Origin: Bryoerythrophyllum caledonicum
Lineage: Eukaryota > Streptophyta > Bryopsida > Pottiales > Pottiaceae
Length of the DNA stretch: 64,000 nucleotides
Assembly: GCA_963971425.1 (NCBI GenBank)
Contig: OZ020514.1
Location: 12,343,218-12,407,217 of the forward strand
Reading direction: 5' to 3'
The notes below the pieces were generated by a model, which ran no database searches, was not told where the DNA came from, and saw only the letters and a program-made list of their open reading frames with translations. Below, piece by piece: positions 1-64,000 of this stretch. Both the position numbers and the translations under genes were made by a program. The stretch's first letter is position 1. The number at the start of each line of letters is the position of its first letter.

Positions 1-213
1 ATGCTTTTATATTGAGGGTAGGAAAATTACGTGAGCATACATCAGTGGAGATCCTTGCACGTCATTGCAAAGATCCACTTCTTCCTTGGGAGATCTAGTT
101 GGAGCTCACTCGTTGTAGTCAAGAGATTGTGGACGCTTTAGATGCTGAGTCCACACTTTTCAATGGACACTTCTACGCCGTTGTTGGCTAGCACTATTCA
201 ATGACAACCACCG

Positions 214-1190
214 AATGAGGGTATTACCCTTGTGGAGTTATTTGCCAGTATCGGTACGGGGCTCGCGGCTATGTTGGAGGCCGAGCTCAAGGTACAACGA
301 TATATCCACGTGGATAGTGGCTTTGCAGCCAACCGTGCCACTCACCACGACATTCAGCGTCTTTTGGCGATGTATCCAGAGCAGTTACCACCTTCTGCGA
401 TTTGAGGGTGTTTTGGCAAGTTGCCACGCGATGTGACGTTGATAAGTGAGGATGATCTTCGTCGGTTAAGTCACGTGGACTTGATGATTGCCGGATGGCC
501 TTGCGAAGGGCATTCACGGGCGAGGAGTGGACGTGGCTTGGATGATCCACGGTCGGGTCTCTTTGCGGATTTGCTCACGCTCAACCAGTGGTGGACTACC
601 GACCAATTGACGCCACCGAGGTATGTTTTTGAGAATGTACCCCCATTGGGGGATACACGGACAAAGGTGCGTGAAGATGGGCATACATCCATCACCTTCT
701 TGGTCCCCCCATGTTTGTTGATGCCGCGGCGTTGGGCTCTTACGCCCATCGGCCACGTTGAATTTGAACCAACATGGCATCATCTGCAACGCTCACCTCT
801 ACACTTGCTCAAGTGCAACGGCCCCTGCGTCGTGAGGTCGATGACATCTTGGACGACTACCGTGTTTCCACGGAGCTTACCAAGTATGATGAGCCACCAT
901 TGGCTGCGGTGAACCGCGTTGGTTTCACTCAAGGGACATTTCCCACATTGATTTCCTATCCGGAGTCTTTTGCCTATAGGGCACGAGGTCTGGATATAAT
1001 TTGGGATTCTACTTCCCAAACTTACGAGGAGCCTTTTGCCAATGAGAAGGAGCGGGAAATGGGCTTTTTGACAAACACCACCGCCACACCGGATCTCTTT
1101 GAGGGCCAACGTTGTTATCTGTTGGGTCAAGCCATTGACCTCAACACTCTTGTTTGGATTTGTGGCCTCTGTTTTGCCGTTCGTGTGATC
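214..1190 (+). pseudogene. C5-cytosine DNA methyltransferase domain (broken), part of the retroelement
   Basis: Seen: a motif I-like VELFASIGTGLAAMLEA near 232-285; a motif IV-like IAGWPCEGHSRARSGRGLDD near 487-545, where the usual target-attacking Cys of the PC pair is present; ENVPPLGD near 630-655; and a C-terminal EREMGFLTNTTATP followed by LLGQAIDLNTLVW near 1050-1155, matching the order of motifs IX-X. The copy is dead: in-frame TGA at 403, a frameshift near 700-711, two TGA codons at 759 and 765 in a segment whose frame-mates read as Trp positions, and another frame change near 1160-1200. Order and spacing of motifs follow the family; subfamily (DNMT3/DRM-like or bacterial-type) cannot be settled by eye. 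Confidence 0.75.
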
Positions 1191-1474
1191 ATCCACACAT
1201 GCTGGAGGCAGACTCTGATGATCAGGGGGCAACAATACCACATCTCACAGAGATCGAGGAAGTAGAGCTGCATTTTTGTTTGAAGAGGCATGCAACTAAG
1301 GAACTTTGTGCTCAATGTGTCTTTGCAGCCTTGGCCGAGGACTTTGGTTGAGAGGATTCTCGAGATGTCTCTCCTCGGTTTTATCAGCACGACACAGAAT
1401 TTCTTGTGGATTCCGTGAGTGAGCGGTCTGGAGGCATGAATGCCCTCTCTGCTACCAAGTAGCAATTACTTGCC

Positions 1475-1963
1475 ATGCCGGTATGCGATGAATCTTCTAC
1501 AGTGAAGGAGACTACGGGGTTTGATGATTGGCCTTTGGGTTTGAGGCCACACCTTAGTGGTGCCGAGGCACAGAGGATACAACTGTTTATACATTCGTAT
1601 CGTAGATTTTTTGCTATTAGTCTCCATGATTTGGAGGACTATAGAAACAAGCCCATTCACATGCACTTGAAAAACAAGCACCTAATCTTTTGACGACCAT
1701 ACAAGCTCAGTCTTTCAGAGAAAGCTGAGGTTCAAACTCGTTGTTACGAGTTGTTGACTGCCAGCTTGATTGAGCTCTCGAATGGCAAGTACGCTTGTGC
1801 TACGGTTATGCCATCGAAGAAGCATATCTCTGGCTACTGGACGGAGAAGCGGATGTGTGGAGATTATAGGCCAGTTAATTGTAAGACCAAGTCAGACCGG
1901 TATCCCATGCCTACGCCAGAGGAGTTATTTGATGCGGTGGGCTAAGCTAGAGTATTTAGTACC
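1475..1963 (+). pseudogene. Ty3/gypsy reverse transcriptase, N-terminal fragment
   Basis: The frame contains RPYKLSLSEKAEV, then MCGDYRPVNCKTKSDRYPMP and EELFDAVG followed, after a stop, by ARVFST. This is the standard order of the fingers region and the approach to motif A of Ty3/gypsy RT. A TGA at 1691 and a TAA at 1943 interrupt it. Motifs with the catalytic YxDD are missing, so the fragment is inactive. It lies in the same frame as the linker after the methyltransferase domain, which is the main evidence that the two belonged to one polyprotein. Confidence 0.85.
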
Positions 1964-2013
1964 TAGGAAATTTTGGTGTGCGATAGACTCATTCGATGTT
2001 GTGCAACTAGTAT

Positions 2014-2212
2014 TGGTGGACGGGCATGTATCAGCATGTTGCCACATATGTTTCTCAATGCGAAGTATATGATCAGATTTGATCCAACTTCAATACCTTG
2101 TCACCGCAATTGCAACCTTTGTCCATTATGGGGCTAGGATATCGGTGGTCTTTAGACTTTGTTGGTCCACTTGTCATGCCTTCACGCGAAGCGAAGTATG
2201 TCTTTGGTGACC
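2014..2212 (+). pseudogene. Ty3/gypsy integrase, zinc-binding and core start
   Basis: The frame reads WWTGMYQHVATYVSQCEVYD and, after a TGA, LQPLSIMGLGYRWSLDFVGP. This fits the H2C2 zinc-binding region, with the last Cys replaced by Tyr, followed by the start of the integrase core (WSLDFxGP, bearing the first catalytic Asp). The rest of the core is absent. Downstream, 2213-2560 is purine-rich sequence with many GAGCTTGG-like steps and no recognisable domain. Confidence 0.8.
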
Positions 2213-2688
2213 GAGTTCTGCCCCTAACCAGTGGTCTACAATCCAAAACTAGTACCCTAGGATTTCACGAGGAAGGCGACAAGCACGGTAGCTTGCAGTT
2301 CGGAAGCCGAGAACAAAGAGCTAGGAAGCTCGAGGGCAACAACAAGGAGAAACTTGAGAAGAGTAAGGAGAGCTTGAGTGAGATTTGAAGAACTCGGGAG
2401 CTTGGAGGTACTAGATAGTCCGAGGGGAGCTGGGAGGCTTGAGAGCTTGGGTGAGCTCAGGTGGAGCTCGAGCAAGAGGTGGAGCTTGGACACCGCGAGA
2501 GGAAGGTGAAGTTTGGAACTCGAGACTTTGGGAGCTCCAATGTTTTAAGCACTCCCCGTTATTAAGTAGGCGCACATGGCCCCGGACATGGACCCCCTTC
2601 AATTTGTCGGGTTGAACCAATCTGGGATTTGAGGGATGAGATTCCAATATCTTTGGATTCCAATTTGGGATTTCAGGAACCAGGCTGA

Positions 2689-2950
2689 TAGGGCTCGTCG
2701 GGCCGTGATTGGGCTTGGGCACGGAGCAATAAGCAGGCGCACATGCTAGTTGAATGGCTAGATTTTGACCTCTATCTGGTCATTGGAATCCCAGATTGGA
2801 CAAATCCTGGATTGGAACCCCTTCAATTTGTCGGGTTGAACCAATCCGGGATTCCATGGACCAAATGGAGGTCGAAATCCAGCCATACGGCTGGCATGTG
2901 CACCTGCTTATTGCTCCTCGCCCAAGCCCAATCATGGCCCGACTAGCCCT
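2689..2950. repeat. Long inverted repeat (foldback)
   Basis: The sequence from 2689 to about 2812 reappears as its reverse complement from about 2840 to 2950 with few mismatches. Both arms contain the GCAATAAGCAGGCGCACATG-like stretch and the TGGCTAGATTTTGACCTC-like stretch. A related partial copy lies at about 2560-2660. It is a short foldback or MITE of unknown superfamily; no coding sequence. Confidence 0.8.
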
Positions 2951-4069
2951 TCCCCGCCGTGCAACACCGTAATCATTCTAGGGTTTTGAGTTTGGTCTTG
3001 TTTTTTAACTAATGCCCTGATTGATGTGTTTGTAGGCTAACCAAACAGGCAACCAATGCTGGCTAATTCTTGCCCGGTGGGCATGAACTTGGTGGTGGAA
3101 TGAACAGACACTTTATTCACGCCAGGCCCCTTTGGGGACCGACGTTCTTCTTCTTCAATCATCACAAGCAATGTGCATCATAGATTGTTGTGAGCAGAGA
3201 TAGTATTAACACAGCCGCCGAAATCAACAAGCTCCTCAGAATGGTGTTCTTCTCCTCTTGAATTGCAGAACTGTAAGAATTTACAAAATTTATTAGTTTT
3301 GTAAGGCCAAAATCTAACACCAAGTGAAGTAAAGGCTGTTGATCCTTTAAATGTGGGGAAGAAGGAATTTATTTTCATCAGCCAGCACTGGTTGCCACTG
3401 TGCGTAGAGATTCACCTCAGGAGCCTAATATCACAAACAACGATCCACATCATGATTTTTTGCCTCTAGATGTCAACTCAGCAAATGAAATTTTGAACAA
3501 TATATATCTCCTTCCAAGGAACATGAGTTGCAGAATCCATTAGTGTATGGACTAATTAATGATACCGATGTATAGCCCCAAGCAAAAGACTCCTCAAAAC
3601 TATTGCTTAACCACTACATCTGATACAAGGAATGCACATGGCGACATTGATCAGAACTCACCCGGGCTTTGTGATATTTATCTTCCTCAATACATCAATT
3701 AAAACCTTCGCATATGCTCTGAAGTGTTATGCTACTAGTCTGATTATTACTTGCAGGAAGATATGAAAACACCAAAGAGCAGTATCCTTGTTGCAGAACC
3801 CCTCACGATGTTGTCTCCTCATAATATCCCTGTTGCTCCCGCAAAAATCACATCGAGAGAACAAACTCTTCGCCAACGATAAGGAATACCGTCCGGATGC
3901 GCGAAAAAGCAAATGCCGTCACGATAGGACACCGCGAGCCCTCACACGGGCGCCTCCGCATCGCAGAACAACACCGACAGGTCCACGCCAACCCGGCGGA
4001 ACAAGATGTCCTTCGCCTCGCGACCAGCCTCCGTCGGACGCTGCTGCTAATGCGCCTCAGCGTCTCCCT
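2951..4069. other. Intergenic, repeat fragments
   Basis: No supported gene. 3050-3180 matches pieces at 13435-13600 and 39215-39360 (a GTGGTGGAATGAACAGACAC-like box followed by TTTATTCACGC) and may be LTR debris. About 3285-3375 resembles the interior of the TTAA-flanked family A. 3850-4069 is GC-rich and open on the minus strand but shows no recognisable domain. Confidence 0.5.
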
Positions 4070-4420
4070 CATGGCACCAAACCCTAGCCTAAACACACAA
4101 TGTGTGTCTCGCTCGCTTCAAACTTCGCGGCGATGGTCTCGTGAACGACGACATAAACCCGTCAGTGTATCTGAAGCCGATCATATCTAACGGCAGAAGC
4201 AGATTCGTAGTGTTGGATCTAGGAAATGAGAACTTACTATCGGTTCTGTGTGCACTGATGGTTTTTCATACGCAGTCATGTCTGTGTGCAAACCCTCGTG
4301 AAGCCTATCAGCGTGAACGACGTCTAGAGGAAAGTTTCGTTCGTCTGCTACGGCTCGTCTGCCCAGGCGACGAAGGACTGCTTATTCGTTCGTTGAAAAG
4401 AATTTCGTCTGGGCCAAGCT
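4070..4420. repeat. Dispersed repeat, inverted copy at 35130-35480
   Basis: The stretch reads, with scattered mismatches, as the reverse complement of 35130-35480. Shared landmarks are ACCAAACCCTAGCCTAA, a run around GACGACGAyATAAACCCGT, TTCTGTGTGCACTGA and GAACGACGTCTA. Both copies lie just outside a start codon (CNNM here; the 35492 exon there). Nature unknown: transposon, or segmental duplication of a promoter region. Confidence 0.7.
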
Positions 4421-4656
4421 TCGTTCCTATCGTTCGTACCAAGGTGTCGAAGCCAGGTTTAAAGTGCATTCTTAGAATGATGAAGGATGTGCATATGAAG
4501 TTTTCCCTGCTTGACATTGTAGGGTTTTTCTCTTTGTATCAGATTGTTTCTAGCGAACTTATCAAGGAAGAAAGTGATCACCTGATGCGGTTTAGTGATT
4601 AGAAATCTTGATAGAAATCCCAGCAGTATTCTAGTTGTCTGGTGATATCCAGGAAG

Positions 4657-7600
4657 ATGGCACACATAGAGCCAGGAACACCGACTTTCTATGTGTACAT
4701 ACTGATCGTGATTGGATTGGTGCTGTTTGCCGGCTTGATGTCTGGTCTTACCCTGGGTTTGATGTCGCTCAGCTTGGTTGACCTCGAGGTTCTCCAGAAA
4801 TCTGGAACGGACGTCGACCGAAAACATGCAGGTATGTATGTTCTATTATTTTACTCTTTCTTAGTTTTATGATCTGCGGGATTTGCGTTTCCAACCATGA
4901 TTTGTGTTGTTTCAGGGAAAATACTTCCTGTGGTGAGAAAGCAGCACCTGCTGCTCTGTACTCTATTGATTGGAAATGCCCTGGCCATGGAGGTATGCTG
5001 GAAATAGATTTATCTGGCTGATGATGAGATGGAATTTCTACGTCTGTAGTTAATCAAGACCTTGCCTCTGTAGTTTATCAATTATATTGTGATTTAGTAT
5101 ATATAGTGAGAAATATGCTTTGGTCATGGCTGGATATAATTTTTTATTTAATATTCAGTGTTCCTATGTACAGGCACTACCAATTTTCCTGGATTCGTTA
5201 GTGGAGGCCTGGGCTGCAATCCTTATTTCTGTCACCTTGATTCTTCTATTTGGCGAAGTAAGCACACATTACTTTAAACTGTTTGGGTGTGAATGCATAT
5301 CTTAGTTGCACATAATCTATAGGTCAAAGTCATTTGTTAAACTATGCCTCAAATTTAGCTCCTGCTTTATCTGATTACGAAACTACGCTGGGTTGTCTTG
5401 AGTAATTATGTCAATGCTCTGAAACCTTTGAATGATTCACATAATTCTTGAAAAGTTATGCAAAAAAACGTACTATGACGGTCAAGTGGAATATGTTGAG
5501 AGGTGATATTTGGGTTGTATGATTGGTATCTATCTGGCTAATATGTTTTCATGGTTTCTTCGCTGGTGATCTCAGATCATACCTCAAGCTGTTTGCTCAC
5601 GATATGGATTAGCTGTTGGATCTGCCATGTCTCCAGTCGTGCGCATACTTCTTGTGGTTTTCTTCCCAGTCTCATATCCGATCAGCAAGGTAATTCTCCC
5701 GAGTACACTAAACCCTAAACCCGAAACCCTAAACCTAGGTGGCATCTCATGTGGATTTCTACTTATTGATTCCTTCTTTTGCACCAACCACCATAACATA
5801 ATATCCTTTTATTCTGCTAAAGAGATGTGCAAAGTATGGAAGGTCATATTTCACCTGTTTGCATGCTTTTTCTCTTCAGAATTTAGTATGCGGACACTTG
5901 GGTAATATGGTTGGAAGGTCCCCTATAAAGTGCTTTACATCGTGTTACTTCCGGTTTAATCTGGTTTCTGACAATTGTTTACATTGTTTTCATTGTACAG
6001 CTACTTGATGCTATTCTCGGAAAAAGGCACGGCTCTCTCTTCAGGCGATCCGAGTTGAAGACACTTGTGGATTTTCATGGGGATGAGGTACTGGCTTTAT
6101 TACTTTTTCAGAAGAATTCTAACAAAATTTGATCACTTTTGACGGGAAGGTCTACTGATAAAGGTTATCAGTACGTGCTCATTTACTGGTCTTTGCATGG
6201 TTTGCAATGTGTACTAGATATCTTTGCATGAGGTACTCCACTGCATGCCACTGATAGTAGTTGAAAGTGTATTGACGAGTTCAGATGTCCCATCAATTGT
6301 TTTCAGGCTGGAAAAGGTGGAGAGTTAACTCATGACGAAACTACAATTATAGCTGGAGCGCTGGAGTTGACAGAGAAGACTGCTTCACAAGCAATGACTC
6401 TGATTGAGGATGTTTTTGCTTTAAATGTGGACGACAAACTTGATATGTGAGTTATCTTTTCACCTTCTGACCATTAAACTTGATATGTGAGCTATATGCA
6501 GTGCACTTATCAGTCTTTTGTCATTATTTTGAACTTCTAGTAGGTGGTGGTGATTAAGAGTGCTACAAAAGAGCATGTTATGTGTAAAAATTCCTACTTA
6601 CAAATTCTTTATTGGTGATTCAGGGAGACTATGAGAACTGTCATGGCAACAGGGCACAGCAGGATTCCTGTGTATGCGGGTGAAAAAAACAACATAGTCG
6701 GTCTACTACTTGTGAGTAAATTCAACAAAAACCATGTCATTGACAGTTTAATCCTTCCGCCCCTCTACTGCTACAGATTTGAAGTTCATAATTCAAGTTA
6801 ATGATTAATCCAGCCGCATGTTAAATGTGTAACACTTGTTAATGGTTTTTTAGGTGTGGCGATCACTATGTGCAGGTTAAGAACTTGTTGACCCTGCCTC
6901 CTCAAGATGCGACACCAGTGCGAAATTGCACCATCAGGAAGATCCCCAGGTACAACTTTAGCTGTATTTCCTTCACAATCTAATCAGCCAGCCAGCTCTT
7001 AGGATCATACAAAACAGCTCGTGAATAACTCGTCAAGTTTATTTATTCACAAACTGGTTCTGTCTTATTTAATTGTGGATTATGTAGGCAAACTTACGCC
7101 TAATTTATCCTGGAACTTGTTCAGGGTGCCCGAAAGTGCGCCGTTGTACGACATTTTAAATGAATTTCAGAAAGGTCATAGTCATATGGCCGTGGTTGTG
7201 AAGTACAATAAGGAGAAGAGCGAATCACTACACGAAGCTGGCCGCACGACAAGGCAACTATTAAGGAAACGCAGCAGCAGCTTGTCAGTTGATGCCGCAT
7301 TATCACGTGGTAAGCACAGCTTAGTCCATTCTGAGATACACCACCTTAAACTTTGACAGACAGAGATTTGTTTTTCAGCATAGACTGATTGGTTACGAAA
7401 AATGCTCTTTATTACCTGCAGGTGTGGGGTCTCAGAATATTGTAGTAGTTGAAATACCAGAAGATTCGACTGATGGAGGTGGTGGAAATAAAAAACCGGC
7501 CATCGTAAAACTTAATGACGAAGGTACTCGGGGTCAGCTTCTTTCACAGCGGTCGTCCAAGAAGTGGGTGAATTCTGTAGATCGAGATGTCTTAGACATT

Positions 7601-8174
7601 CGGGATGGCTATCTACCAAGCTACGCCAACGACGAGGTAGTCGTAGGCATCATCACCATGGAGGATCTCATTGAAGAACTTTTACAGGTATGAAAATTTC
7701 TTCATTCTTTTATAATGCAAATACTTGATGTATGTAAGTATCGAACTTGTGAGCAGACAAAGAGCATTCAGCACTTGTGTGGATAGTTTGCTTCGTTACT
7801 GACTACATTAATTTTTAATTGATAATCAGGAGGAGATTCTGGATGAAACGGACGAGTATGTGGATATACACAATAAGTAAGTCCTGTTTGTCCTCTTTAC
7901 CTTTCATGTTGGAAGTTTGAACTTATCGGAGTTCTTTTTAAGCTGTAAGTAATATCTAGATATGGAAGTAACGTGTATTTGCAGGTTCTCAAGTAGTATG
8001 TTTCAAGTAAGTCTTTTATTGTTCGACGGTTGGTGATGTGAATTATGTGCAAAATATTGTGGTGACGTCTGTGTCTTGTTTGGTCTAATTCCTTTGACAT
8101 ATCTGCAGGATAAGAGTTCAAATGCTTCCACCATTTTCACCAGTTTCCTTGGCTTCAAGCTCCAAGAAGATTGA
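4657..8174 (+). CDS. CNNM/DUF21-type membrane protein with CBS domains
   Basis: Spliced from 13 exons: 4657-4831, 4916-4992, 5174-5257, 5576-5689, 6001-6087, 6307-6446, 6624-6711, 6876-6949, 7125-7309, 7422-7687, 7830-7876, 7985-8006, 8109-8174. All introns are GT-AG and the sum, 1425 nt, gives 474 aa in frame. The N-terminal third is the DUF21 transmembrane domain: helices include [29 protein letters not shown], and the stretch ending [14 protein letters not shown] pair follows, with [12 protein letters not shown] near residue 230 and [20 protein letters not shown] near 425. Known for the family: CNNM/CorC proteins move or sense Mg2+ and other divalent cations; plant members are little studied, probably vacuolar or plasma membrane. 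Start chosen at 4657 because it directly precedes the first helix; a GTG at 4642 is not credible. The 22-nt exon 12 is unusually small. A telomere-like CCCTAAACCCGAAACCCTAAA tract lies in intron 4 near 5705. Confidence 0.93.
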
Positions 8175-8799
8175 AGATTAGCGGCATACGAGGAATTTTT
8201 TAATGGATGGATCTTGGTGCTTTTGAAGTTTAAAGAGTTAAGAATCGGGTACTGTATATAGAGAAAAACTAGAGAGTCGGATAAGCTATCAACTTCTTTG
8301 CGATCGTTCTGCTTTACTTTATTTCTTTCTCAAATTTAGTACTTTACTACTTTAGTATATGATTTTGTTGGCAAATATGGTAAGGCCAGCCCGTTTTGCA
8401 TACTAATCAGTTGTCTACTACCTGAAATAGAATAGGAATATTTCTGAGGGGAAAAAATAGAATATGAACTAAAACTATTATTTTGTTGATATTTTATTCT
8501 ATAGAGACCATTTTTATGATTTTGCTTAATTGGCGATTTTATTAAAAAAAATCAAAGTGAATCTTATCTTTAAAAGAAACTTAATTATGGTGTAATCAAT
8601 GACAACCTTGCTATCTATGTATAATAGACTAGAAAGCCATACAAATGCAATACTTACATAAAATACCAACATTTATATAATTGCAATGAAACGGCTTCAA
8701 ATACAATGACTTGTTATATTTCAAAAAAAAACTTCACAAATTAGAAATGTATTTGTAAAATACCATTGGAAAAGGTAGATTTTTTTTTTAAAGTATTGA
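8175..8799. other. Intergenic, AT-rich
   Basis: 3' flank of the CNNM gene. No ORF of note. AT-rich, with short poly-A runs; nothing else recognised. Confidence 0.5.
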
Positions 8800-8936
8800 T
8801 TACGTCTCTTTAAGTTTTATATGAAAAATATGAAATCACTTGGGCTGAAATTGTAATTTTGTTGACAATCATTGAAAAAAGAAGTGAATAATTCTTTCCT
8901 CTCTCCAAATTTGTGCATTGCTTAACCTTTCAATCC
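8800..8936. repeat. TIR family C, truncated copy
   Basis: Contains the family C interior (AAAATATGAAATCACTTGGG, then CTCTCCAAATTTGTGCATTG) but lacks both GTAAGCCCCC-type ends. It abuts the family B element to the right. Confidence 0.7.
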
Positions 8937-9233
8937 TTTAAGGCCGATTGACCATATACGGGTTATTTTCACACAATAATCTTTGTAGAAATTTCCTCAA
9001 AGGAAAAATAGACCATGAGTTAGAGGTGGAGGAAGGTGGGCATCTCTTGAGACCATCGCCACCGCAATCAATGCAAGCATGGCCAAGCTACGGTGATTTC
9101 CGTGAAATGAGTTCTTAGATTTCCATGCAAAAATGTATCCATTGCGTAAATGCCACTGTGCATGAATTAGAACACTCGTAGATCCTCACAGGCCGAAACA
9201 ACTCATCGGCCTTAAAGGGTTAAAGATGAGAGG
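8937..9233. mobile_element. TIR family B MITE
   Basis: About 300 bp. Ends read CCTTTAAGGCCGATTGACC on the left and, as reverse complement, CCCTTTAAGGCCGATGAG on the right, followed by TTAA. The interior (GGAGGAAGGTGGGCATCT, ACACTCGTAGATCCTC) recurs at 29195-29785 and 42598-42880. No coding sequence. Confidence 0.75.
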
Positions 9234-10009
9234 CTTACAGGTGGTCACTTTTGGAGAAATTTGCAAATTGGTGGATCAACACTTCATGATCCTTTCAGTG
9301 TCGCCTTCTGTCAACTTTTCCCGGCATTTCCAAGCTTAGATTAGCCCCTCCACCACTGCTCCAACAGTAGTAACTTATGTGGCGCCGGGAAAAACAAACA
9401 AGCTCATATGGTGGCACTAATTTCCCAAACTCTTGAAGCCTGTGTTCATGAACCCACTGATTTGCACGGACAGTGTAACTTCTGTAACACGGAATGTTTT
9501 CAGATGTGATTTACTTGTAGATGGACGATGTGCTATTATTTGTGGTTCATTTTTAGTGTACAGTGTTGAAAGTTAGTAACCTACCACTGCAGAGCAACAC
9601 ATTGCAGTGTGGTTGATGCATGTGTCATGTCTATGCTCAGTCTTGGCTGACACATCCACGTAGTAATGAATCAACGGTCATCAGAGTCATGCACATGCAG
9701 CGTGGGCCATGTGGATGCCATCCACTTCATTTACAGTACTGTACTATACAACTAAAGCAAGCCAAGAGATTAAAGCAAGCCAAGAGGAATATGGTGCTAG
9801 ACCGTATGAGATTTATAAACCGGAAGAAAGAGAGCATGAGGAAGTTCATATCCCTTTTTCTTTTTTTCTGCTCCAATGAATTGCTTGGCAATCAATGCTC
9901 TTGGGCCCTACCCCATGCAAGCTAAAGCTCCCCCCCTTAGAACCCTAAGTTCTCAAAGAGTTGACTAATGTTCCCCCACACCTTTCCCAAGCCAAGCCAC
10001 CATGTGCAT
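9234..10009. repeat. Intergenic plus dispersed repeat F
   Basis: 9234-9755 shows nothing recognisable. About 9756-10009 belongs to a dispersed repeat marked by a GAGATTTATAAAxxGxAGAA box, then AGAGAGCATGAGGAA, TTCTTTTTCTGC, GGGCCCTACCCCATGCAAGC and CTTTCCCAAGCCAAG. Related pieces lie at 13745-13870, 19955-20100, 20525-20647 plus 21580-21700, and 47292-47880. A possible LTR or promoter-bearing repeat; identity unknown. Confidence 0.5.
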
Positions 10010-10783
10010 GGGGAGAGCGGGCACGTCGGGCAACTCCAAAAACTTTTGATAGGACACTATGTTGAATTTGAAATTTTCAATATCAGCTAATAATATGATT
10101 TCCTTACATAGTGTCCAAAACCATCTCTTGTCTTTAGCGAAAAAATGCATATGAATCTAGGTCTAATATTTCCACACATTATCGCACATTGTTGTTGGGC
10201 AAGGTACTCAAAAAAACTTCTTTTTTTTCACATAAAACTTCGAGATCATCATATTTTTAACTTTTGATTTTTTCAACAGCATTATGTGGTGTAAACCTTG
10301 TTGTTGACCATTCGGATTCTCCTCAAAAAAAATTAAAAAATTCCCAAAAAAAAATATAAGGCAAATTGTAAATTTTTTAACCTCCACTCCTTGTGTAATT
10401 TTATTGAATATGCTACACCCTTTCTCTACCTCTAAAAATTGGAGTACAAGGAACTAATATCACGCTTAACATGATGGAAATGAATTTAGACCTTGTGTAG
10501 TTCGAAAATTTGACACCAAGTGTAGTCAAAGTGTGTTGATATACTAAATGCAGGGAAGAAAATGGACCCGTTTCTCAACTTCAAATACTATGATATTACA
10601 ATCTGTGCAGTCATTATGTTTTAGGTCAGTTACTTAATAAGCCTTAATTGAGATCCTACGGTTGAACTAGAAGTTAAAAAATTGTTTCGTCCTTACTCAT
10701 TGCACTAAAACAAGCAGTTTTGAAGTATTTTTGGTGTGAAATTGTCAAAGAAATTTAGGAATAACCTTTAACCTTTTAAGCTC
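10010..10783. mobile_element. TIR family A, 5'-truncated copy
   Basis: Shares the interior of the complete family A copies, for example the TTTTGxTAGGACACTAT box, ATCxxCTTGTCTTTxGxGAA, and ACACCAAGTGTAGTCAAAG with GCAGGGAAGAAAATGGA. The CCCCTAAAGG end is not clear on either side. No coding sequence. Confidence 0.65.
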
Positions 10784-10857
10784 TAACGACCATATATGGA
10801 TCGGTTTGGCACAAGAACCTCTAGAGCAAGTGCTACAAGCCATCTTGAAGGAACAAA

Positions 10858-10934
10858 TAGAAGAAGAAGAAGAAGAAGAAGAAGAAAAAGAAGAAGAATG
10901 TTAATAATAATATTAATATTAATAGGGAGAAGAA

Positions 10935-10976
<42 letters not shown>

Positions 10977-10992
10977 TAATAGGGAGAGAAGA
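10858..10992. repeat. Microsatellite: GAA then AAT runs
   Basis: Imperfect (GAA)n from about 10858 to 10898 followed by (AAT)n to about 10980. Just upstream, 10784-10857 looks like the start of a family B element into which the repeat has expanded. Confidence 0.9.
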
Positions 10993-10999
10993 ATTATTA

Positions 11000-11589
11000 T
11001 AGTGAGTAGATGAAGAAGAGAGAGAAGTGGAAAAATTAAAAGTGAGTGAGCATGAAGCCTTTTTTTTGGCAACCTATAGCCAAAAAAACCAAAAAAAATA
11101 ATACATGGCGATTGGCCCTTGGTCCAAAATTGGAGAAATTTAAAAACTGGAGCAAGACGTTGTGCATGCTTGATCTTACGAGTGCCAGATGGCAAGGAAA
11201 TGGTGGAAGGTGGAGCCAACATAATTGACGTTGGGGCGAGTAGAGTAGATGAGGGCGTCGCCTCTCCCGCCCATTTGTAGGATTAAAAAGGCATGTGTGC
11301 GAGAGCGCGCCAGTTAGATCTTGCCGCTCGCCCACTCACCTTTGGGCTATTATTGAGAATCGTCTAATGGAGCACTGAAATGCAAGCATTCATCGCCTAG
11401 GTGTGCTACCCCTTGGATTGTCACTCTCGCCAGAGAGCTTTGTCTGGCACTAACCTCGTCAATTGAGCTCCATGTCTCCTTCCTATGTGGACTTCTTGTC
11501 ACCTATGGTTTGTTTGAACCTGCCTTGCACTCTCCGCCACCTTGATGGGCCGCCGGTAGGACAACACCAGTGACTTCAACAACATTTCA
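11000..11589. other. Intergenic
   Basis: No recognised gene. Open frames on the minus strand here are composition effects of the GC-rich flank of the PR-1 remnant. Confidence 0.4.
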
Positions 11590-12012
11590 ATCCCGAGTGT
11601 GAGGACTAGGCGACAAGGGCGTAGTTGGGGTTGACGCCGCTGCAGTGGGACATGCGCTTGGCGGGCTACGCGGAGGGTGGACGGCGTAGTGAAGGGAGTA
11701 TGGCTACTGGCGGTTGCGGCGCTCCGGCGCAAGGGTAGGCGCCGCAGCATAGGGTGTATCGCAACTGGCGGCTGTAGCACTCGGGCGGGCCGTGTGGGGA
11801 CTCGAGGGAATTTATTTTTTGGGCTCGGACAAGATCTAGCAATCCGAGGAGGCGACCAATGTGTGGGTGAGTAAGCGGCGCTGGTATGGCTACACAAAAT
11901 TCTGCACGCATAACAACAACTACGGGCAATACATGGAGGTGGTGTGGCGTCACACCACATGTGTCGACTGTACGAGGTCAGTCTGCAATGACGGCAACCC
12001 TTTAGGAGCTGT
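11590..12012 (+). pseudogene. PR-1 / CAP-superfamily secreted protein, broken
   Basis: Two pieces in different frames together follow a plant PR-1 protein. About 11628-11700 reads GLTPLQWDMRLAGYAEG, matching the family's PLxWDxxLAxYA box. About 11859-12000 reads NVWVSKRRWYGYTKFC and then YGQYMEVVWRHTTCVDCTR, matching the CGHYTQVVWR signature with the first Cys changed to Tyr and His to Gln. Stops and frame changes between 11680 and 11860 destroy the reading frame. Known for the family: small secreted alpha-beta-alpha sandwich proteins linked to defence and sterol binding. This copy is not functional; no signal peptide was found upstream. Confidence 0.75.
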
Positions 12013-12059
12013 AGGGATGCGACGGCGGTGGTTGATGAGGTTTCATTCCTAACATCCCT

Positions 12060-13305
12060 TTCTAGATCTAGGCTTAGGGTACTACATTTGTAATGTGGCT
12101 GAACTTCCACTCTTGAGCTAATCTTTGGATTTTGCGACGTTTGAGCTTCATTTTGTATCCATCTACTTCTGCGTTTTAGATCTAGTTGTACGGTACTTCA
12201 TCTGTGACGTGTGTAAACTTCCGCTCGTGAGCTGCTGCTGCTGGAGGATCATAAGATTTTGTGTATTTAGAAAACACACGGGCTGAAAACTCTCCTTTGA
12301 TGTGTGAGTAACATGAGCTGAAACCTGTCTTTTGATTTGTTACTAACACGAGAGAACATGCAATGGACCAGTTGCGACGTTGCAGGCGCAACACCACTTC
12401 TTTGCAGATCAAGATCCACCGTCTGAACATGTGAGTGGCTCAAGTTTTTCATATTCTTTTAAATTTGTGAGTTTGCTAAGACAACAAGTAATTTGACAAT
12501 CATATTCTCTTCACCCTCATGCAAGCATAAGGGCCGCTTCACACTTGGTGGCCAAGTCAAGTGGCCGTCGATTTCCACCAATGAGATTGCTAAAATGGCC
12601 AAAGTCCAGACTTTGAGCCTTCACACTTGTGCCCAAACTCCAAAGGCCGTCGTCCTACATTGCAACACTTTTGGGCTGTTTTGGCGCCAAAGCGACGGCC
12701 TCTTGAGCATAACTTGGGTCGCCCATTATAGCGGACCCAAACTACAATCGAGAGACCGTCGAATTTTTTAATAAAATAATCAAAACTTGACAAGATCTCG
12801 ACCGTTAGATGAAAGAGGCTAATTTTTTGGTTGATTTTTGTTGGTTGATTTTTTTGGGCTGATTTTTTTGGCGTAATGATTTGGGGTTTGGACTTTGGAC
12901 TTGGGCTTTGGGGCTTCACACCACAACCGGCCAAACCTTCAATCTATATTATTTAATGTATTTTTTTGGCAAGAAAGTTTGGCCTCTCGCCATAGTTGGC
13001 CACTCATTTTGACGGACGGTCACTCCACTTGGGCATAGTGTGAAGCGGCCCTAAGAATTTGTTCTATTTTTTGAGTGCATTTGCTATAGATTTCGGTTTA
13101 GGGTACTTCATTTGTGATGTGTGTGAACTTCCGCTCTTAAGTTTGTTGTAGAATCTTTTGCGTCGAGATTTTGCATCTTTAGAAAACACACGGGTTGAAA
13201 ACTCTCTTTTGATTTGTTAGTAACATGAGCTGAAAATCGTCTTTCAATTGTTAGCAACACAAGAAAATATGCAGTGGACCAGCAACAACGTCGCAACCTA
13301 TACTC
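12060..13305 (+). repeat. Direct repeat in three units, split by a TIR element
   Basis: Units at about 12060-12180, 12181-12430 and 13078-13305 share TAGATCTAG/TAGATTTCGG, GTACTTCATxTGTGAxGTGTG, AACTTCCGCTC and AAAACACACGGGyTGAAAAC. The second and third units are separated by the TIR family D element at 12528-13054, so the duplication is probably older than that insertion. No coding function seen. Confidence 0.75.
12528..13054. mobile_element. TIR family D element, complete
   Basis: Terminal inverted repeats AAGGGCCGCTTCACACTTGG (left) and the reverse complement of AGTGTGAAGCGGCCCTAAG (right). About 527 bp, non-coding, with an inner inverted half (GGCGCCAAAGCGACGGCCTC). A second copy spans 14167-14589 and resumes at 19746, interrupted by the Copia element. 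Confidence 0.8.
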
Positions 13306-14166
13306 CTACACAAAAGAAAACTAAAAGACAACCAACCCATCCAGAACACACTTGATTCCCCTTGAAAAACTTGCTACTACTTCATCGCATTAGCCCCCCT
13401 CTTGTCATTGGTTCTCTGCTCTTGGTTACTTGTTACATGGTACATAGTGTCTATCCTCAAGAGGGGGAAGTAGTTCCAAACCGCTAACCCATGTCCGATG
13501 GACATGCACTTTGTGGTGGCATGAACATACACTTTATTCACGCTCGCCTCCCCTGGGGACCGGAGTTCTTTTTCTTCTTCTTCTATATGGTCTACATTGT
13601 CGGATACATCTTGTTAGGGCATGGGTGTTGTTAGAGATGAGTTTGTAGTTGGGAATTATTTTTTGTATCCAGTGCCTTGTGAGCAACAAAGCTCTTAATT
13701 TGTGATGGAAAAAAATCACAAGAAATTAAAGCCCTTTCTGAAGATGAAATAAATGAAAAATACAATGTGAGATTTAAATATAGAAAAAGAGAGAGCATGT
13801 GGAATTTCATGTTGTCTTTTTCTACACTCATGATATGTATGGCATCAATGCTCTTGAACCCTTCCAAATGCACACTAGACCATCCGCACTGCTCTTCACA
13901 ATGTAAAGCCCTCAATTTTAATTGGCCCATGGCCGGTTTGAGGGACAATGAGGTTTTTAGGGCTCATTACCACAACGCAGTCCAAGCTCTAAAATATTCT
14001 CATCCTTCCGTGCGTGCTTCTCCGCACTCCAGGCAAGCTACTCTAACACTTGTCATTGTAGAATTTGCACTATTAACCTTTTCGACAACTTCTGCGCACT
14101 CCGATCACCTCCACCTCCACCTATCATTATCAACATGTTTGACATGCTTGCATATGTGAATGTATT
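13306..14166. other. Intergenic, repeat fragments
   Basis: 13435-13600 is a copy of the LTR-like fragment also at 3050-3180 and 39215-39360, preceded by a purine tract (AAGAGGGGGAAG) like those ahead of Copia 3' LTRs. 13745-13870 belongs to dispersed repeat F. The rest has no recognised content. Confidence 0.5.
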
Positions 14167-14589
14167 CTTAGGGCCGCTTGGCACCAAGCCGAGTCGAGAT
14201 TCCGTCCGTCAAAATTTCTGCCCAAACTATGGCGAGAATCCAAACTTTTGGATTAAAAAAACATTAAAATATACATATTGAAGCCTTTGGGCAGTTGTGG
14301 TGTGAAGCCTCAAAGCCCAAGTCCAAATTCCAAACCCCATATCATTACGCCAAAAAAAATCAGCCAATAAGAATCAGCCAAAAAATTCGGCCTCTTTCAT
14401 CAAACAGTACAAATCTTGTCAGATTTTGATTGTTTTTTCAAAAAGATCGACGGACTCTCGAAGGAAGTTTGGGTCGACCAAAACGGCAACCCAAGTTTTG
14501 CTCGAGAGTCCGTCGCCTTGGCGCCAAAACTCTCCAAAAGTACTGCCATGTAGGCACATTGGAAGACGACGACCTTTGGACTGTGGCAT

Positions 14590-14778
14590 TGTTAAATATT
14601 AATCTAAGTCTATTAGTTATTTACTAGTTAGGTCATTGCAGTTACTTCAGTTAAGATTTAGAAGGACACAATCCTTCGTATAAGTTCCTTATGATCTTAC
14701 ACAAAATCATTACTATTGTAATATGTTTTCCTTCCTTTTAATATATCAATTGTTTTCATTTTTCTAATAATTCTAATA
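14590..14778 (+). repeat. 5' LTR of the Copia element
   Basis: Starts TGTTAAATATTAATCTAAGT and ends TTCTAATAATTCTAATA, directly before the primer-binding site. It begins with TG but does not end in CA; the 3' LTR has the same unusual TA end, so this is a property of the family. Pyrimidine-rich, with a TTTTAATATATCA box that may act in 3'-end formation. Confidence 0.93.
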
Positions 14779-14790
14779 TGGTATCAGAGC
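14779..14790 (+). promoter_or_regulatory. Primer-binding site (initiator tRNA-Met type)
   Basis: TGGTATCAGAGC immediately after the 5' LTR matches the 3' end complement of plant initiator tRNA-Met, the usual primer for Copia reverse transcription. Confidence 0.95.
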
Positions 14791-14895
14791 TTGTAACTAT
14801 GACATCGTGCATGAGCTCCACATATTTGGTAGAGGAGGTTGAAAACGTGGACATTGATAGAATCCTGTCCCACGATTAGGATTACAATATCTCTG

Positions 14896-17800
14896 ATGGC
14901 ATCACCTCTAAGTCAAATTGTTGGCTCTGGTGGTTCAAACCCAACTAGTGGTGGATCACAAGGCCCACTTAATCCAAATGCTCGACAATTTATTCCCAAT
15001 CCACACTATAAAAGTGTCTCCATTGAGAAATTAAATGGCAATAATTATTCCACTTGGAAAATTCGAATAGAAGCCATTTTCCTTCGCAATAAACATAAGG
15101 GAATTGTAGATGGGACAATCCCTGATCGTGGAGCAACATATCCTGTCCAACAACTGGATTGGCAAAATCGAGATGTTGTAGCCCGTTCTGATATTTTATT
15201 AAGTGTTGGTGAAGCCCAACTGAGGATGATTCAAAATATGCAATCATCTCATGAAATGTGGAATCATTTAAATAGTGTTTAAGAACATTCAGATAGATCC
15301 ACAAAATTATTGATTAAAAGAAAACTTACTGAATTAAAAATGCAAGAAGGGGAATGTGTAACTTCCTATTTGGAAAAATTCCACAGTTTATTAATCAGAA
15401 TGGCTGAATTGAATGTTATTGTTAGTGATGATGATAAAATTGATCAAATTTTGGGTGGTCTCCCAGAGTCCTATGAATCTTTTATTACCGCAGTTGGTCA
15501 TTTACCTAATTTAACATTTGCCATATTAATTGGAAAATTACAACAAGGGGAAGTATTAACTCATCATGATAATTCAAGTTCCACTTCTATAGCTTTCTAT
15601 TCTAGAAACCAATTTCGAACAAACAAATTCAAAAGTGGATTAAAGAAAGGACCGAATAATTTTTGGTCTAATTGGAAGAGGCCTTCCCCATCTATGCCTC
15701 CAAGGCGTCCCTTTGAGAAGAATCAGTTTAATAACCGCTCTCAACCAAGAAATTTTGATAAAAGTATGATTCGTTGCTACAATTGTGGCAATTATGGACA
15801 TTATAATTATGAATGTACATTACCTGCAAAGAATTCATTCAAACATACCTTTAATAAAAACCAAGCTAATTATGGTAAAAATCAAGTTAATTATGGTAGT
15901 TCTTCTCACCAATTATTCTCTGTATGTTATTATGATATTCTTGAAAGTGATGGACTTTTTGATTCCAGTATTTGTCTTCTTGATTATGGATGCACAAAGC
16001 ATATGTGCCCCCATAAAAGTTGGTTTAAAAATTATATACAACTACTTCCCACTGGTACCGTTTTTCTCGGTGATGGCAGTTCAAGGCTTGCTGAAGGCTT
16101 AGGTACCATCTCTATCAAATTAGAGTCAGGACCCATAGTTGATGTACATAATGTTTTATATGTTCCCGGCCTTAGTAAAAGCTTGATTTCTATTGGCCAA
16201 ATGTCTACATCTGGTGTCAAACTTACTTTTGAAAACAATCTTTGTTGGCTTAAATTTGATTCCAATCCCAATCAAATTTTGAAATATTCAATTACTAAAA
16301 ATGCAAATCTTTATCCTTTAGGACGAGGCTTCATATGTGATACTTGTCTTTCTGTTACATCTACTGATTCCCAAGTCCCTTCTTTAAAATAGCATGCTCG
16401 TTTGGGACATGCATCTATGATTGTTATTTTTAATATGCAAAGATATGGTTTTGTGATTGGCATTAATGATGCATTGACGAAGTTACCTCTCTGTTCTAAT
16501 TGTTTGGCTGGCAAACAACAAAGACAAAAATTTCCCAAACAAGCAAGCTCTCGTGCCACTGAGTTATTGGAATTAGTCCACACTGATTTGTGTGGTCCTA
16601 TGCAAGTTCCTACTCTTGGCCTAAAAGCCATATATTTTATCTTATTTGTGGATGATTTTTCCCGCTATATGGTGATCTACTTTCTTCAACAAAAATCTCA
16701 AGCACTTGAAAATTTAAAATTTATAAAGCCTTTGCAGATCGACAAACTCATACACTTCTCTGATGTCTACGAAGTGATAATGGCGGCGAGTTTATTTCCA
16801 ATGCTTTTAATACATATTGTCAAAATGAAGGTGTTTCTCGCCAATTTACTGTCCCTTATACACCTCAACAAAATGGCGTGGCAGAGCGCAAAATTCGCAC
16901 TTTAGTGGAATGTGCAAGAAGTATGCTGAATCAAGCCAAGTTATCTTCTTATTTGTGGGTGAAGCTGTGGCTACTACGTGTTATCTTAAGAATCGAACAT
17001 GTACAACATCTGTTATGAGATCTATTTTTTTTCAATTATGGACAAATTACGTCCCTGATCTTAGTAATTTACGTATTTTTGGATGTAAAGCCTTTGTATA
17101 TATACCTGATGCACAACGTAGGAAACTTGATTCTAAAACTCAACAATGTATTTTTATTGGATATTGTGAAGAAACCAAAGGCTATAAGATTTTAGATCCT
17201 TGTACCAATATAGTATTTCTTAGTAGAGATGTTGTTTTTGATGAGTTAAGTATCTTGGGTCTTCACTCGCATTATCCTGGTCAACTACAAACTAGTCATT
17301 CTCCAATTGATACTTCTACTATTGATCCTAATTTTACCATGTTTCAAGAAATACATCCTATTGATTCTTCCTTACCTACACATATTAATCCAATAGTAGG
17401 TTTATCCTCCAGTTCTAGTCACCCACAAGTCACCCACAAGTCACCCACAAGTCGCGAAGAAAAAAAAGATTTCTTTTTTTGTTTGCGAAGCAATTCAACG
17501 GGGGAGAAGAATGACCCCTTGGCCAAACAAAGCCTTTAATTAATTCACGAGGACGCTGCGAAAGAAATAGGGGGTTGCGGCCCTTAGCTTTAAGCATATT
17601 CCCCATATCCACTATAGTGGCTCCTAGCCCAATTACTGTAATACCTACCCATTCCCCAAATTCTCAAATCATTGGTTCACCCAATTCTCCCACTGTTGAC
17701 TCAAGTAGCCAAGGCGTTTCTACACCTTTATGTACCCCTTAAAAGAAAGGTCTCCTCAATATCTTAATGTCTTTGAAATCTCCTCGATCCATTTCATCTT

Positions 17801-19541
17801 CATCTCCATCCGGCCATCCTCCAAGTCCACCAATACCACTTGTCCCTAACCCTGCAACCCCAGTTTCCCAATCAGGACCTAGTACGACCTGTAGTGGTAG
17901 ACAAGTTATACCACCCTTTAAATTTAAGGACTATGCCACGTATGCATATTGTTTTTTGGCACAAACCAATGAGCCTCAAAGTATGAGTGAAGCTTTAAGT
18001 AGTCCAGAAGCAGATTCATGGCAACAAGCTATGGATTCTGAATATGAATCTTTAATTAAAAATCACACTTGGCAACTTGTGGTTTGATCAACAAATCGGA
18101 ATATTGTTAGTTGTCGATGGCTTTTTCGCCGCAAATATGATTCCAATGGGCATGTTTCTAAATATAAAGCTCAATTGGTGGCTTGAGGCTTTTCTCAAAT
18201 TGAAGGCATTGATTATCATAAAACATTTTCTCCTGTCCTTCGTATTACTTCATTACGAGTAATGTTTGCTATTGCTGCTCATTTAAATCTTGAAATTCAT
18301 CAACTTGATGTCAAAACTGCTTTTCTTAATGGATATTTAAAAGAAGAAATTTATATGGATCAACCTGAAGGGTATGTTACTACTCCTAATCAAGTTTGTG
18401 AACTTTTAAGAACTATCTATGGTCTTAAACAATCCCCACAGGCTTGGTTTGACGGCATTAATCGATTCTTTCTACAATTAGGCTTTCTAAAATTTGAAGC
18501 CGATTCAAATGTATATGTTAAAACTATTGATAAAAGCTTCTATATATTGGCTTATATGTTGATGATTATATAATTATGAGCAATAATCTTCAATTATTAG
18601 ATATTATCAAACAAAGTTTATTTAATAAATTTGATATGACCGATATGGGTGAACTTCAACATTGTTTGGATATACAAGTTAATCGGGATCGTCATAAGGG
18701 TCTTATTCATTTATGTCAAACAAAATATATTAATGATATTCTCGTCCAATTTAACATGACAAATTGTAAACGTGTTTCAACCCCATATCAATTGGGTACT
18801 CATTTATCAATAGATATGTGTCCTCATAATGACTCAGAAAGGGCTGAAATGCAAAATATTCCTTATTGTCAAGCTATAGGTTGTTTAATGTATCTTATGG
18901 TAAGTACACAACCTGACTTGTCCTTCACTGTTTCAAGACTTGCTCAATTTATGTCCAATCCTTGAATGCCGCATTGGCATGCTATTAAACGCGTTTTTCG
19001 CTATATTCAAGCTACCAAACACATAGGTATTAATTATATCAATGGACACTCTGGAATCAAGGAGTCTAGTTTTCAATTAATAGGTTGGTGTGACTCTGAT
19101 TGGAGGGGAGATTCGGATGAACAAAAATCAACTGGTGGTTACTGTTTTCTTCTATGCAATGGTATTGTTTCTTGGCTTAGTAAGAAACAAAATACTATTG
19201 CCTTCTCCAATGCAGAAGCTGAATATATTTCAACAGCTGAAGCTGCAAAGGAAGCCATTTAGCTTAGAAATTTCTTAACTAGATTGGATTTTCCCCAATT
19301 GTCTCCTACTCTAGTATTTTGTGATAATAATTCGTGTATTCTTTTGACTCAAAATCCAAGATTTCATGCCCAAACTAAACATATTGAAATGCGATATCAT
19401 TTTATTCGTCTGCAAGTTGAACTTGGTATTATCAAAATGGAGTTTATTAGTACAGATGAAATGCTTGCTGATATATTTACAAAAAGACTTGGTTCGAGCA
19501 AGCACTATTTTTGCCTTAATGGCCTTAATCTTATTAAGTAG
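14896..19541 (+). pseudogene. Copia gag-pol polyprotein, broken
   Basis: Gag starts at ATG 14896; the nucleocapsid knuckle CYNCGNYGHYNYEC (CCHC) is near 15775-15816. Protease follows near 15980, but the catalytic DSG triad is DYG here. Integrase shows HARLGHASM and LVHTDLCGP, with RSDNGGEF in another frame near 16765. RT has DVKTAFLNGYLKEEIYMDQP near 18305-18365; the YVDD active site is present near 18555 only after a frame shift. RNase H ends with the ADIFTKRL box near 19475. Lesions seen: stops at 15280, 16390, 18086, 18184, 18963 and 19260; frame shifts near 16715, 16975 and 18550; an unrelated insert at 17440-17600. The element cannot make a working polyprotein. Confidence 0.93.
17420..17600. 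other. Foreign insert within the Copia coding region
   Basis: Copia-like reading stops after a three-fold CACCCACAAGT direct repeat (about 17418-17452) and resumes near 17610. The middle is much richer in GC and contains ACGGGGGAGAAGAATGACCC and ACGAGGACGCTGCGAAAG, unlike the AT-rich element around it. It could be filler DNA captured during break repair, perhaps organellar, but I cannot name the source. Confidence 0.5.
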
Positions 19542-19558
19542 ACTTAGGTTAAAAGGAG

Positions 19559-19745
19559 TGTTAAATGATAATCTAAGTCTATTAGTTATTTACTAGTTAG
19601 GTCATTGCAGTTACTTCAGTTAAGATTTAGAAGGATACAATCCTTCGTATAAGTTCCTTATGAACTTACACAAAATCATTATTATTGTAATATGCTATTC
19701 TTCCTTTTAATATATCAGTTGTTTTTATTTTTCTAATAATTTTAA
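19559..19745 (+). repeat. 3' LTR of the Copia element
   Basis: Starts TGTTAAATGATAATCTAAGT and follows the purine-rich tract AGGTTAAAAGGAG. Ends TTCTAATAATTTTAATA, after which family D sequence resumes. Confidence 0.93.
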
Positions 19746-19853
19746 TAGGCCTTTGGTGTGAAGGCCGAGAGGCCGGACTTTGGCCATTCTATCAATCTCA
19801 TTGGTGGAAACCGACGGCCTCTCGACTCGGGCGTTAGATGTGAAGCGGCCTTT

Positions 19854-20647
19854 ACGCCATTCTTCTGTGAAACCCCTCTTCTTGGTATCTTAGACTCTCA
19901 ACATATTTTGGAGTAACAAAAACTGTTGTGATGAGGATCACTCTAGGCACTTTTCCTCCACTTTGCCCATTGGCATGGTGGTTGGAGTGCATACTATAAA
20001 GCTCCCTGCAGTACCCAAAATCCTCAAAGAGTTGACCAATACTATCCCTACACCTCTCTCTAACCAAGTCACGCGGTACATATGGTCCCCCAGACCATCG
20101 GAGGCACGGTGCCCAGGTAGACTCGCCGGAATGGCGTCCGGTTCTAGAAAACGGCTCCCACCACGGGCAACATTCCGTCATCCTGGAGGACGACAAAAGA
20201 TGTTTATATGCCGGGTCAGCATCACAATTCGTCGTTGTAGCCACCTATTGCTATCTCGCTACACGTCCCAACTTTTGTATCCCGTGTTCCCAAATCTACG
20301 GCGTCACTTTGATATCCTGGGCTCACGTTTTTATTTTTCATGCGGTGCAGATCACCTGTGCCATCCTTCAGACCGTCCCTACTATGCACAGAAGTTTTCC
20401 GCCCTTGGCATGGGAAATTCCCCACCAAGGGTGGAGATGCTCTAAGGGATGATATGTAGGGTGACTCAGGTTTCACATTCAGAAAAAAAAAACCACTTTG
20501 ACAAATAGAGTTTTCCTGAAAGTGCTTCCTGAAGGGGTAAGTGAGGAGGAATATGGTGCCAGACAGTATGAGATGTATAAATAGCAAAAAAAACAGCATA
20601 AGGAAATTTCATGTTGTCTTTTTCTGCACCAATGAAACCCTTTGCAA
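19854..20647. other. Intergenic, repeat F pieces
   Basis: 19955-20100 and 20525-20647 belong to dispersed repeat F; the second piece continues at 21580 on the far side of a family A insertion. 20100-20450 has open frames but no recognisable domain. Confidence 0.45.
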
Positions 20648-20651
20648 TTAA

Positions 20652-21575
20652 CCCTTAAAGGACCACGACCACTTTCGCTCTAAAACCAGTCCAAAACTGC
20701 CACTGCCAAAAAGAGACATGAAAATCACATTTTAAAGTGAATTTTGGATTTTCAACCGTAAGATCTTAAAATAGACTTCTATATAAACATGCCGTAAAAT
20801 TTTGGTTGCAATCCACCGCACGGATTAATAGATTTTAGTGTTTAAAGTCAAAACAATGGTTCATTTTCTTCCCTGCGTTGAGTAGATCAGTAGACTTTGA
20901 CTTCACTTTGTATCAAATTTTTGCATTGTACAAGGTCTAAATATTTTACCATTGTCTTAAGCATGATGTTACTTCCCACCACACCAATTTTTAGAGGTAA
21001 AAAAGGGGTGTAGCATATTCAAAACAAGTGTGCAAGGAGTGGAGGTTCAAAAATTGCCATTTCACGTTTTATTTTTTTGTGAACTACATATGTATTCAAA
21101 TGATAATCCAAACGGTCAATAAGAAGGTTTTCACCACATATTGTTGTTGAAAAAGTGAAAAGTGAAAAATATGAAGATCTCTAGGTTTAATGTAGAAAAG
21201 ATGAAGTTTTTTCCCCCCGTTGCCCAACAATGTGGGAAAATGTTTGACTTGGAATAAAATGCCTTTTACACTAAAGACAAGATTTTTTTTGAAAATTTCC
21301 AAAAAAGGAAATATTCTTTATATGTGTGAAAAATCTCAATGTCAATAGAAACTTTTGTCAAAAATTTTGGAGGTGCCTGGTGTCCCCACTTTTGGCTTTA
21401 AGTGGTACTAACTTTCAAACCACAAATCCAAAAAATAAAATAAAAATATGTCCATGAAGCTCTTAGCAGAGGCAATCTAGAATAAAAAATTCAGAGAAAA
21501 AGGATTTTTTTTCGAATTTTAGGAACCTGCCCAGAATCAGAAATCCCCCCGAAGGAGACTCTGGTCCTTTAGGGG
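20652..21575. mobile_element. TIR family A element, complete, TTAA target site
   Basis: Left end CCCTTAAAGGACCACGACC, right end (reverse complement) CCCCTAAAGGACCAGAGTC, each directly flanked by TTAA (20648-20651 and 21576-21579). The host repeat F continues across the insertion (TTTGCAA before, TGTTCTTGGGCCC after); the undisturbed relative at about 9887-9903 reads GGCAATCAATGCTCTTGGG, which supports TTAA as a duplicated target. About 924 bp, non-coding. Confidence 0.8.
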
Positions 21576-21579
21576 TTAA

Positions 21580-22871
21580 TGTTCTTGGGCCCTACCCCAT
21601 GCAAGCTAAAGTTCCCCATAGTACCCTGAGTTCTCAAAGGGTTGACCAATAGTTCCCCCAAACCTTTCCCAAGCCAAGACACCATATGCATGTAGTCCCG
21701 GTTACTAACATAAGACCTTAAGATTCTGGGTACCAATCCATTGTATTTTGGTGACTTTCAGGAAAACTCTAATCAATGGCAACCGATTCATCTCACTGCC
21801 ACATAAGCAAGGAAACGCTTTTCTGTGATAAAATTCAATTGTTCCCTCCAGTGGAATAAAATATGGGCTAGGAAATTGGAAGAAGGCGGCAAGTCTGCTC
21901 CGGAGGTCGGAAGAATCTGAGTCCACTTGGACTCAGATCGGTGGCTGCCAAGGAAGCCCTAGAATAGCAGTGCTTCCGAGGGCCAAAGAACGGATCCCCG
22001 GAACCTGTGAGCGCTACTACGTGTGCCTGCAGCGCCAAGTCTGCTCCTCATGGCTTCTGTGGAGCCGAGAGAGCCCTCGCTTCTACCGACGCCTCGCCGC
22101 GTCTGGAATTTTGACCCTCTTCTCACTCCTTCCATAATACCATCATCCATATGTACCATTCTGGAACGACAGGTGATGTATCAATGGTGGTGCAGTTGAG
22201 GCACTTGCTACTGTTTCGTCTGAGCCATATGTAACTTACCAGTCTGGTCACCAGCTTTCGTTTGGGAGGTGAAGGTGATGAATCCTTCGTGGGCTTTATT
22301 CTGGTCGTGACATATTTTTTTACTGGTACTTGCCGTATACTTCATCCAGGTCGTCTTCTGAGCCATGATATACCATTGTGGTTATGACGATTCTGGCACC
22401 GATCTAGAACTGAAGGTGGTTCAGTTGTCTAGATTCTGGTGTTATGTGAACTTGGTTTAGAATTGCTGTTTGTAAAGAGTGACGCATCTTTCCCTTGCGG
22501 TTGCATGTAGAGCAACTTCATCTGAGTCATCTTTCACTGGGTGATACTCCTAGTGACGATTCTTTGATTTCGGGGTATGTGAAGGGTGAAGAGTGAAACT
22601 AGATCTTCACTTAGGTTGAGTCCAGCTTCTAGATTAGTTCAAGTGGTTGAATCGCCTTGTTTTTTCGCGTCTGCGAGGTTAGTTCAAGGTTTGCGAAGTC
22701 CGGGGTTTTTGAGTTTTTCAATTTTAGTAGTTTGATGGATTGCTTGGTCGATCTAGCCATGGCGACCGCCTATCTCAAGTGTGTCGGTTGTGTGAGTCTC
22801 CAGATAAGGAAGGAGAGAATTGCCTGGCAGCGTTGGAGCTGGAGGCGTTTCGAGGAGCAAGGATTGAGACA
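21580..22871. other. Upstream region of the nitrite reductase gene
   Basis: 21580-21700 is repeat F. 21700-22160 has minus-strand open frames of 66-73 codons without recognisable domains. 22160-22871 should hold promoter and 5' UTR of nitrite reductase; no clear TATA box or GATA cluster was picked out. An ATG at 22759 opens only a short overlapping frame and could act as an upstream ORF. Confidence 0.4.
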
Positions 22872-25710
22872 ATGCAAGGCGCAATGCATTCCCAGATGTG
22901 GAGAGGGCGAGTAGGACTCCATTCCACTCGGAAAGACACTGCAACCAGAATACTTGTAAATGGAGGCGTCGTAGTCCGAGCCTCCGCGGAGCGCGAGGTG
23001 AAGGCCAACGCCGTCGCGGCGCCGCCGCCCGCCATTGCCGAGGACCGGCTGGTGCCTCGCGTGGAGGAGCGCGGCGGGTACTGGGTGGTGAAGGAGGAGT
23101 TTCGGCCGAAAATCAACCCCTCCGAGAAGATCAAGCTGGAGAAGGAACCCATGAAGTTCTTCGTCGAGAACGACATCGAGCAGCTCGCCAAGATCCCCTT
23201 CGCGGAGCTCGACAGCAGCAAGCCCGGCAAGGACGACATCGACGTTCGCCTCAAGTGGCTCGGCCTGTTCCATCGCCGCAAACATCAATGTGAGTTCCAC
23301 CTCTCCAACTCTCATCTCAACTCTCGGATGTATCGCAAACTCTCCTTCCTAACCCCGACGACATGCAGATGGGCGCTTCATGATGCGGTTCAAGCTTCCG
23401 AATGGGATCACGAACAGCACGCAGACGCGCTTCCTGGCGGACTTCATCACCAAGTACGGCAAGGACGGGTGCGCGGACTTCACGACGCGCCAGAACTGGC
23501 AGATCCGCGGGATCGTGCTGGAAGACGTCCCGGAGCTTCTGAAAGGACTGGAAGCGGTCGGCCTGTCTTCGCTCCAGAGCGGCATGGACAACGTGCGCAA
23601 CGCCGTGGGCAACCCGCTCGCCGGCATCGACCCGCACGAAATCGTCAACACCGCGCCCTTCTGCCAGGCGCTCAGCGACTACATCATCAGCTCCGGCAGA
23701 GGCAACGTCGCTGTGACCAATCTGTAAGCTTGACACAACAATTTCCTCAGTCTAGACACAAGTACGTTTCCCGCTCTAACTCATGCACGGATCGTTGCCT
23801 GCAGGCCGAGGAAGTGGAATGTGTGCGTTGTAGGCACGCACGACCTGTTCGAGCACCCGCACATCAACGACCTAGCTTACATGCCGGCGATGAAGGACGG
23901 CGTGTTCGGGTTCAACATCCTGGTCGGCGGCTTCTTCAGCCCGAAGCGGTGCGCGGAGGCCGTCACCATGGACGCCTGGGTGCCGGAGAGCGACGTCGTG
24001 CCACTCTGCAAGGCCATGCTGGAGGCCTACCGCGACCTCGGCAACCGCGGCAACCGCCAGAAAACGCGCATGATGTGGCTCATCGACGAAATGGTAAAGA
24101 TATTTCCAATCTTCAAACCCCAACCTCACGAAAATCTCGCTATTCGCCTACAGTTTCGTGCCTGTCTTATATTAAAAAAGAGGGATTAGGGCAGCCAGTG
24201 AAACCACCGGAGGAATTAGGGCAGCCAGTGAAACCACCGGAGGAATTAGGGCAGCCAGTGAAACCGCCGGAGGAATTAGGGCAGCCAGTGAAACCGCCGG
24301 AGGAGTTAGGGCAGCCAGTGAAACCACCTTCCTGATCTCACTAAAACCATCTCACGCTCACAGTGGTTCTCTTGCGTGTTTCTGCAGGGAATTGAGGAGT
24401 TCCGTGCAGAGGTTGAGCGCCGCATGCCGAGTGGCACCATTGCTCGAGCTGGGGAAGACCTGGTGGACCCAACATGGAAGCGGCGGACGTTCTATGGCGT
24501 GAACCCACAGAAGCAGGCTGGGCTTAACTTCATCGGGCTGCATGTGCCCGTGGGGCGGCTGCAGGCCCCGGAGATGTATGAGCTGGCGCGGATCGCAGAT
24601 GAGTACGGTAGCGGCGAGTTCCGCATCACGGTGGAGCAGAACCTGGTCCTTGTGAATGTACCGGACTCAAAGGTAGAGGCGCTCCTGCGGGAGCCATTAC
24701 TGGAGAAATATTCCCCCAATCCCACACCGCTGCTGGCAAACCTGGTGGCGTGCACAGGGAAGCAGTTCTGTGGGCAGGCCATCGCGGAGACTAAGGTAAC
24801 CCCCTCATAACCATACATGCACATTGCTGGTCACCATGGGCATAGATGCACATTGCCGGTCACCATAGGCATATGTGCACATTATTTTTCTTTGACTGAT
24901 AACCAACTGAACCCATAACCAACACCTCTAAAATTGGGGTATATCCAACCCACTTCCATCCCATTATCGCCCATTCACCCATCCAAATCAAGATTTGTTA
25001 TTAGTCAGGACCCCTTGCTTTTGGTTGGTGCTTGTGGGGTATCTATTGATGGCCATGGTTAAACATGGTAGCACACTTTGGAAATTTATAACTAATTCAC
25101 ATTTCAACGGAAAAATATGAAATCACTTAGGTTGGAACTCTAATTCTATTGGCTATTACTAAAAAATAAGATTGTGTTATCATTTATTCTCTCCATATAT
25201 GCACATTGCTTAATGGTTGTCGGTTATGGGGGGGTTAGGAGAGAGCGATGCAGCTCACACTGGAGCTGGAGGCGACCATGGAGACAAGCCGACCCATTCG
25301 GCTGCATTTCACTGGCTGCCCTAATTCCTGCGCCCAAGTCCAGGTCTGTCAAGCTTCTCCCCTTCCTCTTCCCACATCCCCACTAGAAATCTACAACCGT
25401 CATGGAGTAAGCAGAACATCATCTAGGCAACTGGTAAATTTTGCATTTGTCTGGTTGCTGGTCATTGGAATGTTGAGGATGGGAGGTGAGTGGGTGGTTT
25501 TGGCAGGTTGCGGACATAGGGTTCATGGGAACGATGGCACGGGACGAGGACAGGAAGCCTGTGGAAGGGTTTGACATATTTCTGGGGGGCCGCATTGGGT
25601 CCGACTCCCATCTGGGGGACATTGTGCGGCCTAGCGTGCCTGCGACCCAGCTGCTGCCGGTTGTGCAAGAGATCATGATTGAACATTTCGGAGCCAAGAG
25701 GAAAGCATAG
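22872..25710 (+). CDS. NiR: Ferredoxin-nitrite reductase, plastid
   Basis: Six exons: 22872-23289, 23369-23723, 23805-24093, 24388-24795, 25239-25343, 25507-25710; 1779 nt, 592 aa, the usual plant length. Reduces nitrite to ammonium with six electrons from ferredoxin in the chloroplast stroma, using siroheme and a [4Fe-4S] cluster. Cluster/siroheme cysteines are visible as CTGKQFC (C476, C482) and GCPNSC (C517, C521). Other family signatures are YGRFMMRFKLPNGITNS, TTRQNWQIRGI, FNILVGGFFSPKRC and GLHVPVGRLQA. Residues 1 to about 55 are Arg/Ser/Thr-rich and fit a transit peptide. ATG 22872 is the first in-frame ATG after a stop at 22728, so the start is reasonable but an upstream exon is not excluded. 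Exons are GC-rich. Intron 3 holds a 30-bp tandem array and intron 4 is a TIR element. Confidence 0.96.
24181..24330 (+). repeat. 30-bp tandem repeat in NiR intron 3
   Basis: Five units of about 30 bp based on TTAGGGCAGCCAGTGAAACC plus a CxCCGGAGGAA tail. In one frame the repeat is open and continues the upstream exon frame as repeated GQPVKPPEEL, but the flanking GT/AG sites and the family alignment place it in the intron. Confidence 0.9.
24796..25238. mobile_element. TIR family C element forming NiR intron 4
   Basis: The intron begins GTAACCCCCTCATAACC and ends GGTTATGGGGGGGTTAG. The first matches the left end of free family C copies (GTAAGCCCCCCTCCATAACC, 48739) and the second the reverse complement of that end. 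Its interior follows the free copies in order: AAAATTGGGGTATATCCAAC, TCCATCCCATTA, AAAATATGAAATCACTT, CTCTCCATATATGCACATT. About 110 bp of extra sequence with two TGCACATTGCyGGTCACCAT units sits near the left end. Element ends and splice sites coincide within a few bases. Confidence 0.85.
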
Positions 25711-26239
25711 TAGGGTGGATCATGGCAAGTAACAGAGTAGCGAAATGTAGTATAGCGTGAGAAAGCAGTATGTCATAATATTTATATATCATGCCTGATG
25801 TGGATGATGGAAAATTCTAATGTACAGGTTATGTAAACAAAAAAATTGTAATCTGATGTTCTTTGCACACACTTTTAAAATCATGCATGTCCACATTTGT
25901 CAGTGTATTTCTTCTAGTGGACCATTTGTATTGGCCCACTGCAAAAGGTATATGTTTAAAGAAGTTTGATCAAGCACCATGGCTCAAAAATGCTGGAAAG
26001 ATCAGAGTCTAGTAATCAACATATTAAATTATTTTTATTAAATACTAGTGTTGGAAGTATTTCCTTGAGCGGACCTTCACCAAATCAAGGCATTTTACAT
26101 CTCTTTTTCAACTAGCAGGGCTCATTGGCCCAAATAAGAAACGCTATACTATTCTACATCAAAAGTTTACCCTACATTATGAGGTACTATTTTACATACA
26201 CATAGAAAATTTCTATTTTTTATTTACAAAAGTTTGAGG
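25711..26239. other. Intergenic between convergent NiR and GH17 genes
   Basis: AT-rich shared 3' region. It should contain both polyadenylation zones; no ORF or repeat recognised. Confidence 0.5.
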
Positions 26240-28553
26240 TTAAATTCTAAGGTTGAAAAGAGTTCCGAGGAATGAGACCGACATGGGAAGAACACTCGGT
26301 TTCCCATCACAAGTATTGCCACCTCCACCACCGCTTGGTGACCCACCCGGCGTTCCCGAGTCCACACCTTTCACATCAAGGTTGTAAACATGGGTCCCAT
26401 CAGGGTACAACAACCCCCAATTGCGCTCCGTTGTCGACCCTGGCTTCACATTCTCATTATACAAAGCAAAGATGAAAGTAGGGATGAACACCCCGGGCCG
26501 AACCGGAGTCCCTGCCGTGGGCGTTGCCAGGATGTGGTTGACGAGGTTCTGATTGTATCTCTCGGCGTTTGTGATGTTAGCTCCAATTTCATTCGAGTCG
26601 CCGGCCGTCGGCCACCCGGTCTCGCTTACAGTGATGCGCACGTTCGGATACCCGAGGGACACCATGGCCGCCACCATGGCATCCAGTTGCGCATCGAGGA
26701 GGTTTGTGTATCCGTAGGGGCCATCAGTCGTGAAGGTGTCGTTCCGGATGAAGAGGGAGTAGTCTAGGGGGATGTATTGAGAGTTTGCGGCCCACCCGAA
26801 GTAGGGGTATACGTTGATGAAGAGGTATGCGCTTGTGGCGTCCAAATGCTTCAGGAGAGGGGCCATCACCTGCAGTCATACCATATAGAAGGATTAATGT
26901 TTTTAGTCAATGGTCCTTCCATGCACTAAATTACCTTCCATGCAGTTCTTTTCAATTTGACTTTGAGAAAATTATTTCCTCCATTCAAAAGTATTTCAAA
27001 AGTAGTCAAAAGTATAGAAGACATTTACATTCCAATATGTTTCTCTGTAGGACCTAACCTACAAGTGTAAACTGTACCAAGTAATATAGTCAGTTCATTG
27101 ATTAGACTCTATGTGCATGCTTTACTTCCTTGTTCAACCAACACATGGATCTTAATATCTAGCAGCTCAAAGTGGTTAGCTTTGAGATTATCTCTAGTAA
27201 ATTAATAGCACGCAAAGCTGTGGCATACAATGAAAGACTGTTCCCTTCCCAGCCATTGTTGTGGTTCGTAACGTACCATCTTACAATCATACCCGCATAA
27301 CCTTGCTTGCTTTTGAATTACGTACTCCAACATGTTATTAATCTAGCTTTTACATGAACACATCCAAGTGCAACATGAACTGAAAGTGAGAGTGGAGAAT
27401 TCCTTGTATAGTACCCATGGAGACATGTTTCATTGCCAAAACCATGGTCATGTAAGATGTATAATCACCTGGGTAGCAATGTCCGTTCGGAACGTACCCT
27501 TCGACGGAGGAAACGAGACCGCCAGAATGCCGTACTCCGCGGCCGTGGACACCTTAATCTCCGTCAAGTTCCGGCTCTGGAGGCTCTTGTGAAGGTTCTT
27601 AATCGCGGGCACAACTTGGACCCAGATTGCGCTCCTCGACGGGTCCGCGAAGATCTCGTTCCCTACCAGAATATACACAATTTTGGTGGCGGGGTAGAAC
27701 GGGACGACGTTGGCAGCCACCCACGCATCCGCGGCGGCGGCGTCGGTGGCGAGCGGCGGAATCTCGTCGTTGCCCAACCCAATCGTGAGGGAAAGCCCGG
27801 ATCCCGCAAAAGCCCCGATGGTCGGGCCGTCGTGGTCGAAGATACGCACCCGGCCGATGCCCAGGTCCTGGATCTTCTTCACTGTCGTGCTCGTTGGCGG
27901 TAGGTTGTCGCCGAGGCGGCCATAGTTTATGCCTAGAGTGCGCGGCTCTGTCACAGTAGAAAGAGAGCACGGTGTAAATCTTCAAGAACTCTCCTTCAAG
28001 GTCGTCTTCTAGTACAAAATGAGACTGTTTTCAACACAATAAATTCTTCACTTTTTGGTTGAAAACTTGTGCATAGTGTGAGAGTGTCTAAAACAAGCAC
28101 CGTTTGTACTAACGTAAAGGAGACGGAACACCCATACGAGCTACTCTTTGCTGGAATGGGACGTTTGGTAGGTTGAATTCTCACAATACTTGGCTTGTGT
28201 TAGCTATGTCCCCTCAAGGAACGACGACGAAACTTCCATCTAGCTAATAACTCTAAAAATCATGAACTGGAGCCATGCTTCAGCAGCAATGGAGAAGGAT
28301 GACATCTGCTAACTTGAATAAGCACCTGCATTAAGCAAACCATGTCCGCAGCACGCCTAGAACCGATCATGGTACACGTTTCAACCAGTGACCTTGATGA
28401 CAGAGAAGATCACACAGCTTCACTGGATTCAAAGACGAAATGTTTCTTACCATCCGGATAGCTTGCAACTGCAGGCGCAATCCAACTTGTGCAAACCAAG
28501 CAGAAGATGGAAATCACGTGAGGCCATAATATTCCTCTCAAACGATGCAACAT
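26240..28553 (-). CDS. GH17 glucan endo-1,3-beta-glucosidase, secreted
   Basis: Three exons on the minus strand: 28553-28451, 27947-27469, 26869-26240; 1212 nt, 403 aa. Hydrolyses beta-1,3-glucan (callose) in the apoplast or at plasmodesmata. Residues 1 to about 31 form a signal peptide (ISIFCLVCTSWIAPAVA). The mature chain begins TLGINYGRLGDNLP, the classical GH17 start. The acid/base Glu is in ILVGNEIF (E132) and the nucleophile Glu in TVSETGWP (E277); FINVYPYF and RNWGLLYPDG are also family boxes. The C-terminus is a Gly/Ser-rich linker followed by a hydrophobic tail (VLPMSVSFLGTLF), which suggests a GPI-anchor signal; there is no X8/CBM43 module. Intron 1 (503 bp) separates the signal peptide from the enzyme. 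Confidence 0.93.
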
Positions 28554-28654
28554 GATTTCTCCCAACTCTCCTGAATGAACACACACTAGACCTCGCCCAC
28601 AGCTGGGATCATAAAACAAACCACTGAACAACCTGATCCCATCACAGAGCTTCA

Positions 28655-29090
28655 ACTGCACCAATTCACTCAACCACCACAACACTCTCCCAAAACCAGT
28701 CTCAACTCACTCATACTCATACTCACACCAAGTTCACACAAAGCTGATCTTATTTGCACATCTCCCCGGAATCAATAATGTTGTATGAAAACGCTAGAAA
28801 GAGCTGGTGATATTTGTGGACATAAACAATGTGTCTGGATTTCAAGAGGTTGGGTGCACTTGCTTCTTCAATGATCTCTACTGATATCACTAATTCACTC
28901 AACTCCAGACTCATCACTCTCCCAAAACCAGTACAACCAACTAAAAACCAGCTCACTCAAACCTGAAGGTCCTGGAAAAAGCAACACATGGTGCCCAAAC
29001 CCAAGGTCATCCATACTGATCATTTGCACCTCAATAATTGCACACGAAAAGGCTAGAAAGAGATGCAAGTAGGTGATCATTGTGTGCGTA
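28655..29090. repeat. Imperfect direct duplication upstream of GH17
   Basis: About 28660-28800 and 28900-29090 share CACTCTCCCAAAACCAGT, TATTTGCACxTC and ACGCTAGAAAGAG/AGGCTAGAAAGAG in the same order. It covers the likely promoter side of the GH17 gene. No ORF of substance. Confidence 0.6.
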
Positions 29091-29194
29091 TATGTATGTA
29101 TGTACATATGTGAATAATTGTACGGTGATTATTTCTCATCTTTTTCAAGGCATGTATGTTGTGGACAAGTGATTGTTGTGGGGGAGAAAAGGAG

Positions 29195-29785
29195 GCCTTA
29201 ACCCTTGATGGCCAATGAGGTATTTGGGCCGAAGGAGGCCATGCGAAATGGCATGTATGCTTTGGGTACATTTCAGCACAAAAATCTACAATTCCACTTC
29301 ACGGAAATCACTGTAACTTGTTGATGCTTGCACCGATTGTTGTGGTGATGGTCTCAATAGATGCCGATCTTCCTACACTTCTGAGTCGTGGTGTATTTTT
29401 TCCTTTGAGGCGGCCTTTAGCGCTTACTACAAAGGTTCTTGTGCCAAAACAACCCATTTATGGTCGTAAGGCCTTAATTCTTTAAGGCCAATGAGATTTT
29501 TGGTCAGTGAGGATCTTCAAGTGTTTGAGATTATGCCGAATGACATCTACGCACATTGGATACATTTTAGCACAAAAATCTACGTTCTCATCTCACGGAA
29601 ATCACTGAAGCTCGCCGATGTGTGCACCAATTGCCATGGCAATGGTTTCAATAGAGTGCCCATCTTCCTCCACCTTTAAGTCATGGTCTATTTTTTTCTT
29701 TGAGGTGGCATGTAGTGCTTTGTACAAAGGTTCTTGTGCCAAAACGACCCATATATGGTCGATCGGCCTAAAAGGATTAAAGGAT
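29195..29785. mobile_element. Two family B elements in tandem
   Basis: 29195-29475 and 29476-29785 are parallel copies, both inverted relative to the copy at 8937. Each opens with a GGCCAATGAG-type end, carries ACATTTxAGCACAAAAATCTAC and ACGGAAATCACTG, and closes near TTCTTGTGCCAAAACrACCCA. TTAA occurs at the outer junctions. Non-coding. Confidence 0.75.
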
Positions 29786-29908
29786 TAAGGACAAGCAACT
29801 ATCTAAGGAAAGTGAAATGTATCCTTTGCCTAAGATGATGATGTTCTACTTAATTTATTATGCTCTTAAATCCTCCCATCGTCAAAAATTTGCTCATCCT
29901 TAAAGGGT

Positions 29909-30945
29909 TAACCCATAAAGGATCAAGGCAATTTAGAGTCATGATATTTCATTGATTAAAAACTACCAAGGTGGTCTTTTGGGAATGTAATTGTAGGATT
30001 GTCTTCTAAATTTACATGAGATGATGTGGGGAAAAATTCTGAATTTTAACCGTACGGATCAAATTTAGATAAGTACACTCAAAGTGAACAAATTTTGTCC
30101 CTTGAATAGACACTTGGTTCCTAATTGCCCTTACAAAAAACGAGAATCTGCACTTTGGATATTAAAATTTTATAATAGCAAAGTGGTGTAAATATTTGAA
30201 TTGCCTCCACATATCAGCCATGATAAGATAGATAATCTTTGCACATGTCAGTTGTGATTAGATAATTCATCTTTGTACAATTATACTAGATGAATGAAAA
30301 TAATGTTCGTTGATAAGAAACTAAGCATGAAGGATCTCATGTATAGTACTATACGTTTGGATCACTTTCGGCACCTCCTTGCCAAACTACTTATTTTTTT
30401 CCTTTCCCAGTGGTTTCTATTCCATGGGTATCACCTAGGCATTACATGGGGTATCACCTAGACATTACGTGGGGTATCACCTAGGCATTGTACACGTATC
30501 ACCTAGACAAGTCTCTTGAATTTTCCAAATTTTTTGAACATTCTATATTGTAAATTAAATATGTATGAAACTAACCCACACGTATAGTGATCCAATATGT
30601 GGATTTGGGTGTAGTGTATACATGTTGACGATAAGATGTGCTCTCTGGATCTTTGTGGTCTAAGTAATAGGACTACATCCAATAGACTTTTAATTCAAGC
30701 TAGTAAAAAAAACCCATGATTATTAGGTGGAGTGAGTGTTTTTGAAGAAAAAGTGGCTAGCTTTGTTAAAATTTTGTGGATGAATGACTTAAGAATTATT
30801 TGTTATATTAAGTAGATAGTTTTAATATCAAATAGTGGACAAGAAAATTAAAAAAGGAGAAAAAAGACAACTTGGGTCCTTAAAGAAACAATAATTTGTA
30901 GATTGCATCATATCATTGTCTAGTATGCATGTGTTCAACTTTAGT
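29909..30945. repeat. Family A fragment and unassigned AT-rich sequence
   Basis: 29909-30190 begins TTAACCCATAAAGGATC and shows family A interior motifs but is cut short. 30425-30505 contains four copies of a GTATCACCTAGxCATTxxxTGGG unit of about 21-24 bp. The rest is AT-rich with nothing recognised. Confidence 0.55.
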
Positions 30946-30948
30946 TAA

Positions 30949-31876
30949 CCTCTAAAGGACCAAGTGTCATAAATGGCAATTTGAAGGTTTGGTCAGGTTC
31001 CTATGGTGTCAATTTCTAACATTCCACTTTGAAATTTTTATTGTAAATGCACATTACTAAATGTTAGTGGAAAAACAATTTCTTCCTAAATTCGACATTT
31101 ATTGAAAAAGTTATAGGGGTTTGAATTTCAAACGGAGAGAGGGGGCACTCTGGGGACCTCCTAAAACTTTTGCTAGGACACTATTGAATGTGAGATTCTC
31201 AATACTAGTAAATGATATTATCTCATTTCATATTGTCAAAAACAAGTTCTTGTCTTTGGTGAAAAATAACATATTCACCCAAGTCAAACATTTTCACACA
31301 TTATCAAACAAAGTACCAAAAAAACTCCTTCCTTTCTAAAACTTAGGGATCTTCATTATTTTTACTATTTATTTTTTCCACAACAATGTGGTGTAAACCT
31401 TCTTATAGACCATTTGGATTATCAATCTAAAACATATTAAGTTCACAAAAAATTAAAACTTGAATTGGCACTTTTTGAACCTCCACTACTTGCAAATATT
31501 ATGTTTTGAATATGCTACACCCATCTTCTACCTCTAAAAATTAGTGTGTAAGGAACTTACATCATGCTTTACACAATGGTAATGGATTTAGACCTTGTGT
31601 TGTGCAAAAAATAAACTCCAAGTAAAAGCAAAGTCTGATGATCCACGCAACACAGGGAAGAAATGAATCGTGTTCTCTACTTCAAACGCTAAAATCTTTC
31701 CATCTATACAGTCAAATTTTCTAAACTATTGTGAGGACCTCACTTAATAACTTTTTATTTAGATCATACGGTTAGAGGTAGAAATAATAGTTTTTGGTTT
31801 CCTCCAAGTTACTCATTGCACTAGAACAAGCCATTTTGAAGTGCTTTCGGTGTGAAAATGCCTTGGGCCTTTGGGG
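30949..31876. mobile_element. TIR family A element, nearly complete
   Basis: Left end TTAA then CCTCTAAAGGACCAAG; right end (reverse complement) CCCCAAAGGCCCAAGG. The interior parallels the copy at 20652-21575 (TTTGCTAGGACACTAT, GTTCTTGTCTTTGGTG, TTGCACTAGAACAAGCC). Non-coding, about 930 bp. Confidence 0.75.
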
Positions 31877-32486
31877 ATGAAGGTAGAAATTTCGAAAGGT
31901 TGGTCTTTACATTAGTAAAATGGAACAAATGATCAGATAATTTTAATCCATTGAACATTGACATCTATCACAAGCCCTCTAAGATATATTTTAAGACACT
32001 TTAGTTAACGTTTATAACACAAATTACAATTGCTATGATGACTTCTCTTGAATTATGTTACATGTTACGTGTATGATCTCAATTAAATATCCAAAATGTA
32101 TCAATAAAAGAACCATCCAGTATAATATAATTATTTATAGAGCGCTATATGAACAACATTTTGCTTGAGAAAAAATTAGTATAATTTTGAAATTCAATGT
32201 AAAATAATAAATTCAATAAAATTTTAACTTAGTATTCACAATGCATTAAAATCCAAGAGTTCAATAATTCTAGATCCTAATTTCATTTTTATAAGTGTGC
32301 ATACAGTTTATATAAGTCTAATAAAGTTTATAAAAGTTGGATGAATATTCAATAATATAGCATAATCAATAACAGAAATTAAATCATAATTGAAGTAATG
32401 CCACAAAATTAGCAATGGATTTGTTTCTTTGTTTCATGTCCTGCTATTTATTTTGGTTTTTCTAAAGAATAGGTAGATTTATAAGA
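31877..32486. other. Intergenic, AT-rich
   Basis: 3' flank of the DPY-30 gene. No ORF or repeat recognised. Confidence 0.5.
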
Positions 32487-34677
<2,191 letters not shown>

Positions 34678-35129
34678 GTTATGCTATTAACGAATTATTT
34701 ATAATATAGTTCTAAAATTTATGATATCTCTAAAATATGTTACTTGTTGCAAACAACTTTTTTCTGAACCATTATATCATATAAAAGCTCATTGTAGGTT
34801 TGCAAACAATATTTAATAAAGATGCAATCATACATAACATAATATTATAGTGTCTGCATAGTCAACATTCTTTTATGCATATTGCAAAATATTAGATACG
34901 TAAATTCTAACATAGACAATGAATTCACATTTTTTTGATTCAATGGCAACATATATTTTTCTACATCCACTTAAATACTTAAAAATAGATATGTCTATTC
35001 AAATCAGATTCCATAAGATTCTTTATGTACCATGTACACTTACATAAATGTATAGATGCATTATCTAAAAAAAAAAAATTAACACTAATTTAAATGAAAT
35101 AGACGTATACAAAATTTTAATGGATGAAC
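34678..35129. other. Upstream region of the DPY-30 gene
   Basis: AT-rich; no ORF. Presumed promoter side of the DPY-30 gene, with no specific element identified. Confidence 0.4.
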
Positions 35130-35480
35130 GCAACTCGATTTGAAACAAGACGAACATCGTCCACACCGACGAACGAGCCGTCGAAGACAAACGAAACGTT
35201 CCTTAGACGTCGTTCACACGGATATGACTGCATATGAAAAGCCGTCAGTGCACACAGAACCAACAGTAAGTTCTCAATTCCTAGAACCAGCAAGGAAAAT
35301 CTACTTCAGCCGCTAGATATGAACGGTTTTAGATACCCTAACGGGTTTATATCGTCGTCTCCAACAAACGAGCCCATCGCCATCGCCATGGAAGTCGAGG
35401 CATTGAAGCTAGCGAGAGACTAACTGTGTGTGCTTAGGCTAGGGTTTGGTACTAACACAGGGAGAGTTCTGCCTCCACAG
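35130..35480. repeat. Dispersed repeat, inverted copy of 4070-4420
   Basis: Reverse-complement counterpart of the repeat upstream of the CNNM gene. It contains a GCTAGGGTTTGG box and a short ATG frame (start 35389, MEVEALKLARD then stop) just ahead of the exon at 35492. Confidence 0.7.
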
Positions 35481-35491
35481 ACATCGCCAGA

Positions 35492-36030
35492 ATGTTGCGC
35501 GCTGATAGTGATTACAGCAGCGATGGAAGTGGATGGAGCGAGCTCTCTGACGAGGACTCTTTCCAGAGCTATGGCGGCGTAAATGACCCCAGGCTCCGTC
35601 CTCGGTATGTTCTTATGTGTTTGCGTAAGGGATCGACGTAGAGGCTTGATGAGGATCCTAGAGGCTTGGTTGATGAGGATGTTGGAGAGTTGATCGATAT
35701 TAAGATTGATGTAGAGGGTTGATTGACAAGATTTTGGGTTGTTATCAGGAAGGACATGTCAGTGGCGCACTGGGATGCCGGAGGTGGTGGTGCACTACCA
35801 GGTCTATCCTTTTGCCTTTTGCCTTTCTCCTCTTTGAGCTGATCATAATGTGGGAAAAGAGGAGAAAATGTGGTTTACAAATGCGGTTTTGCTTTGACTC
35901 TTTTGCAGTAGCCGTCCTCCACACCGATCACAAGTGCGTGCATTGGAGCAGTCAGTTCTCGGCCGGGCTGTGAAGCTTGCATCAGTGGTGTGTGACCATG
36001 TGACAATCTACTCCTTTGAGCTTCCCACTC
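35492..36030 (+). pseudogene. Possible 5' gene fragment, unrecognised
   Basis: A plausible first exon, 35492-35604, begins MLRADSDYSSDGSGWSELSD and is acidic and Ser-rich, ending in a GTATGT donor. A possible second exon starts after CAG at about 35749 in matching phase (RKDMSVAHWDAGGGG). A third open piece (35905-36030) reads VLGRAVKLASVVCDHVTIY in one frame but the frames do not join cleanly and each hits a stop. I cannot name the protein. It may be a gene start truncated by rearrangement, or a gene with exons I could not place. Confidence 0.4.
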
Positions 36031-36293
36031 TGCCATAACCGATGGTAAGCGTTTTCTGTAGTGATTCACATAAATTTCGAAAAGAAAAACTAGATTTTTC
36101 AAAGTTTTAAAGTTTTTTTTAGCCTGGATTGATTTTTCTCACAGTGTTTGCTTGTTGAAATTGAAGTTTTTACGAGGTGTTTTGTGTAGGAATTCATTGT
36201 ATTCAACCGCCTCTGAGACCTGGAGCCGAGATAACAAATTCAGGTTACAACATGCTCTGAATACGCTCCCAATATGTGCCTTCAATAGGCTTT

Positions 36294-36870
36294 TCATGAG
36301 GGAGGAAATGAATCCCACCTCGGTATCGGTGAAAGCGTTAGGCTCTTCGGAGGGCTCATAGTATCAAATATACAAGCTATACAAAGCTCTCCTTTGGTTT
36401 TAATAGGATCAAATACATGATAAGTACATGGACAATCAACAAGAACATTGGAGGCTTTGAGATCTCCATGAACGATGTTGTTTTTGTGCAATTCCCGCAC
36501 ACCCCAAGCAATTTTGACCACAATGCGTCCCACCTCGGTAGCGGTGAAAGGTGAGGATTGATAGTGATTGTGTTGCATTCTGCAATCTATAGCCTTTCGT
36601 AAATCACCCCAATAGTTTTTCCATAAGAAATGCAAACCTTCCATTCTCTGGTAATGTTGCACCCAGTATTTGACAACAATTATGAGTTGAATATCCTCTT
36701 CCCAATGGATACTTCTTCCAATTCTCAAGCAAACCAAGAGGCCATTGTTTTTCCATATCTTGGAGTGAAAATCCTTCCTTAAATACCTTCAAAACATAAT
36801 ATGTTTTGTCCTCTGTTGTTGATGCAGAATGTTTTCCCGAATCATAAATCGGCAGTGTCCTTGACATTGC
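36294..36870 (-). pseudogene. Protein kinase fragment (N-lobe to catalytic loop)
   Basis: Continues directly from the dehydrogenase fragment on the minus strand. Pieces in shifting frames include YYVLKVFKEGFSLQDME, ILGATLPENGRFAFLMEK, GDLRKAIDCRMQHNHYQSS and ELHKNNIVHGDLKASNVLVD. The last is kinase subdomain VIb with HGD in place of HRD, as in a class of plant kinases and pseudokinases. Frame changes and loss of the activation segment make it non-functional. Beyond about 36420 the kinase similarity is lost. Confidence 0.7.
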
Positions 36871-37126
36871 ATCGCCGCCTGTCACGATCGCCACTTTGCC
36901 TTGCAGCTTCCCTGCGCACTCATGGTGGTTAATCGCCATAAGAAAAAACCTAGCTCTACTTCTTTTGCACTCGCAACTGTGCAAGGAGAGTGACCATACG
37001 TGCGGGGACATATTTCTCAGAGTAATACTGCGGCTTAGGCCCTTCGATCTCCGCCTCCACTCCAGGGTGATGTGGCTGCGTCTGCGCCGGGATATTTGGC
37101 GACGGGTCTCCCACCATGGTGCTCAT
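36871..37126 (-). pseudogene. Short-chain dehydrogenase (glucose/ribitol dehydrogenase-like), 5' fragment
   Basis: Exon 1 (37126-37000) reads MVGDPSPNIPAQTQPHHPGV after its start and then KPQYYSEKYVPA; an intron (36999-36912) follows; exon 2 opens KLQGKVAIVTGGD. This matches the N-terminus of plant glucose and ribitol dehydrogenase homologues, where a Pro/Gln-rich leader with PxPQY precedes the Rossmann TGxxxGIG turn. The match stops at GGD, before SGIG, and unrelated sequence follows. The retained intron shows the fragment came from genomic DNA, not from a processed transcript. Confidence 0.7.
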
Positions 37127-37399
37127 CAAAACCCTCACAACGAAACTCTGTCTGCGACTGCTAGAATCCGTGCTTCATCACAATATGCCGATCAACTGAT
37201 GAAGTCTGATCTATATTAGGGGCTCCGAGGAATCCCTGTCTTGCTGCGGCGTTCATGCAAATCATGCAGACATCTGTTTCAACCCAAATGTTTCAGTTTG
37301 AGGAAGCCAACAATGCAAGTGCTCCAAGTGGCTACAGTGCGACACTTGCCACTTGTTCTGCTTCCTGGAAAACTGTTTTTCACGGTTGTTGCGTGTCGT

Positions 37400-37920
37400 T
37401 GGAAATATTTGGAAACCTCGAAACCTCGAATCCGTAATATGTGGGAATTGCATGAAAACAACATTGTTCATGGGGATCTCGAAGTCTCCAATGTTCTTGT
37501 TGATGGTCCATGGACTTCTCATGCATTTGGTTCCATTTTTACCATTGGGTGGTGAAGGTAGCAGATTTTGAGTGCTCTGTTGGAGATGTGGGAACAACGT
37601 ATTGGAGAGCTCCGGAGATTTTACAAACAATACAAGATTGCAACATTGAACCTCGTCTCTTCACTAAAAACGTAGATAACATTATGGCACGGAGCCTCTT
37701 CAGAAAGACTTTCGTTTGAAGAAATTACCAAGTCCTTAAGAAAGATACATCCATTTGTTTATGTGCCAAGAAAATGGGTCCGGACTTTGAAGCGGATGAT
37801 GACTTCATGGCAAGGGTGTTATTTGTGCAAGGATTGTTGTGCTTCTTTTTATCATTTGTGTTGTCGCGAGCCTTCTTGTTTACTTGGAAAAATCAAACCT
37901 AGAAGCATTATATAGCGAGT
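37400..37920 (+). pseudogene. Protein kinase fragment (catalytic loop to C-lobe)
   Basis: Plus strand, opposite to the preceding fragment. Seen: WELHENNIVHGDLEVSNVLV, then VADFECSVGDVGTTYWRAPE (DFG is DFE here; the APE box is intact), then in another frame LSFEEITKSLRKIHPF and further Cys-rich sequence (YLCKDCCASFYHLCCREPSC). The overlap with the minus-strand fragment is only the catalytic-loop box, so the two pieces may derive from one gene by inversion and deletion or from two paralogues. Frameshifts make it non-functional. Confidence 0.7.
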
Positions 37921-37944
37921 ACTTGTCAATATGAAACTTTTCTT

Positions 37945-38150
37945 ACTACTACCCCATGTTGAAAAATCTTGGATATCTTTTTTGGTAAAAATCTCCTGGC
38001 TTTGAAATTTGGCACACATGTTGTCAACATAGAAATGATCTTGTGCCGAAAATTTCATGGCAAAATAACAATTTCTAACCCTCAAGATGGTGTCAAAGTT
38101 GACAGCACTGAAAATTAGTTTCCCTAGGAATGCAAAAAGTACGTATCTTT
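37945..38150. repeat. Fragment of the long-TIR foldback family E
   Basis: Contains TTGAAATTTGGCACACATGT, TTGTCAACATAGAAATGATC and TTGTGCCGAAAATTTCATGG in the order found in the right arm of the complete element at 60225-60998. Confidence 0.75.
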
Positions 38151-38849
38151 ACTGAAGGACAACAGAGTGCTGCACATGCCATTCTGGAGAAACAGTTGAA
38201 GAAAAACCCCATTTTTCTGACAGTCAAAGGAAATGGTCAGACACTCAGTTAAATTACTGTCCTCGACTCTAGCTGCCTAATCTCAGTCATGCTTGATCAT
38301 TGCATGCACATTGCAAACTTTGTGCAACATGCTTGTGTCAAAAAAAAACAAAAAAACCAAAAAAAAAAAAAAACTTTGTGCAACTGCAACATTCCCTGTT
38401 AGAGTTATGGTTGGATGACCTACACCCACCAACTTAAGCTTGCTGACCTGTTTATAGCGTTTGTATACGTGGTAAGATTTTTCTGGGAATTCAAAGTAGT
38501 ATTCAAGAATATTGCAACTGTCGTGACCATTTATTTCTTCATATTGAAAATGCTACAAATTTTTTAAGTGGATAGTAAGCCATGACACATTCCTCGACAT
38601 ACAAAACTCTCTACTTCCAGAGTAAGTTGTGCTAATGACCACTTGTCAAAGCACCCATCACTATGAGCACAAGAGACTAAAAAACCTAGAGCTTTGAACC
38701 AATTATAAACTGACACCCAATTATAAAATGACTTTCCTAAAATTTCGGAAATGGGGTGGGCGGCTGGTGGTTTTGGCCCACATAAGACTGTTGATTCTAG
38801 GGTTGATGGTGGTGATAGGTTATCCAACGGTATTTATAAATGTCAAGCA
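38151..38849. other. Intergenic
   Basis: Includes a poly-A run at 38341-38374. No gene or known repeat recognised. Confidence 0.45.
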
Positions 38850-40047
38850 AAGGTACTGCCAAAAAGCTCATTGTAGTGCAAAGGTTGGAAAAGAATATTA
38901 AAGTCAATATTTCAATCTCCAATTGTAAGATCTTAGTCTATACTTTTATATCCACATGTTCACAAGTTTTTATAATTGAGTGTATGGATTGAAAGATTAT
39001 GGTGTTTGAAGCGAAGAAACCAAGAACTATATTCTTGTGTTTTAAGGATCACAAGACTTTGACTTTGCTTGGTGTTGAATTGGTACGTGATGCGGTACAT
39101 TGTGAAGGCTACTCCAACATATCCCATTAGAATTATGAACTTGTAAATAAGCACCTTTGGGCCACATTGGTATGGGTATATGTGACCTTCTGGGAAGTCT
39201 TGGTGTCGCATCCATTTTCCTTCAAAAGGGGGAAGTTGTTCCATACGGCTAACCTATGTCTTTGTGAATATAGGCTTCGTGGTGGAATGAATAGACACTT
39301 TATTCAACCCGTTTCTTGTAATAGGATACAGGAGTCTTTCTTCTTCTTGGATTTGTACTACAAAAGTTATGTTTCTTTTACCATTATGATTTGGTTGATG
39401 TCAATTCTATGTATACCAATTTCTAGTGGTAATCGATAAGTGAGACATTTTCAAAAAATTGAGCAATGACAAGAGGTTCAAAAATCACCGAACTATACTC
39501 TAATTGTTGGTAAATTCATTCTTGTGTAGATTGAAAATCTGATCGGTAAAAAAAAAGGTTCGTGCTTGTTCTGAAGCAAAAAAATAAATTGACATAGACA
39601 TTATTCTCTCTAATTTTAATGAGATAATTAGAAGAAATACAAAAATTCACCTTGCTAAAAGTTGTTGAAAAAACTTTGACTTGTCTTAAAGTGAAAGTCT
39701 TACATGGTGAATTTTCTACACAATGAAAGTTTAACATATGAAAGGCTTCCCTTCTTTTACAATCTCAAATAGAATGATGTTAATCACTGTGTAATTAATC
39801 ACACAATTAATAAAGGGTCTGAGCAAAAAGTTATCAAGTTGCTTTACATGCCTGTCCTCAACAAACTTTCTTCAAGATGGCATTAATTTTTCCTATAGAT
39901 CTCATGAGAATAAAATTTTATGCCCATGTAGCTCTTGTCTTCGTGCATCTTTGTACAAAATTCCAAGAACTTGAAATATAAATTGCAACCATAGGAATGT
40001 ACTCAAGATTTGCGAAAGCTCACCATGGGACTTTTGGTCCTTAGGGG
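38850..40047. mobile_element. TIR family A element with an internal insertion
   Basis: Right end CTTTTGGTCCTTAGGGG followed by TTAA; the interior on both sides matches family A. About 39200-39440 is an insertion of the LTR-like fragment also seen at 3050 and 13435 (AAAAGGGGGAAGTTGTTCC, then GTGGTGGAATGAATAGACAC). The left end is not sharply defined. Confidence 0.6.
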
Positions 40048-40142
40048 TTAACCTCCATTCTCATTATTAAATAATATAAAATAATTACCCTAAATAATCA
40101 TACTCTTAATAATTCTACTCTAAGTATTTATAATCCATTTAA

Positions 40143-40937
40143 CCCCTAAAGGTCCGATGTGCCCTTGGGGAACATTTTGAATTTGGATAAGATACCACGT
40201 TCTCAAATGTAGGCATAGTATTCTATGATTTTACTATGGAATTGGCAACTTTTATAAGCTTCCAATAGACATAATTTTTGTAGAAATCCGACTTACGCTT
40301 CAAAAGTTACAAAAAAAATTCAGTAGCATATACAAATAGTGCAGTGGTTTAGTGTGACATATAACAAATAGTGCAGCAATGCTTTAGTTAACTCTAAATT
40401 CAATAGAAATTTGAGTTTTTGTCCATTTAAAAAAAAATCCTCTTGGAAAGAAAATGGAAATCTTTGCATCTACCGTAGAGATTTTCAAATTTCAAAAATA
40501 CAAGAAAGAAATGATATATGTAGAACTTAAAGTGTATTGTTGATTCTTAGCACATAGTTGCATTGTAAGATTTTTAAGGGCATCTTCTACCCCTCTTCTA
40601 CTTCTAAAATTTGGTGCAGATGTGCCTAACATGATCCTTTTTAAGTTAAAATCAGAAAATCACAGACCGTAGTGCAAAAAAAATGCCATAAAAGGTGGTC
40701 AAAGTTTGTTGAAGGTGTTTAGTATGACCCCAAGAAGAGTTTATGCCTCACTTCAATGGCTGGTATCTTTCAATCCGTGCGGTCAAACTGAACAAAAATT
40801 TGATTGCATACACTTGTACAATCCTAGTACAAGATCCTACGGTTAGATATGTAAATATTGGGTTTGTTTGCATCTTCTATCAAATGCTCTGAAACTGACA
40901 ATTTTCAGTGAGTTTGGTTGCTAAAATGCCTTGGGGG
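40143..40937. mobile_element. TIR family A element, complete, TTAA flanks
   Basis: Left end CCCCTAAAGGTCCGATG, right end (reverse complement) CCCCCAAGGCATTTTAG, each flanked by TTAA (40139-40142, 40938-40941). About 795 bp, non-coding. The copy at 46500-47291 carries the same interior in the opposite orientation. Confidence 0.8.
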
Positions 40938-41368
40938 TTAAAGATGATAAAGGGTACTAAGATTCATGGTACAATACAACCTCTCTGTCTTCATTCTTGA
41001 AGGCTGCTAAAACTTCTCCTGACTTGAGGTGGCTTCACAAATATATCTAACAGTTTTTGCATTTCTTATCAATTCTAGGGACCGGACTTAGTGGAGTCCA
41101 TGTTTCCCAATTTCATTATCAGAGAGGAACAAAAACCAAGCTTTGGACAATGACAATAGAGACATCCATAAAGTTGTTTGTGAGTTTGGTTGCATAATCT
41201 TTGTTCCCACGACAAACGTCTTCTTCTTGTGACCAGTCCAAAATCATTGTAATAGATTCTGTTAAATTTGACGCTTCTGACTTGTCACTTAATCCTTAGT
41301 TTTTAAGAGTGTATCTAATGGATTTCTAGTCAAAACACTATCAAGAAATAGTATGACATGACCAACAA

Positions 41369-41712
41369 GTAAGGTAAGCCCCCCTAAAACCGACAAGTTA
41401 AGAAATGTGCATATATGGAGAGAGGAGATAATGATACTATTATTTTTCAGTGATAGCCAATTGAATTACAATTCCAACCCAAGTGATTTCATATTTTTTT
41501 TGATGAAAATTGAATTAGTTATGAATTTTCAAACTGTGCAGCTATGTTTAGTGGGTGGTCAGGAGTAGGTACCTCAATAACCAACGACCAAAAGTAAGGG
41601 TCTTGACAAATAGCAAACCTCCATTTGGAGCTCAGTTGGTGGTAATGGGATGAAAGAGGGTTGGATATACCCCAATTTTTTAGGCGTTGGCTATGGATTT
41701 TTGTTGATTATA
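41369..41712. mobile_element. TIR family C MITE, complete
   Basis: Left end AAGGTAAGCCCCCCTAAAACC, right end (reverse complement) GTAAGCCCCCTATAATC. The interior is the family C sequence in inverse orientation to the copies at 48.6-49.3 kb. About 345-350 bp. The left terminus begins with a consensus plant splice donor, AAG|GTAAG. Confidence 0.8.
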
Positions 41713-41756
41713 GGGGGCTTACATGACACGGGACACTGGCTAGTTTGGGTACATAT

Positions 41757-42003
41757 TGCCATTACATTGATTATGATTTTTTTGTAACCACACTATATGA
41801 TATGAAGGTGCTATGGTTTTTTACTTTTGCTGAAGTTAAGTTTTTTTTTTATTGAGAACACAACTATCGAAACTACTCAAAGAGGGTGATCATTGTCAAC
41901 ATAATTGATATAAATATTCATCAAGAGTAAAACCTTGTAGCATTTATAAATCATATAGTGTAGTTACGCTAAACATCATAATCAATGTACTTGGTACTCT
42001 ATG
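41757..42003. mobile_element. TIR family G MITE
   Basis: Terminal inverted repeats TACATTGATTATGATTTTTT...GTAACCACACTATA and TATAGTGTAGTTACG...CATCATAATCAATGTA; about 245 bp. A second, more diverged copy lies at 45113-45333. Non-coding. Confidence 0.75.
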
Positions 42004-42282
42004 GCCATCTCACACCATCTTTCTAGCAGCACAAGAAGTAAAAAGAAGAAGAAGAAACATGATCCTCATAAATGTAGCATCTTTTCCTTTACTCCCAACC
42101 ATCTACCATGAAAGTTTGTACAAAAGTGAGTCACTTCTTTTGATGGTACAGACAACTGTTTCTCAGACCAAGTCAAGTTTTTGAAAGGTTCAAGACCCTC
42201 TCATTTTATAATGAAAAGGGAAGCAAGCAAAGGTAGAAGGTCCATCCATATGAGTCATGGATGTAAAGGAGAACTTGAAGAG

Positions 42283-42880
42283 TAAGGTATACCCACAATG
42301 ACCGCCACTTTAAATTTGGTCCCAATTCCATCCCATATCTGTCCCATTTCCACCCATTCACTCTTTGTCACCTCCAAATTTAGGCTTACTATTGGTCAAG
42401 ACCCCTAACTTTGGTCGGCGCTAATCGGGGGTACTTTGTGGTAGAAATAGGATATACATGGCTGATAATTCATAACTAATTCATATCTCATCAGAAAAAT
42501 ATGAAGCCACTTGGATTGAAGTTGTACTCCTATTGGCTATCATTGAAAATTAAATGTATTGTTATTTGGGTTCTCCTTATATGCACAATGCTTAATCCTT
42601 TAAGACTAAGCGACTCATGTTGGGTCGTTTTGGCACAATAATCTCAATAGCATCTACTACAAGCCACCTCCATGAAATACTTCAACCATGAAAAAGAGGT
42701 GGAGGAAGATGGGCATCTATTGAGACAATCGCCACAAAAATCAGTGCAAGCATCGGCGAGCGACAATGAATTATGTGAATTGGGGTTGTGATGAAATGTA
42801 CCTTCTGCGTAGATGTTATTTTGCATGGTCTAGAACACTCGTAGATCCTCGCAGGCTAGAAAAGCTCATTGGCCTTTGTT
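42283..42880. mobile_element. Truncated family C element abutting a family B element
   Basis: 42283-42597 is family C (AAGGTATACCC start, AAAATATGAAGCCACTTGG interior) lacking its right terminus. 42598-42880 is family B, starting TTAATCCTTTAAGACTAAGC, with GTGGAGGAAGATGGGCATCT and ACACTCGTAGATCCTCGCAG inside. The B element seems to have inserted into, or replaced, the end of C. Confidence 0.7.
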
Positions 42881-43290
42881 GTTTAGTGCCACTGAGACCC
42901 AAAATGGGACTCTTGAGGTGTTAAAACTTAATTTGCATGAAATCCATGAGGAATTAGGTTGTGAAAAGTGAAGTCTACACTTGCGTATACATTTTGTGAA
43001 CATTCTACAAAAATCAACTCATGGAAAAGCCAAGAATACAACAAATACACCAAATACATCAAATACAGTGAATACCATGCCATAAAATATGTTGTATTTC
43101 ATATGCATGCCAAACGATTTTGGTCTTAAATTTTGATTGAAATTTATCTTTGAGAGATTCATCATTGTTTTGTGATTGTTGATCTCTCTCATCGCATACA
43201 AAACTTCCGTTTTAATTTGTAGCAGTTTGGAACATTTTTGGTATAGAATCAAGTAGACAGGAAGTGAAAAAATCATCAATAATCATTTAT
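42881..43290. other. Intergenic
   Basis: AT-rich, with a short ATxCAxAATACAxCAAATACA run near 43030-43070. No gene recognised. Confidence 0.4.
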
Positions 43291-43534
43291 AAATGTTTTC
43301 TTCACATATGGTATGTTTTCTTCACATATGGTATGTTTCTTCACATATGGTATGTTTTCTTCACATATGGTATGTTTCTTCACATATGGTATGTTTCTTC
43401 ACATATGGTATGTTTTCTTCACATATGGTATGTTTTCTTCACATATGGTATGTTTTCTTCACATATGGTATGTTTTCTTCACATATGGTATGTTTTCTTC
43501 ACATATGGTATGTTTTCTTCACATATGATATGTC
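43291..43534. repeat. 19/20-bp tandem repeat array
   Basis: About twelve units of TATGTTTTCTTCACATATGG, some one T shorter. It is open in all three plus frames because the unit contains no stop in those frames, but this is low-complexity sequence, not a protein. Confidence 0.95.
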
Positions 43535-43913
43535 AATGCTCCTATTTTTATGCTGGAGGGGGGCCTATTTAGAATAGGGTGGGCCCTTTGAAGGTAATTT
43601 TTGGTCGCAAGCCCTAAATTTGGCCCAAAATCCCAAAAAAGCTTCTAGACCCCAAATTTTTTAATTTAAAGAGGCAGAAAAAAGAGGCCTACCCCTGGCC
43701 CACCCTCTGTGACATCCATCTACGTGAAATAAACAGATCCTACGTGATGACCCTTTGTCTTTGTCCAACATGTCATGCAAGGTCTAGTGCCCATTTTTTG
43801 GGTTTCATGGGCCTGCATTGTAATACAAAAGTGATAAGAAAAGGTAGAAAGAAAAATGTATAAAAAGAAATCCAGTGTTCACAATTCGAGAGGAGGGAGC
43901 ATTATTGAGTTAG
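43535..43913. other. Intergenic
   Basis: No gene recognised. 43780-43860 weakly resembles dispersed repeat F. Confidence 0.4.
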
Positions 43914-44417
43914 AGGCGCTATACACTATGGACCATGACGATTGACCAAGAGAAATCATTTATTTTCATGGTCACGGCTCTTGGTCTAGAGCCGTGACCA
44001 TGAAAAATGAAAAATTATTTTTTGAGTGTCTTGGTCACTTCTCATAGTGTAAAGTAAATTTGGACCGGGACAAGTATGGGCTGATTTTTTTTATGTATAT
44101 TTACAAATCCGGGAAAAAACTTAATTAAAAATAAGAAATAAAATAAATTTCAGCCAATCATTGATTTTTAGCTCAACGGTCCCCTTGATTTCCGTCGAGT
44201 TGGCCTATTTGCCTCGACCCAATGGAAAACCCGTTGGACCAAGACACATTATCCACTCGGCAAAAAATAGCATACTTAGGTAACCTCAAACTCCGTGGTC
44301 AATCTCCTTTTTTCAAGGTAGTGTAAAGCGAACTTGGACTGGGACGACTTCCTTGGCCAATCACAGATTTTAGAGGGCTGTGGTCAATCTCCATGGACCG
44401 TAGTGTAAATCGCCCCT
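43914..44417. mobile_element. TIR family H element
   Basis: Left end GGCGCTATACACTATGGACC, right end (reverse complement) GGGGCGATTTACACTACGG, followed by an inner repeat of CATGxxGATTGACCA. About 500 bp, non-coding, single copy in this window. The interior holds a perfect hairpin around GGTCACGGCTCTTGGTCTAG. Confidence 0.75.
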
Positions 44418-45112
44418 TAGTGTAGACGTTTGTGTCATGCAAGCATAACATTATGTTCAAGAGAAGCTTGCATGGAATAAAATGTTACAGTACTTCATGG
44501 GTGAACTGGAGATGGTGACCTTCAAGAAGTTATTGACTCCTCAATAATTCTATGGCTGAGCAGACTTTGTCATAATGTCAGGCAGACAAATGTGAGAATA
44601 AAATATAAGAAACAGCTTCTTGGGCAAATGTCTGTAAATAAACAATAATTATGGCTGCAACTCGGGAATAGCAGTGAGTAAATTCAAAAGTGGACATTGC
44701 AGTTAGTCTGTCAACGTTGCTTTGAAATAGTAGCAGTGTAACTTGTGCGCATCCATCTGTGCATTCCTTACATACAACTGCAAACAATTCGTGCCATGGT
44801 TGCTATCGCCACATCTCTGTCCCAGTTTTCACATCATTGAACAGGTCCAACTTCACCACGACCGTCTGACTTGACAAGCAGGGTTTGATTAACCCCTAAA
44901 TATGTATTCAAATACAGAAATATGTATGATACTCATAGAAAAACATTTTTATATTTGAATCATTTCAACATTTAATCATAAATATTCCTCAAATAACAGA
45001 CAGATGGGAAGATGTGTTTGTTAGGTTTAAAGAATCCATGCTATTCCTCAATTTGGTGGTTAGAACGTTCGGTGCGAACACCCCACTACAGTAGGCACAA
45101 GTAGTAATCACC
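44418..45112. other. Intergenic
   Basis: No gene or known repeat recognised. Confidence 0.4.
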
Positions 45113-45333
45113 ACCACTACACTGATTATGATGTTTAATGTAACCACCCTAGATGCTATGAATTTTTACTCTTCTAAATTTTTTACGAAACATGTTGACG
45201 ATGGTCATCCTCTTTGAGTAGTATAGATAGTAGTGCTCTTAATAATAATCATCAAAAGTAAAAAATCATTGCACTTTCAAATCATGTTATTAGTGTGGTT
45301 ACACTAGACATCATGTTCAATATAGCACTTCAT
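45113..45333. mobile_element. TIR family G MITE, second copy
   Basis: Begins with an ACACTGATTATGATGTTTAA-like end and ends with CATCATGTTCAATAT; the interior follows the copy at 41757-42003 (GATGGTCATCCTCTTTGAGT is its reverse complement in part). Confidence 0.7.
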
Positions 45334-46499
45334 TTTTGTGGCTATACAAAGCCAAATGGCTCTCTTGGTTTCTAGAAACCTTAATTTTAGCTTTATTTTG
45401 AACAATATTTTTTGTTCCATTGCCATATTTCATTCAATAATGGATGTGTATGGATGATAATGACAAAAATAGATGACAATATGTGGCATGTTTGAATGAA
45501 AAGTTAGATGTATTTAATTTTTTAGTACAAAGAAATAAAAGTACCGCAAATTGGCACTGAGCCCAAATCCAAAAAAAAGGGACACTGATCACCATCAGCT
45601 CATAATTCTGCAGCATCCATGTGCACATGTTGTGCTGTAAACTGGGATTCAAGCTGGATCAGCTGCCTGCAAAACTTTCACTTTTCACCTCCTCATTAAA
45701 AAATATTGATTGATTGATAATTGAAATTGCTTGGTTTTAAAGTGTGGGTGGAGAGAGCACTAGAAATATCAAAAGTTTAGAGAGTCCTCTACATCCCACA
45801 GGATAGCTAATTTAGATAATTTTGAGAGTGGACAATGGAGTTTTCCTGAAAATACTCTGGATTTAAACCCTGATTGTCACCCCAAAACGCTAATAGGGTT
45901 CCCCAAAACGCTAATAGGGTTCCCCAAAACGCTAATAGGGTTCCCCAAAACGCTAATAGGGTTGTACACGTGAAAGTCCACTTGTTTTTGAGAAACATGG
46001 TGGTTTGGTTAACTTTGGGGTTTATTCCATAAATTATGGTCCTTTGTTAGCCAACCGACATGCTACAGGGTTAATCATCTAGGCACAGTCACCGTCCAAA
46101 CATAGATGCAAGGTGGCATTGGTGACTCCAAATTACTAATTTGGTTACATTAGCTTGTTCCATGCGTGTGGCCCATAAAATATGGAGGGTGAGAATTTTC
46201 ACCCTGCAAATATTGCCATATTTAATTCTCACCCTGCTTTGGTGAATAGGAAAAGACACAAGGTCCTTAAAGGGTGCTGCACCGGGTCGTTTTGGCTGAC
46301 ACAAGGTAGCCACCCTTTAAAACTCAGACTTTCAGGAAAACTCTAATGATGTCATGATAATTTCAGTATCCACTTTACTTGCAATCACTTCTAGTGATTA
46401 TTATGTTTTGTAACGTGCTGGTGGAGGAGTGCAAATTTAATAGACTCTAGAGTTTTCTTGGAAGACTTTCCCAAAGAGGAAAGAGAAAGGTATATTTAA
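45334..46499. other. Intergenic with a 22-bp tandem repeat
   Basis: 45881-45963 contains four units of CCCCAAAACGCTAATAGGGTT-type sequence (about 22 bp). 46400-46499 is repeat F-like sequence that resumes after the family A element. No gene recognised. Confidence 0.6.
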
Positions 46500-47291
46500 C
46501 CCCTAAAGGCCCGCAACATTTTTGCACCCAAACTCACTCAAAACTGCCAATTTCAATGCATTCAACAGAAAATGCAAATAAACGCAATTTTTACATATCT
46601 AACCGTCAAATCTTGTACTAGGATTGTACAAGTATGTGTAGTCAAAATTTTGTTTAGTTTGACCGCATGGATTGAAAGATATTAGCCTTTGAAGAAAGAC
46701 ATAAACTCTTCTTGAGGTCACACTAAACACCTTCAACAAACTTTGACCACCTTTTGTAGCAACTTTTTGCACTACGGTCCGTGATTTTCTAATTTAACTT
46801 TAAAAAGGATCATGTTAGGCACATATGCACCAAATTTTAGAAGTAGAAGAAGGGTAGAAGATGTCTTTAAAAATCTTGCAATGCAACTATGTTTTGAGAA
46901 TCAACAATACCCTCTAAGATTTGCATATGACATACCTTTTTCATGTATTTGAAAGTCAAAAACCTTTACTGTAGATGCAGAAATTTCCATTTTTTTCCCA
47001 AGAGGATTTTTAATTAAAATATGAACAAAAACTCAAACTTCTATTGAATTCAGAATTATTTGAAGTTTTTCTACACTATTTGTTATATGTCACACAAAAC
47101 TGCCGCACCATTTGCATATGTTGCTCATTTTTTTTGGGAACTTTTGAACCATAAGTTGGATTTCTACTAAACTTATGTCTACGAGAAGCTAATAAAAAGT
47201 TGCCCACTCATTAAAATCCCTTAGAATATCATGCCTAAATTTGAGATCCAAACTCAAAATGTCCCCCAAGGAGACATTGGGCCTTTAGGGG
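46500..47291. mobile_element. TIR family A element
   Basis: Left TTAA (46496-46499) then CCCCTAAAGGCCCGCAAC; right end (reverse complement) CCCCTAAAGGCCCAATG, followed by TTCG instead of TTAA. It is the reverse of the copy at 40143-40937 (TTTTGACTACACATACTTG-type interior). Non-coding. Confidence 0.8.
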
Positions 47292-47880
47292 TTCGATATA
47301 TAAAGTAAGCTTGAGAGCATGCTTGTTTTTCATGCTTCCTTCTTTTGTACCAATGAAATGCATGGAAATTGCCAATTAGCCCCCTTGGGCCCAATGCAAT
47401 GCAAGCCAAAGCTTCCCCTCAATGCACCAAGTTTTCAAAGAGTTGAAGTTACCCACACCTTTTCCAAGCCAAGGCACCCTCTCCACGTAGTCCCAACTTC
47501 TAATGTACAAGATTGTAAAGTAAGGAGTGACATGCAAGTTTTTTCCCTTTCAATTTTACAAAAACTCCACACTGAATGAAGGAGGAGGGAAGGGGAGTGA
47601 CCCCACATGTCACCCCCTACTTTATGCTCTTATGTCAAAAGTCGAGGCCACATGGAGAGGTGCCTTGGCTTGGGGAAGATGTGCTTTATTGGTGCAAAAA
47701 AGAGAGCATGAAATGCCTCATCCTCTCTTGCTTTCCATCCTTAAATCTCACCCTATCTTTCTCTTTCTTTTGCTCTTTGGAAAAGACTTTCAAAAAAGCT
47801 TTGCTCATGAGTTTGGTTTTGCAATGCATTGGTGGAGGAGTGCAAATTTGATAGACTCTATATTGGATTCTGGCATGGGT
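47292..47880. repeat. Dispersed repeat F, inverted arrangement
   Basis: 47300-47530 carries TTCTTTTGTACCAATGAAAT, CAAGCCAAAGCTTCCCC and CCTTTTCCAAGCCAAGGCAC; 47660-47860 carries related boxes in the opposite orientation (CTTGGCTTGGGGAAG, AGAGAGCATGAAATG). The halves form a loose inverted repeat of unknown nature. Confidence 0.5.
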
Positions 47881-48330
47881 TGCAACCAAGGTTATTAAAT
47901 ACACATATTCGGACAACGGAATACATGTATCCAAATGTATTTTTCGTTTACAGTTATTCAATGTACCAGTACATGTTGCCAATGGCGCATTTATTGATGA
48001 TTGCAACTTCTCTCTGCCTCAGTCAATCAAGCGTATCAAGAATACAAATATAATCAAATACATGTATTCCACATTTGATAACCTTGGATGCAACCAAGGT
48101 TATCAAACACCAAATACATGTTTTCATATGCTAAATACAAATATACATATTCAGTTGTATTCCTTATTCCAACTACGCCAAAAAACATGATTGAATCAGA
48201 CAGAGTGAAGCGGCAATCAACAATGAATGGGCCAACAACAACGTGTACTAGTACATCTGAATACACGTATACAACAAATAAATCTAAATACATGTATTCA
48301 GCAGTCAAAATAGATAACATTGGCTGCAAC
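47881..48330. mobile_element. Two tandem TIR family I MITEs
   Basis: 47881-48090 and 48090-48330 each start GCAACCAAGGTTATxAAA and end with its complement (TTTGATAACCTTGGATGCA; AGATAACATTGGCTGCA). Both are rich in AAATACATGTATTC palindromes. Each about 210-240 bp, non-coding. Confidence 0.7.
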
Positions 48331-48618
48331 TAATTGTTGTAGCACGCCTTATTTTTTTGTCGATCTGGAGCCAAATTGTGAATTATTTTTCCCAAAAATA
48401 GAATACTCCCGAAAATAGCGGGAAAACAATGATTTCACGTCTCCAAAACTTCCTTGATGGCCGTTGCTATATCGCCATATTGCCACTAATGAACAACCGA
48501 GATTCCATCCTATCGCCAAAAAGGATGTACAATTCTATGTTTACGGAGATAAATTCTCCAAAATGGATATTTATGGAGAAAATCTAGTTTTGTACGGTTT
48601 CAGGAGGAAGCCAAAAGT
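48331..48618. other. Intergenic
   Basis: Nothing recognised. Confidence 0.4.
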
Positions 48619-49345
48619 GCCAAGGTAAGCCTCTCCATAACCAACAAAAACCCATAGCCAACACCTATGAAATTCTAGAACTTTGAATTTTAGCATGACA
48701 TTCTAGAACAAGAGCTGAGGCAACCTTCCAATTAAGGTAAGCCCCCCTCCATAACCAATGCCTATAAAATTGGGGTATATCCAACCCTCTTCCATCCCAT
48801 TACCACCAACTCACCTCCAAATGGAGGTTTGCTATTAGTCAAGACCCTTACTTTCGGTCGTTGGTTATGGGGGGCACCTACTGCTAGCCACCCACTAAAC
48901 ATGGCTGCACAATTTGAAAATTCATAACTAATTAAGTTTTCATCGAAAAAATATGAAATCACTTGGGTTGGAATTGTAATTCTATTGGCTATCACTGAAA
49001 AATAATAGTACAATTATCTCCTCTCTCCATATATGCACATTCCTTAACGTGTCGGTTTTACGGGGGCTTACCTTATATCCAACCCTCTTCCATCCCATTA
49101 CCACCAACTGAGCTCCAAATGGAGGTTTGCTATTAGTCAAGACCCTTACTTTCGGTCGTTGGTTATGGAGGGCACCTACTGTTGGCCACCCACTAAACAT
49201 GGCTCCACAGTTTGAAAATTCATAACTAATTCAGTTTTCATCGAAAAAATATGAAATCACTTGGGTTGGAATTGTAATTCCATTGGCTATCACTGAAAAA
49301 TAATAGTACAATTATCTCCTCTCTCCATACATGCACATTCCTGGC
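48619..49345. mobile_element. Cluster of TIR family C elements
   Basis: 48619-48735 is a left-end fragment. 48736-49072 is a complete copy: AAGGTAAGCCCCCCTCCATA at the left, CGGGGGCTTACCTT at the right. 49073-49345 repeats the interior without a left terminus. The two long copies are nearly identical over AACTAATTxAGTTTTCATCG and TATGAAATCACTTGGGTTGG, so the duplication is recent or gene-converted. These are the reference copies for the element that makes up NiR intron 4. Confidence 0.8.
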
Positions 49346-50061
49346 CTCTGTAGCCACCGTGGCTATCCCACCAAAAAAAAAGAAAGAAAAGAAAAAAAGA
49401 AGGGCTGGGCTGTAGCTGCAACAGTCACTGGGCTGCAGAGCTCCCAAGGCAGCAATCAGCTGCCGCGCCGACCCCACCCCACGCCCAGCTCGCGCCTCTG
49501 ATAATTCATTGTGGCATCTCGCTGCCCAACTTCCCCGTCCTCGCTTTTCCTCCATTCCGCAGCCTGACGCCGTTGCCGCTGCAGCTGCGCTCTACGCACC
49601 GCCCCTCCCTCTCTACCACCAGCCCCGGCGCCACTCGTCATGGACTCCAGGTACCGAATCACGCCCTCTAATCTCAAATCACAGTACCAGTTATGGTGGA
49701 GCGAGGTAATTGAGCTACCAGAATTTGGTGGCCGGATGAGCTTGTGGTAGATTCAGTGGTTGTGGGAAGAAGATCGTGGCAGTGGAGGAGAGGAGTTGGT
49801 GGGAGAGTGCATGTGTGAGTGACATCGTGAGGTTTTGGTTTCGGCGATCAATCTGCACAGGTTTGGTGGTGAGCTGCACGTCGAGTTGGGAGCTACTGTA
49901 GCTCCGTGTTGGTGGGTGAGAATCTTGCAACTTTGATGATTGATGAGAGTTTATCGTCGGTTGTGGTGATGTAGAAGAATGTTGTGAGGTGATGGTGAGC
50001 CTCGGCGGAGTCTGATCAGGATCATCACTTTTTCAAGGGGCGGGTCGGGAGGTAGCTAGTC
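49346..50061. other. Upstream region of the LTP-like gene
   Basis: 49500-49660 is CpG-rich and has the look of a promoter or 5' UTR. An ATG at 49640 followed by GACTCCAG and a GTACCG donor could be a 5'-UTR exon or a short upstream frame. No separate gene is supported. Confidence 0.4.
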
Positions 50062-51387
50062 ATGACGGCGGTGGCGGTGGCGGTGGCTTTCTTGTCTCTC
50101 CTAGTGGCTGTGGCGATGGCGCAGCCTGCGCCCTCGCCCAGTGGGCCGGCCATCGCGTGCCAGCTTCCGAACACCTCCACGATCTCCAGCAACGAGTGCA
50201 GCGCCGCGAACCAGCAGAGCATGGAGGCGCAGACCCAGGAGTGCACCGCGTTTGTCATGACGAGTAGCGCCGAGGCCGCCCCGAGCGCGGCGTGCTGCGA
50301 GGGACTCAACGAGGTGGCCTACAAAAGCACCGCGTGCATCTGCCTGGCCACCTTCTACCCGCCCGCGTCGCGCAACGCGTCCCGGCAGCGCGACCTGCCC
50401 GCGCTGTGCGGCGTGCGCACGGATCTGTGCAGCAAGTGCCCCGCGTTCCTCGTCTCGCGGTCCAACGGCACCGCCGCCGCCCCATTTTGTAAGCATCCAT
50501 CACCACTCTTCTTCAGGGTTTCTCAGGATGTCCCTCTTCACTCTTCAAGGTTTTATGTGGGTGTCTCTCTTCTTTCTTCACTCTTCTTCAAGGTTTTTTT
50601 TTTTGTTTTTTTTTGTTTTTGCACATACAAGTTGCTATATTTGCAACTTGCAGCAATCCCGTCAGGTAGAGAGAAGATTTCACAGCCAAGAATTGAACCC
50701 GCACCCATTCCATTTGGAGATACATTGGGTATCTCACCATCAACCCGTAGTTTGGGGTCAACCTTCAAGGTTTTTTTTGGATGTTCCAAATGTCCTAACC
50801 TTCACTCATTGTTTTTGGATGTCACTTCACCCATCGTCTTCAAGGTTTTGAAAAATGTCCCTCTAGCTCACTCTTCTTATCCCCTTAAAGGCCTATTGGC
50901 CATTTTTGGATCGTTTGGGCATGTTAACCTCTACAGCAAGCGCTATAAGCCACCTCCAAGGAAAATTTAGAGGCAAAGCAAGATGAGCGTCTACCATGAC
51001 CAATACCACCAAAATCGATGCATGCATTGGCAAACTACAGTAATTTCCGAAAAGTGGGATCGATGCAATGTACCTGATCAATACATGACGTTCTCTTTTC
51101 TTCAAGGTTGTTTTTGGATGCTCGGATTGCCTGGACATGTTTTTGATATGTTTTGACATGTTTTGACTTGTTTTTAATTTTTTAATTTGTTTTTTTATAC
51201 AGATGAGCCTTACAAGGAGGGCAAATCCATGGCGTCCACAATCGGTGCCATAACGCTGGCGGTGGTGTTTGGATTGCTGCTTGTGGCCGGCATTGTGGGG
51301 CTAACCGTGACGCTCATCAAGAAGAGGAGGGCCAAGAACAACCCCCCGGGCCCTTTTGAAGCTGCTCCGCCTGGCGGCGCCTTCTAG
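50062..51387 (+). CDS. LTP-like eight-cysteine protein with C-terminal membrane helix
   Basis: Two exons, 50062-50488 and 51203-51387; 612 nt, 203 aa. Residues 1-20 are a signal peptide (MTAVAVAVAFLSLLVAVAMA). The extracellular part (about 30-135) has the spacing C..C..C..CC..CxC..C..C, with ACCEGLNEVAYKSTACIC as the core; ten Cys in all, so the nsLTP/prolamin eight-cysteine fold plus one extra pair. Exon 2 encodes a short acidic spacer, a 23-residue helix (IGAITLAVVFGLLLVAGIVG onward) and a KKRRAK cytoplasmic tail, making a type I membrane protein where many LTPG relatives use a GPI anchor. Role in the family: binding and moving lipids at the cell surface. The 714-bp intron hosts a family B fragment. 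Confidence 0.87.
50883..51085. repeat. Family B fragment inside the LTP-like intron
   Basis: Starts CCCCTTAAAGGCCTATTGGCC and runs in family B sequence (AAGCCACCTCCAAGGAAAA, TGATCAATAC) but lacks a right terminus. Intronic, non-coding. Confidence 0.7.
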
Positions 51388-52766
51388 GTACCTGATTGCA
51401 ACCAACTATAACCGACGTGCACATGATCGATGTGCATGTGTACATAGAATCCTGCTTTTTATGTATGATAGCTGCGACCGCAATCAATGCGTATCCAGAG
51501 GCCCCAGTTTTGCACCATATAATTGTAGCTTTAGTGACAAGTTATATACCTGTTTAGCTCTTGAAATTGCATTCCTCCAGGGCGATTATTTGCTACTTCT
51601 GACTCGGTCCATGATGCAACTGTTGAATGTGGAGTAGTAGCAGATGCCTCGTCACAGGCCTGTCTGAATCAACCCCACATTTGCCTTTCCTGACTTGGTT
51701 TTGGTTGGCTGAATTGAACTGTGGCCGTGTGTAATTTAGTTGTTTTTTTTGGTTGGCCATAGTCGCCCATCGTTCTGAATGGGTTCAGTTTTGGAGATGG
51801 ACTAGAGTTGATAATGCTAGGTGGCCTTAATTCTCCAAAATCAGTGACTGATTGATTGTCTTACATTGAGATTGTATCTGATAATTAGGCAGGAATATGG
51901 TTGATTGATAATCAGGCAGGAATATGGTTGATCGACTTACATTGAGAATATATTTGATAGTCAGGCAGGAATATGGGAGACAGTTATACACCAGCACTTG
52001 AGATGACTTCACATGCGACTTTACCCCATAATCTTGCCCCAGAATTAAGTTGTCCTTTACCACCATCTATCCTTTGGCGCTTGAAAGTTGGAATTCCTGG
52101 TTTGACCCGGTATAAACTGGATATCACCATATTATGACACCAGATATGACACCACAGAGAAGAAAGCATGTTACCCTATGTGTGGGTCACTTTTATACAT
52201 AATTAATTCAAAATGGAGAATGTCTAAATTTTTAATAAAATTCATGAGTTTTGTTTAGGTGATACCCATGTAATACCAAGACAATACCCATGTAGTATCT
52301 AAGTGATACCTGTTGTTTCTGAACCACTGTAATTTCGAAAAATAAATACTTTGATAGGTAGGTGTTGAAAGTGAACACTGTGTACTACATGACACCAGAA
52401 TATGAGCCGAAATTGAAACTTATATCACCATATTATGACATCAGACATCACAAATTCTCAGATGAAATACCACCACGTTATCACACCCAGATATCACCAT
52501 GTTACCGCGCCCAGATATCACCATGTTACCACACCCAGGTATCATATATTATCACACCCAGATATCACCATACTATGACACCAGATCAAGGAAGCACATT
52601 ACGACGCCATAATGTGAGCCGAAGTAGCAGCCTCAGCGCCTCCATTCGGCGGCGCACTTTGGTGGCTCGGCCCGTCGGTGAGCCTGGGAAAGGTGGTTGA
52701 ATAGGGTCCCACTTTCTCTCCAACAATCGTCCAACCGACAATCATTCATCTTCCACAACTTCAGAT
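51388..52766. other. Intergenic with two tandem-repeat patches
   Basis: 51850-51980 holds three units around GGCAGGAATATGGTTGAT. 52424-52595 holds about five imperfect units of CCAGATATCACCATGTTACC. 52255-52315 carries GTGATACCCATGTAATACC, related in inverse to 30425-30505. No gene recognised; 52600-52766 should contain the isomerase promoter or 5' UTR. Confidence 0.6.
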
Positions 52767-54923
52767 ATGGATTCCAACGGCAACAGCACGAGCAATGGCA
52801 ACGGCAATTGTCACAGCTCGGATCTGGGAATCCGGCAGCTGAAGCGGCTGTTCCAGGAGCAGCAGCAGCACATCGATTACTTCTTCAAGCACCTCAACTA
52901 CCAAGAAGTAAGCACCATTTCTCTCTCCTCTCGAAGGTTTCCTCACTGAAATGCCGTTTTTTGAGCTTATGCACCAACAGAGAATTTTGGGTAGGACCAT
53001 CACTTGCAATTTGGTATCCGCACCAGTTACATGAGAAAATTTAGCTCATTTGGGTCACGCGAGGGAGTTCGTTTCTATTGAAAGATCGATGGTTTTGCAA
53101 AAAAAAAAAGTCTCGCCTGAAATCTATGCTGTTTTTCAAGCTTACCTTGGTTGGAATTTCAGTGCATAAGCTTGAATACCTTGAAGTGCTTGAGACGGAT
53201 TTGCCGTGAAGAGTGAGAAGCTCACGAGTTTTGTGAATTTTGCGGGTTCAATGTGATGAGTGTCAAGCTCATTCGTTTTGAGAGCTTTGTGAGTTTTTGT
53301 TGAGTTTTGAGAGTTTTGTAAGTTTTGAGAGTTTTGAGAGTTTTGAGAGTTTTGTCGAGTTTTGTGAGTTCTACAGGTGCAAGCGTTCACGCAGCGCTGC
53401 TTGGAGACAAAGGGCGTGATCTTCTTCACTGGAGTGGGGAAGAGCGGCTTCGTGGCGCAGAAGAGCGCGCAAACGCTGGTCTCCACGGGCACACGCGCCG
53501 CCTTCCTGTCTCCCACGGACGCGCTCCACGGCGACATCGGGCTGCTCGGCCGCGACGACCTGCTCGTGCTCCTCAGCAAGTCCGGGGCCTCCGACGAGCT
53601 CAAGCGCCTCGCGCCCTGCGCGCGCGCCAAGGGCACCTTCCTGGTTGGGATCTCCTCCTCCTCGACCTCCCCGCTCCTCGAGATGTGTGACATGCATGTG
53701 GAGCTGCCACTGGAGAGGGAGCTGTGTCCGTTCGATCTGGCGCCCGTCACGTCCACCGCGATTCAGATGCTGTTCGGGGACACGGTCGCAATCGCGCTCA
53801 TGTTGGGCAAGAAGATGACGCGCGAGGAGTACGCGCTGAATCACCCCGCGGGCCGCATTGGCAAGCGCCTCATTTTCAAGGTACTGTGCCTGGTTTTGTC
53901 TCGGATTTCAAGATCTATAGTGAAGCCATCAAAGTCGTGCCATCGGTATTGTCTCACCCCCCTTGGTGGGTGGTTTGGTAGATAGTTTTCTTCGTATTTT
54001 CTTCGTGTTTTAGGATTTTATAGCTCATTGCTGTCCCTGTCATATTTGCTTTTCTATCTCCCAAAGCTCCAGAGTTAGATCCTGGAACTTGTGAAGAATG
54101 TACTTCTTTTCATTTGATGAAATGGCCCTGGTTTTGTGATGCAGGTTGGGGACATTATGCGGAAAGGCGACGCGCTGCCGCTGTGCAGCGCGGATGACCT
54201 GATCATGGACCAGCTCGTGGAGCTCACTGCCAAAGGATGCGGGTGCCTCATCGTGGTGGACGCCTGCCAACGCCTCCTTGGGACCTTCACGGACGGAGAC
54301 CTGCGCCGAGCTCTCAACTCCAGCCGAGAAAACATTTTCCACCTCCCGGTCGGCCAAATGTGCAACAGGTAAAAGATACCATCACTTGTTTGCCCATTCG
54401 TTTTTATGAAAGGTCGTGCTCATCTTGAGCTTGGTTTCGAGTCTAGTCACGAGATGTTGAACATGTATACGCACCAATGTAATCACCTCTTTGTTCCGTG
54501 ATATAATCCTGTCAAAGAGGAAGAAGGTGGCTGAGATTCATGACCTCTCCTTCTTCCCTCTCAAAGGCGGCTAAAACTACTCCTCAGTTGAGTTTCAAGA
54601 CCACCAACCTATCAAGGATTCTAGTTGAGAATCCACCAAGCTCTTCCGTTGGTCTAAGAGTGAGGAAAGAGTGGTCTTATCAACCTATTCAGAATTTGGG
54701 TGACTTTAGAAAGAACTCTTTCTGTTGATTCTCTTAAGTGATGGTTTTGCTGAAGTTGTTGTTTAGGGAGCCGAGGTCTATTGTGGCCAATGCGATGGCA
54801 TTTGCAGCGATGAAGAAGATGGAGGATGGTGCGTCTCCAGTGACCTTTTTACCTGTTGTCGATGGCGACAAAGTCGTCATTGGTCTGATCACTCTGCATG
54901 ACTTGGTTTCCGCAGGTCTGTAG
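52767..54923 (+). CDS. Arabinose-5-phosphate isomerase (SIS plus two CBS domains)
   Basis: Four exons: 52767-52907, 53377-53880, 54145-54368, 54767-54923; 1026 nt, 341 aa, close to bacterial KdsD (about 328). Interconverts D-ribulose 5-phosphate and D-arabinose 5-phosphate, first step toward Kdo, a sugar of rhamnogalacturonan II in plant pectin; probably cytosolic (no transit peptide). Seen: SIS domain with [19 protein letters not shown] near residue 62 and [17 protein letters not shown] near 115, then the family's [16 protein letters not shown] with the catalytic-region His. CBS1 ([13 protein letters not shown] to FTDGDLRR) and CBS2 ([20 protein letters not shown]) complete the protein. Plant homologues belong to the KdsD/SETH3 group. 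Introns and a plant context exclude bacterial contamination. Residues 1-20 are Asn/Ser/Gly-rich, of no known role. Confidence 0.95.
53275..53372 (+). repeat. GAGTTTTG-type tandem repeat in intron 1 of the isomerase gene
   Basis: Repeated (T)GAGAGTTTTG / TGAGTTTTG units run up to the exon 2 acceptor. Simple-sequence expansion next to a splice site. Confidence 0.85.
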
Positions 54924-55484
54924 ATCCATGGTAGGCACAGTTTTGACACTCCTTTACAAGTACTCTTAGCAGGTGCGGAGAGAGAAAAGATTGTACATTA
55001 CCTTATTCATTACTAGATTTTGATTCTTGAGGCCGGGAATTGATGAAGTGAAATCTAGCTTGAATTATGTTTCCGACTAGTTTGGCAGTGTCATGGTACT
55101 CGTGAGGGTATGGAATTATGAACTGTATTCGAGCTCGTCAGCCTTGAATCATATACCCGACCAGTTTGGCATGTATTCGTGAGGATTATGAACTGTAATC
55201 CAGTTCTACACTAAGACTCAACAAAGAAGCTACCACCTCAGAAACAGCTTCAGATTACAATCGCCCGGTGATCTCACATCAATACAGACAGGATGTGGGT
55301 GCTTGAAAACGAACTAGAGTAGATGAGAGACGTTAGTCAAATGGGAGTCACAATGCAAAGAGCCATGAATAATGAAGGTATGATACTTGACATTGAATGT
55401 TTGCCGATGAACAGAAATGAGAGCTACCACCACAGAAACAGCTTCAGATTACAGGGGATCTTACATCAATACAGACACGAACTT
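54924..55484. other. Intergenic between convergent genes
   Basis: Shared 3' region of the isomerase (+) and the propeller protein (-). Contains a short duplicated segment (AACAGCTTCAGATTACA at about 55246 and 55438). No gene recognised. Confidence 0.5.
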
Positions 55485-56927
55485 TCACGGCGAGGGCTGG
55501 AAGTTGTGCCACCGCTTGAACTCCGTCAACGACCCGCCGACATTCACCGCCATGCCGATCGCCATGTCGCCGCTCGCCGACACTCCGACGTAATACAGGC
55601 GCCACTCGTCCCCATCCATATGCACCAAGCACGGCGCGCTAATCCCGGCGCCGTCCCACGCGTCCACATTCGCCGCGGGCTCGAAGATGGGCGCCTCCGC
55701 GCACCGCTCCCACTTGAGCAACCCGGCGTCCGACTTCGCCATGCCGATGCTCGTCCTTCCGTCTCTTGCCACGCCCTCGTACACCATGAGGTAGCCGCTG
55801 CCATCAGGATTTTCCACAACGTGTCTGGAAGTGATGCCACACTCGTCGAACGAGCCTGGCGGACCGCCGTCCAGAATCTTGCCGAACTTCAGCCACCGCA
55901 TGGCGTCCCTGGAGCGCGCAAACCCCACGGAGTACTTCCCAGTGGACGCGTCGAAGGAGTGGTAGTACATCCGGATGTCGCCAGGCTCATGGAACACGAC
56001 CTGTGGAGCAGCGATGAAGAGCGAGTCCCATTCGCCTTCAGCGCCCACGTCGAAGAGAGCGCCGCTGTGGTGGTCGCCTTCCACGCGCGCCCAGTTGCGG
56101 CCGTCGTTGCTGATGGCGAGTCCGGGGCGCATCCTGCCTCTGGAGAGGTTTTGGGCTGGAGTGGGGACGAGATTGGATGGAAGATTCTCCATGTCTTCCG
56201 CGTCGGTGCCGGAGTAGTAGAGCCAGTACACGCCGCTGGCGGCGCGCACCTTGGCGCTGGACATGATGAGCACGTCGGAGGGGGCGAGGTGCTGCGTGTC
56301 GAAGGCCCACCAGTTCTCGCTGCGGTCCAGGACCTGCCCCACCGCGCCCTCCTCGCCGTGCGCCTCGGTGTCCACCTTGTCGCTCCCTCGCCGCCAGTGC
56401 ATGCCGTTGGAGGACACGGCGATGCCGATGGTGGAGGCGGTGGTGCTCTCTCCCGCGTACCACATGCACCAGCGCTCCTCGTTGTCGCTCACGTAGCGCC
56501 GGACGATGGGCGAGCCCACGCGGAGCGCGTCCCAAGCGCCGGGGCCGCCGTGCGAGATCACCAGGCCCTCATGCTCGTGATGAGAGAGCGAGGGCGATGG
56601 AGGTGGCGATGGTGCTGAGCCTGGGCGCTGCGGATCCAGCTTGGAGGTGGAGTCGTCATTGGTTTGTTGCAGTCGCGCTTGAGATTCGTTGTTGCTCGGG
56701 TCCTGGCTGGGGCTGGAGCCCCGTTGCTTGATGACGGCGATTCGAGAGCTCCTCCGAGACGGAACAAGTCGTTGGCATTCGAGGGGTTTGGCTGGATACT
56801 CGAAGCTCCGGATGTGGGCGTCTTTGCAGGAGTCGAAGCTCTTAGCTTGAAGAGCAGGTGACGACGCTCGCGCAACAGACAGCGACGGACTGGTGAGTGA
56901 ACCCATCCCGGTTTCACTACAATCCAC
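55485..56927 (-). CDS. Five-bladed beta-propeller glycosidase-like protein
   Basis: One intronless frame of 480 aa. Residues 1 to about 75 are Ser/Arg-rich with few acidic residues and fit a plastid transit peptide; a second Met at codon 8 (MGSLTSPSLS) is an equally possible start. From about residue 120 the chain consists of repeated beta-blade units: RWCMWYAGESTTASTIGIAV, VYWLYYSGTDAEDMENLP, IRMYYHSFDASTGKYSVGFA, YLMVYEGVARDGRTSIGMAK, WRLYYVGVSASGDMAIGMAV, each with a YYxG/YxG strand followed by an IGxA strand. This is typical of the GH32/43/62/68/130 propeller superfamily. Plant members of this kind are annotated only as arabinanase/levansucrase/invertase-like, and the substrate is unknown. 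Catalytic acids cannot be assigned by eye. High GC gives a 431-codon antisense frame that is not a gene. Confidence 0.85.
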   Translation of the reverse strand: MDCSETGMGSLTSPSLSVARASSPALQAKSFDSCKDAHIRSFEYPAKPLECQRLVPSRRSSRIAVIKQRGSSPSQDPSNNESQARLQQTNDDSTSKLDPQRPGSAPSPPPSPSLSHHEHEGLVISHGGPGAWDALRVGSPIVRRYVSDNEERWCMWYAGESTTASTIGIAVSSNGMHWRRGSDKVDTEAHGEEGAVGQVLDRSENWWAFDTQHLAPSDVLIMSSAKVRAASGVYWLYYSGTDAEDMENLPSNLVPTPAQNLSRGRMRPGLAISNDGRNWARVEGDHHSGALFDVGAEGEWDSLFIAAPQVVFHEPGDIRMYYHSFDASTGKYSVGFARSRDAMRWLKFGKILDGGPPGSFDECGITSRHVVENPDGSGYLMVYEGVARDGRTSIGMAKSDAGLLKWERCAEAPIFEPAANVDAWDGAGISAPCLVHMDGDEWRLYYVGVSASGDMAIGMAVNVGGSLTEFKRWHNFQPSP

Positions 56928-57981
56928 CAGTTGGTCACGTTTGACTCCTCAACCAGAGAGCGCTACCTTCATCAACATGGCGTTTCCTCCATCCTGAACT
57001 TACAATTACCCCAAACTAGTGATGCTCCAGATCATAGTCAGGTTTGCTCGCCTGCAAAATAGGGCACACGATTGTTTCAGATGCATATTCGTCCTGACAG
57101 AAAAATAGGGCAAAGGAGGTGCAACGACGACCATCAATTCAGTCACGGAATCCGGAGCTTGCAAAGGAGCTCTTGTGACAAGAACGTTGAGGTGACCAGA
57201 GATTGTGAAAAGGGAATCAGCATCAATCTGTACCTTACTACAATCTGTGCTCTAAGAGACGACATCACATGGACACGAATCCGCAACAAATCTCTTACAT
57301 CTTCACGTAGGCATGTGCACCTCAGCAAACCCTACTCAGCAATGGTGAAAAGAGTAGTCACGACCATCAACGCACCACAAAGTGCCAACTTCATCACACC
57401 CAAAGCCTGCAGATTATCAATAAGAAGCGACCTGTCGAGATGATGAAAGGAAAATCAACATCAAACCGGTGATCTGGCGATAAGAAAACCTCCCCAAAAT
57501 GAATCATTCAATCGCGAAACCTTCAAGCAGACGAAATTCTACACATCATGTATGATCCAAAGCAGCTAAACCCAAATTGAAACAAACTTAGTTCACGAAT
57601 CCGCACCAAACATCCTTCTAAAAACCCATGTGCACGTTCAGAAAAGCAATTAAACCCTAAGAGAAAACATCGCAAACCTCAGCAAGTGTAAGCTCCGCAG
57701 CACCAGGAGAAATTCTGCAATTGGATCAACCAATACTCATACCACTGGTAACTTATCCTAATCTACTCCCCAACCAAAAGACAAAGATCAGTCGCACACA
57801 ACAAAATCGTTTTGCAAGCGAGACGCTTCTTCCTGAACCTAACCTACCCAGAAATCTACCTCATTACCTGATTTCCTCTAGAATGTATCCCTTCAGTAGA
57901 GGACCATCACAACAAAGATGCGTTTGTGTTGTCAAGTGATGGAAGATCATTCAAACAAGTGAGAGATTGTATAAACTTGAG
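56928..57981. promoter_or_regulatory. Intergenic region between divergent genes
   Basis: The propeller gene (-) and the NudC gene (+) start about 1050 bp apart, so this stretch holds both promoters. No convincing TATA box picked out. Contains AAACCCTA-like boxes (57653-57660 region). Short ORFs here have no domain. Confidence 0.4.
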
Positions 57982-59004
57982 ATGGCAGCGGAGAAATTGG
58001 CTCCGACGGAGCGGCATCGCTTCGAACAAGACGGTCAGGGTTTCACCAGGGTTTGATGAACATGTGGGTTTCGTGGTTTTGAAGCGTTTTTGGGAGGATT
58101 TAGGGTTTATTTTGGTCGTGTTTTTTTTCTTTTTCAGGGGATTTGATTTATGAGTGGGATCAGCAGCTGGAAGAGGTGAATATGTACATTCCGTTGCCTG
58201 AGAGGCTGCCGACCAAGTTGCTCTATTGCACCATCAAGCCGAAGCACTTGGAGCTCGGCATCAAAGGCAACCCTCCATTTCTTAACGTATGTGAATTGGT
58301 TGATCGGTTTATTTTAGATGAATCATCATCATACATGTCCCCTTGTTTTTTATCGTTTGGGTTCGTTGTTTGCAGCATGACTTAGAAGGGCATGTGAAGA
58401 CTGATTGCTCTTTTTGGACCATCGGTGAGAGCCCTAAACCCTAAACCCTAATGCTGATCCTATTGCAAAAGATTGCCCCTCACAGAAACTAAGCAAAGTT
58501 AGTACATGTGAGGTTTCATGTTAAAGATTTTCTCTGAGAAGGACCATGTTTGGACATATGAGGTTTCATGTGAAGGATTTTCTCATGAGAAGGACCATGT
58601 TTGGACATATGAGGTTTCATGGTAAGGATTTTTTTTTCTTATAAGGACCGTGTTTTCAGATGCTTATACTTGCCTTGTGTTGTGCAGAGGACCGTGTCAT
58701 GCACGTGACGTTGCAGAAGCGGGAGAAAGGGCAGCCTTGGCCTTCTGCCATAGCTGGGCACGCTCCTCTGGACCCTCTCAAGTCGGAGCAGGAGAAGCAG
58801 CGCCTCATGCTGGAGAGGTTTCAAGAGGAGGTACAAAAATGTTTCTCCCTGAAACTTCACCATGTCAACAACTTTCCTCTTAGGTTTTGCAGTCCTGATT
58901 GTATTGATTTGTGATTGCAGCACCCGGGCTTCGACTTCTCCAATGCGGAGTTCACTGGCAGTGCGCCGGACCCAAGCAAATTTTTAGGTGGCATTCCACG
59001 TTGA
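57982..59004 (+). CDS. NudC/CS-domain co-chaperone (NudCD2-like)
   Basis: Five exons: 57982-58039, 58138-58286, 58376-58424, 58688-58830, 58921-59004; 483 nt, 160 aa. The start MAAEKLAPTERHRFEQDGQ is followed by YEWDQQLEEVNMYIPLPERL, the classical NudCD2 opening, then KPKHLELGIKGNPPFLN and the VMHVTLQKREKGQPWPS strand of the CS (p23-like) beta-sandwich. The C-terminal HPGFDFSNAEFTGSAPDPSK is also conserved in the family. Role: Hsp90-associated co-chaperone, cytosolic. The exon 1 donor (GG|GTTTCA) is not ideal and adds G-D-L before IYEWD, so that junction is the least certain. AATAAA at 59044 is a candidate poly-A signal. Intron 3 has a triplicated segment. Confidence 0.9.
58430..58655 (+). 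repeat. Telomere-like motif and triplicated segment in NudC intron 3
   Basis: 58430-58450 is AGCCCTAAACCCTAAACCC, a plant telobox run. 58505-58655 has three units of about 55 bp around GAGGTTTCATG and GAGAAGGACCATGTTTGGAC. Confidence 0.85.
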
Positions 59005-60224
59005 CAGGTTCCAGGTAGTAGGCTGTAACTCTTCGTATATTGCAATAAAAAGACCGTTATTGTCAACTCACATGATTCATGTTCATGAATGACCTGGGCA
59101 TTCAGTAGAATTTCTTCTTCTCTAGCTACAGCTATAGCAATTGAAGATACCATTATTTGTCTTTTGGCAAAGATGAGCTTAGTTGCTTGTTTGCATTGAT
59201 AACCGATTTTTCAGTCCATGCTTGAACATGTAAGTTTCCGATTATGAAACTGTATATCATGCAAGTTCTTGAGTTGATACGACTGGTATTTCGACTCTTA
59301 CCTTGAAGAAGATGAGCTCCAACAAACCCTCTTTACTTCGTTTTCCTGCATGAATTTTTATAGAATATTGGTCAGTTCACCTGGAGTTTAGGATTGCAAA
59401 GAAAATAGCAACTGGACAATTGAGTTCTTTGTTAAGTCACCCAAACTTTCAATAAGATATTGTTCTTTTGATTTTAATACTACTCTTTTTTCACTCTTGA
59501 CAGCTATTAGATCAACAGAAGAACTTGGTGCCCACTCAACTAGAATTCATCAAGTCAGCCAATGGAAGAGCTTGGGTATTTGCTATTCCATGGGCGGCAT
59601 TCTTTTGTGTGCTACGTAGTTTTAACTTCACGTTGGGAGAATATTTTCCAAAGATGTCCAAATTCCATAGAAAACCAAAGGCAAGTTGAATTGAAAATTA
59701 CAACAATATCTTGTGGGAAAAGGTCATGCGCCGAAAATCAGGAGCACCAAGGTCATGCGCCATACAGCCTTGTCCATCACAAAAAACTTCAGTTGCTTCA
59801 AGCATCAAGTATCATTTTCTTGAGAATGAGCAGACCTAGAATGTATTTATCCCTATATCGCCTCTGTGGACCATGAGAGTCAGAGACAATCTATGAGTGT
59901 GATAGATTATGCAAAACATCATCTATATAGTGGGTACATTTCAGTGTAAAAGTCTACAACTCCACTTCATAGAAATCACCATGGTTTGTTGATGTTTGCA
60001 TGGATTAGTGATTGGAATGATCCGTTGGAAAGCTAATGAGGAGCTCAAAATGCGTTCAGAGTGCGCAAGAGACAATAGACTATTGTAGAGAGAGTTACAA
60101 GAGGAAAACCACAAAAGATGACCATGCTAGGGCCTCGTAGGCGCTAAAGGGTTATTTATTAGTGGCTACGTTTGAAAATCTCGTTTAAAGTTTAGAGTCA
60201 GCCATCTCACAAAGACCATTGGTA
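59005..60224. other. Intergenic
   Basis: 3' flank of NudC. About 59926-60155 is a degraded family B element (GTACATTTCAGTGTAAAAGT, ATAGAAATCACCATG; ends CGCTAAAGGGTTA). Otherwise nothing recognised. Confidence 0.5.
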
Positions 60225-60998
60225 TGTACAGTACCCTCACACAAGTATACGTACTTTTTGCTTTTGTACGTTTCCACACTACACTGTTGCCAACTTTGGC
60301 ACCGTCCTGAGGGCTAAAAATTTGTCAATTTACCATGAAATTTTTGGCACAAGATCACTTCTATGTTGAAAACATGTGTGCCAAATTTCAAGGCCAGATG
60401 ATTTATACAAAAAAAGATATCCAAGATTTACCAACATGGGGTAGCTGTAAGAAAAGTTTTACAGCTGCCAACTTTGACACCCTTCCAAGGATTAAAAGAT
60501 TTTTTTTGCCCATGTAATTTTTAGCATGAGACGACTTCTATGTTGATTATATGTGTGAAAAATTTCAAGTCCAAAAGATCCACACAATTAGAACTACATA
60601 AAAAGCTAGCAGCATGTGTAGTTGTGAGAAACATGTCACTCCTAGCCGACTTTGACACACTCCCAAGGATTGAATTTTTTGGTATTTTCCCATGAAATTT
60701 TTGACATGAGACTATCTCTATATTGATCACATGCATGCCAAGTTTTAAGGCCAAAATATCTACATATCAAAAGATTTTTGAAATCTATATAGCTTTGAAT
60801 GGCTCACAACTATGTATTCATCTTTTGGCCTTGAAATTTGGCACACATGTTGTCAACATAAAGGTGATCTTGTGCCAAAAATTTCATGGTAAATTGACAA
60901 TTTGTCAACCCTGAGGAGGGTGCCAAAGTTGGCAGGAGTGTAGTGTGGAAACGTGCAAAATCAAAAAAGTACATATACTTGTGTGAGGGTACTGTACA
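60225..60998. mobile_element. Foldback element, family E, with long terminal inverted repeats
   Basis: The left arm starts TGTACAGTACCCTCACACAA and the right arm is its complement (TTGTGTGAGGGTACTGTACA). Arms of about 185 bp match with roughly one mismatch in eight to ten. Between them, units of AAATTTxTGGCACAAGATCAC...ATGTGTGCCAAATTTCAAGG are repeated (near 60340, 60520, 60700 and, inverted, 60840). No coding sequence. A fragment lies at 37945-38150. Confidence 0.85.
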
Positions 60999-61753
60999 TC
61001 CACAGAGTGTCGCATGCCATGCATTAATGCGGAAATATTTGGTTCAAATTTATATTAATTTTACAATATCCACATAATTTTTTATTCGATTGGAATGAAC
61101 TTGAAAAAGAATTAGGCGTACCTATTTCAATTTTGCTCGCTTGCTTTGTTGGATCTTCTCCGCTTCAGAGTGCTTTCAAAGTCTCTCTCCTATCCGGTAG
61201 TTTTATCTGTTTGCCTTCACTATTATTGATGCAAATATTCTTCTCTACACCTTGGATTGAGTGTCAAAGTGAAGTATATTTTTAGTTTACAACACTCACA
61301 ATGGCAAGGTACATCCCTTTGAATCATTGTCATGTATAATTCTTATTTTACATTAAAGCACAAACCATGGTTGGGAATTTGTTAGATCATTTCTTACCAA
61401 TTTCTGTATGTAACATCATAGTACTGATAAAATGTTTTCGGACCATTGTAGGAGTAATGAATCTGGCCAATTTCACTAGGAGAAGATGTTTGGTGCAGGC
61501 ATGTCTGTAATAGCAACTTCTACAATTGAATCTTTCATTACTTCTTCTATTATTGATGTTGTAAGTTGCGAGATGACTTTCCACTAAAAATTACTTGGAA
61601 AGAAAGTAAGTCTACAGTTGCTAATGATGACATTCTCACTTTGATCCATCTTTTGTCTTTTACCTCAACGACTCCAATACGTTTATTTTGTTTTCCTCCC
61701 ATATTGTTTCAAAAGTATGACAAGACGTATGCCGCTTTGATCGTTGTTTACCA
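60999..61753. other. Intergenic
   Basis: No gene or repeat recognised. Confidence 0.4.
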
Positions 61754-62823
61754 CTACACTAAAAGTTTCATTTAGTGTAATGGCACGAATAGTGTACTTA
61801 CCTTAGTACACTAATTGCGAACAAGTTGACAAATAGTGTACTACTTGCAAACAAGTCTACTTTCTCAAATTATTATTCGATCAAAATTTACTTTATCAAA
61901 GATTACTTTATCGGAGTACACTTTGTGGAAATTAAAATTTTTTAAAGCTTACTTTTTCAAGAGATTACTTTTTCAAGTTTTACTTCTTAAAAAGTTTACT
62001 TTTTCAAAATTTACTTTTCCAAACATTTACTTTTTCAAAACTTTACTTTTTCAAAAAAATTCTTTTTTCCAAGTTTACTTTGAAATAGTGAACTTTTGAA
62101 AAAGTAAACTTTTGAAAAAGTAAACTTTTGAAAAAGTAAACTTTTGAAAAAGTAAACTTTTGAAAAAGTAAACTTTTGAAAAAGTGAACTTGAAAAAGTG
62201 AACTTTTGAAAAAGTTCACTATTTCAAAGTAAACTTGGAAAAAAGTAAATTTTTGAAAAAGTGAAGTTTTGAAAAAGTAAATGTTTGGAAAAGTAAATTT
62301 TGAAAAGGTTTACTTTTGAAAAAGTTTACTTTTCAAACGTTTTCTTTTTCAAATCTTAACTTTTTCAAACGTTTACATTTGGAAAAGATTATTTTTACAA
62401 AAGTTTATCTTTTCAAAAGGGAAGTTGTCTTTTTTCCCCGAATTGATGTTTTTCCCTAGTTCTTGTTTTTTTCAAAAATGTCGATTTTTCCAAATTGTTG
62501 TTTTCGCAAAAATGTTGTTTTTTCCTATTTGTTGTTTTCCCAAATTGTTGTTTTTTCCTAATTGTTGTTTTTTCCAATTTTTTCTTTGTGAGTTTTATTT
62601 TTTCTCTTCTTCACCTTTTTGTACACATAATTCTCTTCTACTTTCAATACACTATACGTGCACGAGTAAAAAAGTTAATATTCCAATCTTTACAAAAGTT
62701 CACAAATAGTGTAGTAGTTCACATTTAGTGTACTATTTTGTCACTACACTAATTGCGTAGTTGACAATTAGTGTAGGGGTTCGTATTTAGTGTCCACTAC
62801 ACTAAATGAAACTTTTAGTGTAG
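61754..62823. mobile_element. CACTA-like non-autonomous element with a hairpin-forming tandem core
   Basis: The ends are inverted copies of CTACACTAAAAGTTTCATTT, each itself running into TAGTGTA; subterminal TAGTGTAC/CACTACACTAA units recur at 61785-61850 and 62715-62800, as in CACTA elements. The core (about 61930-62420) is made of TTTACTTTTTCAAAA units on the left and their complement GAAAAAGTAAACTTTT on the right, so a single strand can fold over several hundred bases. 62440-62590 is a run of TTGTTGTTTTTTCC units. No transposase; superfamily assignment tentative. Confidence 0.65.
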
Positions 62824-63360
62824 CTATGTCGGAATGGAATAACATTTGACCAAATATGCCACATTGTGTGTTAGTTTCAACCTCTGCAACTCAGAATCCT
62901 TTGGAAATTCATTTGCATGCCACATTTAATTAAATCTAGACTTTGAAAAGTCCAGAATGGTCAAAGTCTAGATTTAGTCATCAAGAGAATGTGCAAAAAA
63001 TATGGCACAAAGGTGCATCGGGAGATCTATCGAAGAAATTGAAGATGGTGAAATTCTTTTGAAAGGAAGGAGCTTTATGGAAGAAGCGTTGGAAACATCA
63101 ATGGGTGTGAAATGGTACCATGTGCCCTTGCATTCACATATAGGAGGATCTTCCGATGTGACCAACTGTACCTAGAGAACTTGGAAGTGAATCCCTCAAA
63201 AGTATGAGGAAAGAATAACTGATGATAAATAAGGGTGAATGGATCCTTTACAAAACAACTGATGATGTTCCAAAGCAGATCAAGGGGGACATGCTAGTAG
63301 TACATGCGAGAACAATCCGGTAGGAAACAAATGTGGCATATAGTTGGATCCAGTAGACAC
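62824..63360. other. Intergenic with a short open frame
   Basis: 63002-63175 (+) is a 57-codon frame starting MAQRCIGRSIEEIEDGEILL with coding-like composition (EEIEDGE, KWYHVPLHSH), but no family is recognised and no splice context is clear. Otherwise nothing recognised. Confidence 0.3.
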
Positions 63361-63940
63361 AACAAGCAATTTAAAAAAAGGCCGAGACATTAAAGATAAA
63401 TCATGACAGCAACAGGCAAATCAATAATAGAATAAATTCGATGTAAAAATCTATCACATGCAGATATAGGAGGGATAGATAGATCTTCCTATCTCTTGGA
63501 CTGATTCACTAAAGACAATTCATGACAACAAGAGGCAAATTCATAACCGAATGTATTAAGATACGCAAATCAGATACATGCTAGTATAGGTGCAATCGAT
63601 AGATCTTCCTATCTCTTGGATTGATTCACTGAAGACAATTCATGACAACAACAAGCAAATTCATAACCGAATGTATTAAGATACGCAAATCATACACATG
63701 CTCATGTAGGTGCAATCGATAGATCTTCCTATCTCCTACACTCAAAAGCACCCAACAAATGTAACATACAATCGGTCCCAGTACGCAAATAAGGCTTTTC
63801 CAAAGAGGATTGATTCACTAAAGAATTTTTATCACAACAACAGGCGATTCAATATCGTATGTATTAGGATGTGAAATCTTACACATTCAGATAGAGTGGG
63901 GATCGATAGATCTTCCAATCTTCTAGGCTTAGGGTCGATA
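63361..63940. repeat. 120-bp tandem array
   Basis: Units start at 63361, 63481 and 63601 with a period of exactly 120 bp, then a broken unit from 63721 that resumes near 63800. Shared landmarks: AGATCTTCCTATCTCTTGGA, TTCATGACAACAA, CGAATGTATTAAGATACGCA. The two central units are the most alike. The array may continue beyond the window. Confidence 0.9.
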
Positions 63941-64000
63941 TAGGATATCGTCTGAGGATCGATAGGTTGTCTAGTCTTTGAACTCAAGGATCCGCCGCGT

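Follow-up and report, generated by a model that had tools for sequence, protein, structure and literature searches.

The origin of new introns is an old question, and introns made by transposons are already known as a kind, from Ds in maize and from introners elsewhere. The maize intron made by Ds, reportedly described by Giroux et al. in 1994, is said to be a mutant allele, the element belonging to the hAT type. Stowaway and the other TA-targeting MITEs of plants are short, non-autonomous elements with terminal inverted repeats (TIRs), which duplicate a TA upon insertion; the TIR of Stowaway reads CTCCCTCC.

According to the accessible part of PMC4256211, in the maize case a DNA transposon lying in a plant exon is removed from the RNA as an intron; according to the same source, in its treatment of plants, no species-fixed intron gain had yet been traced to a transposon. 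Introners occur in algae, fungi, and other eukaryotes; as far as the accessible text of PMC9860276 goes, the intron is itself a transposon, the mRNA length is unchanged, one splice site comes from an element end, and the other possibly from the insertion site. The same text requires at least five copies per introner family and reports a survey of 3,325 genomes in which introners were found in no land plants. A review (PMC12595863, in its accessible part) describes MITEs as suppliers of new splice sites in plants, but is concerned with altered splicing and mutation. In the open-licence literature, within the parts of the sources that are accessible, we found neither a MITE-derived whole intron nor a fixed intron made by a transposable element in a land plant.

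Like the maize Ds, the locus presented here would be a DNA transposon in a plant exon that leaves the RNA as an intron; with introners it shares the coincidence of intron and transposon, a splice site in an element end, a second one possibly taken from the target, and a probably unchanged mRNA length; with Stowaway and similar MITEs, the short, non-autonomous build, the TIRs, and the TA duplication; and with the MITEs of the review, the supply of splice sites. It differs from each of these systems in some respect. It lies in a 64,000-nucleotide stretch of DNA (C1:12343218-12407217), analysed as a whole and hereafter called the window, and consists of the fourth predicted intron of a ferredoxin-nitrite reductase (NiR) gene. 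Judging from the sequence, this intron probably arose when a MITE inserted at a CTAAGG within the coding sequence of an ancestral NiR exon, from whose pre-mRNA it would have been spliced out ever since. In contrast to the maize Ds, the NiR copy is a Tc1/mariner-type MITE with a TA duplication, resides in an intact gene of a reference sequence, and differs by at least 17% from the retrieved copies of its family; unlike introners, which recur across many genes, it represents one case; and, compared to the MITEs of the review, it constitutes the whole intron. The TIR of its family (AGGTAAGCCCCC...) differs from that of Stowaway, and membership in the latter was rejected on this ground. An intron of a core nitrogen-assimilation gene that is still legible as a single transposon, and whose terminal repeat matches the consensus donor, offers a concrete and testable route of intron birth in plants, although from one assembly; we regard NiR intron 4 as an unusually clear candidate for such a birth in a land plant.

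The NiR gene, at 22.9-25.7 kb of the window, is predicted to be intact. One open frame runs across the six predicted exons and codes for 584-592 amino acids, depending on the start codon; the product harbors the Pfam domains NIR_SIR (PF01077, 4.9e-59) and NIR_SIR_ferr (PF03460, 1.4e-40), and residues 38-581 of spinach NiR (2akj) align to it in a full-length match (E 1.7e-264). Both domains and the match to the spinach enzyme place it among the plant ferredoxin-nitrite reductases. The features of the gene and of the element are as follows:

22896..25710, + strand: NiR coding region, 6 exons and 5 introns (candidate starts at 22872, 22884 or 22896)
23290-23368, 23724-23804 and 24094-24387: introns 1, 2 and 3, predicted from sequence
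24388..24795, + strand: exon 4, ending ...AETK; its final AG (24794-24795) is the first two TIR bases of the MITE
24792..24793, + strand: TA at the left target-site position, as in free copies
24794..24812, + strand: left TIR AGGTAACCCCCTCATAACC, holding the donor AG^GTAA
24796..25238, + strand: predicted intron 4, a MITE copy
24813..24898, + strand: extra 86-bp block, missing from 16 of 16 aligned copies
25210..25214, + strand: branch-point-like TTAAT, its A 25 nt upstream of the acceptor
25222..25238, + strand: right TIR GGTTATGGGGGGGTTA plus the acceptor G, lacking the outer CCT and also the second TA that free copies have
25239..25343, + strand: exon 5, ERAMQL...HFTGCPNSC..., with the frame exactly restored
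25344-25506: intron 5, predicted from sequence (as is intron 4)

The predicted donor of intron 4 is actaag^GTAACCCCC and the acceptor GGGGGGGTTAG^gagagagcg, so that exon 4 ends in ACT AAG and exon 5 starts with GAG AGA GCG. No gap is found at this junction in comparison with either spinach NiR or a paralogue on contig C8; the predicted splicing restores the protein exactly. The two ends of the intron form an inverted repeat at 15 of 16 positions, which, together with the genome matches, confirms the earlier observation that intron 4 runs from TIR to TIR of a repeated element (family C). The claim that the intron limits lie at the TIRs needs a small correction: the splice sites are indeed in the TIRs, but the element starts, after a TA, with an AG, and therefore the final two bases of exon 4 are the beginning of the TIR. 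Element and intron boundaries thus coincide as in introners, except that the left element end lies two bases outside the donor and the right one is truncated.

The genome (437 Mb, 894 contigs) was searched with intron 4, and the best 40 of 3465 first-look candidates were scored. Among the 41 non-self matches obtained, 39 are 80-83% identical and cover mostly intron positions 101-442; the other two are partial and 76-78% identical. Across the loci retrieved, 84 matches exceed 280 bp, with identities between 82.8% and 69.3%; the NiR element differs from the retrieved copies by at least 17%. The match is not full-length because the 86-bp block, which falls within the first ~100 bases, has no counterpart in the 16 other copies aligned; the block consists of repeated units of ~29 bp (88% over 43 bp), which resemble the right subterminal CATATATGCACATTGC of the same element. 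The outer left end was recognised through its 19-base TIR, for which position 24794 is the only place listed without mismatches. The branch-point-like TTAAT sits in a CTTAA stretch common to most of the 16 aligned copies, and the AT content of the intron is 60.5%, versus 37-43% in the NiR exons. A run of seven Gs directly before the acceptor makes a poor pyrimidine tract. Chance is not a sensible explanation for the identity of intron and element.

Two free copies of the family lie in the window:

41372..41722, - strand: free family C copy, one end worn
48735..49073, + strand: free family C copy, TA-AGGTAAG...CTTACCT-TA

Positions 49074-49342 are a partial tandem duplicate of the latter. Free copies are mostly ~355 bp long (range 312-375 bp, 22 rows), with the layout N-TA-AGGTAAG(C/T)C...CTTACCT-TA-N. 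Genome-wide, AGGTAACCCCCTCATAACC with up to two mismatches is found 335 times, versus 27 for a reversed control, and the family end GGGGNNTTACCTTA 2534 times, versus 18 for the reversed pattern. The ends were read in 38 distinct copies picked by body similarity alone, the TA not being part of the searched pattern: the left end was present in 35, the right end in 33, and both in 31. An exact AGGTAAG is present at 24/35 left ends, and an exact CTTACCT at 27/33 right ends; a TA flanks 34/35 left ends and 28/33 right ends, and stands on both sides in 26/31 copies. When the sample was widened to 75 copies, some of them selected by their ends, 52 of the 69 left ends had an exact AGGTAAG, and the bases past the TA were variable. 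A PIF/Harbinger-type duplication of 3 bp (TAA/TTA) was rejected, since the ends are reverse complements and not direct repeats, and only TA fits. The copies are short and non-autonomous, with TIRs and a TA duplication, of which the NiR copy shows the left TA only. By these sequence features, the family qualifies as a large TA-targeting (Tc1/mariner-type) MITE family. The donor consensus and the plant branch-point consensus are general knowledge; the TIR corresponds to the former (AG^GTAAG), and the CTTAA(C/T) near one end fits the latter. The idea that the TIR itself is the source of the donor was borne out, free copies beginning with TAAGGTAAG.

These data suggest the following scenario. A non-autonomous TA-targeting MITE (TIR AGGTAAG...) would have entered the ancestral NiR exon at the TA within a CTAAGG of the coding sequence, duplicating the TA and leaving an AG on either side; the locus just after insertion may be reconstructed as CTA[AGGTAAC...GTTACCT]TA-AGGAGAG. 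The donor CTAAG^GTAAC would derive from the left TIR and the acceptor TAAG^GAG from the target's own AG after the second TA, with the CTTAA(C/T) by the right end as a putative branch point. As the AG of the repeat is interchangeable with that of the exon, the mRNA would have been unchanged from the first generation, and the duplicated TA would be concealed in the intron. A subsequent loss of six nucleotides (ACCTTA or CCTTAA) would then account for the present acceptor GTTAG^GAG, which is six bases shorter than the reconstructed one. The second TA of the duplication is not visible because the right TIR is incomplete.

The earlier note had derived the acceptor from a change of TTAC to TTAG. The TTAG is there, but the account is incomplete, since the outer CCT and the TA are gone too (TTACCT/TA in free copies, TTAG/GAG in the intron); as the origin of the acceptor, this change alone was rejected, splicing at TTAG of a complete end adding 6 nt.

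A second NiR gene (C8:26938811-26940736) has introns 1 and 2 in common with the window gene, lacks introns 3, 4, and 5, and is uninterrupted at the intron 4 site (codons GAG ACG AAG / GCG CGC). In Spirodela (duckweed), according to the accessible part of PMC8747334, exons 3 and 4, which other plants commonly have, are joined into one; this implies four NiR exons in other plants. Intron 4 therefore appears, on sequence comparison and on this partial source, to be extra relative to the paralogue and other plants. This agrees with the view that introns 4 and 5 are additions, as far as the paralogue lacks both and four exons are implied elsewhere; the paralogue, however, also lacks intron 3, an intron that other plants reportedly possess, and this makes it an imperfect outgroup, several 3' introns having perhaps been lost at once. 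Such a joint absence of introns 3, 4, and 5 is the pattern of reverse-transcript-mediated loss, and would fit the view that an ancestral intron 4 was lost by angiosperms and by the paralogue, the element being unconnected to its origin; this reading would still need an end-to-end replacement of the ancestral intron by the element, and we consider it very unlikely. Somewhat less remote, yet improbable, is that the element entered an older intron 4, the remainder of which was later erased on both sides by deletions. The presence of another extra intron (intron 5) in the same gene and the unproven origin of the 86-bp block carried by the left arm speak in its favor; it requires, however, deletions stopping exactly at both TIRs, and is at odds with a donor that is the family's own AG^GTAA (AGGTAAG being exact in 24/35 left ends), with the intronless paralogue site, and with the four exons implied in other plants (PMC8747334, accessible part). 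Intron gain by MITE insertion, as proposed in the earlier note, is well supported by the anatomy of the element, the intronless paralogue site, and the exon count drawn from that part of PMC8747334.

If intron 4 were retained, an in-frame stop would follow soon after the donor (the ORF ends at 24810), and the acceptor looks weak; NiR might thus be broken by the insertion or expressed merely as a truncated form. The dN/dS ratio between the window gene and the C8 paralogue, obtained by a counting method and spanning the whole time since duplication rather than just the time since insertion, is 0.132 overall (dS 1.04), 0.191 for exon 5, and 0.041 for exon 6. The low values downstream suggest that the gene is kept under selection behind the element. 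Exons 5 and 6 are open and in frame despite an element divergence of at least 17%, a state that would be difficult to account for if the intron were not spliced; an unspliced intron 4 is, in our opinion, the least probable of the alternatives considered.

Gain of intron 4 by insertion raises the question of whether the family has made other introns. The donor in the TIRs, the branch-point-like motif, and the high copy number are what a genuine introner would show, with NiR intron 4 as one of many introns made in this genome; moreover, 72 intact family ends, versus none in the control, stand directly before an AG, that is, a ready acceptor (2.8% of 2534). Both ends could be read in ~44 of the other copies inspected (22/32 rows, 13/30 loci, and 9/10 loci); we found no convincing coding-exon insertion among these, versus ~2,500 intact ends genome-wide. 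The comparison with introners made in the earlier note thus holds, so far, as an analogy; it had proposed a genome-wide search for family C copies coinciding with whole introns, and the ~44 copies covered here yielded no convincing second case. Forty of the 72 AG-followed ends were read; a donor at the other end was seen in 13/30 and 9/10, with no convincing coding sequence on both sides. At two of the 13 loci, an open stretch runs across the joint with 25 codons or more to either side (58 and 89 aa), and six of the 22 testable rows gave a joined ORF of at least 70 aa over the site. The longest of the latter (L038), the only one of the six scanned in Pfam, is Rpb4-like, its domain being confined to one side of the element. 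Flank ORFs numbered 575 before and 407 after overlap removal, of which 150 were listed; in the 20 of them scanned in Pfam, domains included kinase, LRR, bHLH, Rpb4, and retroelement ones, and, at the level of whole ORFs rather than single exons, none was seen crossing an element. TTAGG-ended places number 84, versus 12 in the control; of four fetched, one was not the element, and the TTAGG-ended copies on C6, C9, and C11 showed, on direct reading, no evident coding sequence beyond the end, although one frame of L102 is open. The absence of a convincing case among the ~44 copies, together with these last three, speaks, for this small share of the family, against many introns having been made. 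We hold it unlikely, though less so than any of the alternatives weighed above, that the family is a potential introner of land plants, NiR intron 4 being the first to be recognised among several such introns in this moss-like genome. If this were true, the AGGTAAG TIR combined with TA targeting could render any sense insertion into a coding TA-AG seamless after splicing.

As to the distribution of the family, the share of ends followed by AG (72/2534) is below 1 in 16, with target preference or selection as possible causes. In the first 100 places listed on C1 (a 65-Mb contig), family ends are dense to ~12.4 Mb and sparse onward to 32.6 Mb, and C5 and C13 have no place among the intron 4 matches listed, the AG-followed ends, or the TTAGG ends; the contigs are possibly mixed, or heterochromatic for the most part.

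Some further observations concern the NiR genes and the assembly. Intron 5 (25344-25506), extra compared to the paralogue, has an odd donor (CAG^GTCTGT), and its 3' end is rich in G; against the window, it gave only short matches at chance level. The C8 paralogue has an extra intron of its own (L009:730-814), between EK and IK near residue 78, that the window gene does not have. A degraded piece of NiR sequence, containing stop codons, lies at L017:1504-1763 (C3:37645771-37646042). Two plastid-like contigs, C894 and C821, carry psaA/psaB frames without stops and are identical at 413 of 450 nt in one psaB stretch; this suggests that the assembly may contain two different plastid genomes. Both PsaB fragments reach their top score, shared equally, with the PDB entries 7ksq, 6l35, and 8htu, structures of Physcomitrella photosystem I; the margin is narrow, the next chains being only ~2 to 5 bits behind. 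Taken with the NiR divergence, this tentatively points to a moss or a close relation of mosses, rather than an angiosperm, as the host. Finally, five units of 30 bp are arranged in tandem within intron 3 of the window gene (24180-24329); in every unit, 23 nt are antisense to exon 5 (25307-25329, the HFTGCPNS region), matching at 23/23 positions in three units and at 22/23 in two.
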